A program made the position numbers and the translations under genes. Positions 1-64,000 of a stretch of 64,000 bases of DNA are shown piece by piece. Position 1 is the stretch's first letter, and every line of letters starts with the position of its first letter. The notes below the pieces were generated by a model, which had not been told where the DNA came from, made no database searches, and saw only the letters and a program-made list of their open reading frames with translations. The DNA comes from Eubacterium sp. (GTDB lineage Bacteria > Bacillota > Clostridia > Lachnospirales > Lachnospiraceae): NCBI GenBank assembly GCA_017539165.1, contig JAFYHN010000108.1, forward strand, positions 36,126 to 100,125. Direction: 5' to 3'.

Positions 1-204
1 CTTGGCAAGAGGCAAAACCTTTGAAGCTATTTCATCATCAAGTTCAAGAAGATTATCATAGTGCTGTTTAGGTATGATGAGAGCGTGACCTGTATTTGCC
101 GGACTTAAATCCAGGATTACAGTAAAGTCACCATCTTCGTATATTTTGTTAGTTGGAATTATTCCATTTGCAAGCTTGCAAAAAATGCAGTCATCCTTTA
201 TCAT
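1..204 (-). CDS. HIT (histidine triad) family protein, partial
   Basis: The reverse strand opens with ATG at 204 and stays open for 68 codons to the window edge, so the C-terminal half, including the HxHxH triad, is missing. The start is set by an AGGAGGT ribosome site at 212-218. Visible family marks are the N-terminal CIFCKLANG zinc-type segment, then ILDLSPANTGHALIIPKQH, which is the typical HIT core strand before the triad. HinT-type proteins are nucleotide phosphoramidate hydrolases in the cytoplasm. The gene runs divergently from the esterase at 330. Confidence 0.9.
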   Translation of the reverse strand, partial: MIKDDCIFCKLANGIIPTNKIYEDGDFTVILDLSPANTGHALIIPKQHYDNLLELDDEIASKVLPLAK

Positions 205-329
205 TTGTCTTACCTCCTGTCTACTAGAAATCTATTGGAAAAAACTCATCTTATTTTATATCACTAAACTTAAAATGTAAAGATACGGTTTTCCCAGGGG
301 GGATAGAATCAGATAATAAGGAGACAGAC

Positions 330-1280
330 ATGAAACTCAGTAATGAAGAACTAAAGAAGTATTATTTTGGAGCGTACCGTTTTGAGGAAACTGAGGAAGG
401 TTATCTTCAGGCATTCCAGTATACACAGGCTCAGCAGGATTATTTTGAAGGCTTTTCGGAAATGTATTTTGACAGATGTACTGCATCTACTGCAAAGACG
501 TTAGAGTTTGTAACAGAAGCAACGGAAATCTCTTTTGATTATAAGGTTATATGGAAAGGATCTGCAGATACTTTTGAGGTTCTCGTAGATGGTTTTGTAA
601 TAGATATCAGATATATAAAGGCAATCATGGATACCGGAAGAATGACATTTGAATTACCAGAGGGTAAGAAGAATGTTACGGTATATCTTCCAGCTGATGC
701 TACAGTTCTGATAAAGGACTTCGAGATAAATGCCTCTGCAAAGGCTCCTGTAAAGAATGAAAAGGTTCTCTGGCTTGGTGATTCGATCACTCAGGGTTAT
801 GGTCCTCTCAGATCTTCACAGACATATGTGAGCGTTGCAAATCGAATTCTTAACTATGATATACTGAATCAGGGAATAGGCGGATATGTATATGATAAGA
901 ACTGCCTCATGACTATGGAGGGATATAAGCCAGACAAGATTATAGTTGCGATGGGAACAAATCAGTATCATGATGACTGTATGAAAGATATAGGTGAATA
1001 CTACGATATATTGACTGATATATATGGAGCCAATATTCCAATCCTTACGATCACTCCTATCTGGAGAGGTGATCAGCTGAATGACATTTCCATACTCGAA
1101 AAGTTCTGTGATGATCTGAAGAATCTGTGTGGTAGATATCCAAATATTCAGGTTGTTGATGGATTTAAGCTTGTTCCTCATTTTATGGAATATTATCTGG
1201 ATGGTCTTCATCCAAATGAATTTGGTTGTGAAGTGTATGGACGAAATCTTGTTGAGAAAATCAGGGAGCTGAATTTCTAA
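330..1280 (+). CDS. SGNH/GDSL-family hydrolase (esterase)
   Basis: 316 residues with two parts. The first ~145 residues look like a beta-rich accessory domain, as in carbohydrate esterases of the CE2 type. A catalytic SGNH domain follows: block I LWLGDSITQG near residue 150 carries the nucleophile Ser, a Gly lies in QGIGGY, block III is MGTNQY, and DGLHPNEFG near the end supplies the Asp-His pair. There is no signal peptide, so a cytoplasmic deacetylase or acylesterase acting on imported sugars or oligosaccharides is the likely role. AAGGAGA precedes the ATG. The substrate cannot be told from sequence. Confidence 0.85.
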   Translation: MKLSNEELKKYYFGAYRFEETEEGYLQAFQYTQAQQDYFEGFSEMYFDRCTASTAKTLEFVTEATEISFDYKVIWKGSADTFEVLVDGFVIDIRYIKAIMDTGRMTFELPEGKKNVTVYLPADATVLIKDFEINASAKAPVKNEKVLWLGDSITQGYGPLRSSQTYVSVANRILNYDILNQGIGGYVYDKNCLMTMEGYKPDKIIVAMGTNQYHDDCMKDIGEYYDILTDIYGANIPILTITPIWRGDQLNDISILEKFCDDLKNLCGRYPNIQVVDGFKLVPHFMEYYLDGLHPNEFGCEVYGRNLVEKIRELNF

Positions 1281-1290
1281 GTGTGTTCTC

Positions 1291-1319
1291 TTGACAAAAA
1301 AGGAACAGTAAGATATATT
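1291..1319 (+). promoter_or_regulatory. sigma-70 type promoter for the methionine aminopeptidase gene
   Basis: A perfect -35 TTGACA (1291-1296) is followed after 17 bases by -10 TATATT (1314-1319). It lies 10 bases after the esterase stop and about 60 bases before the map start at 1387. Confidence 0.8.
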
Positions 1320-1386
1320 TAACAGTTGTTAAAATGATTTCTAAAATATAACAGATGATAGATTGATTAACAGGAAGGAACTTATA

Positions 1387-2262
1387 ATGGCTAAGAAGAT
1401 TGGTAGAAATGATCCATGCTGGTGTGGAAGTGGAAAGAAGTATAAGGCTTGTCACGAGGAATTCGACAGAAAGATTGAGTATTACAGAAATCTGGGACAT
1501 AAAGTGCCGTCACACGGGATCATAAAGACTCCTGAGCAGATAGCTATGATAAAAGAAAGTGCCAAAGTAAACGTTGAATGTCTTGACGTAGTTGCTGACA
1601 AGATATGTGTAGGCATGAGTACAGAAGATATCAATCGTATCGTAAATGAAGTATGTGAGAAGTACGGAGCAATCCCGGCGCCACTTAATTATGAAGGATA
1701 TCCAAAGAGCGTATGCACGTCACTTAACGATGTAGTATGTCACGGTATTCCATCAGAGGACGAGATCCTGATGGACGGAGATATTATCAATGTAGATTGT
1801 TCTACAATCCTGAATGGATATTTCTCAGATTCATCCAGAATGTTTATGATGGGAAATGTAAGCGACGCGGACAGAAAGCTTGTTGAAACAGTTAAAGAAT
1901 GCGTAGAGCTCGGTTTAAAGGAAGTAAAACCTTGGGGATTCCTCGGAGATATGGGGCAGGTTATAAATGACCATGCTAAGGCTGCAGGATTCTCGGTAGT
2001 TCGTGAGATAGGCGGGCATGGCGTTGGAGTTGAGTTCCATGAGGAGCCGTGGGTAAGCTATGTAAGCAGAAAGGGAACTGATATGCTGATGGTTCCTGGA
2101 ATGATGTTTACGATCGAGCCTATGGTAAATGCCGGAAGTCATGAATTTTTTATCGATGAAGATGATGGATGGACAGTATATACCGAAGATGAATCTAACT
2201 CAGCTCAGTGGGAGATTCAGGTTCTTGTAACTGAAGAAGGAAATGAAGTAATAGCCTGGTAA
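1387..2262 (+). CDS. map: Methionine aminopeptidase type I with N-terminal SEC-C zinc motif
   Basis: 291 residues. The start chosen is ATG 1387, nine bases after AGGAAGGA; an ATG 24 bases upstream lacks a ribosome site. Residues 1-25 form a SEC-C motif (NDPCWCGSGKKYKACH), a zinc-binding, ribosome- or SecB-associating module. The rest is the pita-bread peptidase that removes the initiator Met. The five metal ligands are visible: Asp in INVDCST, Asp in YFSDSS, His in GGHGVG, Glu in FTIEPMV and Glu in WEIQVLV. The SEC-C/MetAP combination is common in clostridia and may place the enzyme near nascent chains. Confidence 0.95.
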   Translation: MAKKIGRNDPCWCGSGKKYKACHEEFDRKIEYYRNLGHKVPSHGIIKTPEQIAMIKESAKVNVECLDVVADKICVGMSTEDINRIVNEVCEKYGAIPAPLNYEGYPKSVCTSLNDVVCHGIPSEDEILMDGDIINVDCSTILNGYFSDSSRMFMMGNVSDADRKLVETVKECVELGLKEVKPWGFLGDMGQVINDHAKAAGFSVVREIGGHGVGVEFHEEPWVSYVSRKGTDMLMVPGMMFTIEPMVNAGSHEFFIDEDDGWTVYTEDESNSAQWEIQVLVTEEGNEVIAW

Positions 2263-2290
2263 AGTGAATAATACCGATAAAGAATCAGAA

Positions 2291-2315
2291 AAGACACCGC
2301 TTGCGGTGTCTTTTT
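2291..2315. terminator. Bidirectional rho-independent terminator
   Basis: A 10-bp perfect stem AAGACACCGC/GCGGTGTCTT with a TT loop has T runs on either strand. It lies between the convergent ends of map (2262) and the HD-GYP gene, whose stop codon sits in the T run. Confidence 0.9.
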
Positions 2316-3573
2316 AAGTAAGGATTGTTGTTGTAGGTGCATCTTTCAGTCGGTCGGAACCATTTCTGAACTCCATATCCATAGCCATAACGATACTGTT
2401 ATCTATCTCACCTTTTATGACCATATCACGCATGATTTCGATGGCCTTCTCGTGAGGGAAGCCTTTCTTGTAAGCTCGCTCTTCAGTAAGTGCCTGATAG
2501 ATATCGCAGCAGGTCATAAGCTTTTCTTCGAGAGACAGATCTTCACCTTTTATTCCGAAAGGATATCCTGTACCATTCATCTTCTCATGATGGTGAGCAG
2601 CCCATATCTTGATATCATCCATGTTCTTAACATGCTGAAGGATATCAAATGTATAGTAAGCATGTTGCTTCATCAGTTCATATTCGTAGTCATTCAGTTT
2701 GTCAGGCTTCTGAAGGATTGAGTTATCAATCATAAGCTTTCCGATATCGTGAAGAGCTCCGGCCAGATAATACTTAGTTCGCTTCTCTTCGTCAAAAGCA
2801 TAATACTGAGCCATAGCTGCACAGTTTCTGGCAACACCGATCGAGTGCTGACATGTATAGTGTGATTTATAGTCAACAATACGAGCAATCAGAGTGGCAA
2901 GATTTGCAACTTCCTGAGGCGAATACTCGTCATTGTGATGTTTCGTTGCTTTTCTGAGATAATTATCTATAGCCGAAGGAGCAAGATAAGCCAGACATTT
3001 AGGTTTAAAACATTTGGTAAATGTATCTACGATCTCTCTTGAGAACAGAGTGCCGGCATTCGACTTAACATAGTAGATCATAGCGCCGTGAGTATCTCTG
3101 TTTGTAGATATAAGATCAAACTCATTATCCAGAAGATTAGCAAGATGAAGAATCTGGGACTTGATAGGCGTTCTGTCATAGGTTCTTCCCATTGGACCTG
3201 ATCCGTCAGCATTCTCATGATGGAGAAGGATGACATCACGGTTGTTGGTTCTGAAAGGCATATACTTGGTATTTCTTTCACCTATGATACATCTGCGCAC
3301 GTCAAAATCGTGAGGGGTATATCCCTCACCATTATTGTATTTCTTATACTCCAGCTCTTCTTGATTAACTTCAGTCAGCGCGTTATCGTGAAGTATCGAA
3401 AAAGCGGCAAGATCGGTAAGGTCATCAGCTGAGAGACCTAGTGATTTGCCAAGATACATAGATAGGGCTGCAATCCTCTTGCAGTGCCCTTTTCTGATAC
3501 CGAGCAGCTCGTGCTCAACAGAGTCTAAACCGGCTGCTATAGCATATAGAATTTCGTTTAAGTCTATCTTCAA
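2314..3573 (-). CDS. HD-GYP domain protein, probable c-di-GMP phosphodiesterase
   Basis: 419 residues. The C-terminal domain (about 220-390) has the HD-GYP signatures: a first His in HSIGVARN, the metal pair in HDIGK near 275, HHHEKMNGTGYP near 325-336 with the GYP triad, and a late Asp in CCDIYQALTE. The N-terminal 200 residues look like a second, degenerate HD-like helical domain (HCKRIAALS and ILHDNA). HD-GYP enzymes hydrolyse c-di-GMP to GMP. No membrane segment is seen, so it is cytoplasmic. The start is TTG 3573 behind AGGGGA. It links functionally with the GGDEF protein at 46781 and the c-di-GMP riboswitches at 15.3 and 16.7 kb. Confidence 0.88.
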   Translation of the reverse strand: MKIDLNEILYAIAAGLDSVEHELLGIRKGHCKRIAALSMYLGKSLGLSADDLTDLAAFSILHDNALTEVNQEELEYKKYNNGEGYTPHDFDVRRCIIGERNTKYMPFRTNNRDVILLHHENADGSGPMGRTYDRTPIKSQILHLANLLDNEFDLISTNRDTHGAMIYYVKSNAGTLFSREIVDTFTKCFKPKCLAYLAPSAIDNYLRKATKHHNDEYSPQEVANLATLIARIVDYKSHYTCQHSIGVARNCAAMAQYYAFDEEKRTKYYLAGALHDIGKLMIDNSILQKPDKLNDYEYELMKQHAYYTFDILQHVKNMDDIKIWAAHHHEKMNGTGYPFGIKGEDLSLEEKLMTCCDIYQALTEERAYKKGFPHEKAIEIMRDMVIKGEIDNSIVMAMDMEFRNGSDRLKDAPTTTILT

Positions 3574-3648
3574 TTCGGCATTCCCCTGTTAAATTTATAA
3601 GACAATTTTAGATACAAAATCTAAAAAACACACACTCTCTCGCTATTA

Positions 3649-3677
3649 ATAATACCGCAAAATCGATAAACTGTAAA
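3649..3677 (-). promoter_or_regulatory. Promoter for the HD-GYP gene
   Basis: On the minus strand -35 TTTACA (3677-3672) is followed after exactly 17 bases by -10 TATTAT (3654-3649). The inferred transcript start is about 65-70 bases before the TTG start codon. Confidence 0.65.
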
Positions 3678-3692
3678 GATATAAAGAAGGAC

Positions 3693-3720
3693 TTGCATTT
3701 ATATTTAATTGTAGTATTAT
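3693..3720 (+). promoter_or_regulatory. Promoter for lon
   Basis: -35 TTGCAT (3693-3698), a 16-base spacer and -10 TATTAT (3715-3720). The inferred start point falls inside the CIRCE operator that follows directly. Confidence 0.7.
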
Positions 3721-3724
3721 AAGA

Positions 3725-3751
3725 TTAGCACTCAGTAACTAAAAGTGCTAA
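3725..3751 (+). promoter_or_regulatory. CIRCE element (HrcA operator) in front of lon
   Basis: TTAGCACTC, then exactly nine bases, then AAGTGCTAA. The consensus is TTAGCACTC-N9-GAGTGCTAA, so only one base of the second arm differs. It covers the expected transcription start of lon, which is where the HrcA repressor acts. HrcA normally controls groE and dnaK; this placement predicts heat-inducible lon. Confidence 0.88.
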
Positions 3752-3772
3752 CAATGATAAGGAGATATTTAT

Positions 3773-6040
3773 ATGTTAACAATTCCTATATATGACACTA
3801 TACTTCTTCCTGACGTAACTTTCTATTTTAAAAAGGAAGTTATAGAGGGATGGGACGTAGAAAATCTGGAGGCTGGAGACGAGATAGCATTCGCCATGCT
3901 GAGAGCTGATACGTCTTCTTCTGATGCCACGATAGAGGATGTATATCCTATCGGTGTTATGGCTAAGATCGAATCAATCGACACGGAAGGAAACGTAAAA
4001 GTACGTACAAAAGACCGTGTTAATATCCTGAGTTTTACAAGAACTTCGAACGGTAATGTTGATGCTGAGACAGAAATCCGTCCAGAGATCGATGATATGA
4101 ATGTGGATGAAAAGAAGGAAAGATTCGACACATTAAAGACTAAGTTTCTGAAGTTTGTTCAGAATTATCAGTGGGGCATCTGGGCAAGAGGATTTATCCT
4201 TCAGTGGAAGAATATCAATGAACTGGCATGTTCTATGACAGGTTACTTCAGCATAACCTGGCAGGAAAAGTATGAGATGGTGGAAGTGGATAATCTCTCG
4301 GAGAGGTTTGAACTTATCGAGCATGCTGCATATGAATTTATGGAGATGGCTGACGTGGCTGAGGGTGCAGAGATGGAGCAGCAGGCCCGTAATGAGAGTA
4401 TTTACCGCGAGGATGCCATCAAGAAACAGATAGAGATACTTCAGAGAGAACTGGATGAGATGCATCCTGAGAATATATCTGATGTAAGAAGATTCGAGAA
4501 ACTTATTGAAGATTCTGGAATGAATGAGACTGCTGAGAGAGAAGCTAAGAAGGTTCTTAATCGTATGAAGCAGGAAGGACAGGATGGCCATGAGTACGGA
4601 ATGCTCTATGACTATCTTGATTTTGTGACTTCACTCAGATGGACTCCTGAGGAGTATAATCCTATTGACCTGCATTATTCTGAAGAAGTACTCGACAGCG
4701 ATCATTATGGACTTAAAAAGGTAAAGGAAAGAATCATTCAGCAGCTTGCCGTTATGGCACTTAATAAGAAACAATCTGGTTCAATCCTTCTTTTCGTGGG
4801 AGCACCAGGAACAGGTAAGACTAGTATTGGACAGAGTATCGCGAAAGCTCTTGGACGAGAATATGTAAGGATCAGTCTTGGTGGTGTAAGAGATGAAGCT
4901 GAGATAAGAGGGCACAGAAGAACATATATCGGAGCTATGCCGGGACGTATTATGGAAGGCATGAAGAGAAGCGGAGCAAGCAATCCTGTCATGGTACTTG
5001 ATGAAGTTGATAAGCTGGTTCGAGACTATGGCGGCGATCCTTCATCTGCACTTCTCGAGGTACTTGATCCTGAGCAGAACTTCAGCTTTACTGATCATTA
5101 CATGAATGTGCCTTACGATCTGTCAAATGTACTCTTCGTATGTACAGCAAATACTACAGATACTATCCCTGAGCCTCTGCTGAACCGTATGGAGATAATC
5201 GAGTTCCCAGGTTATACTGCCACAGAGAAGTTCTATATAGCTAAGAAACATCTTATTCCAAAGGCGATGAAAGCAGCAGGAATAAAGAGAAAGAACCTTA
5301 ATATAACCGATGCAGCTATAAAGAAGATAGTTGCTGACTACACTATGGAGTCTGGAGTAAGAGGCCTTAAGAAGCAGATAGATACTCTTATGAGATATGC
5401 TGCAGTTCAGCTTGTTAAGGGAAATGAAGAGAAGATATCAGTGAAACCAAAGAATCTTAAAGAATTCCTTGGACGAAGAGCACTGAGTCATGATATTATC
5501 GAGAAGAAGGGCATACCTGGTGTTGTTACAGGTCTGGCATGGACTATGGCCGGTGGAGAGATTCTGTTCATCGAGTCCAAGCTGGTTAAGGGATCCGGAA
5601 AGGTGATCATAACCGGTCAGCTTGGCGATGTTATGAAGGAATCAGTTGAGATAGCGATAAGTCTTGTGAAGGCTATGTATCCGAAGGAGACAGCTGATCT
5701 GGGTGAGTATGATCTTCATATCCACGTTCCGGAGGGCGCAGTTCCGAAAGACGGACCATCAGCTGGTATAACCATAACAACAGCGCTGGCTTCACTCTTT
5801 ACGAAGAAAGCAGTTGATCCTACAGTAGCTATGACAGGTGAGGTTTCACTCAGAGGGAATGTCATGCCGATCGGTGGACTTCCAGAGAAACTTATGGCTG
5901 CAGTCAGAGCAGGTGTTAAGACAGTCTACATTCCTGAGAAGAATGTTGAAGATCTTGAGGATGTTGCAGAAGAGGTCAAGTCAGAGCTTAATATAGTAGC
6001 GGTTAAGAAGGTAAAGGATGTTATTAACCAGCTGGTATAG
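3773..6040 (+). CDS. lon: ATP-dependent protease Lon (LonA)
   Basis: 755 residues, the usual LonA size. In order: a LON substrate-binding N domain (about 1-190), a coiled helical linker, an AAA+ module with Walker A GAPGTGKT near 345 and Walker B VMVLDEVDK near 405, sensor/arginine motifs, and the serine protease domain. The catalytic Ser663 lies in PKDGPSAG and the Lys in the following strand. Lon degrades misfolded and regulatory proteins in the cytoplasm. The start follows AAGGAGA. It stands alone behind its own promoter and CIRCE operator, pointing to HrcA rather than CtsR control. Confidence 0.96.
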   Translation: MLTIPIYDTILLPDVTFYFKKEVIEGWDVENLEAGDEIAFAMLRADTSSSDATIEDVYPIGVMAKIESIDTEGNVKVRTKDRVNILSFTRTSNGNVDAETEIRPEIDDMNVDEKKERFDTLKTKFLKFVQNYQWGIWARGFILQWKNINELACSMTGYFSITWQEKYEMVEVDNLSERFELIEHAAYEFMEMADVAEGAEMEQQARNESIYREDAIKKQIEILQRELDEMHPENISDVRRFEKLIEDSGMNETAEREAKKVLNRMKQEGQDGHEYGMLYDYLDFVTSLRWTPEEYNPIDLHYSEEVLDSDHYGLKKVKERIIQQLAVMALNKKQSGSILLFVGAPGTGKTSIGQSIAKALGREYVRISLGGVRDEAEIRGHRRTYIGAMPGRIMEGMKRSGASNPVMVLDEVDKLVRDYGGDPSSALLEVLDPEQNFSFTDHYMNVPYDLSNVLFVCTANTTDTIPEPLLNRMEIIEFPGYTATEKFYIAKKHLIPKAMKAAGIKRKNLNITDAAIKKIVADYTMESGVRGLKKQIDTLMRYAAVQLVKGNEEKISVKPKNLKEFLGRRALSHDIIEKKGIPGVVTGLAWTMAGGEILFIESKLVKGSGKVIITGQLGDVMKESVEIAISLVKAMYPKETADLGEYDLHIHVPEGAVPKDGPSAGITITTALASLFTKKAVDPTVAMTGEVSLRGNVMPIGGLPEKLMAAVRAGVKTVYIPEKNVEDLEDVAEEVKSELNIVAVKKVKDVINQLV

Positions 6041-6086
6041 AGATTATAAATATAGAATAAATGAAGGTGATTTATAGGGGGATAAT

Positions 6087-6659
6087 ATGGCAGGAAGAAA
6101 AAAACTGCAGTGTACTTATAATGCGCCGGTAACTTTGACATTTGCATTCTTATCGGTAGCTGTCCTGTTGATGGGATACTTTACAAATGGAAGAACAACT
6201 GTTATGTTCTTCGAGGTGTACAGAAGCAAGATAACGTTAAGTTGGTTTATCCGTTTATTCGGACATGTTCTGGGACATTCCAGCTTGTCGCATTATGCAG
6301 GAAATATGATGATGTTCCTGCTGCTCGGCCCGATACTTGAAGAGAAGTATGGTGGACTGAATCTGATAGAAGCATTTGCGGTAGTTGCAGTTGTTTCAGG
6401 TGTATTCAACATCATATTCTTTCCGGATGTGGCACTTCTTGGTGCCAGTGGTCTGGTATTTATGATGATAGTTCTCGTATCAGCATCTGATCTAAGAGCA
6501 GGCGAGATACCTATAACAATGATACTCGTTATCATTATTTATCTGGGATCAGAGCTCCTGACAATGATAACAACGCATGACAATATTTCCCAGCTTACTC
6601 ACATTATCGGAGGAATCTGCGGAGCTATATTCGGGGTGCTTCTGAACGGGAAAAAATAA
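6087..6659 (+). CDS. Rhomboid-family intramembrane serine protease
   Basis: 190 residues with about six membrane segments. Family marks: HxxxN-type segment HYAGNMM in the second helix, the catalytic Ser121 in ALLGASGLVF, and the partner His172 in THIIGGICG in the last helix. Rhomboids cut membrane-anchored substrates within the bilayer. GGGGAT lies before the ATG. It sits 46 bases behind lon and could be partly cotranscribed with it, while the ATP synthase operon downstream has its own promoter. Confidence 0.85.
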   Translation: MAGRKKLQCTYNAPVTLTFAFLSVAVLLMGYFTNGRTTVMFFEVYRSKITLSWFIRLFGHVLGHSSLSHYAGNMMMFLLLGPILEEKYGGLNLIEAFAVVAVVSGVFNIIFFPDVALLGASGLVFMMIVLVSASDLRAGEIPITMILVIIIYLGSELLTMITTHDNISQLTHIIGGICGAIFGVLLNGKK

Positions 6660-6705
6660 TATAGAAACATCGGTACAATGGAGTGCTGTTATGAGTAAGA
6701 TATAC

Positions 6706-6734
6706 TTGTAACTGCACTTCTTTTGTTTTATACT
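6706..6734 (+). promoter_or_regulatory. Promoter of the ATP synthase operon
   Basis: -35 TTGTAA (6706-6711), a 17-base spacer and -10 TATACT (6729-6734). The predicted transcript begins near 6741. This excludes the upstream in-frame TTG at 6723 and makes ATG 6741 unlikely as the atpB start. Confidence 0.7.
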
Positions 6735-6782
6735 ATAGAGATGTTTAAAAAAATCAACGAATGTAGAAAGGAGATTAAGGAT

Positions 6783-7628
6783 TTGGACAAGGGAAAAAGA
6801 ACCAGATTCCTAGTAATCGTGGGTATGATTCTGGTACTGCTCCTGGTCGGTATTATTGCAACGAATAAGGGAGGAGAGCATAGAGAAACTCTTCAGGAAG
6901 TTATGAGAGATGCTGTTCTTCATGAGGACAACAAGATGTACTTCTTTGGACTTGCTGTTAATCCTTCTCTTGTTTCGGGTTATATAACAACAGCAATACT
7001 TCTTGTATTTGCTCTTATTGTTAGAATATTTGCCTTACCTCGTTTTAAGATTGTGCCGGGTAAGTTTCAGGCACTGATAGAGATGTGGGTAGGATACTTT
7101 GATAATCTGGCCAAAACGAACAGTCCGCATCTGAATAGTATCCTTGGAGCATATGTTTTTGCGGCGGGATCTTATATCTTTGTAGGAACGATATTCGAGC
7201 TTTTCGGAGTTCAGGGCTTAACTACAGAGGGATATCCGATGGCATTTCCTGCACCACTTGCTGATATAAATGGTGCAATAGGAATGGGTGTATTCTCATA
7301 CCTGTTTATTATGTCAGGAGGTATCATAGCAAATAAGATCAAGGGAGTTGGACTTACACTTAAAGAGTATTCACTTCCTATATCAATGAGTTTCCGTCTT
7401 TTCGGAGCGCTTTTATCAGGAGCACTTGTTACAGAACTTGTTTACTATACTTTCTGTCTCAGCTTTGTGCTTCCGGTTATCGTTGGTGTTCTGTTTACAC
7501 TCATCCATGCGGTGGTTCAGGCATACGTACTTACAATGCTTACGTCGATATATTATGGAGAGGTTTCAGAGGTTCACGAGAAGAAAAAGAAAGAAAAGAA
7601 ACAATCCGAAGTTGCAGCGGAGGCATAA
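6783..7628 (+). CDS. atpB: ATP synthase Fo subunit a
   Basis: About 281 residues, five to six membrane helices. The start chosen is TTG 6783, nine bases after AAAGGAG; upstream in-frame starts overlap the promoter. Subunit a forms the ion half-channels against the c ring. Family marks are the segment EYSLPISMSFRLFGALLSGA with the essential Arg in helix 4, and the C-terminal helix LIHAVVQAYVLTMLTSIYY. There is a hydrophilic N-terminal arm and a lysine-rich tail. No atpI gene precedes it; the upstream neighbour is a rhomboid protease. Confidence 0.95.
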   Translation: MDKGKRTRFLVIVGMILVLLLVGIIATNKGGEHRETLQEVMRDAVLHEDNKMYFFGLAVNPSLVSGYITTAILLVFALIVRIFALPRFKIVPGKFQALIEMWVGYFDNLAKTNSPHLNSILGAYVFAAGSYIFVGTIFELFGVQGLTTEGYPMAFPAPLADINGAIGMGVFSYLFIMSGGIIANKIKGVGLTLKEYSLPISMSFRLFGALLSGALVTELVYYTFCLSFVLPVIVGVLFTLIHAVVQAYVLTMLTSIYYGEVSEVHEKKKKEKKQSEVAAEA

Positions 7629-7689
7629 GTGCTCTTCGGCTATATATTATGATAGATATAAATTACTAAAAAATGAAAGAGGTAATATC

Positions 7690-8064
7690 ATGAAGCTTAT
7701 TAAGAAATCAATATTAACAGTTGCGATCTTTTTTGCAGCATTCACACTTTTCTCAGCAGTAGCTCCTGCGGCTATAACACATGCAGCTGGAGAAGCAACA
7801 GAGGAAACAGCTGAGGAAACAGAGGAAAAGGAAGATAATTCAAAAGGTGCTAAGGCTATAGCTGCGGGTCTTGCTATCGGACTTGCTGCAGGTGCGGGTG
7901 CAATAGGTATGGGACTTGCAGTAGGTAAGTCAAATGAAGGTATTGCTCGTCAGCCTCAGGCCGAGGGAGCAATCAGAACAACAATGATCCTTGGTATCAT
8001 CTTTATTGAGACAGCTATTATCTATGCACTTATTGTTTCGATACTTGTTATATTCGTCCTATAA
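7690..8064 (+). CDS. atpE: ATP synthase Fo subunit c with N-terminal signal-like extension
   Basis: 124 residues, against 70-90 for most c subunits. ATG 7690 follows AAAGAGGT. Residues 1-33 look like a secretory signal (basic start, hydrophobic core, AITHA then AGEA), and 34-50 form a very acidic linker (EETAEETEEKEDN). The usual hairpin follows: helix 1 around 55-80, the polar loop ARQPQ, and helix 2 with the ion-carrying Glu107 in FIETAII. The Gln that completes Na+ sites in helix 1 is replaced by Met74 (AIGMGLAVGK), while Glu-Thr is kept, so H+ or Na+ coupling is undecided. Confidence 0.93.
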   Translation: MKLIKKSILTVAIFFAAFTLFSAVAPAAITHAAGEATEETAEETEEKEDNSKGAKAIAAGLAIGLAAGAGAIGMGLAVGKSNEGIARQPQAEGAIRTTMILGIIFIETAIIYALIVSILVIFVL

Positions 8065-8125
8065 CGTAGAAGGAATCTGACAGTTATATTTCAGTAAATT
8101 AGTTATTATATTGAGAGGTAAAAAA

Positions 8126-8602
8126 ATGCCATTAGGAATAGATTTTACACAGATTTTACTGCATATGTTCAACGTAGTGATTCTCTTCGCTGGTATGTAT
8201 GTGATTCTATACTCTCCTGTTAAAAAGTTTATGCAGCAGAGAGAAGAGCATTATAAAGAACTTGATGAATCAGCACAGAACAAGCTTGCTGAGGCAGAAG
8301 AGAAGAACGCTGAATATGAAGAGAAGCTTAAGAATGCTGAGTCAGAGATATCACAGCAGAAGAAGAAAGCATCTATGGATATAGCTGCGATGAGATCTAG
8401 TGCTGAAGCTGAGGCAAGAAGTGCAGCTAACAAGATTATTGAAGAAGCTAAGAAGGATGCTGAGAATCAGAGAAAGGCTATCGTTGAATCAGCTAAGAAG
8501 GAAATAACAGAAATGGTTGAAGAGGCAACACGTAAGGTTGTTCTCGTAGAAAATACCGATGAAGCATATGATATGTTTCTTAACATCGCTGAAAGGAGCT
8601 AA
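8126..8602 (+). CDS. atpF: ATP synthase Fo subunit b
   Basis: 158 residues from ATG 8126, preceded by GAGAGGT; an in-frame TTG 15 bases earlier lies on the ribosome site. One N-terminal membrane helix (about 10-30) is followed by a long charged coiled coil rich in Glu, Lys and Ala, the peripheral stalk. The tail (ATRKVVLVENTDEAYDMF) would normally contact subunit delta. Only five bases separate its stop from the alpha gene, leaving no room for atpH. Confidence 0.93.
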   Translation: MPLGIDFTQILLHMFNVVILFAGMYVILYSPVKKFMQQREEHYKELDESAQNKLAEAEEKNAEYEEKLKNAESEISQQKKKASMDIAAMRSSAEAEARSAANKIIEEAKKDAENQRKAIVESAKKEITEMVEEATRKVVLVENTDEAYDMFLNIAERS

Positions 8603-8607
8603 TTAAA

Positions 8608-10362
8608 GTGGCAGAAGAGAAAACAATTAGTGCCCTTCTTTATGCTCCGACAGAACCTGATGAGGCCCGTAAGGCCAGACTGAATGCTTTTGTAGCCGAA
8701 AAGTACGGAAGTGAAATTGAGCTTGAGTGGATTGAAGATAAGAATATCGAAAATGGTTTCAAGCTTGTTGTTGGTGAAGAAGTATATGACTGGACTAAGG
8801 AAGGAAGATTTCATCAGCTGGAAGGAATGCTCAGAAATCTGAAGACTGAAAAGGTTTCCTCAGGTAAAGAGCTTATCTCCCTTATGAAGAGCAGTGTTCA
8901 TGAGTGGGAACCTCAGGTTGTATCTGAAGAAGAAGGTCATGTAAAAACAGTCGGAGACGGAATCGTCTTTGTAGATGGTCTCAAATCCGTTATGTACGGT
9001 GAGATAGTTATATTTGAGTCAGGTGTCAGAGGAATGGTTCAGGAACTGAGACCGGACGATATAGGTGTTATCCTTTTTGGTGATGATACTGAAGTTACAG
9101 AAGGAAGCAGGGTTCTGAGAACCGGAAAAACAGCTGGAATACCAGTTGGAGATGGATTCCTCGGAAGAGTTGTAGATCCACTTGGTAATCCTATCGACGG
9201 AGAAGGACCGATTGAATCAGAAGGGTACAGAGCTGTTGAGACAGCTGCTCCGGGAATCGTTGAGAGACAGTCTGTTGATACACCTATGAATACAGGTATT
9301 CTTTCAATCGATTCAATGTTTCCTATAGGTAGAGGACAGCGTGAGCTTATCATCGGAGACAGACAGACCGGTAAGACAGCTATCGCACTTGATACGATAC
9401 TTAATCAGAAGGATAACGGAGTTATCTGTATATACGTTGCCATCGGACAGAAGGCAAGTAGTGTAGCACAGCTTGTAGGTACACTTAAGAAGAAGGATGC
9501 ACTCAGCTATACGATCGTTGTTGCGGCAAATGCATCCGAGACAGCACCTATTCAGTATATTGCTCCCTATTCAGGAACAGCACTTGCTGAATACTTCATG
9601 TGGAAGGGCAAGGATGTTCTTATAGTTTATGATGATCTGTCAAAGCATGCTATTGCTTACAGAGCACTTTCACTTCTTCTGGAAAGATCTCCGGGACGTG
9701 AGGCTTATCCGGGAGACGTATTCTATCTCCATTCAAGACTGCTCGAGAGATCAGCACGTCTTTCTGAAAAGGTAGGTGGAGGAAGTATAACAGCACTTCC
9801 TATAGTAGAAACACAGGCGGGTGATGTATCAGCGTACATCCCTACAAATATCATTTCCATCACAGATGGACAGATATTCCTTGAGAGTGATCTGTTCTTC
9901 TCGGGACAGAGACCAGCCGTTAATGTAGGTCTTTCGGTATCCCGTGTTGGTGGTGCGGCACAGACAAAGGCCATGAAGAAGGCTGCAGGTAGTCTTCGTC
10001 TTGATCTGGCACAGTATCGTGAGATGGAGATATTCACTCAGTTCTCAAGTGATCTTGATGAGACAACGAAGAAACAGCTGGCATATGGTCAGGGACTTAT
10101 GTATCTGCTTCGTCAGCCACAGAACAATCCGTTTAAACCTCATGAGCAGGTTATTATCCTGGTTGCTGCATCTGCACATGTTATGCAGGATATACCAGTT
10201 GATAATATCGGAGATTTCCGTACGAAGCTTCTTCAGTTCTTCCATGAGGAAGAGGATGCGCTGTGCAAACAGATTGACGCAACAGGTCAGCTATCGGATG
10301 ACGATAAGCAGAATATTATTGATGCAGCTAATAAGTTTAAAGAAAGCTATGTGATTGATTAA
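8608..10362 (+). CDS. atpA: ATP synthase F1 subunit alpha with fused delta C-terminal domain
   Basis: 584 residues, about 80 longer than normal. GTG start nine bases after AAAGGAG. From about residue 80 it is ordinary alpha: SSGKELISLMKSSV, the P loop GDRQTGKT near 251, and VGGAAQTKAMKK. The extra front end matches the C-terminal domain of subunit delta: ELEWIEDKNIENGFKLVVG then VYDWTKEGRFHQLEGML follow the delta pattern (Asp-Lys, Gly-x-x-x-x-x-G-x-x-x-x-D-x-S/T-x-x-x-R-x-x-x-L). No atpH gene exists in the operon. The six-helix N domain of delta, which caps the F1 head, is not seen. The reading frame is unbroken, so this is not a sequencing frameshift. Confidence 0.94.
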   Translation: MAEEKTISALLYAPTEPDEARKARLNAFVAEKYGSEIELEWIEDKNIENGFKLVVGEEVYDWTKEGRFHQLEGMLRNLKTEKVSSGKELISLMKSSVHEWEPQVVSEEEGHVKTVGDGIVFVDGLKSVMYGEIVIFESGVRGMVQELRPDDIGVILFGDDTEVTEGSRVLRTGKTAGIPVGDGFLGRVVDPLGNPIDGEGPIESEGYRAVETAAPGIVERQSVDTPMNTGILSIDSMFPIGRGQRELIIGDRQTGKTAIALDTILNQKDNGVICIYVAIGQKASSVAQLVGTLKKKDALSYTIVVAANASETAPIQYIAPYSGTALAEYFMWKGKDVLIVYDDLSKHAIAYRALSLLLERSPGREAYPGDVFYLHSRLLERSARLSEKVGGGSITALPIVETQAGDVSAYIPTNIISITDGQIFLESDLFFSGQRPAVNVGLSVSRVGGAAQTKAMKKAAGSLRLDLAQYREMEIFTQFSSDLDETTKKQLAYGQGLMYLLRQPQNNPFKPHEQVIILVAASAHVMQDIPVDNIGDFRTKLLQFFHEEEDALCKQIDATGQLSDDDKQNIIDAANKFKESYVID

Positions 10363-10386
10363 TTCAGGAAAGCTTGTGTATAGATT

Positions 10387-12680
<2,294 letters not shown>

Positions 12681-12682
12681 GA

Positions 12683-13093
12683 ATGGAAACATTTAAGTGT
12701 AGGATAATTGAAGCGGATGATACCTTCTATGAAGGCGAGATGGTTTCGCTGATAGTTCCCGCCTGCGACGGTTACTACGGTGTTCTTGCCAAGCATCAGA
12801 ATGTGGTAGTTGCTATCATTCCGGGGCTTCTGAGGTTTCAGACGGAAGATGGCGAGTGGCATGATGCTTCTGTTTCGGATGGAATGATGAGAATAGAGGA
12901 CGGAGATGTTCTGGTCCTTGTTGATTCTGCGGAGTGGCCATACGAGATAGATGAGGAAAGAGTAAGAGCCAAGGAGGCTGCTGCCAGAGAGGCTATGCTT
13001 CAGAAGAGGAGCATAAGAGAATATACACTTGCAGAAGCAAGTCTGAAGAGAGCGGTATCGAGATTAAGGATTAAAGAGAATGACCTCGGATAA
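12683..13093 (+). CDS. atpC: ATP synthase F1 subunit epsilon
   Basis: 136 residues, two bases after atpD. The N-terminal beta barrel (FYEGEMVSLIVPACDGYYGVL) and the two-helix C-terminal domain (from about residue 90) are present. This is the rotor subunit that joins gamma to the c ring and can inhibit ATP hydrolysis. Its last 14 bases are shared with the start of the next gene in another frame. Confidence 0.94.
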   Translation: METFKCRIIEADDTFYEGEMVSLIVPACDGYYGVLAKHQNVVVAIIPGLLRFQTEDGEWHDASVSDGMMRIEDGDVLVLVDSAEWPYEIDEERVRAKEAAAREAMLQKRSIREYTLAEASLKRAVSRLRIKENDLG

Positions 13094-13478
13094 AAAAGAC
13101 CTTTCTCCAAAGGAAGTAAGAAAGAGGACTCTCCGGGATGTGCTGATACTGGCGTTGGTCGGTATTTTGTATTATGTAGTCGTAAGATTTATGCACCTGG
13201 GGATGGCCTGTTATATTCATTATCTTACTGGATATTATTGTCCTATGTGCGGAAGCACCAGGATGATTATAGAATTGACTAAGTTTAATATATCAAAAGC
13301 ATTTCACTATAATCCGTTTATGTTTATTTCACTGCCTTATGTTATATATGAAGTTGTGTATCTCTTTTATATATGCGAGGCGAAGAAAAAAGCCGGGAAA
13401 GTGAATCAGGTCGTGTTATTCATATGGACTGCACTTCTTGCAATATTCGGTATAGTACGAAATATCGTCAGCTTATGA
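13080..13478 (+). CDS. DUF2752 family membrane protein
   Basis: 132 residues, beginning inside the end of atpC (14-base overlap), so it is probably the last gene of the ATP synthase transcript. DUF2752 marks: YYCPMCGSTRM with a CxxCG pair, then HYNPFMFISLPY. Three membrane helices are predicted (about 17-37, 78-98, 108-130). The function of the family is unknown; translational coupling to atpC may only reflect compactness. Confidence 0.8.
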   Translation: MTSDKKDLSPKEVRKRTLRDVLILALVGILYYVVVRFMHLGMACYIHYLTGYYCPMCGSTRMIIELTKFNISKAFHYNPFMFISLPYVIYEVVYLFYICEAKKKAGKVNQVVLFIWTALLAIFGIVRNIVSL

Positions 13479-13527
13479 TATAATATATACAACGTGGGTA
13501 AAGCAAACGATATGAGGGAGGTTTTTT

Positions 13528-14250
13528 ATGGATAATGATAATATGAATCCTTATGATCCATATGGTGGTCAGGAACCTGTTAATCCTTATGAGGGTGGAC
13601 CGGAGCCGGTTAATCCATATGAAGGAACGCCAGGACCGATGAATCCATATGATGGAGCTGTGCAGGAACCGGTAAATCCATTTGAAGGACCGGCACAAGA
13701 ACCAATGGATGCGGCTGAAGGAGCAACATCTGAACTTAAGAATCCGTATTTGGGAACAGATCAGAGTAATCCTTATGGAATGCCTGACCAGAATAATCTG
13801 TATGGTACACCTGTTCAGAACGATCCTTATGGAACGCCGATACAGAATAACGATCCTTACGGAACGCCTGTACAGAATAATGATCCTTACAGTACGCCGA
13901 TTCAGGGGATTCCATATAATCAGACACAGCAGCAGAATCCATATTCTGGAGGGGTTAGGTCAGATTATCAGGCTGGATATCAAAATGGATATCAGAATTA
14001 CGAGACGCTTCCGGAAGACGGAAAAGCTTTAGCTGGCCTTATCTGTTCGATCAGTTCGTTTGTATTTTGTTGTTTCGGAATTATCATTGCGCCTGTAGGA
14101 ATCGTGCTTTGTAAACAGGCAATTGATGCCGGAAATACTGGTTCTAAGGCTAGAGTTGGGATGGTTCTTGGAATAGCTGGGCTGGTTGTGAATATTTTGG
14201 CTATAATTTTTACTATTATAGCAGTGATAGCAGGTGGAATGTCAGTATAA
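13528..14250 (+). CDS. DUF4190-type membrane protein with Asn-Pro-Tyr repeat N-terminus
   Basis: 240 residues. The first ~150 are low-complexity: repeats of the kind NPYEGxPEPV, followed by NDPYGTPVQN. From about 165 come two membrane helices with the DUF4190 layout: GLICSISSFVFCCFGIIIAP, then a polar loop, then GIAGLVVNILAIIFTIIAV. Such proteins are common in Gram-positive bacteria, with a cytoplasmic proline-rich arm of unknown role. AGGGAGG precedes the ATG. It is the last gene before the repeat-bounded block. Confidence 0.75.
   Translation: MDNDNMNPYDPYGGQEPVNPYEGGPEPVNPYEGTPGPMNPYDGAVQEPVNPFEGPAQEPMDAAEGATSELKNPYLGTDQSNPYGMPDQNNLYGTPVQNDPYGTPIQNNDPYGTPVQNNDPYSTPIQGIPYNQTQQQNPYSGGVRSDYQAGYQNGYQNYETLPEDGKALAGLICSISSFVFCCFGIIIAPVGIVLCKQAIDAGNTGSKARVGMVLGIAGLVVNILAIIFTIIAVIAGGMSV
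13540..13930 (+). repeat. In-gene repeats coding NPY-rich low-complexity arm
   Basis: Imperfect units of about 33 bases encode NPYEG-P-EPV-like blocks, then shorter units encode NDPYGTP. The units differ at third positions, so the array is old or selected at protein level. Confidence 0.7.
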
Positions 14251-14267
14251 GAATTAATTAACTGTAT
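14251..14267 (+). repeat. 17-bp direct repeat, left copy
   Basis: GAATTAATTAACTGTAT occurs here, directly after the DUF4190 stop codon, and again without a mismatch at 19045-19061. The two copies bound the AT-rich riboswitch block and could be attachment or target-site repeats. Confidence 0.6.
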
Positions 14268-14419
14268 AACATAATTTGATTAGTTACGACTAGTTATTAA
14301 TCATTGTTTTAGAAGAAGTCTTCTGTTGCCTTTAGACAGGGGGCTTTTTTGCTTTATAGGAAATGGAGCCTGATGGCATAGTTTTAAATAAAAGAAGGTC
14401 ACCTTTTTAGTGGGCATAG

Positions 14420-14870
14420 AAGGTTTATGTTGGAGTATATTTTGTAGTATCGAATCATTTTTAAGTGTTTTTAAGGAATGTGACAAATTAAGTATTTCTA
14501 TAAATTCAACGGCAAGGATTGTTTCTTCTATATATTTATCGTTCTCATGCCGATTGTAATAAAATGTAACATTTTCACCGTCGTATTTATCAATGCGTAA
14601 TGTGGCTATTATAGGTCGACCTAGATATTTTTCGATATTTTTGGTTACGATATAGGGATTACATTTATTGAGTTTTACATAGACATAAAAGCCATGTTCA
14701 TGATTTATATAACAAGATGATTTTACTTTTTTAAAATGTAAATCATGTTTTTTCTGTTCCAAATCATTTAGTAAAAGGGTACGAAAGGTATTTCTAAGAT
14801 AGGTGTAATTGAAATGGTTTTTAGCTCTCCACGAACCAGATTTATCTATTCTTCCTTCAGAGAGTAGGCT
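14420..14870 (-). pseudogene. Remnant of an IS91-family (Y2-type) transposase
   Basis: The minus strand reads SEGRIDKSGSWRAKNHFNY then LRNTFRTLLLNDLEQ, and later EKYLGRPIIATLRIDKYDG followed by ENVTFYYNRHEN. These are recognisable pieces of the C-terminal half of IS91-type transposases. Further on, the expected HIP-E-KHFKMIRYYG segment appears in another frame as HIP-stop-KHLKMIRYYKIYS around 14440-14482. So there is at least one frameshift and one stop. The N-terminal part is lost. A dead element, not an active insertion sequence. Confidence 0.75.
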
Positions 14871-14915
14871 GAGGGGTATGGAAGATGAGATTAATAAAAA
14901 TGAGATAACATGTAG

Positions 14916-15116
14916 TTAAGGTATTTTTTTAAATAAATCATCTATATTTACTTTTAACGTATCTGTAAGTTTTTCTAATGTAGACAATTTCACCATGGTT
15001 GCATCGCCATCAGCCAGCTTTTTAACATTGTGGTAATCCATATCAAGTTTTTGAGCCAGCCAGTAAGCAGAACGCTCTTGCTCATCAAGTATTTCATTAA
15101 TGCGAAAACGTAGCAT
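14916..15116 (-). CDS. Small XRE-family (Cro/C1-type) transcriptional regulator
   Basis: 66 residues, nearly all helix-turn-helix: ILDEQERSAYWLAQKLDMDY is helices 1-2 and NVKKLADG the recognition helix. This resembles the YozG/HTH_26 group. ATG 15116 follows GAGGAGA. It is transcribed away from the riboswitch-controlled genes, with a shared control region carrying CATAC/GTATG repeats, so autoregulation and control of the facing promoter are plausible. Confidence 0.85.
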   Translation of the reverse strand: MLRFRINEILDEQERSAYWLAQKLDMDYHNVKKLADGDATMVKLSTLEKLTDTLKVNIDDLFKKIP

Positions 15117-15191
15117 GGAAATCTCCTCAGATTAAAATAGGGAATATTGAACTTACAGTGCACTAACAAGAAGTATATAAGAAAAATATGG

Positions 15192-15220
15192 TTGAACAAA
15201 GGGCTTAAACATACTATAAT
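15192..15220 (+). promoter_or_regulatory. Promoter driving riboswitch 1 and the zinc-ribbon gene
   Basis: -35 TTGAAC (15192-15197), a 17-base spacer and -10 TATAAT (15215-15220). The transcript would start near 15227 and enter the c-di-GMP aptamer about 35 bases later. A weaker facing promoter (TTGTTC, 16 bases, TATACT) for the XRE gene lies on the other strand. Confidence 0.75.
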
Positions 15221-15237
15221 TAAGTATGTAAACATAC
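15210..15237. promoter_or_regulatory. Putative operator: CATAC-n9-GTATG-n4-CATAC
   Basis: An inverted pair CATAC (15210-15214)/GTATG (15224-15228) plus a third CATAC (15233-15237) overlies the -10 box and start point. Position and symmetry suit a dimeric XRE repressor such as the product of the divergent gene. Inference only. Confidence 0.5.
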
Positions 15238-15261
15238 GTTATATATGGGTAGAAATATTGA

Positions 15262-15345
15262 ATATTCAGCAAAACAGTGGAAACACCGTGACGCAAAACT
15301 GTAGGATCTAAGTTACTAAGTAATATGATAGCCAGTTGCATTAGA
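15262..15345 (+). ncRNA. Cyclic-di-GMP-I riboswitch (GEMM-I), copy 1
   Basis: The conserved aptamer core is present: AGCAAAAC, the stem GTGGAAACAC with a GAAA-type tetraloop, then GTGACGCAAAACT, a variable stem with GGATCTAA, and GCCAGTTGCA at the 3' end. This order and spacing are those of GEMM-I aptamers that bind c-di-GMP. A terminator hairpin follows 25 bases later, so control by premature termination is expected. Whether the ligand turns expression on or off cannot be decided by eye. Confidence 0.9.
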
Positions 15346-15367
15346 AAAATTATATTTTCTGCTTTTT

Positions 15368-15400
15368 ATGCGTCACCTTAAGTGGCGTTTTTTGTTTTTT
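15368..15400 (+). terminator. Expression-platform terminator of riboswitch 1
   Basis: Stem CGTCAC/GTGGCG (one G-U pair) with a five-base loop, followed by six T, a G and six more T. A smaller hairpin, AGAAAA/TTTTCT, lies between aptamer and terminator. The gene start is 80 bases downstream. Confidence 0.75.
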
Positions 15401-15479
15401 AAAAATCGGTATTTATTTATCTAGTGGTGTAGAACAAAAAACTCATATGCAATTTTTAACATGAGAGGGGGTATATTAT

Positions 15480-16241
15480 ATGTGTTGTCCAAAATGTGGT
15501 AATGAGACACAAGATGGGGCGTTGTTTTGTGTTTCGTGCGGTTATTCGTTAACTGATAATACAGGAACAGGAGAACTACATGGTTATAATACAACAAATG
15601 GTCAGGCACAAAATATGCAAACGCAGAGTGGAAGCCAAATGTTATATGGTCAGGCACAAAATATGCAAGCGCAAAGTGGAAGCCAGATGTTATATGGTCA
15701 GGCACAAAATATGCAGGCGCAAAGTGAAAGCCAGATGTTATATGGTCAAGCACAAAATACTCAGGCGCATGGCGGGAGTCAGGTTTTAGGTGCACAAGCG
15801 CTTTATGCACAGAAACTTAATTCATTAGTTTCAAATAATATGGGTAAGGCCAGAGGGATTGATATAAAATGTTTAGATGTGAAGCTATCAATTGTTGGAG
15901 CAGCTTTTTGGTTTCTTTCAGCCTTTTTACCATTTGCATCTGTTAATTTTTTAGGGACTGTTGCTTCGAAGAGTCTTATTGATGGTGGAGACGGTTGGTT
16001 TGTAATTATTTTTGCGGTAGGTGTCGTTGCCGCCTTATATTTTCATAAGAATATAGCACGAAATATATTTGTAGCATTAGGGGTGATAGTTAATCTGATT
16101 GATATGGATGTAAGTGATTCAGATGAAATGGTGTCAGCTTTTATCCAAAAACGAGCAGGTTATTACTTTCTGATTATCGGATCAGTACTCTTGGTAATCA
16201 GTATAATAGTTTATTATGTGCGTAGAAAAAATAGTGCATGA
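15480..16241 (+). CDS. Zinc-ribbon membrane protein with 16-residue repeats, riboswitch controlled
   Basis: 253 residues. An N-terminal zinc ribbon (CCPKCGNETQDGALFCVSCG) is followed by a Gln-rich linker of four 16-residue repeats starting GQAQNMQ, then four hydrophobic segments in about 140-248 (for example IVGAAFWFLSAFLPFASV). The layout, cytoplasmic zinc ribbon plus membrane domain, is frequent in clostridial proteins of unknown role. ATG follows GAGAGGGGG. Its mRNA leader contains c-di-GMP riboswitch 1, so it probably belongs to surface, motility or adhesion functions. Specific function unknown. Confidence 0.8.
   Translation: MCCPKCGNETQDGALFCVSCGYSLTDNTGTGELHGYNTTNGQAQNMQTQSGSQMLYGQAQNMQAQSGSQMLYGQAQNMQAQSESQMLYGQAQNTQAHGGSQVLGAQALYAQKLNSLVSNNMGKARGIDIKCLDVKLSIVGAAFWFLSAFLPFASVNFLGTVASKSLIDGGDGWFVIIFAVGVVAALYFHKNIARNIFVALGVIVNLIDMDVSDSDEMVSAFIQKRAGYYFLIIGSVLLVISIIVYYVRRKNSA
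15598..15795 (+). repeat. Four 48-bp tandem repeats inside the zinc-ribbon gene
   Basis: Units begin GGTCAGGCACAAAATATGCA and repeat every 48 bases (16 codons). The first three are nearly identical and the last has diverged. Such arrays change copy number by slippage or recombination without breaking the frame. Confidence 0.85.
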
Positions 16242-16270
16242 CATCATATATTAAATGAGGAGGTGTTTTT

Positions 16271-16666
16271 ATGGGGGTTATAACTAACAAAATTGTAGAT
16301 AAACTGGATGGATATCAGACTGTTACATTAAAACCAGCGGAGTTTGTTGAAATTATGGGACTTACATTATTGAGCTCAGTGCAACGTCCAGATGAATATA
16401 ATATTATCAGAGAAACACTTATTCCAAAGACGGTTTTTGGTGAAAAAAGAAAGCTAGAATATAATACTGTCGATGGCCAATTTATGTTACGAACTTTTAA
16501 GCAACTGAGAAGGACACTTCCATTGATAAGATATCATTTTTATCTTTTTGATAATGTAAATAAAAAAAGGTTCACTTATGAGACGGCATTTGTAAATGAA
16601 TTTAAGAATTTGGCTTACGCAGAAATACTAGCATATCAGAATGGAACCAAAGTTATTAGAAACTAA
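16271..16666 (+). CDS. Hypothetical protein
   Basis: 131 residues, 29 bases after the zinc-ribbon gene, with AGGAGG before the ATG. No family is recognised. It has no membrane helix or signal, a mixed alpha/beta look and many basic and aromatic residues (LRRTLPLIRYHFYLFDNVNKK). It lies within the first riboswitch unit, and its stop codon touches the second aptamer. Likely cotranscribed with the gene before it. Confidence 0.7.
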   Translation: MGVITNKIVDKLDGYQTVTLKPAEFVEIMGLTLLSSVQRPDEYNIIRETLIPKTVFGEKRKLEYNTVDGQFMLRTFKQLRRTLPLIRYHFYLFDNVNKKRFTYETAFVNEFKNLAYAEILAYQNGTKVIRN

Positions 16667-16667
16667 A

Positions 16668-16750
16668 TATTTCAGCAAATCAGTGGAAACGCTGTGACGC
16701 AAAGCTATCAGGGCCTAAAATGACATTAATTATGGCAGCCAGTTGCAACT
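16668..16750 (+). ncRNA. Cyclic-di-GMP-I riboswitch (GEMM-I), copy 2
   Basis: A second full aptamer: CAGCAAATCAGTGGAAACGC, TGTGACGCAAAGCTATCAGG, then GCCTAAAATG and GGCAGCCAGTTGCAACT. It agrees with the GEMM-I consensus better than copy 1 (GCAAAGC, GGGCCTAAA). It starts two bases after the stop codon of the 16271 gene, so it acts as an internal gate in the same gene cluster. Confidence 0.93.
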
Positions 16751-16759
16751 TAGTTTATT

Positions 16760-16797
16760 ACACCAATTTAGGCGAATAGTCTAGATTGGTGTTTTTT
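16760..16797 (+). terminator. Expression-platform terminator of riboswitch 2
   Basis: Stem ACACCAAT (16760-16767)/ATTGGTGT (16785-16792) with further partial pairing inside, followed by six T. It ends 23 bases before the start codon at 16820, the classic place for a termination riboswitch. Confidence 0.88.
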
Positions 16798-16819
16798 GTT
16801 CAAAAAGAGGTGATGACCT

Positions 16820-17734
16820 ATGAGATGTAATGTGTGTGGTAATGAACTTATGGGCAATGAGTTATATTGTCCATGTTGTGGTGCAGCCGTTAATATGGAA
16901 AATAATAATGTGGGAATGAATTCATATGTTGATTTACAGGCTGCAAATGAGACATATCAGAAAACAAAAAATAAAGTTATAAATTTTTGGGATGGAGATT
17001 TTGTAACCAATATAGCAATAAAGTTTGATCAGTTTTGGGACTGGTTTGCTGTTCCTGGATATTTTCTTATTGCACTTGCTCTATTTAATATTGGTGGATT
17101 CTGGTGTGTTTTGTTTGGGATTCTATGTTTTTCATCGTGTTTTTATTCTACTACCAGAATATATAAAAGAATGAAAAAAAGAAAAGAATTTCGTATGAAT
17201 AATATGAGTTGTCCAACTTGTGGAAAGATATCAGTATCTGGATTGTTTTGTGAAAGTTGTGGAAGTAAGCTTATTCATCTATCAGCTAGAGAATTAGAAG
17301 ATATGGATGAATTATCTGAAGACAAAATAAAAGAGAAAAAGAAGAAGCTAATTTGGGGACCAGTTGTATTAATTATTGGATTGTATTTTGTTATGAATAG
17401 TGATTTTTCAAGTTCATTAGATCATCAGGTGAAACGAGTACAAGAAATGAAATTAAATTCTTATAATCATTCTATTGGATATTGGGTTGATACAAATATC
17501 AGAAATACTAAATGGGATAAAGAAAAGATTGCAATTGACAGCTATTACATTTCAGTAAAAGGCAAATTGAAGAGTAATGGTAAATTAGTAAAAATTAAAT
17601 TTAGATATGAAGAATTTGATGATAAATACTTGGTTTCGGCAGTAAGTGTTACATTACCTGAAGATGGTGAAGAATATTCTGATTCGCTTTCAATGGCGGC
17701 GATATTTACAGTTTTAGATGAACCACAAGAATAA
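16820..17734 (+). CDS. Double zinc-ribbon membrane protein, riboswitch controlled
   Basis: 304 residues. Zinc ribbon 1 is at the start (CNVCGNELMGNELYCPCCG), followed by a membrane hairpin near 75-115 (YFLIALALFNIGGFWCVLFG). Zinc ribbon 2 is near 132-152 (CPTCG and CESCG), a single helix lies near 180-197 (WGPVVLIIGLYFVMNS), and a ~105-residue C-terminal domain probably lies outside the membrane. GAGGTGA precedes the ATG. It is directly under riboswitch 2 and paired with the lipoprotein downstream. No specific function is recognised. Confidence 0.8.
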   Translation: MRCNVCGNELMGNELYCPCCGAAVNMENNNVGMNSYVDLQAANETYQKTKNKVINFWDGDFVTNIAIKFDQFWDWFAVPGYFLIALALFNIGGFWCVLFGILCFSSCFYSTTRIYKRMKKRKEFRMNNMSCPTCGKISVSGLFCESCGSKLIHLSARELEDMDELSEDKIKEKKKKLIWGPVVLIIGLYFVMNSDFSSSLDHQVKRVQEMKLNSYNHSIGYWVDTNIRNTKWDKEKIAIDSYYISVKGKLKSNGKLVKIKFRYEEFDDKYLVSAVSVTLPEDGEEYSDSLSMAAIFTVLDEPQE

Positions 17735-17761
17735 TAAGTTATAGCATGGAGGTACGGAGTT

Positions 17762-18985
17762 ATGAAAAAGAATAGATTAAAGATTGGTGTTAGTGTAGTA
17801 TTTTTGAGTTTAATGATCTCTTTGTTATCGGCTTGTTCTGGTGTGGGTGGCGTAAAAGAATCTGTAAGAGAATCGGTTAAAGAAGCTGCGACAGCAGAAA
17901 CGACATCTAAAGAAGCATCTGAAGCAGTGTCAGAAGCAGCATCTGAAGTGACAACGGAAACAACAACAGAGGCAATGACCGAAGAAGTAAAAAAAGGAGA
18001 TTTTAATCCAACAGATTATAGAAATGACATTAACTATGAGAGCCTTTGCAGAAAACCAGATGAGTATAAAGGTATGAAGATATATATGTCAGGTAGAGTG
18101 AATAGTATGTTGGAAGAAGATGAAGGAACTTTACTTCAGATAGATGTAGGGGAAGGATTGTTAATGGTTTTGGTGGATCCTTCAACTATGGAGGTTAGAG
18201 TATTAGAAAATGATGAGGTTACATTTTTTGGAGAATATCAGGGATTAGGTAAATATGAAACTGTAATGGGACAGACACAAAAAGATCCGTTTTTTATAGC
18301 AGATAAAGTAAATATAGATAGTTATGATGATACTATGGAGGCTCCTACTGGAGCACTTAGATCTGGAACATATTCTGTTAAGAAAACAGAAGGAGATTTT
18401 ATATATAGTAAAACAGCAAAATTTACATATCAGGATGGTGATGCTTTTGGATGTGAAATTAGAGTTGTTAGAGAAATTGTTGATCGTGGGGATGCGACAA
18501 TTTTGGGCGATATATTCTGTTTCTTAAAAGATGAAGGAGAAGGTGTATATACTGGAACTGTAAGCGGAAAAGGAAGTATAAAGGTAAAAGCATATGAAAG
18601 TTCAATAAAAGTTGAAACTACGCCTGATGCTGGAATGGAAGCTTCTTTTGAAGAAATAGCCGATGAGTATTCTTTTGGTGAAATAGATATGCCTGATGTA
18701 ACTACATCAAATACAACTGGTTCAGATGGAGATTATATATTTCCATTTAGTAATTCAAGAAATCTTACTGAAGAAGACATTGCTGGAATGGATAAAGATA
18801 AGATAGCACTTGCACGTAATGAGATATATGCAAGACATGGTTATATATTCCAAGATGAATCTTTTAGAAAGTATTTTATTTCCAAAACTTGGTATATACC
18901 TAAATATACCGGAGATCAATTTGATGATAGCGTTTTAAACTCATACGAGAGACAAAATGTACAATTCTTATTAAGTCATGAATAG
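17762..18985 (+). CDS. YARHG-domain lipoprotein, riboswitch controlled
   Basis: 407 residues. A lipoprotein signal ends in the lipobox LLSAC (Cys about 25), followed by a Ser/Thr/Glu/Ala-rich stalk to about 80, an OB-like region (YRNDINYESLCRKPDEYKG and onward), and a C-terminal YARHG domain (LARNEIYARHGYIFQDESF). YARHG is an extracellular module found in surface lipoproteins and peptidases of Gram-positive bacteria. The gene starts 27 bases after the double zinc-ribbon gene, with GGAGG before it, so both share riboswitch 2. Exported, c-di-GMP controlled; exact role unknown. Confidence 0.85.
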   Translation: MKKNRLKIGVSVVFLSLMISLLSACSGVGGVKESVRESVKEAATAETTSKEASEAVSEAASEVTTETTTEAMTEEVKKGDFNPTDYRNDINYESLCRKPDEYKGMKIYMSGRVNSMLEEDEGTLLQIDVGEGLLMVLVDPSTMEVRVLENDEVTFFGEYQGLGKYETVMGQTQKDPFFIADKVNIDSYDDTMEAPTGALRSGTYSVKKTEGDFIYSKTAKFTYQDGDAFGCEIRVVREIVDRGDATILGDIFCFLKDEGEGVYTGTVSGKGSIKVKAYESSIKVETTPDAGMEASFEEIADEYSFGEIDMPDVTTSNTTGSDGDYIFPFSNSRNLTEEDIAGMDKDKIALARNEIYARHGYIFQDESFRKYFISKTWYIPKYTGDQFDDSVLNSYERQNVQFLLSHE

Positions 18986-19044
18986 AAAAAAGTTACCCCG
19001 GTTTACAAAAATTTATAATAATACAGTTACTCGTTTAGTCGAAT

Positions 19045-19061
19045 GAATTAATTAACTGTAT
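19045..19061 (+). repeat. 17-bp direct repeat, right copy
   Basis: An identical copy of the sequence at 14251-14267. It covers the last three codons and stop of the YolD-like gene (minus strand), a position typical of insertion at the 3' end of a gene. A partner arm ATACAGTTA (19021-19029) pairs with TAACTGTAT inside this copy, so the right end also has dyad symmetry. Confidence 0.6.
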
Positions 19062-19242
19062 GAGTTATTGCAGTATCATCTATCGCCTCTTCGTAGCCCT
19101 TTAGGGCTGCGAATGGGGCGAATATTTTTGCTCTGTTTTCCCGAGACATCTTTGGATGGCGTGCTTCAAAATCATCGCCGTTATGTACGGGGCGTTCCTT
19201 ATCTATTATATCTTTATATTCTTCGGTTGCATCTCTAAGCAT
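19048..19242 (-). CDS. YolD-like small protein
   Basis: 64 residues with the YolD-like core HPKMSRENRAKIFAPFAALKG. These proteins sit next to Y-family DNA polymerases in many Firmicutes, and some are thought to modulate the polymerase. It is encoded just downstream of the polymerase gene on the same strand (61-base gap), so probably cotranscribed. Its 3' end overlaps the right 17-bp repeat. Confidence 0.75.
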   Translation of the reverse strand: MLRDATEEYKDIIDKERPVHNGDDFEARHPKMSRENRAKIFAPFAALKGYEEAIDDTAITHTVN

Positions 19243-19303
19243 ATCCGAATCTCCTTGTTATTTCTAAATAATTTATTGTTTATTTTTTCTTCTGTCTGGT
19301 TAC

Positions 19304-20692
19304 CTAGGACTTGTGACCACCAATCTGGGAATTTCTCTCTATGGTAGTTGCGCCTTGCATCAGGTTGGTTCCTTTGAGCATTGCATTTTTACCGAAACGA
19401 TCCTGAATCTCGATCATAGCTTTCTGAAGTCTTTTTTCCTGTTCTTCTTTTTCGGCATCAGTAAATATATCGAACTGTACAAATGTATCAGTTTCGTTTT
19501 TCAGGTTGTTGGCTGATATAGTTATTCGCCTTACTGATACACCGGGTTTTACAATTCGGTCAAAAAGTGCCAGAACCTTTTCACGAATGAGACTGGTGGA
19601 ACTCGTAAGTTTTCCGAAGTTGGCGGTTCCATGACTTGGGGCCGGAAGAATCCTTCCGTAGTAATCCATTACCGTTTCCCCGATGTAAGTATCGTTGTCC
19701 ACTGATTCTCTGTCATAACCTATGCTTAGTGTAAAAGAGTCAGACAGAACTTTTTTGCGAACCATATCGAGTACCAGGAGTTCGGTCATCTCATATACGA
19801 TGATCCGTGCTTTATCGGTAGGATAAGGTTCCTGAAGTACCTGACCTGAAGACAGCGAATTGGTGGTAGGCTTATAGCTTTTGATATCCTTCATAAGAGT
19901 AGGTTCGATACCCCAGGCGTGATCTATAAGCAGTTCGGCATCGATTCCGAATACTTTGTAGATCTGTTCTTCGTTATACAGGCTTTCTCTTGCAAGGTCG
20001 CCCATGGTATATACATTCAGCTTTGCAAGTCTCCTTGCGGTTCCACGGCCTATCCTCCAGAAATCAGTAATAGGTCTATGTGACCAGAGAAGACGTCTGT
20101 AGCTCATTTCATCCAGTTCAGCAATACGAACCCCGTCTTTGTCTGCGTCCATATGCTTTGCAACTATATCCATAGCTATCTTGGCGAGATACATGTTCGT
20201 TCCTATTCCGGCAGTTGCAGTTATTCCGGTTCTGCTGAGAACATCCCTTACCATGGTTATACAGAGTTCGTGTGCTGTCTTCTTATAAGTTGCCAGATAA
20301 GAAGTAACATCTATAAATACCTCGTCGATACTGTATACGTGAATATCCTCGGAAGATACATAGTTTAGATAAGTATTATAAACTTCTGTGGATACCTTGA
20401 TATATTCAGCCATTCTGGGTGGAGCTATGATAAAGTCGACATGCTTCCCGGTTCTCTTCTCCAGATCATTCAGAGTTTTCTTTACTTCGAACAGACGGGC
20501 TCTTCCGGATATTCCGTATGCCTTAAGAGAAGGGGATACTGCGAGACAGATAGTCTTGTCAGTCCTGCTCTCATCGGCTACGACAAGATTCGTGGTCAGG
20601 GGATCCAGACCACGAGCAAAACATTCTACAGATGCATAAAACGACTTTAAATCTATGGCTATTATTTTTCTGTTTTCGGACGCTTTACCCAT
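19304..20692 (-). CDS. Y-family DNA polymerase (DinB/UmuC type)
   Basis: 462 residues. Catalytic carboxylates are visible: Asp in IAIDLKSFYASVEC at the start and the pair in YSIDEVFIDVTSY near 120. The little-finger domain follows after about 250. Length and neighbouring YolD-like gene favour the UvrX/YqjW branch rather than the short Pol IV. It performs translesion synthesis after DNA damage. No clear LexA box of the GAAC-n4-GTTC kind was found upstream, so SOS control is not shown. Confidence 0.92.
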   Translation of the reverse strand: MGKASENRKIIAIDLKSFYASVECFARGLDPLTTNLVVADESRTDKTICLAVSPSLKAYGISGRARLFEVKKTLNDLEKRTGKHVDFIIAPPRMAEYIKVSTEVYNTYLNYVSSEDIHVYSIDEVFIDVTSYLATYKKTAHELCITMVRDVLSRTGITATAGIGTNMYLAKIAMDIVAKHMDADKDGVRIAELDEMSYRRLLWSHRPITDFWRIGRGTARRLAKLNVYTMGDLARESLYNEEQIYKVFGIDAELLIDHAWGIEPTLMKDIKSYKPTTNSLSSGQVLQEPYPTDKARIIVYEMTELLVLDMVRKKVLSDSFTLSIGYDRESVDNDTYIGETVMDYYGRILPAPSHGTANFGKLTSSTSLIREKVLALFDRIVKPGVSVRRITISANNLKNETDTFVQFDIFTDAEKEEQEKRLQKAMIEIQDRFGKNAMLKGTNLMQGATTIERNSQIGGHKS

Positions 20693-20909
20693 AACAATCC
20701 TTCTTTCTAAACAGCCTTGATCTTCTTCAAATTATAAGAAAAAGCTTACATTTTTTAGGGATGGTTGTCAATTGAAATCGGAGGCTTTCTGTCAGTGTAA
20801 CGAGTGATGAGTTTGTTGCATAGATACTCTTAAAGTTGTATCATAAACTATGTATGTTGTGGTAGATAAATGCTCCTCGAGCAAGACTTGAAATAGACAG
20901 AGGTACTAA

Positions 20910-22055
20910 ATGAAGATATTACACATGGCGGATGTTCATCTGGATTCGAAGCTGACGAGATATCTGGATAATGAAAAGGCAAGAGAAAGAAGAAATGAGA
21001 TTCTTCTTACATATAGGGATGCGGTAAGGTATGCTGCGGAAAACGGTGTTGAGGTCATCATCATTGCAGGTGACCTTTTTGATGTGAGAAAGATATCAGC
21101 AACTGCGAGAGATGCTGTAAGGGATTCGATAGAACAGAATCCTGAGATTACATTTTTCTATCTTAGGGGTAATCATGATGCAGACAGTTTTGTGCAGGCG
21201 GTTATCGAGAAGAGTGGAAAACTTCCTGATAATCTGAAGATGTTCACACGTGAGTGGACAAGCTACAGGTTCACTGCGAAGGATGGAACGGCTATAGTTG
21301 TGACTGGAGCAGAGATGGATGCCGAGAATGCTTCCAGTCTGACGGCATCACTGGCTCTTGATCACAGTGATTTCAATATAGTTACTCTTCATGGGCAGGA
21401 GACAGAGACTGCTTCCAAGAAGGACGCTGAGGTTATTCCTCTCAGGGAATATAAAAATAGAGGAATCGACTATATGGCACTGGGTCATATTCATGAGCCT
21501 AAGATTCAGAAGCTGGATGCAAGAGGCGTGTATTCATATTCCGGATGTCTGGAGGGACGAGGATATGATGAGAGTGGAGAACACGGATTCAATATCATTG
21601 AAGTTACGTTGGATTCAGGAGCTTATCATCGTGAAGTTAGATTTGTTCCATTTGCGAAGCGGCAAGTTTCACGTGTTCAGGTTGACCTATCCGATGTGGA
21701 AGTAACAGATTCTCCGCAGATCATCAGGCTTGTTCAAAGTGAACTTGACAGGGCCGGAGTTACATCGAAGGATATGGTCAGGATTGAACTCTGCGGAAGA
21801 ATCGGAACAGGCATAGATATAGATACAGAGTATATAAGAAAATCTCTCGAAGATGGGTTCTTCCATGTTAAGGTTGTGGATGGAACGAAACCTTTTATAA
21901 ACTATGATGAATTCGCGCTGGATATGTCACTCAGAGGTGAATTTGTACGACTGATCAAGGCAAAACAGGAGCAGGGGCTTATTGATGCGGAAAGCGCCGC
22001 TAAGATAACCAGAACGGGAATAGATGTTCTCGCCGGAGAGGAGGGTGCACTATGA
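20910..22055 (+). CDS. SbcD/Mre11-like exonuclease subunit (YhaO type)
   Basis: 381 residues. Calcineurin-like phosphoesterase motifs in order: MADVHLDS, AGDLFDV, RGNHDADS, TLHGQE, GHIHEP. These bind two metals and form the nuclease site. A capping domain follows to the end. The gene overlaps the next by four bases (ATGA), and the pair matches YhaO/YhaN of Bacillus, relatives of SbcCD/Mre11-Rad50 in double-strand break and end processing. The control region 20693-20909 is shared with the divergent polymerase gene. Confidence 0.88.
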   Translation: MKILHMADVHLDSKLTRYLDNEKARERRNEILLTYRDAVRYAAENGVEVIIIAGDLFDVRKISATARDAVRDSIEQNPEITFFYLRGNHDADSFVQAVIEKSGKLPDNLKMFTREWTSYRFTAKDGTAIVVTGAEMDAENASSLTASLALDHSDFNIVTLHGQETETASKKDAEVIPLREYKNRGIDYMALGHIHEPKIQKLDARGVYSYSGCLEGRGYDESGEHGFNIIEVTLDSGAYHREVRFVPFAKRQVSRVQVDLSDVEVTDSPQIIRLVQSELDRAGVTSKDMVRIELCGRIGTGIDIDTEYIRKSLEDGFFHVKVVDGTKPFINYDEFALDMSLRGEFVRLIKAKQEQGLIDAESAAKITRTGIDVLAGEEGAL

Positions 22056-24475
22056 GACTGCTTAGTTTACATGTAGAGAACTTCGGTACACTCTCGGATT
22101 TTGATATGGACTTTAACGAGGGGACAAATGTCATCCTTCGTGAAAATGGTTGGGGCAAGTCAACCCTGGCAGAGTTTGTGCGTGTTATGTTTTATGGTAT
22201 TGAGGGAAGTCGCAAGAAAGAGTATCTGGATAACGACAGAACGAGATTCCAGCCATGGAACGGGAAATACTTCGGCGGGGAGATGTCATTTGAAGCCAGG
22301 GGAAAACGATATAAGGTTGAAAGATACTTTGGCGATAAAGACAAGGATATGACATTTAAACTGTATGATCTGAACACGCTTCTCGAGACTCATGATTATT
22401 CGGAGAATCTTGGAGAGGAACTTTTTGGTGTAGACAGCGAGTCATTTAGACGAACCTGTTTTGTTGGAATGGATGGACTGAAGTATCAGGGTATTAACAG
22501 TACCATAGGTGCGAAGGTAAGTTCACTTGATCAGACAGGTGATCTGGAGAATTACGATGCAGCAGATAAGAGGATGACAGACTATCTTAATGCATTTTCA
22601 CCTAGAAAGAAGACGGGTGAACTGAATAAGATCGGAAATGAGATAAATGAGCTTAAGGAAAAGCTCAAGAATAAGGACTCCGTTATAAAGAGGATAGATG
22701 ATCTGAAGAGTAACCGCATCCGTGAGGAGGAGGCTGCAAGTGTACTTAAAACACAGCAGGATGAGCTTCTTGAGATACAGAAAAAGCGTGCTGCGGCGGA
22801 GAATCTGTCACTGAGAATGGATAACCTCAGAGTACTTAGAAAAGACGTGGAGGAGAGACGCGGTAATCTGGAGAGAAGGCTTGAGAGTCTTCCTGAAGAG
22901 ATTCCGACACATGATATGATCTCTGAAGCAGACAGGAAGCTTCAGGCTTATTCAGATATGACTGTAAAGATAAAAAATCTCGATGAACAAAATGACGGTG
23001 GGAGATATTCAAGACTGGAAAGTTTTTTTGCTGCCGGAACTCCTGATATGTCTGAAATCGACAGTGTGATCGAAAGCTGGAACGGTGTACAGAATCTTAT
23101 GCAGAAGAATGAAACTCTGGAAGCTCTTATCCAGGGTGAAGAAGAGAGATTTGAAGCGGATACACAGGCGTATGAAGAAAGACGAAATGCGAAATCTTCC
23201 GGAAACGGATTTCTGCCGGTTATAGTATTTTTCGTGATCAGTGCGGCGTGTTTTGCAGGATTTGTATTTACAAAACTCATGCTTCTCACGTTATTTGGAA
23301 GTGTATCCTGTTTAGTTGGATTGGCAGTTTTGTTGATCAAACTGACAGGTGGAAAAGAAAAGGCTCCGATAAAGGCTCCTGATGGTTCACAGATTCAGAG
23401 ATATAAACAGGATATTCAGGCAAATAATAATGATATTAAGAATATGGAAGGCGTTGTAAAGGCTTTTCTAGCGAGATATGAGATTCCTTATTCGAGACTT
23501 GATGCTGAAAGTGTATTGTATGATATAAAGAGTAAGGCTGGAGCTCTTGTTGAGCTGAGAAAGGAATCGACGCTTCAGGAGAATCAGAAACAGGAGCTGG
23601 AAGAAAAGCTGAAGATGACATTTTCCGAACTGGAAGAAAATCTGGGAAGAATGGGGATTGGAACGGATAGGAATGTAGGACTTAATCTGTCTCTTATTAA
23701 AAGCAGTCTTGCGGATCTTGCGCGTAATGTAAATGCATATGAGCATGAGGTTTCCGAGCTTCAGAAGGCTGAGAACAGACTTAAGGAATATATGGATAAG
23801 AATCCTGAGGTAAATGAATCTGAGCTGGAGAAACTGAGAACTGAGGTTTCAACAGGCGGAGATAATATCGAGGGGATGACTGCTGAGGCTATATCAGTCA
23901 AACTGCGTGAATTATCAGAGATATTATCAGGAAAACAGGATATGATAAGCCGATATGACAGAGAACTCGAGACTGCGTATGAGGAGATTGATGATATTTC
24001 CGAATCAGAGGAGAGACTTGCGGGGCTGATGACAGAGAAAGAAGAACTGACTGAAAAGTATGAAACAGTTCTGAAAACTCAGGAATATCTGAAGGAAGCA
24101 AAGGAGATTTTTATAGCTAAGTATATGAGTCCTATAAAGGATTCCTTTGAGAAGTATTACAGTATCATATCGGGTGATAAAGACAACTTTAGAATAGATG
24201 CTAATGTGAACCTTGCCCGGAAGGAAGAGGGGGCGTTTCACGATATACAGGCACAGAGTGAAGGATATGGAGATGCGATAGGAATAAGTATGAGACTTGC
24301 CCTTCTGGATACGATGTATGAGAAGGAGAAACCTGTTATCATTCTGGACGATCCTTTTTCTGGAATGGATGAGAAGAAGCTTGAAGGAACCGGAAGACTT
24401 CTTGATGAGGTGTCACGGGAATATCAGATAATATACATGACCTGCCACGACAGCAGGACATTTAAAGGAGAATAA
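22052..24475 (+). CDS. YhaN-like SMC/Rad50-type ATPase
   Basis: 807 residues. The Walker A is ENGWGKST (31-38), and the partner signature and Walker B are at the C-terminus (AQSEGYGDAIGISMRLALLD, IILDDPFSGMDE). Long coiled coils lie between, interrupted by a membrane hairpin near 386-430 (FLPVIVFFVISAACFAGFVF and the following helix). The hairpin is characteristic of YhaN rather than SbcC and suggests membrane association. It works with the nuclease encoded immediately upstream. Confidence 0.86.
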   Translation: MRLLSLHVENFGTLSDFDMDFNEGTNVILRENGWGKSTLAEFVRVMFYGIEGSRKKEYLDNDRTRFQPWNGKYFGGEMSFEARGKRYKVERYFGDKDKDMTFKLYDLNTLLETHDYSENLGEELFGVDSESFRRTCFVGMDGLKYQGINSTIGAKVSSLDQTGDLENYDAADKRMTDYLNAFSPRKKTGELNKIGNEINELKEKLKNKDSVIKRIDDLKSNRIREEEAASVLKTQQDELLEIQKKRAAAENLSLRMDNLRVLRKDVEERRGNLERRLESLPEEIPTHDMISEADRKLQAYSDMTVKIKNLDEQNDGGRYSRLESFFAAGTPDMSEIDSVIESWNGVQNLMQKNETLEALIQGEEERFEADTQAYEERRNAKSSGNGFLPVIVFFVISAACFAGFVFTKLMLLTLFGSVSCLVGLAVLLIKLTGGKEKAPIKAPDGSQIQRYKQDIQANNNDIKNMEGVVKAFLARYEIPYSRLDAESVLYDIKSKAGALVELRKESTLQENQKQELEEKLKMTFSELEENLGRMGIGTDRNVGLNLSLIKSSLADLARNVNAYEHEVSELQKAENRLKEYMDKNPEVNESELEKLRTEVSTGGDNIEGMTAEAISVKLRELSEILSGKQDMISRYDRELETAYEEIDDISESEERLAGLMTEKEELTEKYETVLKTQEYLKEAKEIFIAKYMSPIKDSFEKYYSIISGDKDNFRIDANVNLARKEEGAFHDIQAQSEGYGDAIGISMRLALLDTMYEKEKPVIILDDPFSGMDEKKLEGTGRLLDEVSREYQIIYMTCHDSRTFKGE

Positions 24476-24477
24476 AG

Positions 24478-24660
24478 ATGAATATACCAAAGGATCCAAA
24501 TATATTATTTAGTTATATAAATACTCAGCTCAGGGATAACTACAGTTCTCTGGATGAACTGTGCAGCAGTCTTGGAGCGGATAAAAATGAAATAACCCAG
24601 AAGCTCAGTGCTCTGGGTTATAGGTATGATGAAGATAAAAATCTATTTACTGCCTGTTGA
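24478..24660 (+). CDS. DUF4250 small protein
   Basis: 60 residues, beginning MNIPKDPNILFSYINTQLRD, with the DUF4250 pattern YSSLDELCSSLGADKNEI. Two bases after the ATPase gene, so in the same operon. The family is small, helical and of unknown function. Its last 18 bases overlap the 3' end of the convergent dut gene. Confidence 0.85.
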   Translation: MNIPKDPNILFSYINTQLRDNYSSLDELCSSLGADKNEITQKLSALGYRYDEDKNLFTAC

Positions 24661-25101
24661 TCCGAATCCACCGGCACCTCTGATTGTGTCTGTGAGTTCG
24701 TCGCATTCGTTGAATATTCCCTGTATGTAAGGGGTTATAACGAGCTGTGCGATTCGTTCTCCAGGAGCTACAGTTTGTGTTTCTGTGGAGTGGTTATGAA
24801 GGGCAACCATTACCTCGCCTCTGTAGTCGCTGTCGATGACGCCGACTTTGTTGGCGGGTGCAAGTCCTTTCTTTGAAGCAAGTCCGCTTCTTGCATATAT
24901 CAGGCCGGCATATCCTACAGGAACTTCCATAGCAAGTCCGGTCTTGATAAGAACTGTCTGATTAGGTTCTATAGATACGGCTTCGGGGATGCAGGCATAC
25001 AGGTCTGCTCCTGCAGCGTATTCTGTTCCGTATGTTGGGATTACTGCGTCTGATGAAAGCTTTTTGATATTTACATTTATTGACTGCATTTCTTTTCTCA
25101 C
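24643..25101 (-). CDS. dut: dUTP diphosphatase
   Basis: 152 residues from the GTG that overlaps the nrdG stop (GTGA); the ATG four codons later (25089) is an equally possible start. All five dUTPase motifs are present: AAGADLYA, RSGLASKKG, GVIDSDYRGEV, GERIAQLVI and the C-terminal arm RGAGGFGSTG. The trimeric enzyme turns dUTP into dUMP. It sits behind nrdD and nrdG, which makes a nucleotide-supply cluster. Confidence 0.95.
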   Translation of the reverse strand: MRKEMQSINVNIKKLSSDAVIPTYGTEYAAGADLYACIPEAVSIEPNQTVLIKTGLAMEVPVGYAGLIYARSGLASKKGLAPANKVGVIDSDYRGEVMVALHNHSTETQTVAPGERIAQLVITPYIQGIFNECDELTDTIRGAGGFGSTGSK

Positions 25102-25667
25102 TTTCCAATATTTTTTCTGATTTCTGCGAGTGGTGTATATTCATTCAGAGGGTGTAGTACGACTTCACCTTTTTTTCGGGTTTCTCTCATGTCGATTATT
25201 CTCTGGTTTTCCGAACCTCGGAAGTTCAGCTTTATATTGTACAGATCCTGAACGAAAGGACCATCAACAAGTACGTCGATATTGTCGAGTATCTTATCTG
25301 TGTAGTCTGACAGATATCTGCTTCCTCCGGGTATAAGATTCACATCGTATTTATTACCGGTAAACATCCATATATTCTTGTCCGGCAATTCTTTTTTTAC
25401 TCTGAGTATAAGCTGACATATCTCAGGCTGGTTCTGTGGTTCGAATGGTTCTCCGCCGAGGATGGATAATCCTTTATAGTAAGATCTGGATAGTTCTTTT
25501 ATAAGTGAATCCTCAAGTTCGGGAGTCCATAGTTCTCCGTGGTTAAAATCCCATGTTTTCTCATTGAAGCAGCCTTTGCAGTGAATGGTGCATCCGCTGA
25601 CAAAAAGACTGACTCTCATACCGGTGCCATTTCCAACATCGGCTTTATATATCTCACATACGTGCAT
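25098..25667 (-). CDS. nrdG: Anaerobic ribonucleoside-triphosphate reductase activating protein
   Basis: 189 residues from ATG 25667, which follows GAGGT; the reading frame extends 16 codons further but without a ribosome site and across a hairpin. The radical-SAM cluster motif is CTIHCKGC. GGEPFEPQNQ is the SAM-binding segment. It generates the glycyl radical on NrdD. It lies downstream of nrdD, separated by a strong hairpin, and overlaps dut by four bases. Confidence 0.94.
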   Translation of the reverse strand: MHVCEIYKADVGNGTGMRVSLFVSGCTIHCKGCFNEKTWDFNHGELWTPELEDSLIKELSRSYYKGLSILGGEPFEPQNQPEICQLILRVKKELPDKNIWMFTGNKYDVNLIPGGSRYLSDYTDKILDNIDVLVDGPFVQDLYNIKLNFRGSENQRIIDMRETRKKGEVVLHPLNEYTPLAEIRKNIGK

Positions 25668-25684
25668 GATTAATACCTCACAAA

Positions 25685-25709
25685 AATGGGACAGGCGTCC
25701 TGTCCCATT
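25685..25709 (-). terminator. Intercistronic hairpin between nrdD and nrdG
   Basis: A perfect 11-bp stem AATGGGACAGG/CCTGTCCCATT with a three-base loop. In the minus direction it is followed by TTTTTG, so it can act as a partial terminator that lowers nrdG/dut relative to nrdD. Confidence 0.7.
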
Positions 25710-25718
25710 CATCATTTT

Positions 25719-27929
25719 TTATGAATCACATCCGCATGATGTAACTAAACAATCGCATTCTGCATCGGCTGTTGCTGAGTTTGCATCATACAGTGAACTG
25801 CTAGATACGTGTAAAACTCTTGCCTTGATCTCCTTGGTCTTTCCGACATTCCAGAAGTTTTCACCCAGATATCCGCATGTACGACGGGTAACATTCATCT
25901 TGGAATGATCTTTGTTGTGACATACAGGACATTCCCATTCATTGTTCTCATTTATCTTTATCTCACCGTCATATCCGCAAATGTGACAGTAGTCTGACTT
26001 GGTATTGAACTCTGCATACTGAATGTTATCATAGATGAACTTGACCATCTCTCTAAGTGCATCCAGGTTGTTAGACATATTCGGAATCTCTACATAAGAG
26101 ATGCATCCACCTGATGATATAGGCTGGAACTTAGCCTCAATCTCGAATTTTGAAAATGCATCTATATCTTCACGGACATCTACATGATATGAGTTAGTGT
26201 AGTAACCCTTATCAGTAATATCTTTGATAGTTCCGAAACGAGCTTTATCAATACGAGCGAATCTGTAACACAGGCTTTCTGCAGGTGTTCCGTAAAGTGC
26301 GAAACCGATTCCGGTATCTGCCTTCCACTTATCACATGTAGCTCTGAGATGCTTCATAACTTTCATGGCAAATTCAAAGCCCTTTTCGGATGTCTGGCTC
26401 TCACCTGTCATAAGCTTGGTCAACTCGTAAAGACCAATGTAACCAAGTGATATGGAAGAGTAGTTTCCAAAGAGGTATTTGTCAATCTTTGCACCCTTCT
26501 GAAGTCTTGTGATAGCACCATACTGCCAATGTATAGGAGAAACATCTGAAGTAACTCCAAGCAGTGCGTTGTGTCTGCACATGAGAGCTTCGTAACATAG
26601 CTCAAGTCTTTCGTTAAGGATTCTCCAGAATGTATCCATATCACCCTTAGACAGGATACCTATCTGAGGAAGATTGAGAGAGATAACACCCTGGTTGAAA
26701 CGTCCTTCGAATTTATAGTTGCCATTTGCGTCCTTCCAAGGAGAAAGGAAGCTTCGACAGCCCATAGGGGAGAATACATTTCCCTCATAGTTTTCACGCA
26801 TCTTTTTAGCGGAAATGTAATCTGGATACATACGCTTAGCAGAGCATCTTACTGCAAGCTCTGTTATGTAGTCATACTTTCCACCAGTCAGGTTGTTGCA
26901 CTCATCAAGAACATAAACAAGTTTTGGGAATGCAGGAGTAACAAATACTCCGGCTTCATTCTTGATTCCCATGAGTCTCTGGCTCAGAATCTCTTCAACG
27001 ATACGAGCATTTTCTTCGATATACTCGTCATTTTCATCGAGATGAAGGAAGAGTGTAACGAATGGAGACTGACCGTTTGTAGTCATCAGAGTATTGATCT
27101 GATACTGCATGGTCTGGATTCCAGATCTAAGTTCGTCTTTGAGACGCTCCTGGATCATTGATTCAAGTATGTCAGCATCAACTTTATCTCCGAAATCTTC
27201 TGTGTATCTCTTTTTATACTTGTTGTAACTCTTTCTGAGATATTTTCCGAAATGTCTCATATCAACGGACTGTCCGCCGTACTGAGATGAAGCTACCGAA
27301 GCCATTATCTGGGTAGCAACTGTACAAGCTACCTGGAAACTCTTCGGACTTTCGATGAGCTTACCGTTCATAACTGTTCCGTTATCAAGCATATCACCTA
27401 TGTTGATAAGGCAGCAGTTGAAAATAGGCTGAAGGAAGTAATCAGCATCATGGAAATGAATCGCTCCCTCATCATGTGCCTTCGAAATCTTTTCAGGAAG
27501 AAGTACTCTCTTGGTAAGATCCTTGGATACTTCACCGGCTATAAGATCACGCTGTGTAGATGCTACAAACGCATTCTTATTGGAGTTCTCTTCCATAACT
27601 TCTTTGTTACTATTCTTTATAAGGCTCAGAATTGAATCGTCAGTTGTGTTGGCTTTACGAACGAGCTCTCTTGTATATCTGTAGATGATATAAGTTTTGG
27701 CAAGTGAATACTTACCTTCGGCCATGAGATCATGCTCGATGATATCCTGAATATCTTCAACAAGAATTCTCTTGCGCTTCTTAGTTTCAATGCCTTCAAC
27801 GATCTCTTCAATCTTCTGATCAGTTATTTTTTCCTCAACTTCTACCTCGGCATTTGCCTTCTGAATGGCTACAACAATCTTGCTTCTGTCGAAGTCAACA
27901 ATGTGTCCATCCCTTTTAACAACTTGCAT
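25719..27929 (-). CDS. nrdD: Anaerobic ribonucleoside-triphosphate reductase (class III)
   Basis: 736 residues. An N-terminal ATP cone (MQVVKRDGHIVDFDRSKIVV) senses ATP/dATP. The glycyl-radical barrel follows. Near the C-terminus are four zinc cysteines (CHICG and CPVC) and the radical-site loop RRTCGYLGE. The tail ends in CDCLVTSCGCDS. It reduces NTPs to dNTPs without oxygen. AGAGGGGA precedes the ATG. Confidence 0.97.
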   Translation of the reverse strand: MQVVKRDGHIVDFDRSKIVVAIQKANAEVEVEEKITDQKIEEIVEGIETKKRKRILVEDIQDIIEHDLMAEGKYSLAKTYIIYRYTRELVRKANTTDDSILSLIKNSNKEVMEENSNKNAFVASTQRDLIAGEVSKDLTKRVLLPEKISKAHDEGAIHFHDADYFLQPIFNCCLINIGDMLDNGTVMNGKLIESPKSFQVACTVATQIMASVASSQYGGQSVDMRHFGKYLRKSYNKYKKRYTEDFGDKVDADILESMIQERLKDELRSGIQTMQYQINTLMTTNGQSPFVTLFLHLDENDEYIEENARIVEEILSQRLMGIKNEAGVFVTPAFPKLVYVLDECNNLTGGKYDYITELAVRCSAKRMYPDYISAKKMRENYEGNVFSPMGCRSFLSPWKDANGNYKFEGRFNQGVISLNLPQIGILSKGDMDTFWRILNERLELCYEALMCRHNALLGVTSDVSPIHWQYGAITRLQKGAKIDKYLFGNYSSISLGYIGLYELTKLMTGESQTSEKGFEFAMKVMKHLRATCDKWKADTGIGFALYGTPAESLCYRFARIDKARFGTIKDITDKGYYTNSYHVDVREDIDAFSKFEIEAKFQPISSGGCISYVEIPNMSNNLDALREMVKFIYDNIQYAEFNTKSDYCHICGYDGEIKINENNEWECPVCHNKDHSKMNVTRRTCGYLGENFWNVGKTKEIKARVLHVSSSSLYDANSATADAECDCLVTSCGCDS

Positions 27930-27969
27930 AGTATTCCCCTCTCAAATTTCTTAATACCTACAGAAAAAG

Positions 27970-27998
27970 ATTATAGCATCAGTATAGTGCTTTGTAAA
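27970..27998 (-). promoter_or_regulatory. Promoter of nrdD, with possible NrdR half-site
   Basis: Minus strand -35 TTTACA (27998-27993), 17 bases, -10 TATAAT (27975-27970). The spacer holds GCACTATA, one arm of an NrdR-like box. A fuller box-like GCACTATATATGGTAT lies on the plus strand at 28037-28052, 61 bp centre to centre, unlike the usual spacing of about 31. The promoter is convincing, the NrdR boxes are weak. Confidence 0.65.
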
Positions 27999-28026
27999 CA
28001 GTAAAATACTAAATATTGTAACGAAA

Positions 28027-28055
28027 TTCTGTTAACGCACTATATATGGTATAAT
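28027..28055 (+). promoter_or_regulatory. Promoter of the metallophosphatase gene
   Basis: -10 TATAAT (28050-28055) with a weak -35 TTCTGT 17 bases upstream. The leader to ATG 28165 is about 100 bases. Confidence 0.5.
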
Positions 28056-28164
28056 TTTTGTATATTTAATGCATAACAATGAATAAATGGCTAATTATCT
28101 TTATTCTTTTAATGAGATACTAATTATGTTAAAATTATTATCAATTCTATGTAAGAGGTCAAAT

Positions 28165-29019
28165 ATGAGTACATATGTAATGTCAGACATACACGGATGT
28201 TATAGTGCACTCAAGGAAATGCTTGATAAACTGAACTTCAGCGACAATGACGAATTGATCATAGCTGGAGATATAGTGGATCGGGGCGGAGAAAACTTCG
28301 AGATGCTGAACTGGTTTGAGCACAGTCCTGAGAATGTAACATTCTTAATAGGAAATCACGATGATGAATTTGCATATAACTGCAATGTTTTTGCTGTGTG
28401 TATGAAAGACAGAGATGCGCGCAAAAAACTGGATTATTACGTGACTCACCCGACCTCTTCATTAATGGATGTAGACAGATATGGAACACTTAGAGAGCTC
28501 ATATGTAATCATGGATGTGATGAAAATGATTTCAGCCACTGGGCAGACATGATAAGGAAGCTACCTTATTATAAGAAGCTTAGTGTGAATGGAAGGAATT
28601 ATATTATAGTACATGCCGGATATATGGATGAGACGAGAGAAGATCTGACTAAGATTTTGAGATTGTATAACTATAAGGATATCCGTCAGTTCTATATCTG
28701 GGCAAGGGATGATGCTCTGGATATAGGTGGTGTGCCTGATACTACGATCATATTCGGACATACTCCGACTATTGCAGATACTGCATATTATACGGGTGGA
28801 ACAGTATTTACGTATGAGAGTAAGATTATAAACAGCAGGTTTATAAATCTTGACTGCGGATATGTATATAAAGACAGATTTCGAAAAGCGAATATGGCAG
28901 CGATAAGACTGGAAGATGAGAAAATATTCTATCTTGATGAGAGTGTTTTGCCTGATTCGTCAGAGGAAGAAGAGGAAACCCCAAAGGGCATGGAAAACCC
29001 GGAAAATACCGCCGAATAA
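28165..29019 (+). CDS. Calcineurin-like metallophosphatase (PrpA/ApaH-like)
   Basis: 284 residues from ATG 28165 behind AGAGGT; the in-frame start at 28087 lacks a ribosome site. Motifs DIHGCYSA, GDIVDRG and GNHDDE, then HAGY and FGHTPT, are those of PPP-type serine/threonine phosphatases and symmetrical diadenosine tetraphosphatases. The C-terminal 25 residues are acidic and disordered. It is cytoplasmic; whether the substrate is phosphoprotein or Ap4A cannot be told. Confidence 0.85.
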   Translation: MSTYVMSDIHGCYSALKEMLDKLNFSDNDELIIAGDIVDRGGENFEMLNWFEHSPENVTFLIGNHDDEFAYNCNVFAVCMKDRDARKKLDYYVTHPTSSLMDVDRYGTLRELICNHGCDENDFSHWADMIRKLPYYKKLSVNGRNYIIVHAGYMDETREDLTKILRLYNYKDIRQFYIWARDDALDIGGVPDTTIIFGHTPTIADTAYYTGGTVFTYESKIINSRFINLDCGYVYKDRFRKANMAAIRLEDEKIFYLDESVLPDSSEEEEETPKGMENPENTAE

Positions 29020-29128
29020 GAAGATTCACAGTTTTTTTGATATTTTTTCCTTTATTTTTAAGAAACCTTGTGTTATTATCTTACAGTTGAATTTAGATGT
29101 AAAACATCAAACAAGGAAGGAAAAAGAT

Positions 29129-30286
29129 ATGAAAATCAGAAAGATAAGCGCAGTTCTTATAGGTGCTATGGTCTTATCGGTTTTAGGCGGATGTGGCAAA
29201 AAGACAGAAGAGACCTTGGAACAGAAGGCCAATGACTATGAGAAGTTTGTAACTCTCGGAGAGTACAAGGGAGTAGAATATACACCTCAGGTTACTAAAG
29301 TAACAGAGGATGATATTCAGTCAGAAGTAGATAAACTCATTAGTGATAATACAACAGAGAATCAGATCAAGAACAGAGTTGCTACAATGGGTGATGCTGT
29401 TAACATTGACTATGTAGGATATGTTGATGATAAAGCATTCGAAGGTGGTGACACACAGGGACAGGGAACAGTTCTTACGCTTGGTTCAAAACAGTATATT
29501 GATACTTTTGAGGAGCAGGTTGCAGGACACAGCCCTGGAGATGCGTTTGATGTAAATGTAACATTCCCAGAGAATTATGGTAATACAGATCTTGCAGGTA
29601 AGAAGGCTAAGTTTGAGACAAAGCTTAACTACATCGTTGAGAAGGTTGAGCCAAAGCTTGATGATACACTTATCGCAAGTGCTACAGATTATAAGACAGT
29701 AGATGAATTCAAGAAAGCTACAAGAGAGCATCTTGAAGAGCAGGCTAAAGAAAGTGATCTTTCAGCTGATAAGAATGCTGTTATAAGTAAGGTAGTTGAA
29801 GCATCTAATGTTTCAGAATATCCTGAGCAGCAGGTGACTGACAGAATCCAGAAGATGGTTGACAGCGTTACACAGTCAGCTGAGTCAAATGGAATGTCCC
29901 TTGGTGATTACCTCAAGAACTTCGGTTATGATGAGGAAACATTCAAGGCACAGGTTAAGGAATCAGTTCAGACATATATTCGTGAGAGAATGATCATCCT
30001 TACAATCGCTGGAAAAGAAGGAATTAAGGCTACTGAAGATGAAGTAGAAGCTAAGAAGCAGGAACTTCTTGATCAGTCAGGTATCACAGATATCGAAACT
30101 CTTAAGTCTACATATGGATATGAAGATGACGATTTCGAATATGAGATCATCTACAACAAGGTAGTGGATCTTGTATATGAGAATGCTAAGGCTGTTGCAA
30201 ATACAGACTCAGATGCAGAGAAAGAAACACCTACTACACCATCTACAACTGAGGCAACAACAGAAGCGACAACAGAGCAGGAATAA
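29129..30286 (+). CDS. Lipoprotein with trigger-factor/FKBP-type foldase domains
   Basis: 385 residues from ATG 29129 after AAGGAAGG. A lipoprotein signal ends in VLGGC (Cys about 21). Then come an FKBP peptidyl-prolyl isomerase domain, roughly 85-175 (GDAVNIDYVGYVDDKAFEGG, FPENYG), and a trigger-factor C-terminal-like helical arm to about 360, with a Thr/Glu-rich tail. Ribosome-binding residues of cytoplasmic trigger factor (GFRxGxxP) are not seen. It is probably an extracytoplasmic chaperone/isomerase anchored to the membrane, comparable in job to PrsA. Confidence 0.88.
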   Translation: MKIRKISAVLIGAMVLSVLGGCGKKTEETLEQKANDYEKFVTLGEYKGVEYTPQVTKVTEDDIQSEVDKLISDNTTENQIKNRVATMGDAVNIDYVGYVDDKAFEGGDTQGQGTVLTLGSKQYIDTFEEQVAGHSPGDAFDVNVTFPENYGNTDLAGKKAKFETKLNYIVEKVEPKLDDTLIASATDYKTVDEFKKATREHLEEQAKESDLSADKNAVISKVVEASNVSEYPEQQVTDRIQKMVDSVTQSAESNGMSLGDYLKNFGYDEETFKAQVKESVQTYIRERMIILTIAGKEGIKATEDEVEAKKQELLDQSGITDIETLKSTYGYEDDDFEYEIIYNKVVDLVYENAKAVANTDSDAEKETPTTPSTTEATTEATTEQE

Positions 30287-30376
30287 TACATGCGCGAAAC
30301 GAAAGATATCTTGATCAGATATTTAATCGTTGACATAGTTTAACTAAAATGTTAAACTCTTTGGTGCGTTTTCAAA

Positions 30377-30413
30377 AATGTGTCAATCTCGGAGACGCTG
30401 ATTGACACATTTT
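30377..30413 (+). terminator. Terminator-like hairpin after the foldase gene
   Basis: A 12-bp perfect stem AATGTGTCAATC (30377-30388)/GATTGACACATT (30400-30411) with an 11-base loop and a short T run, ending directly at the first base of the tRNA. Confidence 0.7.
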
Positions 30414-30497
30414 GCAGATGTGGCGGAATTGGTATACGCGCATGATTCAGGTTCATGTCCACGCAAGTGGGTTCGGGTTCGAGTCCCGTCATCTGCA
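30414..30497 (+). tRNA. tRNA-Leu, anticodon CAG
   Basis: 84 bases. Acceptor arms GCAGATG/CATCTGC with discriminator A, D arm with TTGGTA, anticodon arm CATGA-TTCAGGT-TCATG (anticodon CAG), a long variable arm as in class II tRNAs, and T arm GGGTTCGAGTCCC. No encoded CCA. Confidence 0.96.
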
Positions 30498-30534
30498 TAA
30501 TATGGATTGCCTTTTCGTGAGTAGATACGTATGA

Positions 30535-30676
30535 CATAAAGGGCGGGTAAGCTTGCTTACCAAAGCACTTTATGGAAGACGGATCGTACCTGCGAAGCAG
30601 GAATTTAAACTGCATGAAATAAGCTGGTCTGCGTCAGCAGACGGTGGAGTGCGAAGCACGGAAGCTTATGAATGCA
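30535..30676 (+). ncRNA. Highly structured intergenic stretch, possible new structured RNA
   Basis: Three nested or consecutive foldings lie between the tRNA and greA. (1) CATAAAG/CTTTATG (30535-30575 region) encloses GGTAAGC/GCTTACC. (2) CCTGC-GAA-GCAGG (30589-30601). (3) A three-way junction 30611-30676: TGCAT/ATGCA, a GA-rich internal loop, ATAAGCT/AGCTTAT, enclosing TCTGC-GTCA-GCAGA and GTGC-GAA-GCAC. Arms are perfectly paired. The GCGAAGC mini-hairpin occurs twice. No known riboswitch or T-box motif was recognised. Confidence 0.5.
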
Positions 30677-30742
30677 CGGTTAAATTACTACGAAAGGCAA
30701 GCTTGGAAACCTAATGTGATTTTATTTCGAAAGGAGCCTGCC

Positions 30743-31228
30743 ATGGCAGAAGAAAAGAAGAATATCCTTACCTATGAAGGACTTAAGAAACTCGAAGATG
30801 AGTTATCAGACCTTAAGGTTAACCGCCGTCGTGAGGTTGCTCAGAAAATCAAAGAAGCACGTGAACAGGGAGACTTATCAGAGAACGCTGAGTACGATGC
30901 TGCTAAAGACGAGCAGAGAGATATTGAAGCTCGTATAGCTGAGATTGAGAAAATACTCAAAAATGTTGAAGTTATAGATGAAGACAGTCTTGATACAGAG
31001 TCGGTAAACTTCGGATGTACAGTACATTTTGAAGACATGGAGACTAAACAGGAGTATACATATAAACTTTCTGGTTCAACCGAGTCGAATATACTTGAGG
31101 GAAGTATCTCAAATGAATCACCGGTAGGCTCAAAGCTGATAGGTTCAAAGGTTGGACAGGTTATCACTATTGATGCTCCGGATGGTGGCAAGTACAGTTA
31201 TAAGATACTTGACTTTACCAGAAACTAA
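30743..31228 (+). CDS. greA: Transcription elongation factor GreA
   Basis: 161 residues from ATG 30743 behind AAAGGAG; the frame is open for 33 codons upstream, but that runs through the structured leader. N-terminal coiled coil with YEGLKKLEDELSDLK and GDLSENAEYDAAKDEQ at the tip (acidic residues that assist RNA polymerase cleavage), C-terminal FKBP-like domain (SPVGSKLIGSKVGQVI). It rescues backtracked RNA polymerase. A terminator follows. Confidence 0.96.
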   Translation: MAEEKKNILTYEGLKKLEDELSDLKVNRRREVAQKIKEAREQGDLSENAEYDAAKDEQRDIEARIAEIEKILKNVEVIDEDSLDTESVNFGCTVHFEDMETKQEYTYKLSGSTESNILEGSISNESPVGSKLIGSKVGQVITIDAPDGGKYSYKILDFTRN

Positions 31229-31248
31229 TTCTTATGAAGAATATACCG

Positions 31249-31282
31249 GCCGCTGGAGTTTTTCCGGCGGCTTTACTTTTTT
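31249..31282 (+). terminator. Terminator after greA
   Basis: Stem GCCGCTGGA/TCCGGCGGC (one T-G pair) with a five-base loop, followed by TTTACTTTTTT. It lies 29 bases before the lysS start, so lysS is either expressed by read-through or from an unseen promoter. Confidence 0.85.
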
Positions 31283-31310
31283 GAAATAATAGAATGTGAG
31301 GATAATATTT

Positions 31311-32936
31311 ATGGCAGATCAGAATAATCAGAACAAGAATAACCAGAAGGGTGAACAGCAGCAGGATCTTAATCAGTTGCTTAAGGTTCGTCGCGAAAAG
31401 CTTGCGAACCTCCAGGAAGCAGGAAAGGATCCTTTTGTTATAACAAAGTATGATCAATCTTATCATACAGAGCAGGCAAGACAGGAATATATCGCATTAG
31501 AAGAGAAGCTTCTCGTTGGCAAGGATATGCCTGATACGGAAGGCATGGAGCCTGAAGAAGCAAAGGCTGTTAAGACAGAAGCGTATAATGAAAGACGTGC
31601 TATCATGGATGCAAATCCTATCAAGGTTAGCATTGCAGGTAGAATGATGTCTAAGCGTGTTATGGGTAAGGCTTCATTCTGTAACGTTCAGGATAAGAGC
31701 GGTAATATTCAGGTATTTGTTTCAAGAGATGAGCTTGGAACAGATAGCTATGCAGATTTCAAGAAGCTGGATGTTGGTGATATTATCGGTGTTACAGGTT
31801 ATGTATTCCGTACAATGATGGGAGAGGTTTCAGTTCATGCTGACAGCGTAACACTTCTTTCAAAGTCACTTCAGATTCTTCCAGAGAAGTTCCACGGACT
31901 TACAAATACAGATATCAGATATCGTCAGAGATATGTAGACCTTGTAATGAATGCAGACGTTAAGGAAACATTTATCAAGAGATCTAAGATTATCTCAACT
32001 ATCAGAAGATTCCTCGATGATCAGGGATTCATGGAAGTAGAAACACCTATGCTTGTATCAAATGCAGGTGGTGCAGCAGCTCGTCCATTCGAGACACATT
32101 TCAATGCACTTGATGAGGACCTTAAGCTTCGTATATCACTCGAGCTTTACCTCAAGAGACTTATCGTTGGTGGTATGGAGAGAGTATACGAGATAGGCCG
32201 TGTATTCCGTAATGAAGGTGTTGATACACGTCACAACCCAGAGTTCACACTTATGGAGCTCTATCAGGCATTTACAGATTATCATGGTATGATGGATCTT
32301 ACAGAGGCTATGTACAGACATATCGCTCAGGAAGTAAATGGTTCTACAACTATTACTTATCAGGGAGTAGAGATGGATCTCGGAAAGCCATTTGAGAGAA
32401 TCACAATGGTTGACGCTGTTAAGAAGTACAGCGGAGTAGATTGGAATGAAGTAAAGGATCTTGAACAGGCACGTGCTCTTGCTAAGGAACACCACATTGA
32501 ATTTGAAGACTTCCACAAGAAGGGTGATATCCTTAACCTCTTCTTTGAGACATATGTAGAGGAACATCTGATCCAGCCTACATTCGTTATGGATCATCCT
32601 ATTGAGATCTCACCACTTACAAAGAAGAAGCCGGAGAATCCGGAATATGTTGAGAGATTCGAGTTCTTCATGAATGGATGGGAGATGGCAAATGCTTACT
32701 CAGAGCTTAACGATCCTATCGATCAGAGGGAAAGATTTGCAGCTCAGGATGCACTTGCAGCAGCTGGTGATGATGAAGCAAACCACACAGATGAAGACTT
32801 CCTCAACGCACTTGAAGTAGGTATGCCACCTACAGGAGGTATCGGATACGGAATCGATCGTCTTGTTATGATCATGACAGATTCACCAGCGATCAGAGAC
32901 GTACTCCTGTTCCCTACTTTGAAAAGTTTGTCATGA
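31311..32936 (+). CDS. lysS: Lysyl-tRNA synthetase, class II
   Basis: 541 residues from ATG 31311. A short Gln/Asn-rich arm is followed by the OB-fold anticodon-binding domain (about 95-185) and the class II catalytic core: motif 1 in FLDDQGFMEVETPML, motif 2 FRNEGVDTRHNPEFT, motif 3 GIGYGIDRLVMIM. The C-terminus (DVLLFPTLKSLS) is close to the usual end. No T-box leader is visible. Confidence 0.97.
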   Translation: MADQNNQNKNNQKGEQQQDLNQLLKVRREKLANLQEAGKDPFVITKYDQSYHTEQARQEYIALEEKLLVGKDMPDTEGMEPEEAKAVKTEAYNERRAIMDANPIKVSIAGRMMSKRVMGKASFCNVQDKSGNIQVFVSRDELGTDSYADFKKLDVGDIIGVTGYVFRTMMGEVSVHADSVTLLSKSLQILPEKFHGLTNTDIRYRQRYVDLVMNADVKETFIKRSKIISTIRRFLDDQGFMEVETPMLVSNAGGAAARPFETHFNALDEDLKLRISLELYLKRLIVGGMERVYEIGRVFRNEGVDTRHNPEFTLMELYQAFTDYHGMMDLTEAMYRHIAQEVNGSTTITYQGVEMDLGKPFERITMVDAVKKYSGVDWNEVKDLEQARALAKEHHIEFEDFHKKGDILNLFFETYVEEHLIQPTFVMDHPIEISPLTKKKPENPEYVERFEFFMNGWEMANAYSELNDPIDQRERFAAQDALAAAGDDEANHTDEDFLNALEVGMPPTGGIGYGIDRLVMIMTDSPAIRDVLLFPTLKSLS

Positions 32937-33246
32937 AAAAGCTAGTGTTTATGCGGGTTTGAGGTATACGAAGAGGCAATTTGACAACAAATCTGTTAGC
33001 AATGACACTTGTTGACGAAGGATGATAAGTTGTTAGTCCGAAAAACGGCATAGCGAATTTGGACCCATATGGCCACTTTCTTGAAAGAAATTTCAGGAAG
33101 GTGGTTTTTTGTTATTTTTTTGACATACGAAGTCGTATAAGAAAAAGCTATGATGCGTATCGCTATATCCTAATGGCGTAACAACTGCATTTGAAACACT
33201 TTCCGTGGAAGCAAGGATTCTGTATGGCATTTTGTTGGACAGAATC
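32937..33246. other. Intergenic stretch without a gene
   Basis: About 310 bases between lysS and the convergent reductase gene. It holds the terminator at 33073-33110 and, just after, TTGACA overlapping a small palindrome ATACGA-AG-TCGTAT (33125-33138) with no gene that it could serve. No coding signal or recognisable RNA was seen. Confidence 0.6.
33073..33110 (+). terminator. Terminator downstream of lysS
   Basis: CCACTTTC pairs with GGAAGGTGG (one bulge and one wobble) around an inner GAAA/TTTC helix, followed by TTTTTT. Confidence 0.75.
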
Positions 33247-33942
33247 TTATTTCCAGGGCCTTTCTTTATCCAGCCAGCCGTTCTTTTCCCAATAAGACCG
33301 ATCACTCTCACCCGACCCTAAGTTTGCTTTCTGCATCATTCTCATAAGTGAAAACATAAGCCTTGTCTTGAATCCCGGAGTTACATTCTTTTTCTTTGTA
33401 AGTTTCCGGGTGATCCTGTTCACATCTTTTTCTATCTTCTGCTTTTTCTTCTTACCGACTCCGTTCCAGTTCATGGCCTGAATGCATATGCCATATGTCA
33501 GGATATAAGGAACACCCCAGTAGAACAATGCGTCTTTTATACCCTTTGCCGCTTTCTTTGCACCGCTTCCTGCAGCGGTCGATACCACAACGGCCCTTTT
33601 GTCAAACATGCATTTTCTCGGTTTGTGAGACATCCAATAATTGAATGTAAGATCGATGAAACTCTTCATGGGAGCGGAGGCGCCAAGGCAGTACGTGGGT
33701 GTTGTGAATATCAAAAGATCTGCGGATTCAACTTCTGTCATTATCCTGTTTTTTTCTTCATAAAACATGCATTTCGTATCGTCGTCTATGCACGTATAGC
33801 ATCCTAAGCAAAAACGATCCAGGTCTCTTGGAAGGAAGAACTCTGTTACATCATTACCGTTTCCTAGCTTATCGGCTATCATCCTTCCGATGGTATAAGT
33901 GCTGCCTTTATGGTTTTGACCGTTTATCATTACTATCTTCAT
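33247..33942 (-). CDS. Flavodoxin-like NAD(P)H-dependent oxidoreductase
   Basis: 231 residues. NADPH-dependent FMN reductase fold: MKIVMINGQNHKGSTY is the phosphate-binding loop, FTTPTYCLGASAPMKSFID the flavin loop. A Cys-containing insert, CLGCYTCIDDDTKCMF, is as in iron-sulfur flavoprotein-like reductases. The C-terminus is basic. It begins five bases after the TetR gene, so they form one operon, probably a stress- or quinone-responsive reductase under its own repressor. Confidence 0.85.
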   Translation of the reverse strand: MKIVMINGQNHKGSTYTIGRMIADKLGNGNDVTEFFLPRDLDRFCLGCYTCIDDDTKCMFYEEKNRIMTEVESADLLIFTTPTYCLGASAPMKSFIDLTFNYWMSHKPRKCMFDKRAVVVSTAAGSGAKKAAKGIKDALFYWGVPYILTYGICIQAMNWNGVGKKKKQKIEKDVNRITRKLTKKKNVTPGFKTRLMFSLMRMMQKANLGSGESDRSYWEKNGWLDKERPWK

Positions 33943-33947
33943 AAAAC

Positions 33948-34559
33948 TTACTCCTTATACATCCTGCTAAACTGCCTGATGTGTTTTTCAAGCATCATTA
34001 ACGCTTCCGGTTCTCTGTCCGGTTCTCTGTCGCATACCGTCATCCAAAGATAGATCGGTGCGAAGAACTCAAGCGCCATTATATCAGGGTCTTCCTTCTT
34101 CATGTATCCCGACGCGATAAGTAACCCGAGTAGTCTGGACTGATATCTTAAAGGATTGTTGAAGTATTGGTCGGAAAAGAGTTTGCCTAGTTCACTGTTT
34201 GAGAACTGCTCAAGCGTAAGCATCTTTCTGAATTTGCACTCATATTCATCATGTAAAAAGAAAGAAAAAAGCCCCATGCCCGTTTTTACAAGTTCATCTT
34301 CGGATATATTTTTGTATATTTCCGAATCGATCACAAAATCATTACCCGTTATATTCAGCTGAGTCGCTTTGTTATCGTATCGCTTCCGCATTTCTTCAAG
34401 TATGGCTTCAAATATCGCCTGCTTGCTTTTGTAATGCTTATAAAGCGACGGTGCTTTTATCCCGACTTTTTCTGCTATATCGTTAACGAAAACATTCGCA
34501 TACCCTTTTTCGGAGAAAAGAGTCAGCGCTTCATCAAGGATCCGTTGTTTTGTATCCAT
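33948..34559 (-). CDS. TetR-family transcriptional regulator
   Basis: 203 residues. N-terminal helix-turn-helix typical of TetR: ILDEALTLFSEKGYANVFVN, DIAEKVGIKAPSLYKHYKSK, then a helical ligand-binding domain. It is transcribed ahead of the reductase gene; an inverted repeat in its promoter suggests autorepression. The ligand is unknown. Confidence 0.93.
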   Translation of the reverse strand: MDTKQRILDEALTLFSEKGYANVFVNDIAEKVGIKAPSLYKHYKSKQAIFEAILEEMRKRYDNKATQLNITGNDFVIDSEIYKNISEDELVKTGMGLFSFFLHDEYECKFRKMLTLEQFSNSELGKLFSDQYFNNPLRYQSRLLGLLIASGYMKKEDPDIMALEFFAPIYLWMTVCDREPDREPEALMMLEKHIRQFSRMYKE

Positions 34560-34577
34560 ATACCCGCCCTTTCATTT

Positions 34578-34627
34578 TGGCTAATTTGGTTTAGCTTGAT
34601 TATAGGATAATTCGAATTAGCCGTCAA
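34578..34627 (-). promoter_or_regulatory. TetR-gene promoter with inverted-repeat operator
   Basis: Minus strand -35 TTGACG (34627-34622), 17 bases, -10 TATAAT (34604-34599). GGCTAATT (34578-34585) and AATTAGCC (34614-34621) form a perfect inverted repeat that brackets the -10 box and start region, as expected for an autorepressor site. Confidence 0.75.
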
Positions 34628-34648
34628 TAGTTTTATATAAAACTATTG
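34625..34648. repeat. Perfect 24-bp palindrome
   Basis: CAATAGTTTTAT followed by its exact reverse complement ATAAAACTATTG. It overlaps the -35 region of the TetR promoter. It could be an additional operator or a cruciform-prone end of the decayed element to its right. Confidence 0.7.
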
Positions 34649-34675
34649 ACTGTAAACCTTGTTTATACCTTAGGA

Positions 34676-34870
34676 TTGACAATGCTTGATGTTGTTAAAG
34701 ATGCTATTGAGGTTGAGATAGGGTAACAGGCGGTATCGGGTGGGAATACTCAAGTCATCGACGGGATGTCGGGATTTGTGTTTTGTAATAGGTTTGGGAT
34801 GGTTCATAATCCGCAGACTGTTAACGACACCATTCGAGAGATTTGTAAGAACTACAATTCGGAGTGCTGA
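34676..34870 (+). pseudogene. Fragment of a Tn916-type tyrosine integrase
   Basis: One frame reads LTMLDVVKDAIEVEIG, a stop codon, then VIDGMSGFVFCNRFGMVHNP and QTVNDTIREICKNYNSEC. This corresponds to the middle of the catalytic domain of integrases of Tn916-like elements, just before the HLRHT box, which is missing. Both ends are gone and an in-frame stop is present, so it is a relic of a mobile element. Confidence 0.7.
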
Positions 34871-34937
34871 ATGCGAAAAAGGAAGGCAGGGAGCCAATAA
34901 TCTTATCGAATTTCTCGTGTCACCACTTAAGATATAT

Positions 34938-35357
34938 GAAGAAGGATGTCAGTTGGTGACAAATTGTCACCAACTGAAAATGAGGTCTCCTAAGGATGGA
35001 AAGAGATATAATACGGATGTAGCAAATACAGAACAATTACTACGTATAATCCAGTCGATTCCATCAAAAAAAGCAGAACCATTTAAAGTATGGCTTGCAC
35101 AGGTTGGTCGAGAGAGAATAGAAGAAACAATTGATCCTGAGCTTACGATAGATAGAGCACTAGAAACGTATGCAAGACTTGGATATGATGCAGATTGGAT
35201 TAATCAGAGACTTCAGACTATTCGTGCAAGAAAGGAACTTACAGATCAATGGAAAGAACATGGAGTTGAGCAGGGCAGAGAATATGCTATACTTACAGAT
35301 GGTCTTAAGAAAGTGTTAGATGAATTCAGCAAAAAATATTGTCATACAAATAAATGA
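34938..35357 (+). pseudogene. Fragment of a BRO/DinD-like phage antirepressor-type protein
   Basis: The frame reads EEGCQLVTNCHQLKMRSPKD, then IPSKKAEPFKVWLAQVGRER and so on to EHGVEQGREYAILTD. This is the second half of the BRO-N domain and following region of clostridial antirepressor-like proteins. The first half of the domain is missing and the frame ends soon after YAILTD, where intact homologues continue. The upstream open frame to 34740 is unrelated (it crosses the integrase relic). Confidence 0.75.
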
Positions 35358-35364
35358 TAAAATG

Positions 35365-35411
35365 AAAAAAGATTATCCGAGATGCATAAAGCGTCTAAGA
35401 TAATCTTTTTT
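35365..35411. terminator. Bidirectional terminator
   Basis: AAAAAAGATTATC (35365-35377) pairs with GATAATCTTTTTT (35399-35411) around a 21-base loop; A/T runs give a terminator in both directions, between the BRO relic and the convergent ABC permease gene. Confidence 0.85.
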
Positions 35412-35417
35412 CTTGTT

Positions 35418-36941
35418 CTACTCGTTAGAGCGTACGTCTGATTTTGAGAGATAAGAGATTGATAGAGTTAAAAAGAATGCAATGAATAAAATTGCTGCTA
35501 TCATGAAACGTCCCATGTTCACATCTCTTGCTTCAGATTGATTCAAAGCTATATCAAATAATGAGAAAGGTGTGACATAAGGGTGCTTTATGTGTATACA
35601 GTATAGACCTGCCATTGAACCAAGGAATGCAATGATTATTGGCAGAATAAAGTTTCTGATCACCAGTGACACAAACATCTGGAATGCACATATTACATAA
35701 GCTCCAAGAGTTCCCATCAGCAGCCAGCTGATAATCTCTGATGGAAGAGGTGAATTCATATGAATGATCAATCCGGAAAAGATAAATATTGCTATGATCC
35801 ATATGATTGAAAGTGTAGTGATAAAACATGTTGCAACATATTTGCTCAGTATAAGCTGCATAGGTTTGCGATGAGTCATAACAAGGTTCATGTTTGTTCC
35901 GGTATGATCAACTCTCCAGATACATCCTACGAATATTCCGATTATGATTGGCATAAAGAAGTAGCTTAAAAACAGTGTGTGCTGTGTCCATAACGAGATC
36001 CAGCCATTGGTGAGGATTTCCAGATTATTAGTATAATTGATGGTACCGATTACGGCGGATATTACAGGTGCTATGAAGAATGCGATCCAAGCTGGTGAAC
36101 CCTTAAGTTTAAGGATTTCTGTAGGTCGTTTATGGATGAAGATACTCTTTGATTTTCCATTTGAAAGTTCTCTAGCCTCACGTTCTTCTACAGCGGCTTT
36201 GTTTAATAGGCGTAATGCTGCGAATATCAATACAATGATCCATCCGATGCAGATAAGCGAAGAGGAAAAGTCCGGTTTGAGCAGAAACCAGAATGTTTCT
36301 CTGGTCTCTCTATTCCAGTCATATCCTATAAACAAAGAAGATGCAAATGTTCCCCAAGGTAAAAGCTTCTGGAAGAAGGAAACTGGGAGAAAGGCACTGA
36401 AAAGTCCGATAAAGCTTCCGAGAATACCAACAGAGATACTTGCTGCCTGATTCTTGATAAAGAAAGACAGAATCATGTGAATGGTGAACAGAGTCATGCT
36501 GGTTGCAAATGTATTGAACCCAAGGATAAATACATACTTGATCGGAAAGTTAGTTGGGAAATCCAGCATATGAGCACATTTATATAACGCCATAATCTGT
36601 AATGCTATAAGTGCCAGTATCATTATTGTTCCGTATATGTATTTGGTAAAGAAAATCTTCTTGGGAGTTGAAAATGTGTATAAAGATTTAAGCATATCTC
36701 CTTTATGTTCTACGTCCATAAGTCTTGAGGCGAGTCCTGCCATAACGACAGGAAGAAACAAACAATTCATAATGGGTAGACTGTAAAAGAGAATAAGCCA
36801 TCCATCTTCGGCACCCGCTTTGGTGTGGTAGTTTCCGTATATGAAAAATATTTCAGCTAGAATAGTACCGACCAGTATAAGAAAATTAAAACGTCGCTTT
36901 TGTTTTTTGGTTTCTATAAAAAGATTCTTACAAATGTTCAT
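35418..36941 (-). CDS. ABC-2 type permease, fused two-half form (lantibiotic-resistance type)
   Basis: 507 residues with about twelve membrane helices in two similar halves. Each begins with a short cytoplasmic arm and a ~6-helix ABC-2 domain (for example LFYSLPIMNCLFLPVVMAGL in half 1, and HTLFLSYFFMPIIIGIFVGC in half 2). In LanEG or CprBC systems these are two separate proteins; here they are one chain. It works with the ATPase encoded seven bases upstream. Predicted role: removal of antimicrobial peptides from the membrane. Confidence 0.85.
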   Translation of the reverse strand: MNICKNLFIETKKQKRRFNFLILVGTILAEIFFIYGNYHTKAGAEDGWLILFYSLPIMNCLFLPVVMAGLASRLMDVEHKGDMLKSLYTFSTPKKIFFTKYIYGTIMILALIALQIMALYKCAHMLDFPTNFPIKYVFILGFNTFATSMTLFTIHMILSFFIKNQAASISVGILGSFIGLFSAFLPVSFFQKLLPWGTFASSLFIGYDWNRETRETFWFLLKPDFSSSLICIGWIIVLIFAALRLLNKAAVEEREARELSNGKSKSIFIHKRPTEILKLKGSPAWIAFFIAPVISAVIGTINYTNNLEILTNGWISLWTQHTLFLSYFFMPIIIGIFVGCIWRVDHTGTNMNLVMTHRKPMQLILSKYVATCFITTLSIIWIIAIFIFSGLIIHMNSPLPSEIISWLLMGTLGAYVICAFQMFVSLVIRNFILPIIIAFLGSMAGLYCIHIKHPYVTPFSLFDIALNQSEARDVNMGRFMIAAILFIAFFLTLSISYLSKSDVRSNE

Positions 36942-36947
36942 TTGTTC

Positions 36948-37667
36948 TTATGCTCCTTTTGTCATTTCAAGGAATACGTCTTCCAGTGAAGCGTCTCCGA
37001 TTTCCAGTTCTGATTGTGGTCCTTGATATATCAGCTGTCCTTTATCGATGATTCCTACATAATCTGCCATCTGTTCAACTTCAGATAAAAGATGGCTTGA
37101 TATGATAACTGTTGCTCCATAGATCTTAGGGATGCTCTTAATGAGATTCCTGATCTCATTTATTCCGGCAGGGTCGAGACCGTTAGATGGTTCATCCAAG
37201 ATGATAAGTTCTGGTTTTCCAATAAGAGCCATAGCGATTCCGAGTCGTTGTTTCATACCGAGGGAGTATTTTTTTACCTTGTCATCTTTTCGGTCGAGCA
37301 GATGAACTATATCAAGAACTTCTTTTATATCCTTTACTCCGAGATTCTTATACTTGGCGATTATCTCCAGGTTTTCCTGTGCTGTAAGGTGTCCGTAGAA
37401 TCCCGGGTTTTCAATAAGGCTTCCGATTCTTGAATTGATCTCAAATCTGTTTCTGGCATTCATCGGTTTTCCTAATACTTCTATTGATCCCCCATCGGGA
37501 TGGATCAGTCCAAGCAGGAGCTTCATAGTTGTGGTCTTACCGGCTCCGTTAGGACCGAGAAAACCATATGTAACTCCTCTTGGGACACAGAGATTTAAAT
37601 CTTTTACGCGGTATTTACTACCGGATTTCTTGCATAGATCATAAGTTTCAACAACGTATTCTTCCAT
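36948..37667 (-). CDS. ABC transporter ATP-binding protein (BcrA/LanF type)
   Basis: 239 residues. Walker A GPNGAGKTT near 36-44, signature YSLGMKQRLGIAMAL near 135, Walker B LIILDEPSNGLDP, H loop SSHLLSE. The BcrA/MutF group energises immunity-type exporters. It is the first gene of a two-gene operon with the fused permease and is divergent from a two-component system, the usual layout of peptide-sensing detoxification loci. Confidence 0.93.
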   Translation of the reverse strand: MEEYVVETYDLCKKSGSKYRVKDLNLCVPRGVTYGFLGPNGAGKTTTMKLLLGLIHPDGGSIEVLGKPMNARNRFEINSRIGSLIENPGFYGHLTAQENLEIIAKYKNLGVKDIKEVLDIVHLLDRKDDKVKKYSLGMKQRLGIAMALIGKPELIILDEPSNGLDPAGINEIRNLIKSIPKIYGATVIISSHLLSEVEQMADYVGIIDKGQLIYQGPQSELEIGDASLEDVFLEMTKGA

Positions 37668-37769
37668 AATTGTTCTCCTCGTTTTTTTAAAAATTACTTG
37701 TTAATTGTTTTGTTGAGATGAATATAGGATATTTAGATTACCTGAACATGACATTTGCCTTACGATTAC

Positions 37770-37784
37770 ATTACAAATAGTAAT
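37770..37784. promoter_or_regulatory. Putative response-regulator site ATTAC-n5-GTAAT
   Basis: A short inverted repeat in the divergent control region between the ABC operon and the regulator gene. The minus strand reads TTTGTAATGTAAT, close to the TTGTAATGT repeats found before the second ABC operon (43348-43377). Confidence 0.45.
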
Positions 37785-37862
37785 AATTGATGCTACATGG
37801 AAGATTAGTGTGTATAATGTTAACTGTGAATCTATTGTTATACATAAATATGGAGAACTACT

Positions 37863-38564
37863 ATGGTATTGTCGGAATGCAACATCTTATTGGTGGACGA
37901 TGAAAAGAAAATACTGGAGATAAATAAAAAGCTCTTATCAGATAATGGTTTTATAAATGTCATCACAGCTGAGAATGGTTATGATGCAAATGAAATGATC
38001 AGGAATAAATCCGTAGATCTTGTTGTGCTTGATATCATGCTTCCTGATATAAGCGGACTATCGCTGTATGAGACCTGGAAACAAAACGGAGTCAATATCC
38101 CGGTCATCTTCCTGTCTGCGAGAGATGAGGAAACAAGCCGATTGAAAGGGCTTGGTCTGGGAGCGGATGACTATGTGACTAAACCTTACACTCCGGCGGA
38201 ATTATTACTGAGAATAAAAGCGGTACTTCGACGGACATATCATCTGACAGAGAATAAGATAGTAGAAATGGGAAATGTAAAAGTGGATCTTTCATCAGGA
38301 ATAGTATATAGACCGGATGGTGAGATAGGACTCACAGCAAAAGAATTCACACTCTTTACCAAACTTTATGATAACAAGGGTAAGATCATATCCCTGAATA
38401 TATTAATGGACACCCTTTGGCCGGACGGTAGTTATGGGCTTGAGAATTCGCTCATAGTGCACATCAGAAGACTTAGGGAAAAGATAGAAGAGAATCCATC
38501 TGAACCAAAGTTTTTGCAGACTGTTCGAGGCCTTGGATATAGACTGAGTGTCGGGGGTAAATGA
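37863..38564 (+). CDS. OmpR-family response regulator
   Basis: 233 residues. Receiver domain with acidic pair in LVDDEKK, phospho-acceptor Asp in LVVLDIMLPDISG near 56, and Lys in YVTKPYTP. A winged-helix DNA-binding domain follows (GLTAKEFTLF, then VHIRRLREKI, VRGLGYRL). It is divergent from the ABC operon it likely controls and overlaps its kinase gene by four bases (ATGA). Confidence 0.94.
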   Translation: MVLSECNILLVDDEKKILEINKKLLSDNGFINVITAENGYDANEMIRNKSVDLVVLDIMLPDISGLSLYETWKQNGVNIPVIFLSARDEETSRLKGLGLGADDYVTKPYTPAELLLRIKAVLRRTYHLTENKIVEMGNVKVDLSSGIVYRPDGEIGLTAKEFTLFTKLYDNKGKIISLNILMDTLWPDGSYGLENSLIVHIRRLREKIEENPSEPKFLQTVRGLGYRLSVGGK

Positions 38565-39715
38565 TCATGAAAAGACGTTTGGGCTATATCTTTACAATGT
38601 TGATCGTTCTTTTTGGTTTGACCGTAATAAATATCCTGATCTATGCAATTATCAATTTTCGAAGCGAACGCGGTATCCTGTCAGTTGATGATGTGAGTAA
38701 TCTGATAGTTTATAGCGGAGACGAGTATCAGGTGAATCCGGATTGCTATAAAATACTAGATGAGAAATCTGCATTTGCAATGATAATAGATGATTCGGGA
38801 AATGTCATCTGGGAATATAAAAAGCCGGAAGATGTACCAGATAAATATGGCATGAAAGATGTGACTACGTTCAGCCGTTGGTATCTGAATGATTACCCTG
38901 TAAAAACATGGCTGAGGGATGAAGGGATTCTTGTGATAGGAAGACCGAAAAACAGCTCTTGGAAATATAATATCGAATTTAACATGAAAGGTTTGAACCA
39001 GATGCTGTATATTTTCCCGGTTCTTTTAGTGATAGATTTAGTGATACTTTTCTTCCTACCGATCTTAATAACCAGGAAATGGATAATGAATCGTGAGAAT
39101 TCCAGGACTGAGTGGATAGCCGGTGTGTCTCATGACATAAGAACGCCGCTAAGTATAGTTATGGGATCAGTTGAACCGGGAAGTGTCGTAGAAAGACAGT
39201 GTCAAAAGATAAAGAATCTTATCGGGAATCTTAATACCGAGAATAAACTTGAATCGGGAACCGGAAAGTGGAATACCGAGAATATAGTTGTAGTATCGCT
39301 ATTAAGAGAGATAATCTGTGATTTTATCAATTCGTATGAGGAAGGATATACTTTCGAATTGGATGCGGATGAAGATCTTGAAGAATATACAATAAGCGCT
39401 GATGCCTCTCTTATCAGAAGGATGATAGATAATCTGATAATCAATTCCATAGTTCATAATGAAAAGGGCTGTAATATAGTAGTGTCTTTTAAAGCATTAA
39501 AAAGAGGAAAGGCACTGATAAGTATTTCTGATGATGGAGAAGGTGCGGATTCCGAAAAAATAAAAGGGCTTAATGCGAAGCTTAAGCCCGAATACCTTCC
39601 GGAGCATGGACTTGGAATAAGAGTTGTAAAACAGGTTGCCCGTAAGTATAGATATAAGATCAAGTTCTCATCGGAGAAGAAAGAGGGCTTCAAAAGCGAG
39701 ATAATAGTACATTAG
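38561..39715 (+). CDS. Sensor histidine kinase of the peptide-response type
   Basis: 384 residues. Two membrane helices (about 9-29 and 148-168) flank a ~115-residue external sensor. The H box is VSHDIRTPLS near residue 190, followed by N box (DNLIINSIVHNEKG) and G boxes (DDGEGADSEK, HGLGIRVVKQ). No HAMP domain is evident. Its size and its neighbours resemble CprK/SpaK-like kinases. A terminator follows at 39727. Confidence 0.9.
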   Translation: MIMKRRLGYIFTMLIVLFGLTVINILIYAIINFRSERGILSVDDVSNLIVYSGDEYQVNPDCYKILDEKSAFAMIIDDSGNVIWEYKKPEDVPDKYGMKDVTTFSRWYLNDYPVKTWLRDEGILVIGRPKNSSWKYNIEFNMKGLNQMLYIFPVLLVIDLVILFFLPILITRKWIMNRENSRTEWIAGVSHDIRTPLSIVMGSVEPGSVVERQCQKIKNLIGNLNTENKLESGTGKWNTENIVVVSLLREIICDFINSYEEGYTFELDADEDLEEYTISADASLIRRMIDNLIINSIVHNEKGCNIVVSFKALKRGKALISISDDGEGADSEKIKGLNAKLKPEYLPEHGLGIRVVKQVARKYRYKIKFSSEKKEGFKSEIIVH

Positions 39716-39726
39716 AGAAACTGAAT

Positions 39727-39755
39727 ATTGGGGATGAGTTCCCCGAATTTTATTG
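39727..39755 (+). terminator. Terminator after the kinase gene
   Basis: ATTGGGGA pairs with TCCCCGAAT (one bulged G), followed by TTTTATT. Confidence 0.6.
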
Positions 39756-39781
39756 TGGGCAGATATATTTTTTGATATACT
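39753..39781 (+). promoter_or_regulatory. Promoter of lemA
   Basis: -35 TTGTGG (39753-39758), 17 bases, -10 TATACT (39776-39781); about 40 bases to the lemA start at 39826. Confidence 0.6.
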
Positions 39782-39825
39782 GTCCACAAAAGTTTTCTTG
39801 TCAAATAGAGAAGGGAGAAAGTGAA

Positions 39826-40389
39826 ATGGCAATGATAGTATTAGGGATTGTATGTGTTGTGGTTTTATGTGTTTTGGGGTGGTTTGTGTCAACTTCAAAC
39901 AGCATTAACCGTGTAAAGCTTAAGATAGAAGAATCTCTGTCTGGTGTGGAGATACAGCTTAGACAGAGATATGATGTTCTCATGCAGGGGAAAAGCGTTG
40001 TAGAACAGTATGCAAAGCATGAGCAGAAAGTGTTTGAAGGACTCAGAGCTCTTTCGAAAGTTCCAACAAATGCAACAGTTGATCAGCTCAATGAAGCATC
40101 TAAGTCTCAGGAACAGGTTGTAAAAGGTATTTTTGCACTTGGTGAGGCATATCCAGAATTGAAAAGTGCTGAATTATTCAATAACCTTCTGAAGCAGCTT
40201 TCAGAGCAGACTCAGCAGTATTCGGCTTCAAGACGAGCAGTTAATGGAAATATTACTAAGCTTAATAACTATGTTGTTTCGTTCCCTGCTTCAATCATCT
40301 GTGGAATGAAGAATGTCGTAAAGATGGATTATATTCATGAAGAAAATATCAATCAGCTTAGAGATATCGATATGAATATGAATCTGTAA
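39826..40389 (+). CDS. lemA: LemA family protein
   Basis: 187 residues from ATG 39826 behind AAGGGAG. One N-terminal membrane helix (about 3-22), then a four-helix bundle with the LemA pattern RYDVLMQGKSVVEQYAKHEQ and YNRQYS-like segments. LemA proteins are membrane anchored with an external helical domain, role unclear. The DUF3137 gene follows 11 bases later, a recurrent pairing. Confidence 0.9.
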   Translation: MAMIVLGIVCVVVLCVLGWFVSTSNSINRVKLKIEESLSGVEIQLRQRYDVLMQGKSVVEQYAKHEQKVFEGLRALSKVPTNATVDQLNEASKSQEQVVKGIFALGEAYPELKSAELFNNLLKQLSEQTQQYSASRRAVNGNITKLNNYVVSFPASIICGMKNVVKMDYIHEENINQLRDIDMNMNL

Positions 40390-40400
40390 GGATGTGACAT

Positions 40401-41504
40401 ATGGATTTAAGTGCATTTAGAAAAAGACTCAATAATGGTGAGATCGATCAGGTTAAGCTTGAGTATCTGAGAAAAGAAAACTATTACTTTGCATCTATTT
40501 CACCCAAATCCATCTTTGATAATTTCAAGATGGACTTTAGTAATATAAAAGAACGTATTTCCGGAAAGACTGTAATGATCATCGGAATTGTTCTGCTTTT
40601 ACTATTTGTTATGCCTCGTTTGTTTTTCAGGGGAGTATATAGTCTTTCATTTATATTTATCATTATTGCGTTGAGTCTCCTCTTCTCAAAATCTCGAGGA
40701 ACGCCGGAGTACAGACAGTTTGATTATAGAAAAAGAATAGTTGAGCCGTCGTTGAAGCTCTTTGATGAGAAGATGTCGCTTGGTTTTCATTTTGATCGTT
40801 CTGATCTGGTAGATGAAGAGCTTTCATATGATAATGCCTTGGTTGAGGCGCGCATGGTAAAGCCGATAAAAAAGAGGAGCAGCAGTCAGGCCACGTCGAC
40901 TATTACATATGATTGGCAAAACAGTTCTAATACAGATTCTTTTGAATATACAGGATATAAGCTGTATTATGAATGGGAAGACGATGATGGTAATAAACAT
41001 GAAGATGTTTTCTTTAATGGTACGATCTTCAAGTTTCATACGAGTTTCACCATAAAAGGTTCTGTTAATATTATGAGTACCAATACTAAGCAAAAGGTTT
41101 TTGGTGGTGAAAAAGAGGTGAATCAGTTTAAGCGTATCAAAGATAAAGATGTAGTGGTCATTGATACGGAGAATCATGAGTTTGCGGAGAATTTCGATAC
41201 AATCGCTACATATGACAATGAGGCTTATCGTTTTCTAACGCCGACAATGATCGAAACATTGCTGGAGCTTAGAAAGGAATATTTCTTCTGTATATGCCTC
41301 AAGGGTAATGTCATGACTGTTACCTTGGATAATAAAGGTTTTAAATATGCTACAAGGACAGCAATCAGTGAATCAAAACCTTATTTTGCATCAAAAGATC
41401 CGGATGGAGACCTGAACAAACGTATCGTGAATGAACGTAATCTGCTTCTTTCGATATATGAGTTTAAGGATATGCTGGATCCAAATGGAAGATGTGCTGA
41501 GTAA
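40401..41504 (+). CDS. DUF3137 membrane protein
   Basis: 367 residues. A ~50-residue cytoplasmic start, two adjacent membrane helices (about 54-72 and 77-95) and a large soluble domain to the end, with GYKLYYEWEDDDGNKHEDVF and FNGTIFKFHTSF as expected of DUF3137. It is encoded with LemA, and the two probably act together at the envelope. Function unknown. Confidence 0.8.
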   Translation: MDLSAFRKRLNNGEIDQVKLEYLRKENYYFASISPKSIFDNFKMDFSNIKERISGKTVMIIGIVLLLLFVMPRLFFRGVYSLSFIFIIIALSLLFSKSRGTPEYRQFDYRKRIVEPSLKLFDEKMSLGFHFDRSDLVDEELSYDNALVEARMVKPIKKRSSSQATSTITYDWQNSSNTDSFEYTGYKLYYEWEDDDGNKHEDVFFNGTIFKFHTSFTIKGSVNIMSTNTKQKVFGGEKEVNQFKRIKDKDVVVIDTENHEFAENFDTIATYDNEAYRFLTPTMIETLLELRKEYFFCICLKGNVMTVTLDNKGFKYATRTAISESKPYFASKDPDGDLNKRIVNERNLLLSIYEFKDMLDPNGRCAE

Positions 41505-41511
41505 TATATTA

Positions 41512-41550
41512 AGGTCTGATTTCATGAATGTGGAATCGGACCTTTTAACA
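41512..41550 (+). terminator. Terminator-like hairpin after the DUF3137 gene
   Basis: AAGGTCTGATT pairs with AATCGGACCTT (one mismatch), then TTTAAC; the short T run makes it a modest terminator. Confidence 0.55.
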
Positions 41551-41582
41551 CGTTTTGGAGTTTATAGATCAGGAGGATGGAT

Positions 41583-42299
41583 ATGCGTGTATTTTTGCTG
41601 GAAGATGATGACGCTATAAGCATGGGACTTAAGTATTCCCTTGAAAAAGAAGGATATGAAGTGACTCATGTGAGAACTGTGTTTGATGCAAGGTCTTCCT
41701 GGAAAACAGGAGAATATGATATATGTATCCTGGATATCAATCTTCCGGATGGAAGCGGTTATGATGTATGTAAGTTTATGAAAGAGTCTGAGGATGTTCC
41801 TGTTATCTTTCTTACTGCAGCGGATGCTGAAGTAAATGTAGTAATGGGTCTTGAGATCGGTGCCGATGATTATATCTGTAAACCTTTCCGTGTAAATGAA
41901 CTGATGGCCAGGATTAAGAGTGTCCTCAGAAGAGTTGGGAAGGGAAATTCAAAAACTGCCTCTACAGGAGAAAACTCAAATATAGAAAAGATAAATAATA
42001 TCAGTATCTATACGAATGAGGCGAAAGTTACGAAGACGGACGCTAAAACAGGAGAGGAAGAAAACATAGAGCTTACTGCGCTGGAGTATCGTCTTCTTCT
42101 TACATTTTTAAACAATCGAGGAATAGTCCTTTCCAGAAATCAGCTTCTTTCTGATATGTGGGATATAAGCGGTGACTTTGTAAATGATAACACTCTTACG
42201 GTTTATATCAAACGTCTCAGAGATAAGATAGAAGAAGATCCTTCTGATCCCAAGATAATACGTACAGTCCGTGGACTGGGATATATAGTTGATAAATGA
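41583..42299 (+). CDS. OmpR-family response regulator (BceR/VanR type)
   Basis: 238 residues from ATG 41583, seven bases after AGGAGG; the ATG at 41577 touches the ribosome site and is less likely. Receiver: LLEDDDAI, ILDINLPDGSG near 52, KPFRVNE. Winged helix: ELTALEYRLLLTFLNNRG, then YIKRLRDKIEED, VRGLGYIV. It starts a four-gene set: regulator, kinase, ATPase, permease. Confidence 0.94.
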   Translation: MRVFLLEDDDAISMGLKYSLEKEGYEVTHVRTVFDARSSWKTGEYDICILDINLPDGSGYDVCKFMKESEDVPVIFLTAADAEVNVVMGLEIGADDYICKPFRVNELMARIKSVLRRVGKGNSKTASTGENSNIEKINNISIYTNEAKVTKTDAKTGEEENIELTALEYRLLLTFLNNRGIVLSRNQLLSDMWDISGDFVNDNTLTVYIKRLRDKIEEDPSDPKIIRTVRGLGYIVDK

Positions 42300-42338
42300 T
42301 CATACTTAAGGAAATAAACGTATATAAAAGGAAAAAAT

Positions 42339-43334
42339 ATGAAGAATAAAGAATTCCGTAATATTATACTTATCGGATCGGCTTGTACAGTGTTAATGAC
42401 ACTCTGTGGAATCTTTTTTTGTGGAACGAAGGCAGGTATCATAATCCTTGCGGGAGGAATCGTGATGCTTGCTGTTTTTGTATTTTTTACAAAAAGAAGA
42501 TATGAGCAGATTGAGAATCTTAATGATTATCTGGCAAGGGTACTTGCGGGTTCTGATGAACCGGAACTGATCGATCAGGAAGAAGGGGAACTCTCTATAC
42601 TGAAGACCAATATCTATAAGGCAACTACTACATTAAAATACCAGAAAGAGCTTCTTGCGGATGATAAGAAGCAGTTGGCAGCTGCAATAGCCGATATAAG
42701 TCATCAGTTAAAAACTCCGCTTACGTCAATGATGGTGATGAACGATCTCCTTCTGGACGAAGATGATACCGAAAAAAGAGAAGAGTTTTTAAAAACTCAG
42801 TCGTCACAGCTTAACAGGATGAACTGGCTTATTCAGACTCTTTTGAAATTGTCAAAACTGGATGCCGGAACTATTGAGTTGAAACGTGAAAATGTACAGG
42901 CTTCGGAACTGATCGGAGAAGTTATAAAGCCTTTTGAGATACAGTTTGATCTGAGAAATATTAAGTATAGTTCAGATATAGCTGACCAGCTTATAAGATG
43001 TGATAAGAACTGGACTGTAGAAGCACTTCAGAACATTATCAAGAATTGTATTGAACATATGGATGATGGTGGAGAACTGTCTGTCACGACAGAAGATACA
43101 AATGTTTACAGCCTTATCAGAATCTCCGATACGGGATGTGGAATATCAAAGGATGATATCCCTCATATCTTTGAGAGATTTTATAAAGGAAAAAATGCCG
43201 GTAAAGATAGTGTGGGTATCGGACTTGCTCTGTCTAAGACCATAATAGAAGGAGAGCAGGGAGAAATCTGTGTGGACAGTACCGAAGGGGTTGGTACTAC
43301 ATTTGATATAAAGATATATAAGACGTTGATCTGA
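42339..43334 (+). CDS. Intramembrane-sensing histidine kinase
   Basis: 331 residues. Two closely spaced membrane helices in the first 50 residues with only a few residues between (FFCGTKAG), hence no external sensor. H box ISHQLKTPLTSM near 121, N box NIIKNCIEHMDD, G boxes SDTGCGIS and GVGIGLALSK-like. Kinases of this kind (BceS) sense through the ABC permease. The 43443-46708 transporter downstream is the natural partner. Confidence 0.9.
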   Translation: MKNKEFRNIILIGSACTVLMTLCGIFFCGTKAGIIILAGGIVMLAVFVFFTKRRYEQIENLNDYLARVLAGSDEPELIDQEEGELSILKTNIYKATTTLKYQKELLADDKKQLAAAIADISHQLKTPLTSMMVMNDLLLDEDDTEKREEFLKTQSSQLNRMNWLIQTLLKLSKLDAGTIELKRENVQASELIGEVIKPFEIQFDLRNIKYSSDIADQLIRCDKNWTVEALQNIIKNCIEHMDDGGELSVTTEDTNVYSLIRISDTGCGISKDDIPHIFERFYKGKNAGKDSVGIGLALSKTIIEGEQGEICVDSTEGVGTTFDIKIYKTLI

Positions 43335-43339
43335 GAAAT

Positions 43340-43377
43340 GTGACTATATTGTAATAAAACAGTCACGAGATTGTAAT
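43340..43377 (+). promoter_or_regulatory. Direct repeats, putative response-regulator sites
   Basis: ATTGTAAT occurs at 43348-43355 and 43370-43377, 22 bp apart (two helical turns), each preceded by GTGAC or GTCAC. They lie before the ABC operon, as expected for activation by the OmpR-type regulator at 41583. Confidence 0.6.
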
Positions 43378-43442
43378 GTGGAGAGATTAACCTATTCTCA
43401 TAAAATGAAAGACAGAGATTATGAGAAAAGGAGACAAGATAT

Positions 43443-44132
43443 ATGAAGATACTGGAAATTAAAAACTTATGCAAGGTATACGGGAAAGGGGAAACAAAGG
43501 TTGAAGCTTTGAAGAACGTTTCCTTTGATGTTGAACAGGGAGAGTTCATAGCTATAGTCGGACCATCCGGTTCCGGAAAGTCTACACTCCTTCATATCCT
43601 TGGCGGAGTTGATACTCCTACTTCAGGTGAAGCTATCATCGCAGGTACAGATATAAGTAAACTTGATCAGACAAAACTGGCAATCTTCAGAAGAAGGCAG
43701 ATCGGACTTATCTATCAATTTTATAATCTGATCCCGATATTAAATGTTGAAGAGAATATGACACTTCCTATTCTGCTGGATGGTAAGAAGCCGGATAAGA
43801 AGCTCCTTAAGGATCTTGTAGAAAAACTTGGACTTAAGGAGAGACTTAAGCATCTTCCAAATCAGCTGTCTGGAGGACAGCAGCAGAGGGTTTCAATAGG
43901 CCGAGCTCTTATGAATCATCCGGCACTTCTTCTTGCAGATGAGCCTACAGGTAATCTCGATACGGAGAACAGTAAAGAGATAATCTCACTATTAAGAAAG
44001 TTTAACAGGGAATCTAACCAGACCGTTATCATTATCACACATGATGACAGGATTGCTCTTTCTGCGGACAGAGTTATCACCATTGAAGACGGTAAGATAA
44101 CCCGTGATTCGGGCAGAGCGGAGGTGAGATAG
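43443..44132 (+). CDS. ABC transporter ATP-binding protein (MacB/BceA type)
   Basis: 229 residues. Walker A GPSGSGKST near 39-47, LSGGQQQRVSIGRAL signature, Walker B LLLADEPTGNLDT, H loop ITHDDR. The LolD/MacB/BceA group partners FtsX-type permeases. It lies two bases before the permease gene. Confidence 0.94.
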   Translation: MKILEIKNLCKVYGKGETKVEALKNVSFDVEQGEFIAIVGPSGSGKSTLLHILGGVDTPTSGEAIIAGTDISKLDQTKLAIFRRRQIGLIYQFYNLIPILNVEENMTLPILLDGKKPDKKLLKDLVEKLGLKERLKHLPNQLSGGQQQRVSIGRALMNHPALLLADEPTGNLDTENSKEIISLLRKFNRESNQTVIIITHDDRIALSADRVITIEDGKITRDSGRAEVR

Positions 44133-44134
44133 TC

Positions 44135-46708
44135 ATGAATATCATTTCAAAACTCACCTTAAGACATCTTAAAGAGAATAAAAAACGAACTATCGTAACA
44201 ATAATCGGTATAGCAGTATCAACAGCACTGATAACAGCTATACTTGTAGGGGCATTTTCCTTCTTCAGATTTTTCGGAGATATCTCAGTTACAACCAGTG
44301 GAAATGTCCATGCAGTATTTAATGATCTGACAGATGAACAGATCCAGGGGCTTAAAGCAGATGAAAGAGTTTTATATGCAGGTGTATCTGACACAAACTC
44401 TGATGTAAGCGGAGTGATGCTTGAAAATGACAAGGAACTTCGCTATAGAACAGGAAATATAGCGTATGGTGATACAGATTATTTCAAAGAGATGATCGTA
44501 TCAGATTATGAAGGGCGTCTTCCAGAAAATGCAAATGAGATTGCGGTGGAAGCGGAATTTCTCAAGGACAACGGACTTAGTCTTCAGGTTGGAGATACTC
44601 TGGATTTTGTAATAGGTAACAGATATTCTATCGATGAGAATGGAGAAAAGATATACTGGGCTGGAGGATGGAGATCCGGTGAGTCATTTGAAGAAGTTAC
44701 AAGGGTTTCATGTACCATCACTGCTATATTACACAATAACAGACCTACTGGTGGATATGATATCGTAAGAGGTCTTGAAAACGGTGGAGTGACAGCTAAG
44801 AATGCCATTAGAATATGTCTGAAGGATCTTGATCATAAAGCGATCAGTCAGATAAAGCAGATTGCAAAAGATTACGGTGTGTCTGATTATTCATGGAATA
44901 CAGAGATCATGATAAGTGTATTCTCTATCGAAGGCGGCGGAGAAAGTTATAAAGCTCTTTTCGCCATGATAGGAATTGCTCTTGCAATAGTCATTCTGAC
45001 TTCTGTCGTACTCATTTATAATTCGTTCGGAATGTCGCTGACCGAGATGATACGATATCTCGGTATGCTCGCAAGTGTAGGTGCTACAGGAAAGCAGAAG
45101 AGATTTTCTATCTATTATGAAGCATTCATTCTTGGGATAATAGGAATAGTAATAGGAATACTTATTGGAATTCTCGGATGTTCTCTCACATTAAATATCC
45201 TGGGACACCGTATCCTTTCTTCCAATATGATAGTTGGAACAGAAGGATTAAATCAGGCAATCCCGACACAGATTTCCCTACCGGTTATACTTATCATTGT
45301 GGTTATTACAAGTCTTACCATATATGTATCAGCAATGGTTCCGGCTATAAAGGCGTCAAAGATAATGCCGGTTGATGCATTGAGACAGACAAATGCGATA
45401 AGGGTTAAAGCTAAAAGGCTGAGAATAAATCCACTTGTTAAAGTTATATTTGGATATGAGGGAGAACTTGCTTATAAGAATATAAAGAGAAACGGATTGA
45501 AGGGAACGGTCATCACTATTTCAATCGCTGTATCTGTAATCATGTTCCTTGCAATAAGCTATTTCTGTGATGGACTTAATCGGGCAAACTATTATGATCT
45601 AAACCTTCCTTATCAGGTGCTTGTCTCCTGTTCATATGATGAGTGTGAAAAACTTAAAGCTGAGATTGGTGAAATGAAAGATGTAGACAGAGTTTTTGAA
45701 GGGGACTTCATAGCTGTTCCATTCAAAGCATCGGAAGATGTAAAGCAGCCGGCAAACGGTGATATCTTAAATCCACAGTATCTTACTTCGGCTTATTCAA
45801 ACCTTTATGATAATACAGATTCGTTCTTCATAGTAGTGATAGATGATGAGCATTTTAAGAATCTTCTCATAGAAAATGGTCTTTCAGAAGATAAGTATCT
45901 TGGCGAGGAGCTGAGAGGTGTTCTCCTCAATAACTATTTCCATGAGAAAAATGGAGACGAAATCTTTAATGACGGAATCATCGGACAGAAACTCTTTTAT
46001 GATGATCCTGTAGACAATCCTCCTGCAGTGGAGATAGGGGATTTTGTCAAATACGATGAGAAGGATGAGATCTTCAGATTATTACCAAAGGCTACAGTAG
46101 CAGTATATGTGCCGGCTTCTGTATATTATGAAAAGGCGATCATCAATATCCCTCAGGATAAGCTTACTTGCAGTATATGTGTAGTTACATCAAAGCATGA
46201 TTCGGTGTATAAGAATGTAAGCGATATGCTGGAAGAAGGTGGATATCACAATTATTCATGCTCTGATATGGCTGAGAGTCTTGCGATAATGCAGACAATC
46301 GTACTCATAATGAGAACAGGCATGTATGGTTTCACGATCCTTTTAACACTTATAGCTATAGCTAATATAGTTAATACAATATCCACAGGTGTAATACTTC
46401 GAAGAAAAGAGTTCGCTATGTATAAATCGGTCGGTATGGACGGAATCGGATTCAAGAAGATGATCTTCCTGGAAACACTGATCTATGGTATAAGAGCTCT
46501 GATAATAGGTCTTCCGATTGCACTGATCCTTAGTTTCATCATGTTTAATGCTATGAAAAAAGATCTGTATACATTTGATGTGAATCCTGTTATGTATCTT
46601 ACTGTGATCGTTGGAGTATTTGCTGTAGTGGGTCTCAGTATGCTCCTTGGAATGAGAAAGATAAAAAATGACAATATTATTGAAGCCTTAAAAGAAGATA
46701 TGGTTTAA
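44135..46708 (+). CDS. FtsX-type ABC permease, two FtsX domains
   Basis: 857 residues. Helix 1 (about 20-40), a large external domain (about 45-265), three helices (about 275-425, FtsX domain 1), helix 5 (about 455-475), a second external domain (about 480-700), three helices to the end (FtsX domain 2). Eight helices with two large loops is the duplicated mechanotransmission-type plan, unlike the ten-helix BceB. With the kinase and regulator upstream it likely detects or counters a cell-envelope agent. Confidence 0.88.
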   Translation: MNIISKLTLRHLKENKKRTIVTIIGIAVSTALITAILVGAFSFFRFFGDISVTTSGNVHAVFNDLTDEQIQGLKADERVLYAGVSDTNSDVSGVMLENDKELRYRTGNIAYGDTDYFKEMIVSDYEGRLPENANEIAVEAEFLKDNGLSLQVGDTLDFVIGNRYSIDENGEKIYWAGGWRSGESFEEVTRVSCTITAILHNNRPTGGYDIVRGLENGGVTAKNAIRICLKDLDHKAISQIKQIAKDYGVSDYSWNTEIMISVFSIEGGGESYKALFAMIGIALAIVILTSVVLIYNSFGMSLTEMIRYLGMLASVGATGKQKRFSIYYEAFILGIIGIVIGILIGILGCSLTLNILGHRILSSNMIVGTEGLNQAIPTQISLPVILIIVVITSLTIYVSAMVPAIKASKIMPVDALRQTNAIRVKAKRLRINPLVKVIFGYEGELAYKNIKRNGLKGTVITISIAVSVIMFLAISYFCDGLNRANYYDLNLPYQVLVSCSYDECEKLKAEIGEMKDVDRVFEGDFIAVPFKASEDVKQPANGDILNPQYLTSAYSNLYDNTDSFFIVVIDDEHFKNLLIENGLSEDKYLGEELRGVLLNNYFHEKNGDEIFNDGIIGQKLFYDDPVDNPPAVEIGDFVKYDEKDEIFRLLPKATVAVYVPASVYYEKAIINIPQDKLTCSICVVTSKHDSVYKNVSDMLEEGGYHNYSCSDMAESLAIMQTIVLIMRTGMYGFTILLTLIAIANIVNTISTGVILRRKEFAMYKSVGMDGIGFKKMIFLETLIYGIRALIIGLPIALILSFIMFNAMKKDLYTFDVNPVMYLTVIVGVFAVVGLSMLLGMRKIKNDNIIEALKEDMV

Positions 46709-46780
46709 ATTATAGGTTCTGTTTGGTATAATATAAGATGGTGTGGTTGTACTATACTATTGTCGGGAGGAACCTTATAT

Positions 46781-48697
46781 ATGAAGAAGAAAATTGCTGT
46801 ATTTTCTAATGGATATAGTAATGAATTTCTGGAATATGTTGTAGGTGGTGTGCAAAGAAAAGCCAAGGAAGATAATATAGATGTATTTGTTTTCGTGACG
46901 TACTGTGCTATGTCGGAGCATGAGCTTCAGAACAAATGTCAGCTAAATATCTTTCAACTGCCGGATCCTGCTGAATTCGACGGCGCACTTATGCTTACCA
47001 ATACATATAATTTTCCTGATGAGCAGGAACGTGTGTGTGCACGTTTTCAACGTGCAGGTGTTCCTATGCTGTCTCTTGAAGTTGAAGTCCCCAAGATGTC
47101 TTGTATAAAAACAGATAACTACAGCGGTGTTGAGCAGCTTGCCCGACATCTGGTAGAAAAGCATGGTGCAAAGAAGATCATGTTTTTTAATGGAGTAAAA
47201 GGAAATGTAGAGAATGAAGCCAGACGACAGGCACTGGTTGATGTTCTGACTGAGCATGGTCTTGAGCTTCATAGTGAATTAACCGGAGATTTTGGTTTTT
47301 ACCGTGCTTATACAGAGATGAGTGCATATATAGAAGAGGGAAATGACCTACCTGACGCAGTAGTATGTGCAAATGATTATATGGCGCTCGGAGTTAATTC
47401 CGCCCTTGCTATGCATGATATTCGTGTTCCGGAAGATGTTCTTCTTACAGGGTTTGATATGGTCAAAGATGGTCAGCTTACATTTCCTATTATTGCAACA
47501 GTTTCAAGAGGATGGGAAAAGTTCGGCGAGAGAGCATATGAAAAGCTGATGTATCAGATGGAACATCCGGAGGAAAGATTTGTTGAAATATACGATTCTT
47601 ATTTTGTCCCTTCGGAAAGTTGTGGATGTAAACCGACAGAAGAAGCCGATAAAAGAAGATTTAATAAGATCAAGAATCTGTTCTTTGATGATCTTCAGAG
47701 AAATATTATAGATATACATTTTCATGATCTTTCATTGCCTATCTCTCAAGCAACGCGTAAGGAAGAATATTATGAGAATGGATTAAAAAATGTTACAGAC
47801 ATTCCGCTGTTTGGACCGGATTATTGTGTGTGTACGGAGCCTGAATTCTTTGAACTGAGTGATGAGGAATATCCTGAGAAAATCCGAGGATACAGTTCTC
47901 AGATGGATATACTTTATGAATTAAAGGATAATAAGAAGCATTCTATACGTCAGTTCGATTCAAAAGAGCTTTATCCTGGATATGAAAAGAAGGAAGATGA
48001 ATCGAATCTTTATATCTTTGCGCCGCTCAATCATCTTGACTTTATCATAGGATATGTAGCGATAAAGAATTCTCCTGAGCTTCTATATAACTTAGGTCTT
48101 ACGAACTGGGTCAAGAGTACGAATGAACTTTTGGTCACTATGCGTAGAAATATATTTTTGCTTCGTGCCAATAAAGAGCTGAAGCGTATATATATGACAG
48201 ATTCACTTACAGGTATGTACAATCGTACCGGATGTGAAAATGTGTTATTTGCATTTATATCAGCTCAGAAAAGGTTAAATAAGAAATCTATACTTGCTTT
48301 TGCTGATATAGATAGAATGAAAACAATAAATGATGTATATGGACATCTGAACGGTGACTTTGCTATAAAGGCAACTGCAGAGGCTTTTATGACATTTGCA
48401 CCGGATGACTGGTTGTTCGGAAGATACGGTGGTGATGAATTCATCGCAGTTGGTTCCTGCCCGGAAAAAGAAGATATAGACAAGATGATGAAGGAACTGG
48501 CTGAGTCTATGGCTGAACGTTTTAAGTCACTCAATCTTGCTTATATGCTTCATGCCAGTGTCGGATATACAGTGATCGAACCTGATGATAACGGAACCAT
48601 ATCAGATTATATCAATCGTGCAGATAAGTCCATGTATGCCGAAAAAGAACAGATCCATAAACTTATGGATTCATTGAATTTTAAAACAGATAATTAA
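46781..48697 (+). CDS. Diguanylate cyclase with LacI-type periplasmic-binding-like sensor
   Basis: 638 residues from ATG 46781 behind GGGAGGAA. Residues 1-290 resemble the sugar-binding half of LacI regulators (KIAVFSNGYSNEFLEYVVGG, VVCANDYMALGVNSAL, LLTGFDM), ending in SESCGC. A ~190-residue middle region follows, then a GGDEF domain from about 470: DSLTGMYNRTG, ADIDRMKTINDVYGHLNGD, and an intact RYGGDEF near 550. No membrane helix and no DNA-binding helix-turn-helix. It is probably a cytoplasmic c-di-GMP synthase tuned by a small sugar-like ligand. Confidence 0.9.
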   Translation: MKKKIAVFSNGYSNEFLEYVVGGVQRKAKEDNIDVFVFVTYCAMSEHELQNKCQLNIFQLPDPAEFDGALMLTNTYNFPDEQERVCARFQRAGVPMLSLEVEVPKMSCIKTDNYSGVEQLARHLVEKHGAKKIMFFNGVKGNVENEARRQALVDVLTEHGLELHSELTGDFGFYRAYTEMSAYIEEGNDLPDAVVCANDYMALGVNSALAMHDIRVPEDVLLTGFDMVKDGQLTFPIIATVSRGWEKFGERAYEKLMYQMEHPEERFVEIYDSYFVPSESCGCKPTEEADKRRFNKIKNLFFDDLQRNIIDIHFHDLSLPISQATRKEEYYENGLKNVTDIPLFGPDYCVCTEPEFFELSDEEYPEKIRGYSSQMDILYELKDNKKHSIRQFDSKELYPGYEKKEDESNLYIFAPLNHLDFIIGYVAIKNSPELLYNLGLTNWVKSTNELLVTMRRNIFLLRANKELKRIYMTDSLTGMYNRTGCENVLFAFISAQKRLNKKSILAFADIDRMKTINDVYGHLNGDFAIKATAEAFMTFAPDDWLFGRYGGDEFIAVGSCPEKEDIDKMMKELAESMAERFKSLNLAYMLHASVGYTVIEPDDNGTISDYINRADKSMYAEKEQIHKLMDSLNFKTDN

Positions 48698-48726
48698 ACA
48701 TAGAATCCCGAGAGAGCAAAAAACTA

Positions 48727-48755
48727 TTTACAAATTCATTTCAAAGTCATATAGT
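48727..48755 (+). promoter_or_regulatory. Promoter of the SulP gene
   Basis: -35 TTTACA (48727-48732), 17 bases, -10 TATAGT (48750-48755), 41 bases before the ATG. Confidence 0.65.
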
Positions 48756-48795
48756 AGAGTACGTTTTCGAAAAATATTATGGGAGAGTACTTGTT

Positions 48796-50439
48796 ATGAA
48801 AAAAGATAAACTGAAGCCTATGCTTTTCAGTGTAATGAAAACCTATGATGGTAAAAAGTTTGTGACGGATGTGATCTCGGGAATTATTGTGGCTATAATA
48901 GCCCTTCCTCTTTCTATAGCTCTTGCACTTGCATCAGGAGTTGGCCCTGAGCAGGGTATCTATACTGCTATAGTAGCGGGATTCATCATATCGTTTCTTG
49001 GCGGAAGCAGAGTTCAGATTGCTGGACCTACAGCGGCATTTGCTACGATAGTAGCTGGAATCGTTGCCAAGAATGGAATGGGAGGTCTTGCTCTTGCAAC
49101 AGTTCTTGCGGGTATCCTTCTTATTGTAATGGGTCTTCTCAGACTGGGTTCACTTATCAGATTTATTCCTTATACTATAACTACAGGATTTACAGCTGGT
49201 ATAGCTGTAACTATTCTTGTTGGACAGATCAAGGATTTTCTTGGACTTACATACCCAGCCGGAACTGTAACGATTGAAACCATGGAGAAGATGGAAGCAA
49301 TCGTTAAGAATATATCTACAATCAATGTACAGGCTCTTATTGTAGGAGTTGTATGTCTTGCCATTCTTATCGTCTGGCCTTATATATCAGAAAAGATTCC
49401 AGGATCTCTTATAGCTGTTATAGTTGGTATCGTGATGGTAAAGTTCCTGAAAATGAACGTAAATACCATAGGAGACCTCTATACTATAAGCAATAAGCTT
49501 CCGGGATTTACCATGCCTGATTTTTCACTTGGAATGATCAAGAATATTGCACCGGATGCGGTTACTATAGCGATACTTGCTGCTATAGAGTCGCTCCTTT
49601 CATGTGTTGTGGCTGATGGAATGATCAACTCACATCACAGATCCAATATGGAGCTTATCGCACAGGGAGCAGGTAATATCGGTTCTGCACTCTTCGGTGG
49701 TATTCCGGCAACTGGAGCTATTGCCAGAACAGCTGCAAATATCAAGAATGGAGGAAGAACTCCTGTAGCAGGTATGGTTCATTCTGTTATTCTCATCCTT
49801 GTTTTGGTTCTTCTTATGCCATACGCAGCACTTATTCCTATGCCTACGATTGCAGCAATTCTTTTCATGGTGGCGTATAACATGTGCCAGTGGAGGACAT
49901 TTGTCCATCTCTGCAAGACAGCTCCTCTGAGCGATATAGTGGTACTTGTTGTTACATTTGTACTTACGGTAGTATTCGACCTTGTAGTTGCTATCGAAGT
50001 TGGTATGATCATGGCTTGTGTACTCTTCATGAAGAGAATGAGTGATGAATCTGTTGTATCAGGTTGGAAGTACTATGATCCGGAAGATGATCCGGACGGA
50101 ATGGAACTTAAAGAAATCCCTAAGCAGGTTCGTATCTATGAGATATCAGGACCTATGTTCTTCGGTGATGCAGACAGACTTGCGGGTGTCCATTTCAAAG
50201 ATTTTACAAAGGTTATCATATTCCGTATGAGAGGAGTTCCGGCACTGGATGCTTCAGCTATGCATGCTATGGAACAGCTCTATGAGAGATGTAAGGCTGC
50301 AGATGTTCAGATGGTATTCTCTCATGTAAATGAGCAGCCGATGAAGACTATGGAAAAGAGTGGTTTTGTGGAGAAAGTTGGAAGAGATAACTTCCGTAAG
50401 CATATTGATGATGCAATCGAATGGGCATCACAGATGTAA
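48796..50439 (+). CDS. SulP/SLC26-family anion transporter with STAS domain
   Basis: 547 residues. About 12-14 membrane helices in residues 20-420, including the SulP signature region ASGVGPEQGIYTAIVAGFI and GPTAAFATIVAGI. A cytoplasmic STAS domain lies from about 440 (VRIYEISGPMFFGDADRL and FRMRGVPALDASAMHAMEQ). Substrates in this family are sulfate, bicarbonate or dicarboxylates; which one applies here cannot be told. It has its own promoter. Confidence 0.92.
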   Translation: MKKDKLKPMLFSVMKTYDGKKFVTDVISGIIVAIIALPLSIALALASGVGPEQGIYTAIVAGFIISFLGGSRVQIAGPTAAFATIVAGIVAKNGMGGLALATVLAGILLIVMGLLRLGSLIRFIPYTITTGFTAGIAVTILVGQIKDFLGLTYPAGTVTIETMEKMEAIVKNISTINVQALIVGVVCLAILIVWPYISEKIPGSLIAVIVGIVMVKFLKMNVNTIGDLYTISNKLPGFTMPDFSLGMIKNIAPDAVTIAILAAIESLLSCVVADGMINSHHRSNMELIAQGAGNIGSALFGGIPATGAIARTAANIKNGGRTPVAGMVHSVILILVLVLLMPYAALIPMPTIAAILFMVAYNMCQWRTFVHLCKTAPLSDIVVLVVTFVLTVVFDLVVAIEVGMIMACVLFMKRMSDESVVSGWKYYDPEDDPDGMELKEIPKQVRIYEISGPMFFGDADRLAGVHFKDFTKVIIFRMRGVPALDASAMHAMEQLYERCKAADVQMVFSHVNEQPMKTMEKSGFVEKVGRDNFRKHIDDAIEWASQM

Positions 50440-50454
50440 CTGATTATATATCGG

Positions 50455-50483
50455 TTGATTAATTTCGTTATATGGGGTAAAAT
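50455..50483 (+). promoter_or_regulatory. Promoter of metK
   Basis: -35 TTGATT (50455-50460), 17 bases, -10 TAAAAT (50478-50483). The leader is only about 35 bases, leaving no space for a SAM riboswitch. Confidence 0.6.
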
Positions 50484-50524
50484 CAAAAGGCATATTTATA
50501 TTATTTTATTTGGAGGACAATCAG

Positions 50525-51712
50525 TTGGAAAGACGTTTTTTTACATCTGAGTCTGTTACAGAAGGACATCCGGACAAAATCTGTGACCAGATATCAGATG
50601 CTATATTGGATGAACTCCTGAAACAGGATCCTAACAGCCGTGTAGCATGTGAGACATCATGTACAACAGGTCTTGTATTTGTTATGGGAGAAATCTCTAC
50701 TCAGAGTTATGTAGATATTCAGAAGATAGTAAGAGATACAGTTCGTGAGATTGGCTATGACAGAGCTAAGTATGGTTTTGATGCTGATACTTGTGGAGTT
50801 ATGGTTGCAATCGATGAGCAGTCAGCTGACATCGCACTTGGAGTTGATAAGGCTCTTGAAGCTAAAGAGAATACTATGACTGATGAGGAACTTGAAGCTA
50901 TAGGTGCTGGTGATCAGGGACTTATGTTCGGTTATGCGACAAATGAGACACCTGAACTTATGCCTTATCCTATTTCAATGGCTCATAAGTTAGCTCTTAA
51001 ACTTACAGAGGTAAGAAAGAACGGAACACTTAAGTATCTCAGACCTGATGGAAAAACTCAGGTTACAGTTGAGTATGATGAGAATGGAAAGCCTGCAAGA
51101 ATTGATACAGTAGTTCTGTCTACACAGCATGGTGAAGATGTTACTCAGGAACAGATTCATGAGGACATCAAGAAGTATGTGTTTGATTCGGTTCTTCCTA
51201 AGGATATGATCGATGATGATACTAAGTATTTCATCAACCCTACAGGAAGATTCGTTATCGGAGGACCTCATGGTGATTCCGGTCTTACAGGACGTAAGAT
51301 AATAGTAGATACCTATGGCGGATATGCACGCCACGGCGGTGGAGCTTTCTCGGGAAAGGATCCAACAAAGGTAGACCGTTCTGCTTCTTATGCTGCAAGA
51401 TATGTTGCAAAGAATATAGTTGCAGCAGGACTCGCTGATAAGTGCGAGATCCAGCTTTCATACGCTATCGGTGTTGCTAAGCCAACATCAGTTATGGTAG
51501 ATACATTCGGAACTGGAAAGCTTTCGGATGAGAAGATAGTTGAGATTGTAAGAGAAAACTTTGATCTTCGTCCGGCAGGTATCATCAAGATGCTTGACCT
51601 TAGAAGACCTATCTATAAGCAGACAGCTGCTTACGGACATTTTGGTCGTACAGACATCAATGTCCCTTGGGAGAATACAGATATGGCTGAGAAACTCAGG
51701 AGTTATCTGTAA
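50525..51712 (+). CDS. metK: S-adenosylmethionine synthetase
   Basis: 395 residues from TTG 50525, eight bases after GGAGG; an in-frame TTG 15 bases earlier overlaps the ribosome site. Signature motifs: [20 protein letters not shown] with the ATP-binding His, [12 protein letters not shown], and [16 protein letters not shown] with the phosphate-binding loop. It makes SAM from methionine and ATP. It stands at the head of a run with two transcarbamylase genes. Confidence 0.97.
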
Positions 51713-51737
51713 GAAAAACTGGGAGAGGTGATATTAT

Positions 51738-52673
51738 ATGAAGAATATGCTGAACTTTAAGAACTTCTCTGCTGAGGAGCTCATGGAGATACTTGAGATA
51801 GCACAGGATATGAAGGCTGATCCACTTAAGTATTCTGACAGCCTTAAGGGAAAGAAACTCTATTCTCTGTTTGAGAAGACTTCAACAAGAACATTTCTTT
51901 CATTTGCAACAGGAATAACAGAGCTTGGTGGTACATATTTCAATCAGCTTTGGGAGGATTCGAACTTCGTTCTTGGAGAGCCAGTTTCAGAGATAAAATA
52001 TGTTTGCAGAAACGTAGATATTATCATGGCTCGTCTTGTAAAGAACGAGACAGTAGAACTTTTTGGAAATAATGTTACAGTTCCTTTTATTAATGGCTGT
52101 GACAGTTCTTTCCATCCATGTCAGATTCTGGCAGATGCTCTTACAGTGATTGAAAAGTTCGGCAGTCTTGATGTAAACTTCATGTTTATCGGTGCTAAGA
52201 ACAATGTGTTTAATTCACTTGTTGAATTCTTTGCAAAGATGGGTAAGGGTACTCTTTACGGACTGACACCACTGGTAAATAAAACTGCTTGTGGACCGGA
52301 ATTCTATGAAGAGGCTAAGGCTACAGGTCATTACGTTGAACTTGATGATTCAATGTCAATGGAAGAGGCTAAGGAATATGCTAAGAAGATGAATGTCATC
52401 TATACAGATACATGGGTAGATATGGAATTCTTTAATAACCCTGAGTATCAGCAGCAGAAGGAAGAAACTCTTGCAAAGATGATGCCTTATCAGATAAACG
52501 ATGCTTTCCTTGAAGGCAGCGAGGCTCTTGTATTTCATGATATGCCGATGCATGTTGGATTTGAGATATCCAAGAGCGTTGAGCAGAAACATATGGAAAC
52601 TATTCTCGATCAGGCTGAAAACAGACGCCATGCCGAGAAAGCGGTTATGTATTATTTATTGAAAAAGTGTTAA
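51738..52673 (+). CDS. Aspartate/ornithine transcarbamylase-family enzyme, specificity unknown
   Basis: 311 residues. The carbamoyl-phosphate half is intact: KTSTRT (followed by Phe instead of the usual Arg), the Arg of IIMARLVKNE and HPCQILADALT. The second-substrate half departs from known types. The HCLP loop of ornithine enzymes, or HPLP of aspartate enzymes, reads FHDMPMH. The ornithine-binding DxxxSMG site reads DTWVDMEF. It is not plain argF. It lies 25 bases after metK and before pyrB. It could carbamoylate another amine, or serve a structural role. Confidence 0.75.
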   Translation: MKNMLNFKNFSAEELMEILEIAQDMKADPLKYSDSLKGKKLYSLFEKTSTRTFLSFATGITELGGTYFNQLWEDSNFVLGEPVSEIKYVCRNVDIIMARLVKNETVELFGNNVTVPFINGCDSSFHPCQILADALTVIEKFGSLDVNFMFIGAKNNVFNSLVEFFAKMGKGTLYGLTPLVNKTACGPEFYEEAKATGHYVELDDSMSMEEAKEYAKKMNVIYTDTWVDMEFFNNPEYQQQKEETLAKMMPYQINDAFLEGSEALVFHDMPMHVGFEISKSVEQKHMETILDQAENRRHAEKAVMYYLLKKC

Positions 52674-52680
52674 TAAGTAA

Positions 52681-52712
52681 AACGAGAGCGAAGTGCTGCT
52701 CTCGTTTTCTTT
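52681..52712 (+). terminator. Terminator after the transcarbamylase-like gene
   Basis: AACGAGAGC (52681-52689)/GCTCTCGTT (52698-52706) perfect stem, followed by TTCTTTT. Confidence 0.88.
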
Positions 52713-52784
52713 TGAGATTATATATGGAAACAATCACTTATATATGATAGGATGTTATAGATTATTAGGTGAAGGGAGAACAAT

Positions 52785-53702
52785 ATGAGACATTTGATCG
52801 ATCCTATGGATCTTTCTGTTGAAGAACTTGACGATATATTGACATTAGCTGAGAAGATGTATGAGAATCCGGAAAAGTATATGGATGTTGCAAGAGGAAA
52901 GAAGATAGCTACTCTTTTCTATGAACCATCAACCAGAACAAGACTTAGTTTTGAATCAGCGATGCTTGACCTGGGAGGCAATGTAATAGGTTTTTCTTCG
53001 GCTAATGATTCTTCTGTTTCAAAGGGCGAAAGCGTGGAAGACACGGTGAGAACAGTTGGATGTTTTGCAGATGTCATAGCTATGCGTCACCCGAATGAAG
53101 GAGCTCCTAAACTGGCATCAATGTATTCTCCGGTACCAATCATAAATGCAGGTGATGGAGGACACAATCATCCGACACAGACACTTACGGATCTTCTTAC
53201 TATCCGTAAGGAGAAGGGAAGACTTGGCAATATGACTGTTGGTCTGTGTGGAGACCTTAAGTTTGGCCGTACGGTTCACTCACTTATAAAGGCTATGTCC
53301 AGATATGAGGGAATCAGTTTTGTGCTTATTTCACCTGAGGAGCTGAAAGTTCCGGAATACATCATTTCCGATGTTATAAAACCGGCTGGCCTTAAGTATG
53401 AAGAGGTTACTTCTCTTGAAGACAATATGGGAAAACTGGACATGCTGTATATGACAAGAGTTCAGAGAGAGAGATTCTTCAACGAAGCAGATTATGTAAG
53501 ACTCAAAGATTCCTATATACTCGATGATAAGAAGATGAAGCTTGCGAAGGAAGATATGATAATACTTCATCCGCTCCCAAGAGTGAATGAGATCTCTCCG
53601 GCGGTGGATGATGATCCAAGAGCATGTTACTTCAGACAGGTTAAATACGGAAAGTTTGCAAGAATGGCATTGATAAGCCGACTTATCGGACTGGATGTGT
53701 AG
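52785..53702 (+). CDS. pyrB: Aspartate carbamoyltransferase catalytic chain
   Basis: 305 residues. [14 protein letters not shown] (carbamoyl-phosphate loop), [12 protein letters not shown] with the Lys that crosses the subunit interface, [19 protein letters not shown], and HPLPRVNEI. All expected catalytic residues are present. First committed step of pyrimidine synthesis. The regulatory chain gene follows. Confidence 0.97.
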
Positions 53703-53780
53703 AGTAGAGCTGTTTTGAGGTAGTTTTGATTGGTAACAGCTTAGAAGCTGAATATTAGGATAAGATGGAAAGGAGCTCAG

Positions 53781-54197
53781 ATGAAGATAGATAGTATACA
53801 GAACGGAATCGTACTTGATCATATCACAGCAGGTAATGCGATGAAGATATATTATGATCTGGGACTTGATAAACTTGACTGTGGTGTTGCAATGATGCAG
53901 AATGTGAAGTCCGAGAAGATGGGCAAGAAAGATATCATAAAGGTTGATAAAGGTGAATATGATATAAACCTTGATGTTATCGGATATATCGATCCGGGTG
54001 TTACTGTAAGTATCATCAAGGATGGAGTTACAGTTGAAAAGAAGAAGGTTGATCTTCCTAAAAGACTGGTGAATATCAAGAAGTGTAAAAATCCTCGTTG
54101 CATAACAGCGATCGAGCCTAACATTCCACACATTTTCAATCTGACAGATCCTAAGAAGAGAATCTACAGATGTGAATACTGTGAGGCAGATAAATAA
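53781..54197 (+). CDS. pyrI: Aspartate carbamoyltransferase regulatory chain
   Basis: 138 residues. N-terminal allosteric domain (GIVLDHITAGNAMKIYYDLG) that binds nucleotides and C-terminal zinc domain with four cysteines (CKNPRC and CEYC). It forms the dodecamer with PyrB. 78 bases after pyrB, behind AAAGGAG. Confidence 0.95.
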   Translation: MKIDSIQNGIVLDHITAGNAMKIYYDLGLDKLDCGVAMMQNVKSEKMGKKDIIKVDKGEYDINLDVIGYIDPGVTVSIIKDGVTVEKKKVDLPKRLVNIKKCKNPRCITAIEPNIPHIFNLTDPKKRIYRCEYCEADK

Positions 54198-54211
54198 ATG
54201 ATTAGTTAGTA

Positions 54212-54246
54212 AATCCACATTCTGATGCAAAGAATGTGGATTTTTT
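54212..54246 (+). terminator. Terminator after pyrI
   Basis: AATCCACATTC/GAATGTGGATT perfect 11-bp stem with a nine-base loop and TTTTTT. Confidence 0.92.
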
Positions 54247-54303
54247 GCGTCGTTCACTAAGTAAATATGTCGTTTATCAGAAAAAGATACATTCTTTACA
54301 AAA

Positions 54304-54399
54304 CCAGTAAAGAGTAGTAAAATGTTTTCAAACTAGTAAAAACCAGTAAAAGAATTCTAAACCAGTAAAGACTAGTAAAAAAATTATTGAACCAGTAAA
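54304..54399 (+). repeat. Iteron-like array of seven (C/G)(C/T)AGTAAA units
   Basis: Copies begin at 54304, 54314, 54333, 54343, 54362, 54372 and 54392. Spacing alternates 10, 19, 10, 19, 10, 20 bases, so paired half-sites one helical turn apart repeat every 29 bases. Variants are CCAGTAAA (four), CTAGTAAA (two) and GTAGTAAA (one). The array ends in the ribosome site of the ATPase gene. This is the geometry of iterons or of an operator for cooperative binding, not of CRISPR. Confidence 0.85.
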
Positions 54400-54413
54400 A
54401 GGAGGTGGCTATT

Positions 54414-55448
54414 GTGGCAGCTAATCCATATACTAGAATGTTTGGAAAAGAACCTAAGCAGTCTATATCAAGAGAGTCAGATGTTGCTAGAATTGTAGAT
54501 ACATTTAGTGATGAAGATTATTCTGAACAGTTTTATATAGTTACAGGAGTACGTGGTTCTGGAAAAACGGTATTTATGACGGATGTGGCCAATCAGTTAA
54601 AGAAGAAAAAAGATTGGATCGTTATAGAACTAAATTCAGAGATGAATCTTCTAGAAGATTTTGCTTCCAAACTTTCAAGCGAACGACAGTTGATAGAGGG
54701 TTTTAAAAGTGCAAAGATTAATCTGTCATTTTTTGGATTCGGACTGGAAATCACAGGGGAACCTCCGATTACAAATATTGAGGTTGCTATTGCACGAATG
54801 TTAGAAAGTGTAAAAAAACAAAAAAAACGGGTTCTTATAGCAATAGATGAAGTATATAACAGCAAATCTATGCGTGAATTTTCGAGTGCATATCAGATAT
54901 TAATAAGAAATGATCTTCCGATATTTTTAATAATGACAGGTTTGTTTGAAAATGTAGAAGAGTTGCAGAGACAGAAGAATCTAACATTTTTGCTTAGAAC
55001 CCCGAAGGTTATTCTTTCACCACTTAATACGGTAAGAATGGCCGACAATTACGAAAAAACATTAGGTGTTGATAGAGATAAAGCTCTTAGAATGGCAGAA
55101 ATAACGAAGGGTTATTCATATGCATTTCAGTTGCTTGGTTATTATTCATGGGAGAATAGTGGCAAGTATGAAGAAGTGTTGGATGAGGTAAAACATTATC
55201 TGGAAGATACGGTATATGAAAAAATATGGAGTGAAATGTCACGTAGAGATAAGATGGTAGCAAAAGCTATAGCAAAGAGTGAGAATGGAAAAGTATTAGA
55301 AATCAGAAAAATAATGGACATTTCAAATGATGAATTTAATCCGTATAAAAAGAGACTTGAAAAAAAAGGACTGATAACCAAAGAATATGGATATGTAAAT
55401 TTTGCATTACCTATGTTTAAAGAGTTTGTGCTAGAACAAAGTATTTAA
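54414..55448 (+). CDS. Orc1/Cdc6-like AAA ATPase with C-terminal winged helix
   Basis: 344 residues from GTG 54414, about nine bases after AAAGGAGGT. Walker A GVRGSGKT (45-52), Walker B VLIAIDEVYN near 135, an IFLIMTGLFENV sensor-1 strand, a lid region, and a C-terminal helix-turn-helix-like part (NGKVLEIRKIMDISNDEF, KRLEKKGLITKEYGYV). This is the arrangement of archaeal-type Orc/Cdc6 and MoxR-unlike STAND-related ATPases, found sporadically in clostridia. Base use is AT-rich compared with pyrB. The role is unknown; the adjacent iterons suggest self-regulation or an origin-like function. Confidence 0.75.
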   Translation: MAANPYTRMFGKEPKQSISRESDVARIVDTFSDEDYSEQFYIVTGVRGSGKTVFMTDVANQLKKKKDWIVIELNSEMNLLEDFASKLSSERQLIEGFKSAKINLSFFGFGLEITGEPPITNIEVAIARMLESVKKQKKRVLIAIDEVYNSKSMREFSSAYQILIRNDLPIFLIMTGLFENVEELQRQKNLTFLLRTPKVILSPLNTVRMADNYEKTLGVDRDKALRMAEITKGYSYAFQLLGYYSWENSGKYEEVLDEVKHYLEDTVYEKIWSEMSRRDKMVAKAIAKSENGKVLEIRKIMDISNDEFNPYKKRLEKKGLITKEYGYVNFALPMFKEFVLEQSI

Positions 55449-55464
55449 ATTGATGAAAAATATA

Positions 55465-55495
55465 TTGACTCTCACGTTCCGTCATAGGCTAGGAT
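55465..55495 (+). promoter_or_regulatory. MerR-type promoter with 19-bp spacer
   Basis: -35 TTGACT (55465-55470), 19-base spacer, -10 TAGGAT (55490-55495). The long spacer and the ACGTTCCGT dyad inside it are hallmarks of promoters twisted open by MerR proteins. It drives the MerR gene itself. Confidence 0.85.
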
Positions 55496-55523
55496 ATCTC
55501 TATCAAGAGACAGGAGGACTATA

Positions 55524-56369
55524 ATGAAAACAGTTAAAGAAGTGTCGAAGCTTACGGGTATCTCAGTGCGCACGCTTCACTACTATGATGAAATAGGGCT
55601 TTTTAAACCAACAGAAGTTACAGAAGCAGGATACAGGTTTTATGACGATAAAGCCATAGAGAAGCTGGGACAGATTCTTGTTTTTCGTGAGCTGGATCTT
55701 TCGCTTGCGGATATAAAACTCATTATGGAGAATCCGGATCTTGACAGAAAGAGTGTGTTGGCAAAACAGCGGGAAATGTTGTGTTTAAAACAGCAACGGA
55801 TTAAGCGTATTATTGCCACACTGGACGATATGTTGAGAGGAGATAGTAATATGGACTTTACAGTATTTGATGAGACGGAACTAAGAACTATGTTTTCTGA
55901 TATGCTCAGTAATATGGATGAATCACAGAAGCAGATTTTCATTGATCATTACGGAAGCATTGAAGAATGGGAGAAGCATATGATCGAAAGTGCTTCTGAT
56001 GAGAAGGTTCAGAAAAACTATGCAAAGATTGTTGAGTGGTATGGAGATAAGGATGCAGTTAAAGAATCTATAAAGAGTGCGCCGAAATCAGAAGTGTTCG
56101 CTGCATATCAGAAGAGAATGGACGATATTCAGAAGAAACTGGCAGATAAGAAGGGAACAGATGTTAATTCTTTTGAAGTTCGAAAACTGATCGGTGAATA
56201 TGACTTCGTTGCAAAACAGCTCTATCAGGTTAAAGACGCAAAATCCCTTTTGCTGGATATCGCTAAAGGATATCAGGAGAATGTAGAATTAGCGAAAGGA
56301 GTTGACGGTGTTTATGGAGATGGAGCCGCCAAATATATAGGAGAAGCGATAGAAGCTTTTTATAAGTAG
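55524..56369 (+). CDS. MerR-family regulator with TipAS ligand-binding domain
   Basis: 281 residues. MerR DNA-binding part (VKEVSKLTGISVRTLHYYDE, IGLFKPTEVTEAGYRFY), a dimerisation helix, then a TipAS antibiotic-recognition domain (about 150-280, IDHYGSIEEWEKHM and FVAKQLYQVKDAKSLL). TipA-like proteins sense thiopeptides and other drugs. The only gene visible in the unit is the regulator itself; no efflux gene follows. AGGAGG lies before the ATG. Confidence 0.92.
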   Translation: MKTVKEVSKLTGISVRTLHYYDEIGLFKPTEVTEAGYRFYDDKAIEKLGQILVFRELDLSLADIKLIMENPDLDRKSVLAKQREMLCLKQQRIKRIIATLDDMLRGDSNMDFTVFDETELRTMFSDMLSNMDESQKQIFIDHYGSIEEWEKHMIESASDEKVQKNYAKIVEWYGDKDAVKESIKSAPKSEVFAAYQKRMDDIQKKLADKKGTDVNSFEVRKLIGEYDFVAKQLYQVKDAKSLLLDIAKGYQENVELAKGVDGVYGDGAAKYIGEAIEAFYK

Positions 56370-56377
56370 TTAGGTAT

Positions 56378-56414
56378 GATGACAGTTGAAATCTGATTTC
56401 AACTGTCATCTTTT
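56378..56414 (+). terminator. Terminator after the MerR gene
   Basis: A 16-bp perfect inverted repeat, GATGACAGTTGAAATC then T then its complement, followed by TTTT. Confidence 0.88.
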
Positions 56415-56500
56415 AGGTTCTATATAAACTTTTTAAAAATGTGATATGTATCGAAAAAATGTTATATTTCAATATTTCTACATTATTGGTATTTTTAGGT

Positions 56501-56520
56501 CGTACCATATGACAGGTACG
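56501..56520. promoter_or_regulatory. Inverted repeat CGTACC-n8-GGTACG, possible operator
   Basis: It lies about 40-60 bases before the start of the glucanotransferase-phosphorylase gene, in an otherwise AT-rich leader. A perfect 6-bp dyad could be the site of a sugar-responsive regulator. Nothing else was recognised in 56415-56560. Confidence 0.35.
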
Positions 56521-56560
56521 TGGAAAGCACATAATACTAGGAAAAGTGAGGTACAATGTT

Positions 56561-59500
56561 TTGTCGGACACAAGAGTAAAAAACAACGATCTAGTGAAGA
56601 ATGAGAAGTATAACGGAGATACAAGAGGGGCAGGGGTTCTTCTTTCTATCTCAAGCCTTCCATCACCTTACGGAATAGGAACTATGGGAGATGCAGCATG
56701 CAGATTCATAGACAAGCTTGCCGATACCGGATTCAGTTACTGGCAGGTTCTTCCTATAGGTCCAACCAGTTTTGGGGACAGTCCGTATCAGTCGTTCTCT
56801 GTTTTTGCAGGCAATCCTTATTTTATCGATCTGGATATCCTTATATCCGAGGGACTGCTTGAAAGAAAAGATGTGGATGATATTGATTGGTTTGATGCAC
56901 CGGACAGAGTGTCATACGAGAAACTTTGGGCATACAGATATATCGTGCTCAGAAAAGCATATGACAAGGCAGTGGAATGCGGCATTACAAACGGTGAGGA
57001 TTATGTGACTTTCAAAAAGGAAAATGCATTTTGGCTTGAAGACTATTCTCTGTATATGGCCTGCAAGAATCATTTTGATAACAAAGAATGGCTTCTCTGG
57101 GATGAGGATATAAGATTCAGAGACCCTGCTGCAGTAAAGGCATACAAGGAATCAATGGCATCGGATATAGAGTACTGGTGTTTCCTTCAGTATGAGTTCT
57201 ATAAACAGTGGGCAGAGATGAAGCTTTATGCAGAGCAGAGACATATAAGCATCATTGGAGATATTCCAATATATGCTGCGCTTGATAGTTCAGATGTCTG
57301 GGCCAACAGAGATGTGTTCCAGTTGGATGAGGCAGGCAGACCAATCGATGTTGCAGGATGTCCTCCTGACTACTTCTGTTCATATGGTCAGAAGTGGGGT
57401 AACCCTCTCTATGCTTGGGACAAGATTGAGTCTACTGGATTTGACTGGTGGAAAAAGAGAATTGAAGTAGGTGCCAGGCTCTTTAATGTAATAAGGATAG
57501 ATCATTTTATCGGATTTGTAAGATACTATACGATTCCGTACGATAAAGATCCGAAAGAAGGATGTTATAAGAAGGGTCCGGGAATGAGGCTTATCAGAGC
57601 GCTGGATGAAGCGAGAGGTAAGTGTGCTATCATCGCCGAAGATCTTGGAGATACTACAAAGGAAGTTGATGATACACTTCTTGAGTCTGGATATGCGGGA
57701 ATGAAACTTATTGAGTTTGCATTTGACAGTGGACCTCATAATAAACATCTGCCACATAATATTACCAGAAATAATGTTGTATATGGTGGAACTCATGATA
57801 ATGAAACGCTTCTGGGATTCTGTAAAAATATGAACGAGCAGGATTACAGATTTGCACTGGATTATACAGGAGCTAAAGATGCGGAAGGTCTCCTGGAAGA
57901 GTTGTACAGGATTGCATTTAACAGTATTGCAGATACAGTGATATTCCAGATGCAGGATCTTCTCCGTCTTGGAAATGAAGCAAGGATGAATAAACCGTCA
58001 ACAATAGGAAATAACTGGAGGTGGCGTATGCTTGAGAATCAGTATAGCCCTGAAGTTACAGATAAATTCGCAAAGCTTATATATACATCCGGAAGAAAGA
58101 AGCAGGAAAGAAAAGTTCTGGAAGAATACATCTCCGAAAGGACCGGAAGAGAAGTTTCCATAGCAGATCTTTCAAATGAAGAACTGTATGTGCACATTCT
58201 CGGACTTTGTCAGAAGAAAGCGGAGGAAAGAGTCAGACCGAATAACAGACAGATCGGAAAGAGAAAATTGTATTATATATCAGCGGAATTCCTGATCGGA
58301 AAGCTGATGGGAAATAATCTTATTAACCTTGGGCTGTATGATGAGATTGCTTCTGAGCTTGAGGAGGCTGGAAAAAGTCTTGCTGAGATAGAAGAGCTTG
58401 AGGCTGAGCCATCTCTCGGTAACGGTGGTCTGGGACGACTTGCTGCATGCTTCCTGGATTCTATTGCGACGCTCGGACTTAATGGTGACGGAATAGGACT
58501 TAACTATCATCTGGGGCTTTTTAAACAGATGTTCAAGAACCATCTTCAGGATGAAAATGTCAATCCATGGATAGATGATAAGAGTTTTCTGATAAAGAAA
58601 TCAAATCGTTACAAGGTTTCATTCGGGGACTTCGATGTTGAGTCTTCACTCTATGATATATCTGTTACGGGATACAACAATATAACGAATAAACTGCATC
58701 TCTTTGATCTGGACAGCGTTGATGATTCTATAGTTAAGGAAGGAATCAGTTTTGATAAGACAGATATAGAGAAGAATCTGACACTGTTCCTTTATCCTGA
58801 TGACAGTGACGAGGAAGGTAATCTTCTTCGTATATATCAGCAGTACTTTATGGTAAGTAATGCAGCACAGTTTATACTTGAGGAAGCTGTGGAAAGAGGA
58901 AGTAATCTTCATGATCTCGCAGATTATGTTGCAATACAGATAAATGATACTCATCCATCTATGGTTATTCCGGAATTGATAAGACTTCTGGTTGAAAAGG
59001 GAATGGAGAAGAGTGAGGCAGCTTGGATCGTATCAAGAGTATGCGCTTATACTAACCACACAATCCTTTCAGAAGCACTTGAGAAGTGGCCTATAAAATA
59101 TATAGAGAAAGTGGCTCCTCAGATTGTTCCGATCATAAGATACCTCGATGAACAGGTTAGAGAGAAGTTCGATGATGAATCGGTTTATATCATTGATGAT
59201 GAAGACCGTGTTCATATGGCTCATATGGATATTCATTACGGAAGCAGCGTAAATGGAGTTGCATATCTTCATACAGAGATCCTGAAGAACAGCGAGCTCA
59301 GCAACTTCTATGCATTATATCCTGAGAAGTTTAACAACAAGACGAACGGTATAACATTTAGAAGATGGCTTCTTCATGCCAACCATGAACTGGCTCGATA
59401 TATAGAAGAGAAGATCGGAAGTGAATACAGACGTGATGCTGCAGCACTTGAGAATCTTCTCAGATATGAGAATGATATGACTGTTCTCGATGAACTGCTT

Positions 59501-60382
59501 AAGATAAAGAAAAACAATAAGGAAAAACTGGCAGATTACATCTTCGAGAAAGAAGGTGTTAAGATAAATCCTGATTCGATATTTGATATCCAGGTTAAGA
59601 GACTTCATGAGTATAAGAGACAGCAGTTAAATGTCCTCTACGGAATCCATAAATATCTTGAGATCAAGAGAGGAATCCTGCCACCTACACCTATCACAAT
59701 GATATTTGGTGCGAAGGCAGCGCCTGCTTATACTATAGCGAAGGACATAATTCACCTCATACTTTGTATGCAGGAACTTACTGCAAATGACCCTGAAGTG
59801 AGCCCTTATCTCAGAATAGTAATGCTGGAAAACTACAATGTTACATATGCTGAGAAAGTAATTCCGGCGTCAGACATTTCCGAGCAGATATCGCTTGCTT
59901 CTAAAGAGGCCTCGGGAACAGGTAATATGAAGTTCATGCTGAACGGAGCGGTTACTCTCGGAACTATGGATGGAGCGAATGTGGAGATAAGAGATCTTGT
60001 TGGAGATGACAATATCTACATATTCGGTGAAGACAGCGACACTGTTATTGAGAGATACGAGAGAGGCGATTATTCTTCGAAGGAATACTATGAAAGTGAC
60101 GAAGTCCTGAAGGAAACTGTAGATTTTATTATCGGAGATGAGATGATATCAATCGGTGATAAGGAATGCCTTACAAGACTTTATAATGAGCTTCTGAATA
60201 AAGACTGGTTTATGACATTTCCGGATTTTGAAGATTATCTGAAAGTAAAGGATACAGCGTTCAGAGACTATGACAACAGATATCTCTTCGCTAGAAAGAT
60301 GCTGATCAATATAGCTAAGTCTGGTTTCTTTTCATCAGACAGAACTATCGCTGAGTACAATCGTGATATCTGGAAACTATAA
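56561..60382 (+). CDS. Fused 4-alpha-glucanotransferase (GH77) and glycogen phosphorylase (GT35)
   Basis: 1273 residues from TTG 56561, eight bases after GTGAGGT (a GTG in that site would add five residues). Residues about 20-510 are MalQ-like: [20 protein letters not shown], nucleophile Asp in [10 protein letters not shown] near 314, acid Glu in [11 protein letters not shown] near 360, Asp in [11 protein letters not shown] near 412. From about 515 it is phosphorylase: [37 protein letters not shown], and PLP-binding Lys near 1124 in [14 protein letters not shown]. The frame is continuous. Joining debranching-limit transfer with phosphorolysis would channel maltodextrin ends to glucose-1-phosphate. 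Confidence 0.95.
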
Positions 60383-60413
60383 GGGAATTAACTTGATTGA
60401 ACGCAAAAATCTT

Positions 60414-60442
60414 TTGACAGAGCATAGGTCATATTAGATAAT
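60414..60442 (+). promoter_or_regulatory. Strong promoter of the YesN/YesM-type operon
   Basis: Perfect -35 TTGACA (60414-60419), 17 bases, -10 GATAAT (60437-60442). Transcription would begin near 60449, inside the hairpin that follows. Confidence 0.8.
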
Positions 60443-60476
60443 AATAAGGTAAGTCGGTATTCGGCTTACCTTATTA
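60443..60476 (+). terminator. Hairpin at the 5' end of the regulator transcript (or terminator of the preceding gene)
   Basis: AATAAGGTAAG pairs with CTTACCTTATT (11 bp), extended by CG/CG inside, loop GTATT. The T run after it is poor. It could end the phosphorylase transcript or cap the new mRNA with a stem-loop. Confidence 0.6.
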
Positions 60477-60535
60477 ATTCATATGATCATTCGATTCGTG
60501 TTAAGTGCGGATTGAAACAGTTGTTTGGGGGCTGT

Positions 60536-62068
60536 ATGTACAAATTACTTATAGTAGATGATGAAAAAATCGAAAGAAATGGAATCAAATATCTTCTGGA
60601 AGAAGGAAAGCTTGAGCTGGAGATATATGAGGCAGTCAATGGAAAGGATGCTCTGGAATTCTTGAGTAAGACCAGAGTCGATATTCTACTGACGGATGTG
60701 AAGATGCCATTTATTGATGGTATAGAACTTATACGTCAGGCTGCTCCTCTCTATCCTGATATGAAGATTATCATATTCAGCGGGTACAGTGAATTCGAGT
60801 ATGCTAAGTTTGCAATGAAGATGGGAGTGGAGGACTATGTTCTGAAGCCTGTCGATCCGGAAGAATTCGCAGCAACCATGAATAAGGTGATAGGAGAGCT
60901 GGATGAGATAAGCCTGAAGCAGGAGTATGAGCAGGAAAGCCGTGAATATATAGGAAAACATTTCCTGTACCAGATGGTGTATGGCAATCTCAGCAATGAA
61001 GAACTGGATAAGTCGAAGAATATTCTTGATGAAGATATCCTTGCGTTTCACAGGATGATACTTCTTGAAACGGATAAGGAATTTTTCGGAAGGGTTGGAA
61101 ATGCCATCGAAGATGAGATTAAAACTGCAGTAGAAGAACGTGCAAGATATCTGAATCTGAATTCTCAGCAATGTCTTCTTTTCCTCGAAGATAAAGACGG
61201 ATCTTGCGAAGAACGGTGTGACGCGCTTCATGCGATGGCAGACAGACTTATAAGTCTGCTCAAGACTAATTACGGTGAGACGGCATATGTTGCTATAAGC
61301 GAAGCCTTTGACCCGGATGCGGCTTCCGTTGCGGAACATTTTAAGGTTCTGGAAGGGTTGATGCAGGAGAAGTTTTATACTACCGGAAGGTTTGTATTTG
61401 AACAACAGGATGAGACTTGTGGAAGTGAAGTTGCTGAGATAGAGAATGATACCCTGATGAAACAGATCAAGCAGGATGTCAGAATGAAAGATATTCTGAA
61501 TCTGAGGACGCATTTTGGAGAATTATCTGAGAAGTATACAGGGAAGAATGCGTATTCTCAGGTATATGTTAAGTTTGTTTTTTCAAATCTGCTGAAAGAG
61601 TTCTATGACAACATGCCTGACGCTGACGAGATGCAGCAGAGTAGAGAGATAGAGCGTATATATTGTACGAACACATTTGATGAGATTAAGGAGATAATGC
61701 TGGCGAATATCGATAAGCTTGAGAAGATATTCGGCAGAAATCCACAGATGATTCACAGAGAGATTGAAGATATCAAACAGTATATCTATGATAATTATGA
61801 TAAGGATCTGAGTGTAAATGACCTGGCAGACAAGGTGTATATGGCGCCGAGTTATCTGTCATTTGTATTTAAGAATGAAACAGGTCAGAATCTCAGTAAG
61901 TTTATAAAAGCATATCGAATGGAGAAGGCTAAAGAGATGCTGGAAACAACTCATAAGAAAGTTGTTACCATCAGTAATGAGGTCGGATACGAAAATGTTT
62001 CTTATTTCTGTCAGAGTTTCAGGGAATATTTTGGTGTGAGTCCTCAGAAGTTCAGAGACCAGGGGTAA
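60536..62068 (+). CDS. YesN-type response regulator with AraC DNA-binding domain
   Basis: 510 residues from ATG 60536 behind TTGGGGG. Receiver (LLIVDDEKIERNG, phospho-Asp in ILLTDVKMPFIDG near 55, LKPVDPEE), a long middle region, and two AraC-type helix-turn-helices at the end (NDLADKVYMAPSYLSFVFKN, VGYENVSYFCQSFREYFG). It is paired with the kinase gene four bases downstream. Such systems control carbohydrate uptake operons; the target is outside the window or is the phosphorylase fusion. Confidence 0.93.
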   Translation: MYKLLIVDDEKIERNGIKYLLEEGKLELEIYEAVNGKDALEFLSKTRVDILLTDVKMPFIDGIELIRQAAPLYPDMKIIIFSGYSEFEYAKFAMKMGVEDYVLKPVDPEEFAATMNKVIGELDEISLKQEYEQESREYIGKHFLYQMVYGNLSNEELDKSKNILDEDILAFHRMILLETDKEFFGRVGNAIEDEIKTAVEERARYLNLNSQQCLLFLEDKDGSCEERCDALHAMADRLISLLKTNYGETAYVAISEAFDPDAASVAEHFKVLEGLMQEKFYTTGRFVFEQQDETCGSEVAEIENDTLMKQIKQDVRMKDILNLRTHFGELSEKYTGKNAYSQVYVKFVFSNLLKEFYDNMPDADEMQQSREIERIYCTNTFDEIKEIMLANIDKLEKIFGRNPQMIHREIEDIKQYIYDNYDKDLSVNDLADKVYMAPSYLSFVFKNETGQNLSKFIKAYRMEKAKEMLETTHKKVVTISNEVGYENVSYFCQSFREYFGVSPQKFRDQG

Positions 62069-62071
62069 TAA

Positions 62072-63826
62072 ATGAACGGAATAAGGCTTAAGCTAGCGAA
62101 TATGTCCTTCAGAAGAAAAAGCCTGCTTTTCATTTTGGTGATAAGCATTGTTCCGCTTCTGATAATGGGTATTTTTTCCTACATAGTCTCCAGACGCAAT
62201 CTGGTGGAACGTGAGCGGACCAATATGAGGGACTACATGTCACAGGCTATCCTGGGCATGGAGAATAAAATAGATATTTACAATAACCTGTCTGATTATA
62301 TTGCTTATAACCAGACTATTTCGAACGTGATCGGATATAAGTATGACAGTTCTGAGTATACGAGTTCATTTGAAGTGTATAAGGAACTGAGAGATGTTGT
62401 GGATCCGCTGCTGTCGGGTGTTAAGTACTTCAATCGTGACATGCGCATTCTTACGATATATGTAGATTCTGATATCGTAAAGCATGACAGCACTATCGCA
62501 CCGCTGAGTGAGGTGGAGAATGAAGCGTGGAAGATGAAACTTAGTCAGAGTGCTGACAGTGATATCTATTGGTTTGTAGATGAGGCGAAAAAGAAAGCTT
62601 TTCTTGTAAGACGTATGCCGCTTTTGGAAGAACTGAAAAGCGAAGGATATCTCTATATAGAGGTGGAATATGACTCGCTATTTGAGATGTTTTCCAAAAT
62701 GGAAAGTGGTAAATATGGAGTTGTTATCTATGATGAAGACGGAAATGAAGTATATTCATTTGAATCATTTGATGATGAAAGATATGTTCTTGATTCCGCA
62801 GTAATGTATAAGGGGATATCTTCTGATGAAAATAAGAGAAATTACAAGATAAAAAGTGATGGTACGAGATTTACAGTAGTTAAAAAGAATACCAGGCAGG
62901 GATGGACGGCGGCGATATATAAACCGGATTCGGTCATCAATATGTCTATCAGATCTATCATAAGTGTGGTAATAGTTGTTTCGCTTGTGTGTATCATTAT
63001 CGCGTCACTTGTTGCCACTATAGTGTCCCGAAAGTATGTGGGTACTATTGAGACGCTGACCGACAATATGAAAGCTGTCGAGGCCGGAGATTATGAGGTT
63101 AAGATACATAGCGATTCAAAGGATGAGATCGGAACGCTTATCCGAGGATTCGGAAACATGGTTGATAGGATCAACACATTGATCAATGAAGTATACAAGG
63201 GCAAGCTTTCGCAGAAGGAAGCGGAGATGAAGGCTCTTCAGGCGCAGATCAATCCGCACTTCCTATATAATTCACTTTCGCTGATCAACTGGAAAGCGAT
63301 AGAGGCGAAACAGCCGGATATCAGCCGTATAACACTGCTCCTTTCAAAGTTTTATAGAACATCACTTAATAAGGGCAAGAATATCACTTCGATAAAAGAT
63401 GAGATAAGTAATATTCAGTCATATATAGATATTCAGCTGATGATGCATGATAATGGATTTGATGTTGAATACGATATATCACAGGATATAATGGATTATT
63501 CTATACCGAACCTGCTTCTTCAGCCACTGATAGAGAATGCTATCGACCACGGAATAGATATCAAGACCGATGGTCGCGGACTGATCAAGATAACTGGCAA
63601 GATGGAACAGGAAGGTATAATAAAGCTGACAGTATCCGATAACGGACTGGGAATGCCGGAGGATGTGGCTCAGCAGATACTTACCGAAGGCTCGAAAGGC
63701 TACGGAGTAAAAAATGTAAATGACAGAATAAAACACTTCTACGGAGAAGAATATGGAATCACCGTGGAAAGTGAAGAAGGCAGGGGAACCGATATCACAA
63801 TACTTATCCCCGCACTGTCGATGTAG
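62072..63826 (+). CDS. YesM-type sensor histidine kinase
   Basis: 584 residues. Membrane helices near 17-37 and 293-315 flank a ~255-residue external dCache-like sensor. HAMP follows (about 315-370), then the His_kinase domain with phospho-acceptor in LQAQINPHFLYNSL near 394, and an ATPase domain (PNLLLQPLIENAIDHGID, VSDNGLGMP, GYGVKNVNDRIKHFYG). It partners the YesN-like regulator. Confidence 0.93.
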   Translation: MNGIRLKLANMSFRRKSLLFILVISIVPLLIMGIFSYIVSRRNLVERERTNMRDYMSQAILGMENKIDIYNNLSDYIAYNQTISNVIGYKYDSSEYTSSFEVYKELRDVVDPLLSGVKYFNRDMRILTIYVDSDIVKHDSTIAPLSEVENEAWKMKLSQSADSDIYWFVDEAKKKAFLVRRMPLLEELKSEGYLYIEVEYDSLFEMFSKMESGKYGVVIYDEDGNEVYSFESFDDERYVLDSAVMYKGISSDENKRNYKIKSDGTRFTVVKKNTRQGWTAAIYKPDSVINMSIRSIISVVIVVSLVCIIIASLVATIVSRKYVGTIETLTDNMKAVEAGDYEVKIHSDSKDEIGTLIRGFGNMVDRINTLINEVYKGKLSQKEAEMKALQAQINPHFLYNSLSLINWKAIEAKQPDISRITLLLSKFYRTSLNKGKNITSIKDEISNIQSYIDIQLMMHDNGFDVEYDISQDIMDYSIPNLLLQPLIENAIDHGIDIKTDGRGLIKITGKMEQEGIIKLTVSDNGLGMPEDVAQQILTEGSKGYGVKNVNDRIKHFYGEEYGITVESEEGRGTDITILIPALSM

Positions 63827-63833
63827 TTATTAC

Positions 63834-63865
63834 GCAGGATTCAGATTTGAATCCTGCTTTTTTTT
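63834..63865 (+). terminator. Terminator after the kinase gene
   Basis: Perfect 9-bp stem GCAGGATTC/GAATCCTGC with a six-base loop and eight T. Confidence 0.95.
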
Positions 63866-63866
63866 A

Positions 63867-64000
63867 GTTTGCGCGCCATGGGCGCGCTCTAATGGGTGTA
63901 AGTCCCGAACACGCCCAGATAGTGGGAAGTGTATAGCCGAACAGCAAGGGTGTCCATCGTGAGGTGGAATCTGAAGGAAGCTGTAAGCAAATCTCTGGTC
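63867..64000 (+). mobile_element. 5' end of a bacterial group II intron (cut by the window)
   Basis: Begins GTTTG then CGCGCC-ATG-GGCGCG, followed by GGGTGTAAGTCCCGAACACG, CCGAACAGCAAGGGTGTCCA, TCGTGAGGTGGAATCTGAAG and GAAGCTGTAAGCAAATCTC. This is the domain I 5' region of bacterial group II introns found widely in clostridia and normally followed by the motif CTGACGAACAGAAAC and a reverse transcriptase/maturase gene, both beyond the edge. It starts directly after the T run of a terminator, the favoured target of class C introns. Confidence 0.85.

Follow-up and report, generated by a model that had tools for sequence, protein, structure and literature searches.

An F-type ATP synthase operon with no gene for the delta subunit raises two questions: where did delta go, and how many peripheral stalks would the resulting enzyme carry? 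We studied such an operon in a 64,000-nucleotide stretch of DNA (the window) from a Eubacterium sp. of the family Lachnospiraceae. The initial annotation of the window had proposed that the C-terminal domain of delta is joined to the front of alpha and that the N-terminal domain of delta is dispensed with. Here we ask whether this is correct, how widespread the arrangement is, and what it may do to the enzyme.

Results

The operon and the fused gene

The window encodes a complete F-type ATP synthase at about positions 6783-13093, with Pfam matches for all seven subunits and every gene on the forward strand (Table 1). The proposed order (a-c-b-alpha-gamma-beta-epsilon, with the delta gene absent) holds, and so does the spacing of five bases between b, which ends at 8602, and the GTG start of alpha at 8608. 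This GTG has a Shine-Dalgarno score of -7.9 kcal/mol. Just downstream of the operon, at 13528-14250, is a gene for a protein with a repetitive front that is rich in N, P, Y, and G and with hydrophobic C-terminal stretches.

Table 1. The ATP synthase operon of the window and the parts of its fused alpha chain.
Feature	Positions	Strand	Remarks
atpB, subunit a	6783..7628	+	PF00119 9.3e-17; probable TTG start at 6783 picked by eye; ORF opens at 6723
atpE, subunit c, 124 aa	7690..8064	+	PF00137 on residues 57-119
atpF, subunit b, 158 aa, ordinary length	8126..8602	+	PF00430 4.3e-14
atpA, fused gene: delta C-terminal domain + alpha, 584 aa, GTG start	8608..10362	+	PF00213 + PF02874 + PF00006 + PF00306 in a single frame
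Delta/OSCP C-terminal domain, about residues 3-81 of the alpha chain	8614..8850	+	
Alpha N-terminal helix, residues 86-99, kept after a short linker	8863..8904	+	H86-99 in the AF2 full-length model
Ordinary alpha body (barrel, nucleotide-binding, and C-terminal domains)	8920..10338	+	PF02874 105-173, PF00006 230-445, PF00306 452-577
atpG, gamma	10387..11295	+	PF00231 9.7e-90
atpD, beta	11292..12680	+	PF00006 1.8e-74
atpC, epsilon	12683..13093	+	PF02823 4.8e-18, PF00401 5.1e-7

The alpha model TIGR00962 matches the window's alpha from residue 87 onward, which leaves about 80 extra residues at the N-terminus. Residues 3-72 align to positions 99-169 of the 172 positions in the OSCP/delta profile (PF00213). 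On the whole chain this match is just above the cut-off (23.3 bits vs. 22.3), and on residues 1-100 alone it reaches 27.7 bits (E = 3.4e-6). When the N-terminal part is modelled by itself, the predicted fold is that of the delta C-terminal domain (pLDDT 64.7, pTM 0.44), and in the AF2 model of the full-length chain, residues 80-83 have pLDDT below 50 and would form a linker. By the profile of this lineage's deltas, the six-helix N-terminal domain is absent from the chain.

Comparisons to known structures point the same way. A profile of 55 fused N-termini, run against 177,635 PDB sequences, had 9jc1_I as its top match (E = 1.8e-10), and the match runs across the whole junction (8-109 on 4-109). 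Foldseek with the full-length model gave 9jc1_I, 9jc1_K, and 9jc1_J as the three best matches (570-572 columns, E = 7.4e-53 to 5.7e-50). VIA-align with the full-length model returned alpha bodies, and 9JC1 was not among the matches listed, whereas Foldseek ranks it first. This entry is an engineered fusion of the same kind, as discussed below. Since the Pfam match, the fold, and the PDB profile match agree, we conclude from profiles and models that the N-terminus of alpha is the C-terminal, b-binding domain of delta/OSCP, with the binding to b itself being predicted.

The search for another delta in the source genome

The source genome is 3.2 Mb in 112 contigs and is 99.54% complete, with 4.17% contamination. 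A search of it with the OSCP profile gave three matches at E ≤ 10, of which only the one in alpha was above the cut-off. Nor did a profile of 12 delta N domains find a match in this genome (G000). In control genomes, the same profile matched the delta types of this lineage at 1.3e-36 (G263) and 3.2e-34 (G153). Its matches to deltas of the ordinary type (frames of 187-192 aa in G153, G073, G160, and G088) were weak (E = 5e-5 to 0.03). The test is therefore strong only where delta is of this lineage's type. Among the ten genomes searched with it, G000 and G043 had no match, and G068, G219, and G142 had weak ones (E = 0.09-0.4). Thus the genome search yields no other delta above the cut-off and no free N domain, in line with what the initial annotation expected of both atpH and the N domain.

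Besides a single F-type alpha/beta pair, the source genome encodes another pair that is V-type-like, and there is a fifth, more distant match. The second pair (G000:C20:28112-30294) has frames of 596 and 465 aa and appears to be V-type by size and order. A profile search of this genome for Rnf gave no match over the cut-off.

Fused alphas in the family and beyond

To see how often alpha carries part of delta, we used PF00213 and the window's N-terminus to search 299 genomes of the family and fetched 100 regions from the match lists, one of which (L133) has no ATP synthase gene. With the window included, this gave 100 alphas from 93 genomes, which were chosen and are not a random sample. Of these operons, 64 are fused and 36 are unfused. 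The whole of delta precedes alpha in 20 operons (669-756 aa), just the C domain precedes it in 43, including the window (576-642 aa), and b plus the C domain precede it in one (778 aa). When a profile was built from the lineage's 29 separate deltas, its matches took in the N domain in all 20 whole-delta fusions and were confined to the C domain in all 43 C-domain-only fusions and in the b-fused one. In other words, the N domain is absent from 44 of the 64 fused operons, counting the b-fused one. Where a b gene is present, no more than 78 nt separate it from alpha in the fused operons (63), vs. 429-642 nt in the unfused ones (35).

The whole-delta fusions are L066, L067, L069, L072-L074, L076-L078, L080-L082, L085, L086, L088-L090, L094, L099, and L100. 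In such enzymes, each F1 would have three N domains in competition for a single central position. The alpha of L074 (756 aa) also has a long, charged C-terminal tail that is rich in lysine, glutamate, and alanine.

We also scanned named genomes with six C domains. This gave 112 stretches, of which 106 were confirmed and the best 80 were kept. Because the scan pattern was derived from C domains of the fused type, it selects for such loci. In the best 80 of the 106, the C domain precedes alpha in 80 of 80 and a separate delta is present in none; within the limits of the contigs, the genes run a-c-b-alpha-gamma-beta-epsilon. There are a few exceptions: L181 is interrupted by a run of N at the junction, and it is the only one of the 78 loci with b in this set whose gap to alpha is above 150 nt (242); b is missing from L162 and L168, at a contig end; and the c frame of L186 begins upstream of a. 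These best 80 of 106 come from Lachnospiraceae, rumen genomes labelled Eubacterium, Oscillospiraceae, Christensenellaceae, Mogibacterium, other Clostridia, and one genome labelled Acholeplasmatales. The closest named record among them is a Eubacterium sp. bin from water-buffalo rumen (L146), with 84% identity to the window in the C domain and 95% in alpha. Some records have the names of strains, not of metagenome bins (AC2031, NE2001, LC2019, FE2018, and G41). Because C-domain-only fusions recur in 43 of the 100 family operons and in the best 80 of 106 scan loci, the layout is beyond chance. The fusion of the C domain is frequent in Lachnospiraceae and other Clostridia, and this is new here, as are the range of layouts among the relatives, the repeated origin of the fusion, and the fused b of one genome, all described below.

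Some relatives with the fusion also have an ordinary enzyme. Judged by the best OSCP E-value of each genome, 24 of the 43 with a C-domain fusion contain a further, strong match (below 1e-30), 17, including the window's genome, have only matches weaker than 1e-12, and two (G075 and G256) are in between. In the seven of those 24 that we read (L046, L048, L050, L052, L054, L056, and L058), the other match lies in a separate operon, whose delta is 179-187 aa long and whose alpha is 500-508 aa long. So in these seven relatives, the delta elsewhere belongs to another enzyme.

In one genome (G068, 96% complete), b is fused too. A single frame of 778 aa (L103 5656-7992, in G068:C33) encodes b, membrane segment included, followed after a short linker by the delta C domain and alpha; the operon has no b gene, and a search of the genome with the ATP-synt_B profile found no other b over the cut-off. 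If the chain is real, the ratio of b to alpha would be fixed at 1:1, unless the chain is cut or translation also starts internally. The 61 genomes searched included no second species of this genus, and an error in assembly or sequencing is therefore possible.

Subunit c of the window (7690-8064) has an N-terminal extension, in which a part that by eye resembles a signal peptide is followed by an acidic part. Each of the 20 operons in the window's clade has a c frame of at least 105 aa, vs. 0 of 79 other family operons, fused ones included, where frame lengths are upper limits and the window's own length was entered by hand. Such frames are also found in all 75 scan loci with an ORF for c, among the best 80 of 106.

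Evolution of the fusion

The relatives show three states: a separate delta, a whole delta fused to alpha, and the C domain alone fused to alpha. A D-W-S/T motif is typical of the fused C domain and is also in 20 of the 29 separate deltas from the same divergent operon lineage (with tails read by eye; a first-match script counts 18 of 29) and in none of 7 ordinary deltas. Because the motif was already in the lineage's separate deltas and is absent from ordinary ones, the fused domain most likely descends from the neighboring delta.

We built a quick tree from the alpha bodies, without their N-terminal part (100 rows), in which 43 of the 97 inner branches are open. The layout states cluster on this tree, with 13 changes vs. 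a mean of 45.2 when shuffled. With two very long branches (L127 and L141) left out, a single clade of all fused rows in the family is not rejected (p = 0.887), and neither is a single origin of the C-domain-only state (p-AU = 0.079). On the quick tree itself, several C-domain-only rows lie among whole-delta rows, and L068 joins two whole-delta fusions on a starred branch. This suggests that the N domain was lost more than once.

Other classes of the phylum also have fused alphas (L280-L288, from four family codes), with C domains of the DGS, DAS, or DGT type. In three of these genomes there is, in addition, an operon that has a separate delta (L296-L298). A test on 49 chosen rows, 28 of them fused and with the group defined by domain layout, rejected one clade for all fused alphas, Clostridial and L280-L288 together (p-AU = 0.0004). 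L282 had been labelled as full by its length, and we counted it as C-domain-only, as its profile match covers just the C domain. Because the single clade is rejected, we conclude from these chosen rows that a fusion with the N domain missing evolved at least twice in the phylum.

Discussion

An engineered enzyme with the same layout

The top structural match, PDB 9JC1, was made in the laboratory. Ueno et al. (2025, Nat Commun 16:5410; PMC12229609) modified the FoF1 of Bacillus PS3 by removing the N domain of delta and fusing delta residues 105-178 to the front of alpha, with no free delta (delta-deltaN-alpha; PDB 9JC1 and 9JC2). They asked if the N domain, with its position on the three-fold axis, is what restricts the enzyme to one stalk. 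The engineered enzyme carried as many as three stalks and as many a-subunits. Gels gave an average of about two, and cryo-EM gave 1.26 stalks per particle. Its H+/ATP ratio was 5.8, vs. 3.0, and it balanced at about half of the usual force (68 vs. 133 mV at Q = 2.5). Their engineering showed that the N domain sets the number of stalks, and they suggested that nature may have taken the same route. Their Discussion points to Acidaminococcus fermentans and to UniProt entries G4Q3K6 and A0A1I2C5T3 as natural delta-alpha fusions that probably have several stalks, and this part of the text does not name the Lachnospiraceae.

Like the window's alpha, the engineered chain has the delta C domain before alpha, no N domain, and no free delta in the enzyme, and according to the same passage the fusion of A. 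fermentans also lacks the N domain. Unlike the window's enzyme, the PS3 enzyme is man-made and has had the C-terminal domain of epsilon removed, and the multi-stalk state was measured there, while the window is known from its genes. The layout and the multi-stalk idea are thus both in print already, with the natural case as a prediction, and the window is a further natural member. In the excerpts that we retrieved from open-licence literature on delta-alpha fusions or the Lachnospiraceae, the fusion is treated by Ueno et al. only: the text seen from PMC5709465 mentions a b/delta fusion and no delta-alpha one, and that from a comparison of Roseburia (PMC7478625) has nothing on delta.

How many stalks?

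The reading that we favor, and consider fairly probable, is that of an F-type enzyme in which delta has lost its N domain, the b-binding C domain of delta is the covalent N-terminus of alpha, and several stalks assemble. Because the engineered chain can dock one b2 per alpha, we infer that the natural one may do likewise. Each F1 head would then offer three equivalent docking sites for b dimers, and nothing on the three-fold axis would hold the number of stalks at one. Two or three b2 stalks could assemble, each with its own a-subunit on the c-ring, and more ions would cross per ATP. Such an enzyme might work at a low ion-motive force, either as a synthase or as an ATP-driven pump, which would suit fermenting gut bacteria. 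The initial annotation had guessed at altered stator symmetry and stoichiometry, and by analogy this agrees with the measurements on the engineered enzyme of the same layout.

Alternatively, all three alphas might carry the C domain while just one b2/a unit is bound, either because a and b are limiting or because the first stalk hinders the others. The fusion would then replace the anchor that the N domain provides and save a gene. As Ueno et al. (PMC12229609) state, no ATP synthase known to date has more than one a-subunit; the engineered enzyme itself showed just 1.26 stalks per particle in cryo-EM, which counts against the reading that we favor; the a and b genes of the window are ordinary and present once each; and the 20 operons with whole-delta fusions, which keep the N domain, imply that a fusion is viable without a symmetric top. 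On the other hand, the engineered counterpart took up about two stalks on average by gel (PMC12229609), and the N domain that would limit the number is missing from most of the fused family operons, as noted above. We view a single stalk as possible but clearly the less probable outcome. Given that 20 of the 64 fused operons retain the N domain, selection for many stalks need not be the reason for the fusion itself; by the argument of Ueno et al., the N domain in those enzymes should still limit them. Conserved positions of b were also compared by class.

Another way to avoid three docking sites would be a mixture of alpha chains: if an internal start or proteolysis yields free alpha, then perhaps one alpha of the three would carry the C domain. 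A strong Shine-Dalgarno sequence with a start codon (-6 kcal/mol or below) lies within the 28-codon junction in 13.4% of 142 fused genes, vs. 7.6% of 710 core windows, and four loci (L185, L189, L193, and L214) share a strong internal start at the same place. The test is rough, in that just 35% of real starts, both of the 37 counted as separate and of the 142 fused (taken at the first in-frame start codon), reach this threshold, and it addresses internal initiation and not proteolysis. (The broken alpha of L181 was counted as separate, and L182, which is cut by a contig end, was left out.) Against the mixture, the junction and core medians are alike (-1.5 and -1.6). The window's own junction has two in-frame ATGs, but these are weak (-3.3 and -2.1, vs. 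-7.9 at the real start). Internal initiation as a general rule is unlikely because 47 of the 142 fused genes have no ATG, GTG, or TTG in the junction, and we doubt that mixed chains account for these enzymes.

Finally, although PF00213 is only just over its cut-off and the N-terminal part modelled alone scores as given above, it is hardly credible that the extension is not delta, that a normal delta is encoded elsewhere, or that the fusion is an assembly error, as the profile, fold, and genome searches agree and the same layout is found in many other assemblies.

Other rotary ATPases

In mycobacteria, delta is joined to b, keeps its N domain, and is present in one copy per enzyme, and in the A/V-type ATPases the peripheral stalks are made of E/G subunits, which are separate chains. 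The window's enzyme is unlike the A/V-type ATPases in that its subunits are F-type. It resembles the mycobacterial b-delta fusion (NF009961; PDB 7JG5 and 8J0S) in that the delta C domain is covalently on a stator subunit, and these two structures are among the PDB matches of the profile of fused N-termini. The window's b is not itself a b-delta fusion (18.7 vs. a cut-off of 328 for NF009961).

The N-ATPases (alternate F1Fo) also lack a delta gene and have an extra part, which is on b rather than on alpha; the excerpted text of PMC5706428 describes them as being without delta and having a longer b. The end of the N-ATPase b model (TIGR03321) matches the window's C domain weakly (16.2 bits, E = 0.007). 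The window's operon is not of this kind: its alpha scores 606.6 bits against the N-ATPase model (TIGR03324), for which the cut-off is 750.5, and its b, at 158 aa, scores 42.1 vs. 224.7 for TIGR03321, the long b with a delta-like end.

The ATP synthase of Chloroflexus aurantiacus (PDB 9ITJ/9ITK) has 12 delta chains in 6 entries, with chains S and W both in 9ITK, so it is possibly another enzyme with more than one delta. No paper on it was among the literature matches listed.

Implications

The F-type enzymes described to date carry a single stalk and a single a-subunit. A large natural set of fusions, with intermediates and with the N domain gone, means that the prediction of Ueno et al. can be tested in real organisms. 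If it is true of these bacteria, then the textbook ratios of ions to ATP would fail for many bacteria of the gut and rumen, and the energy yield of their fermentations would need to be recalculated.
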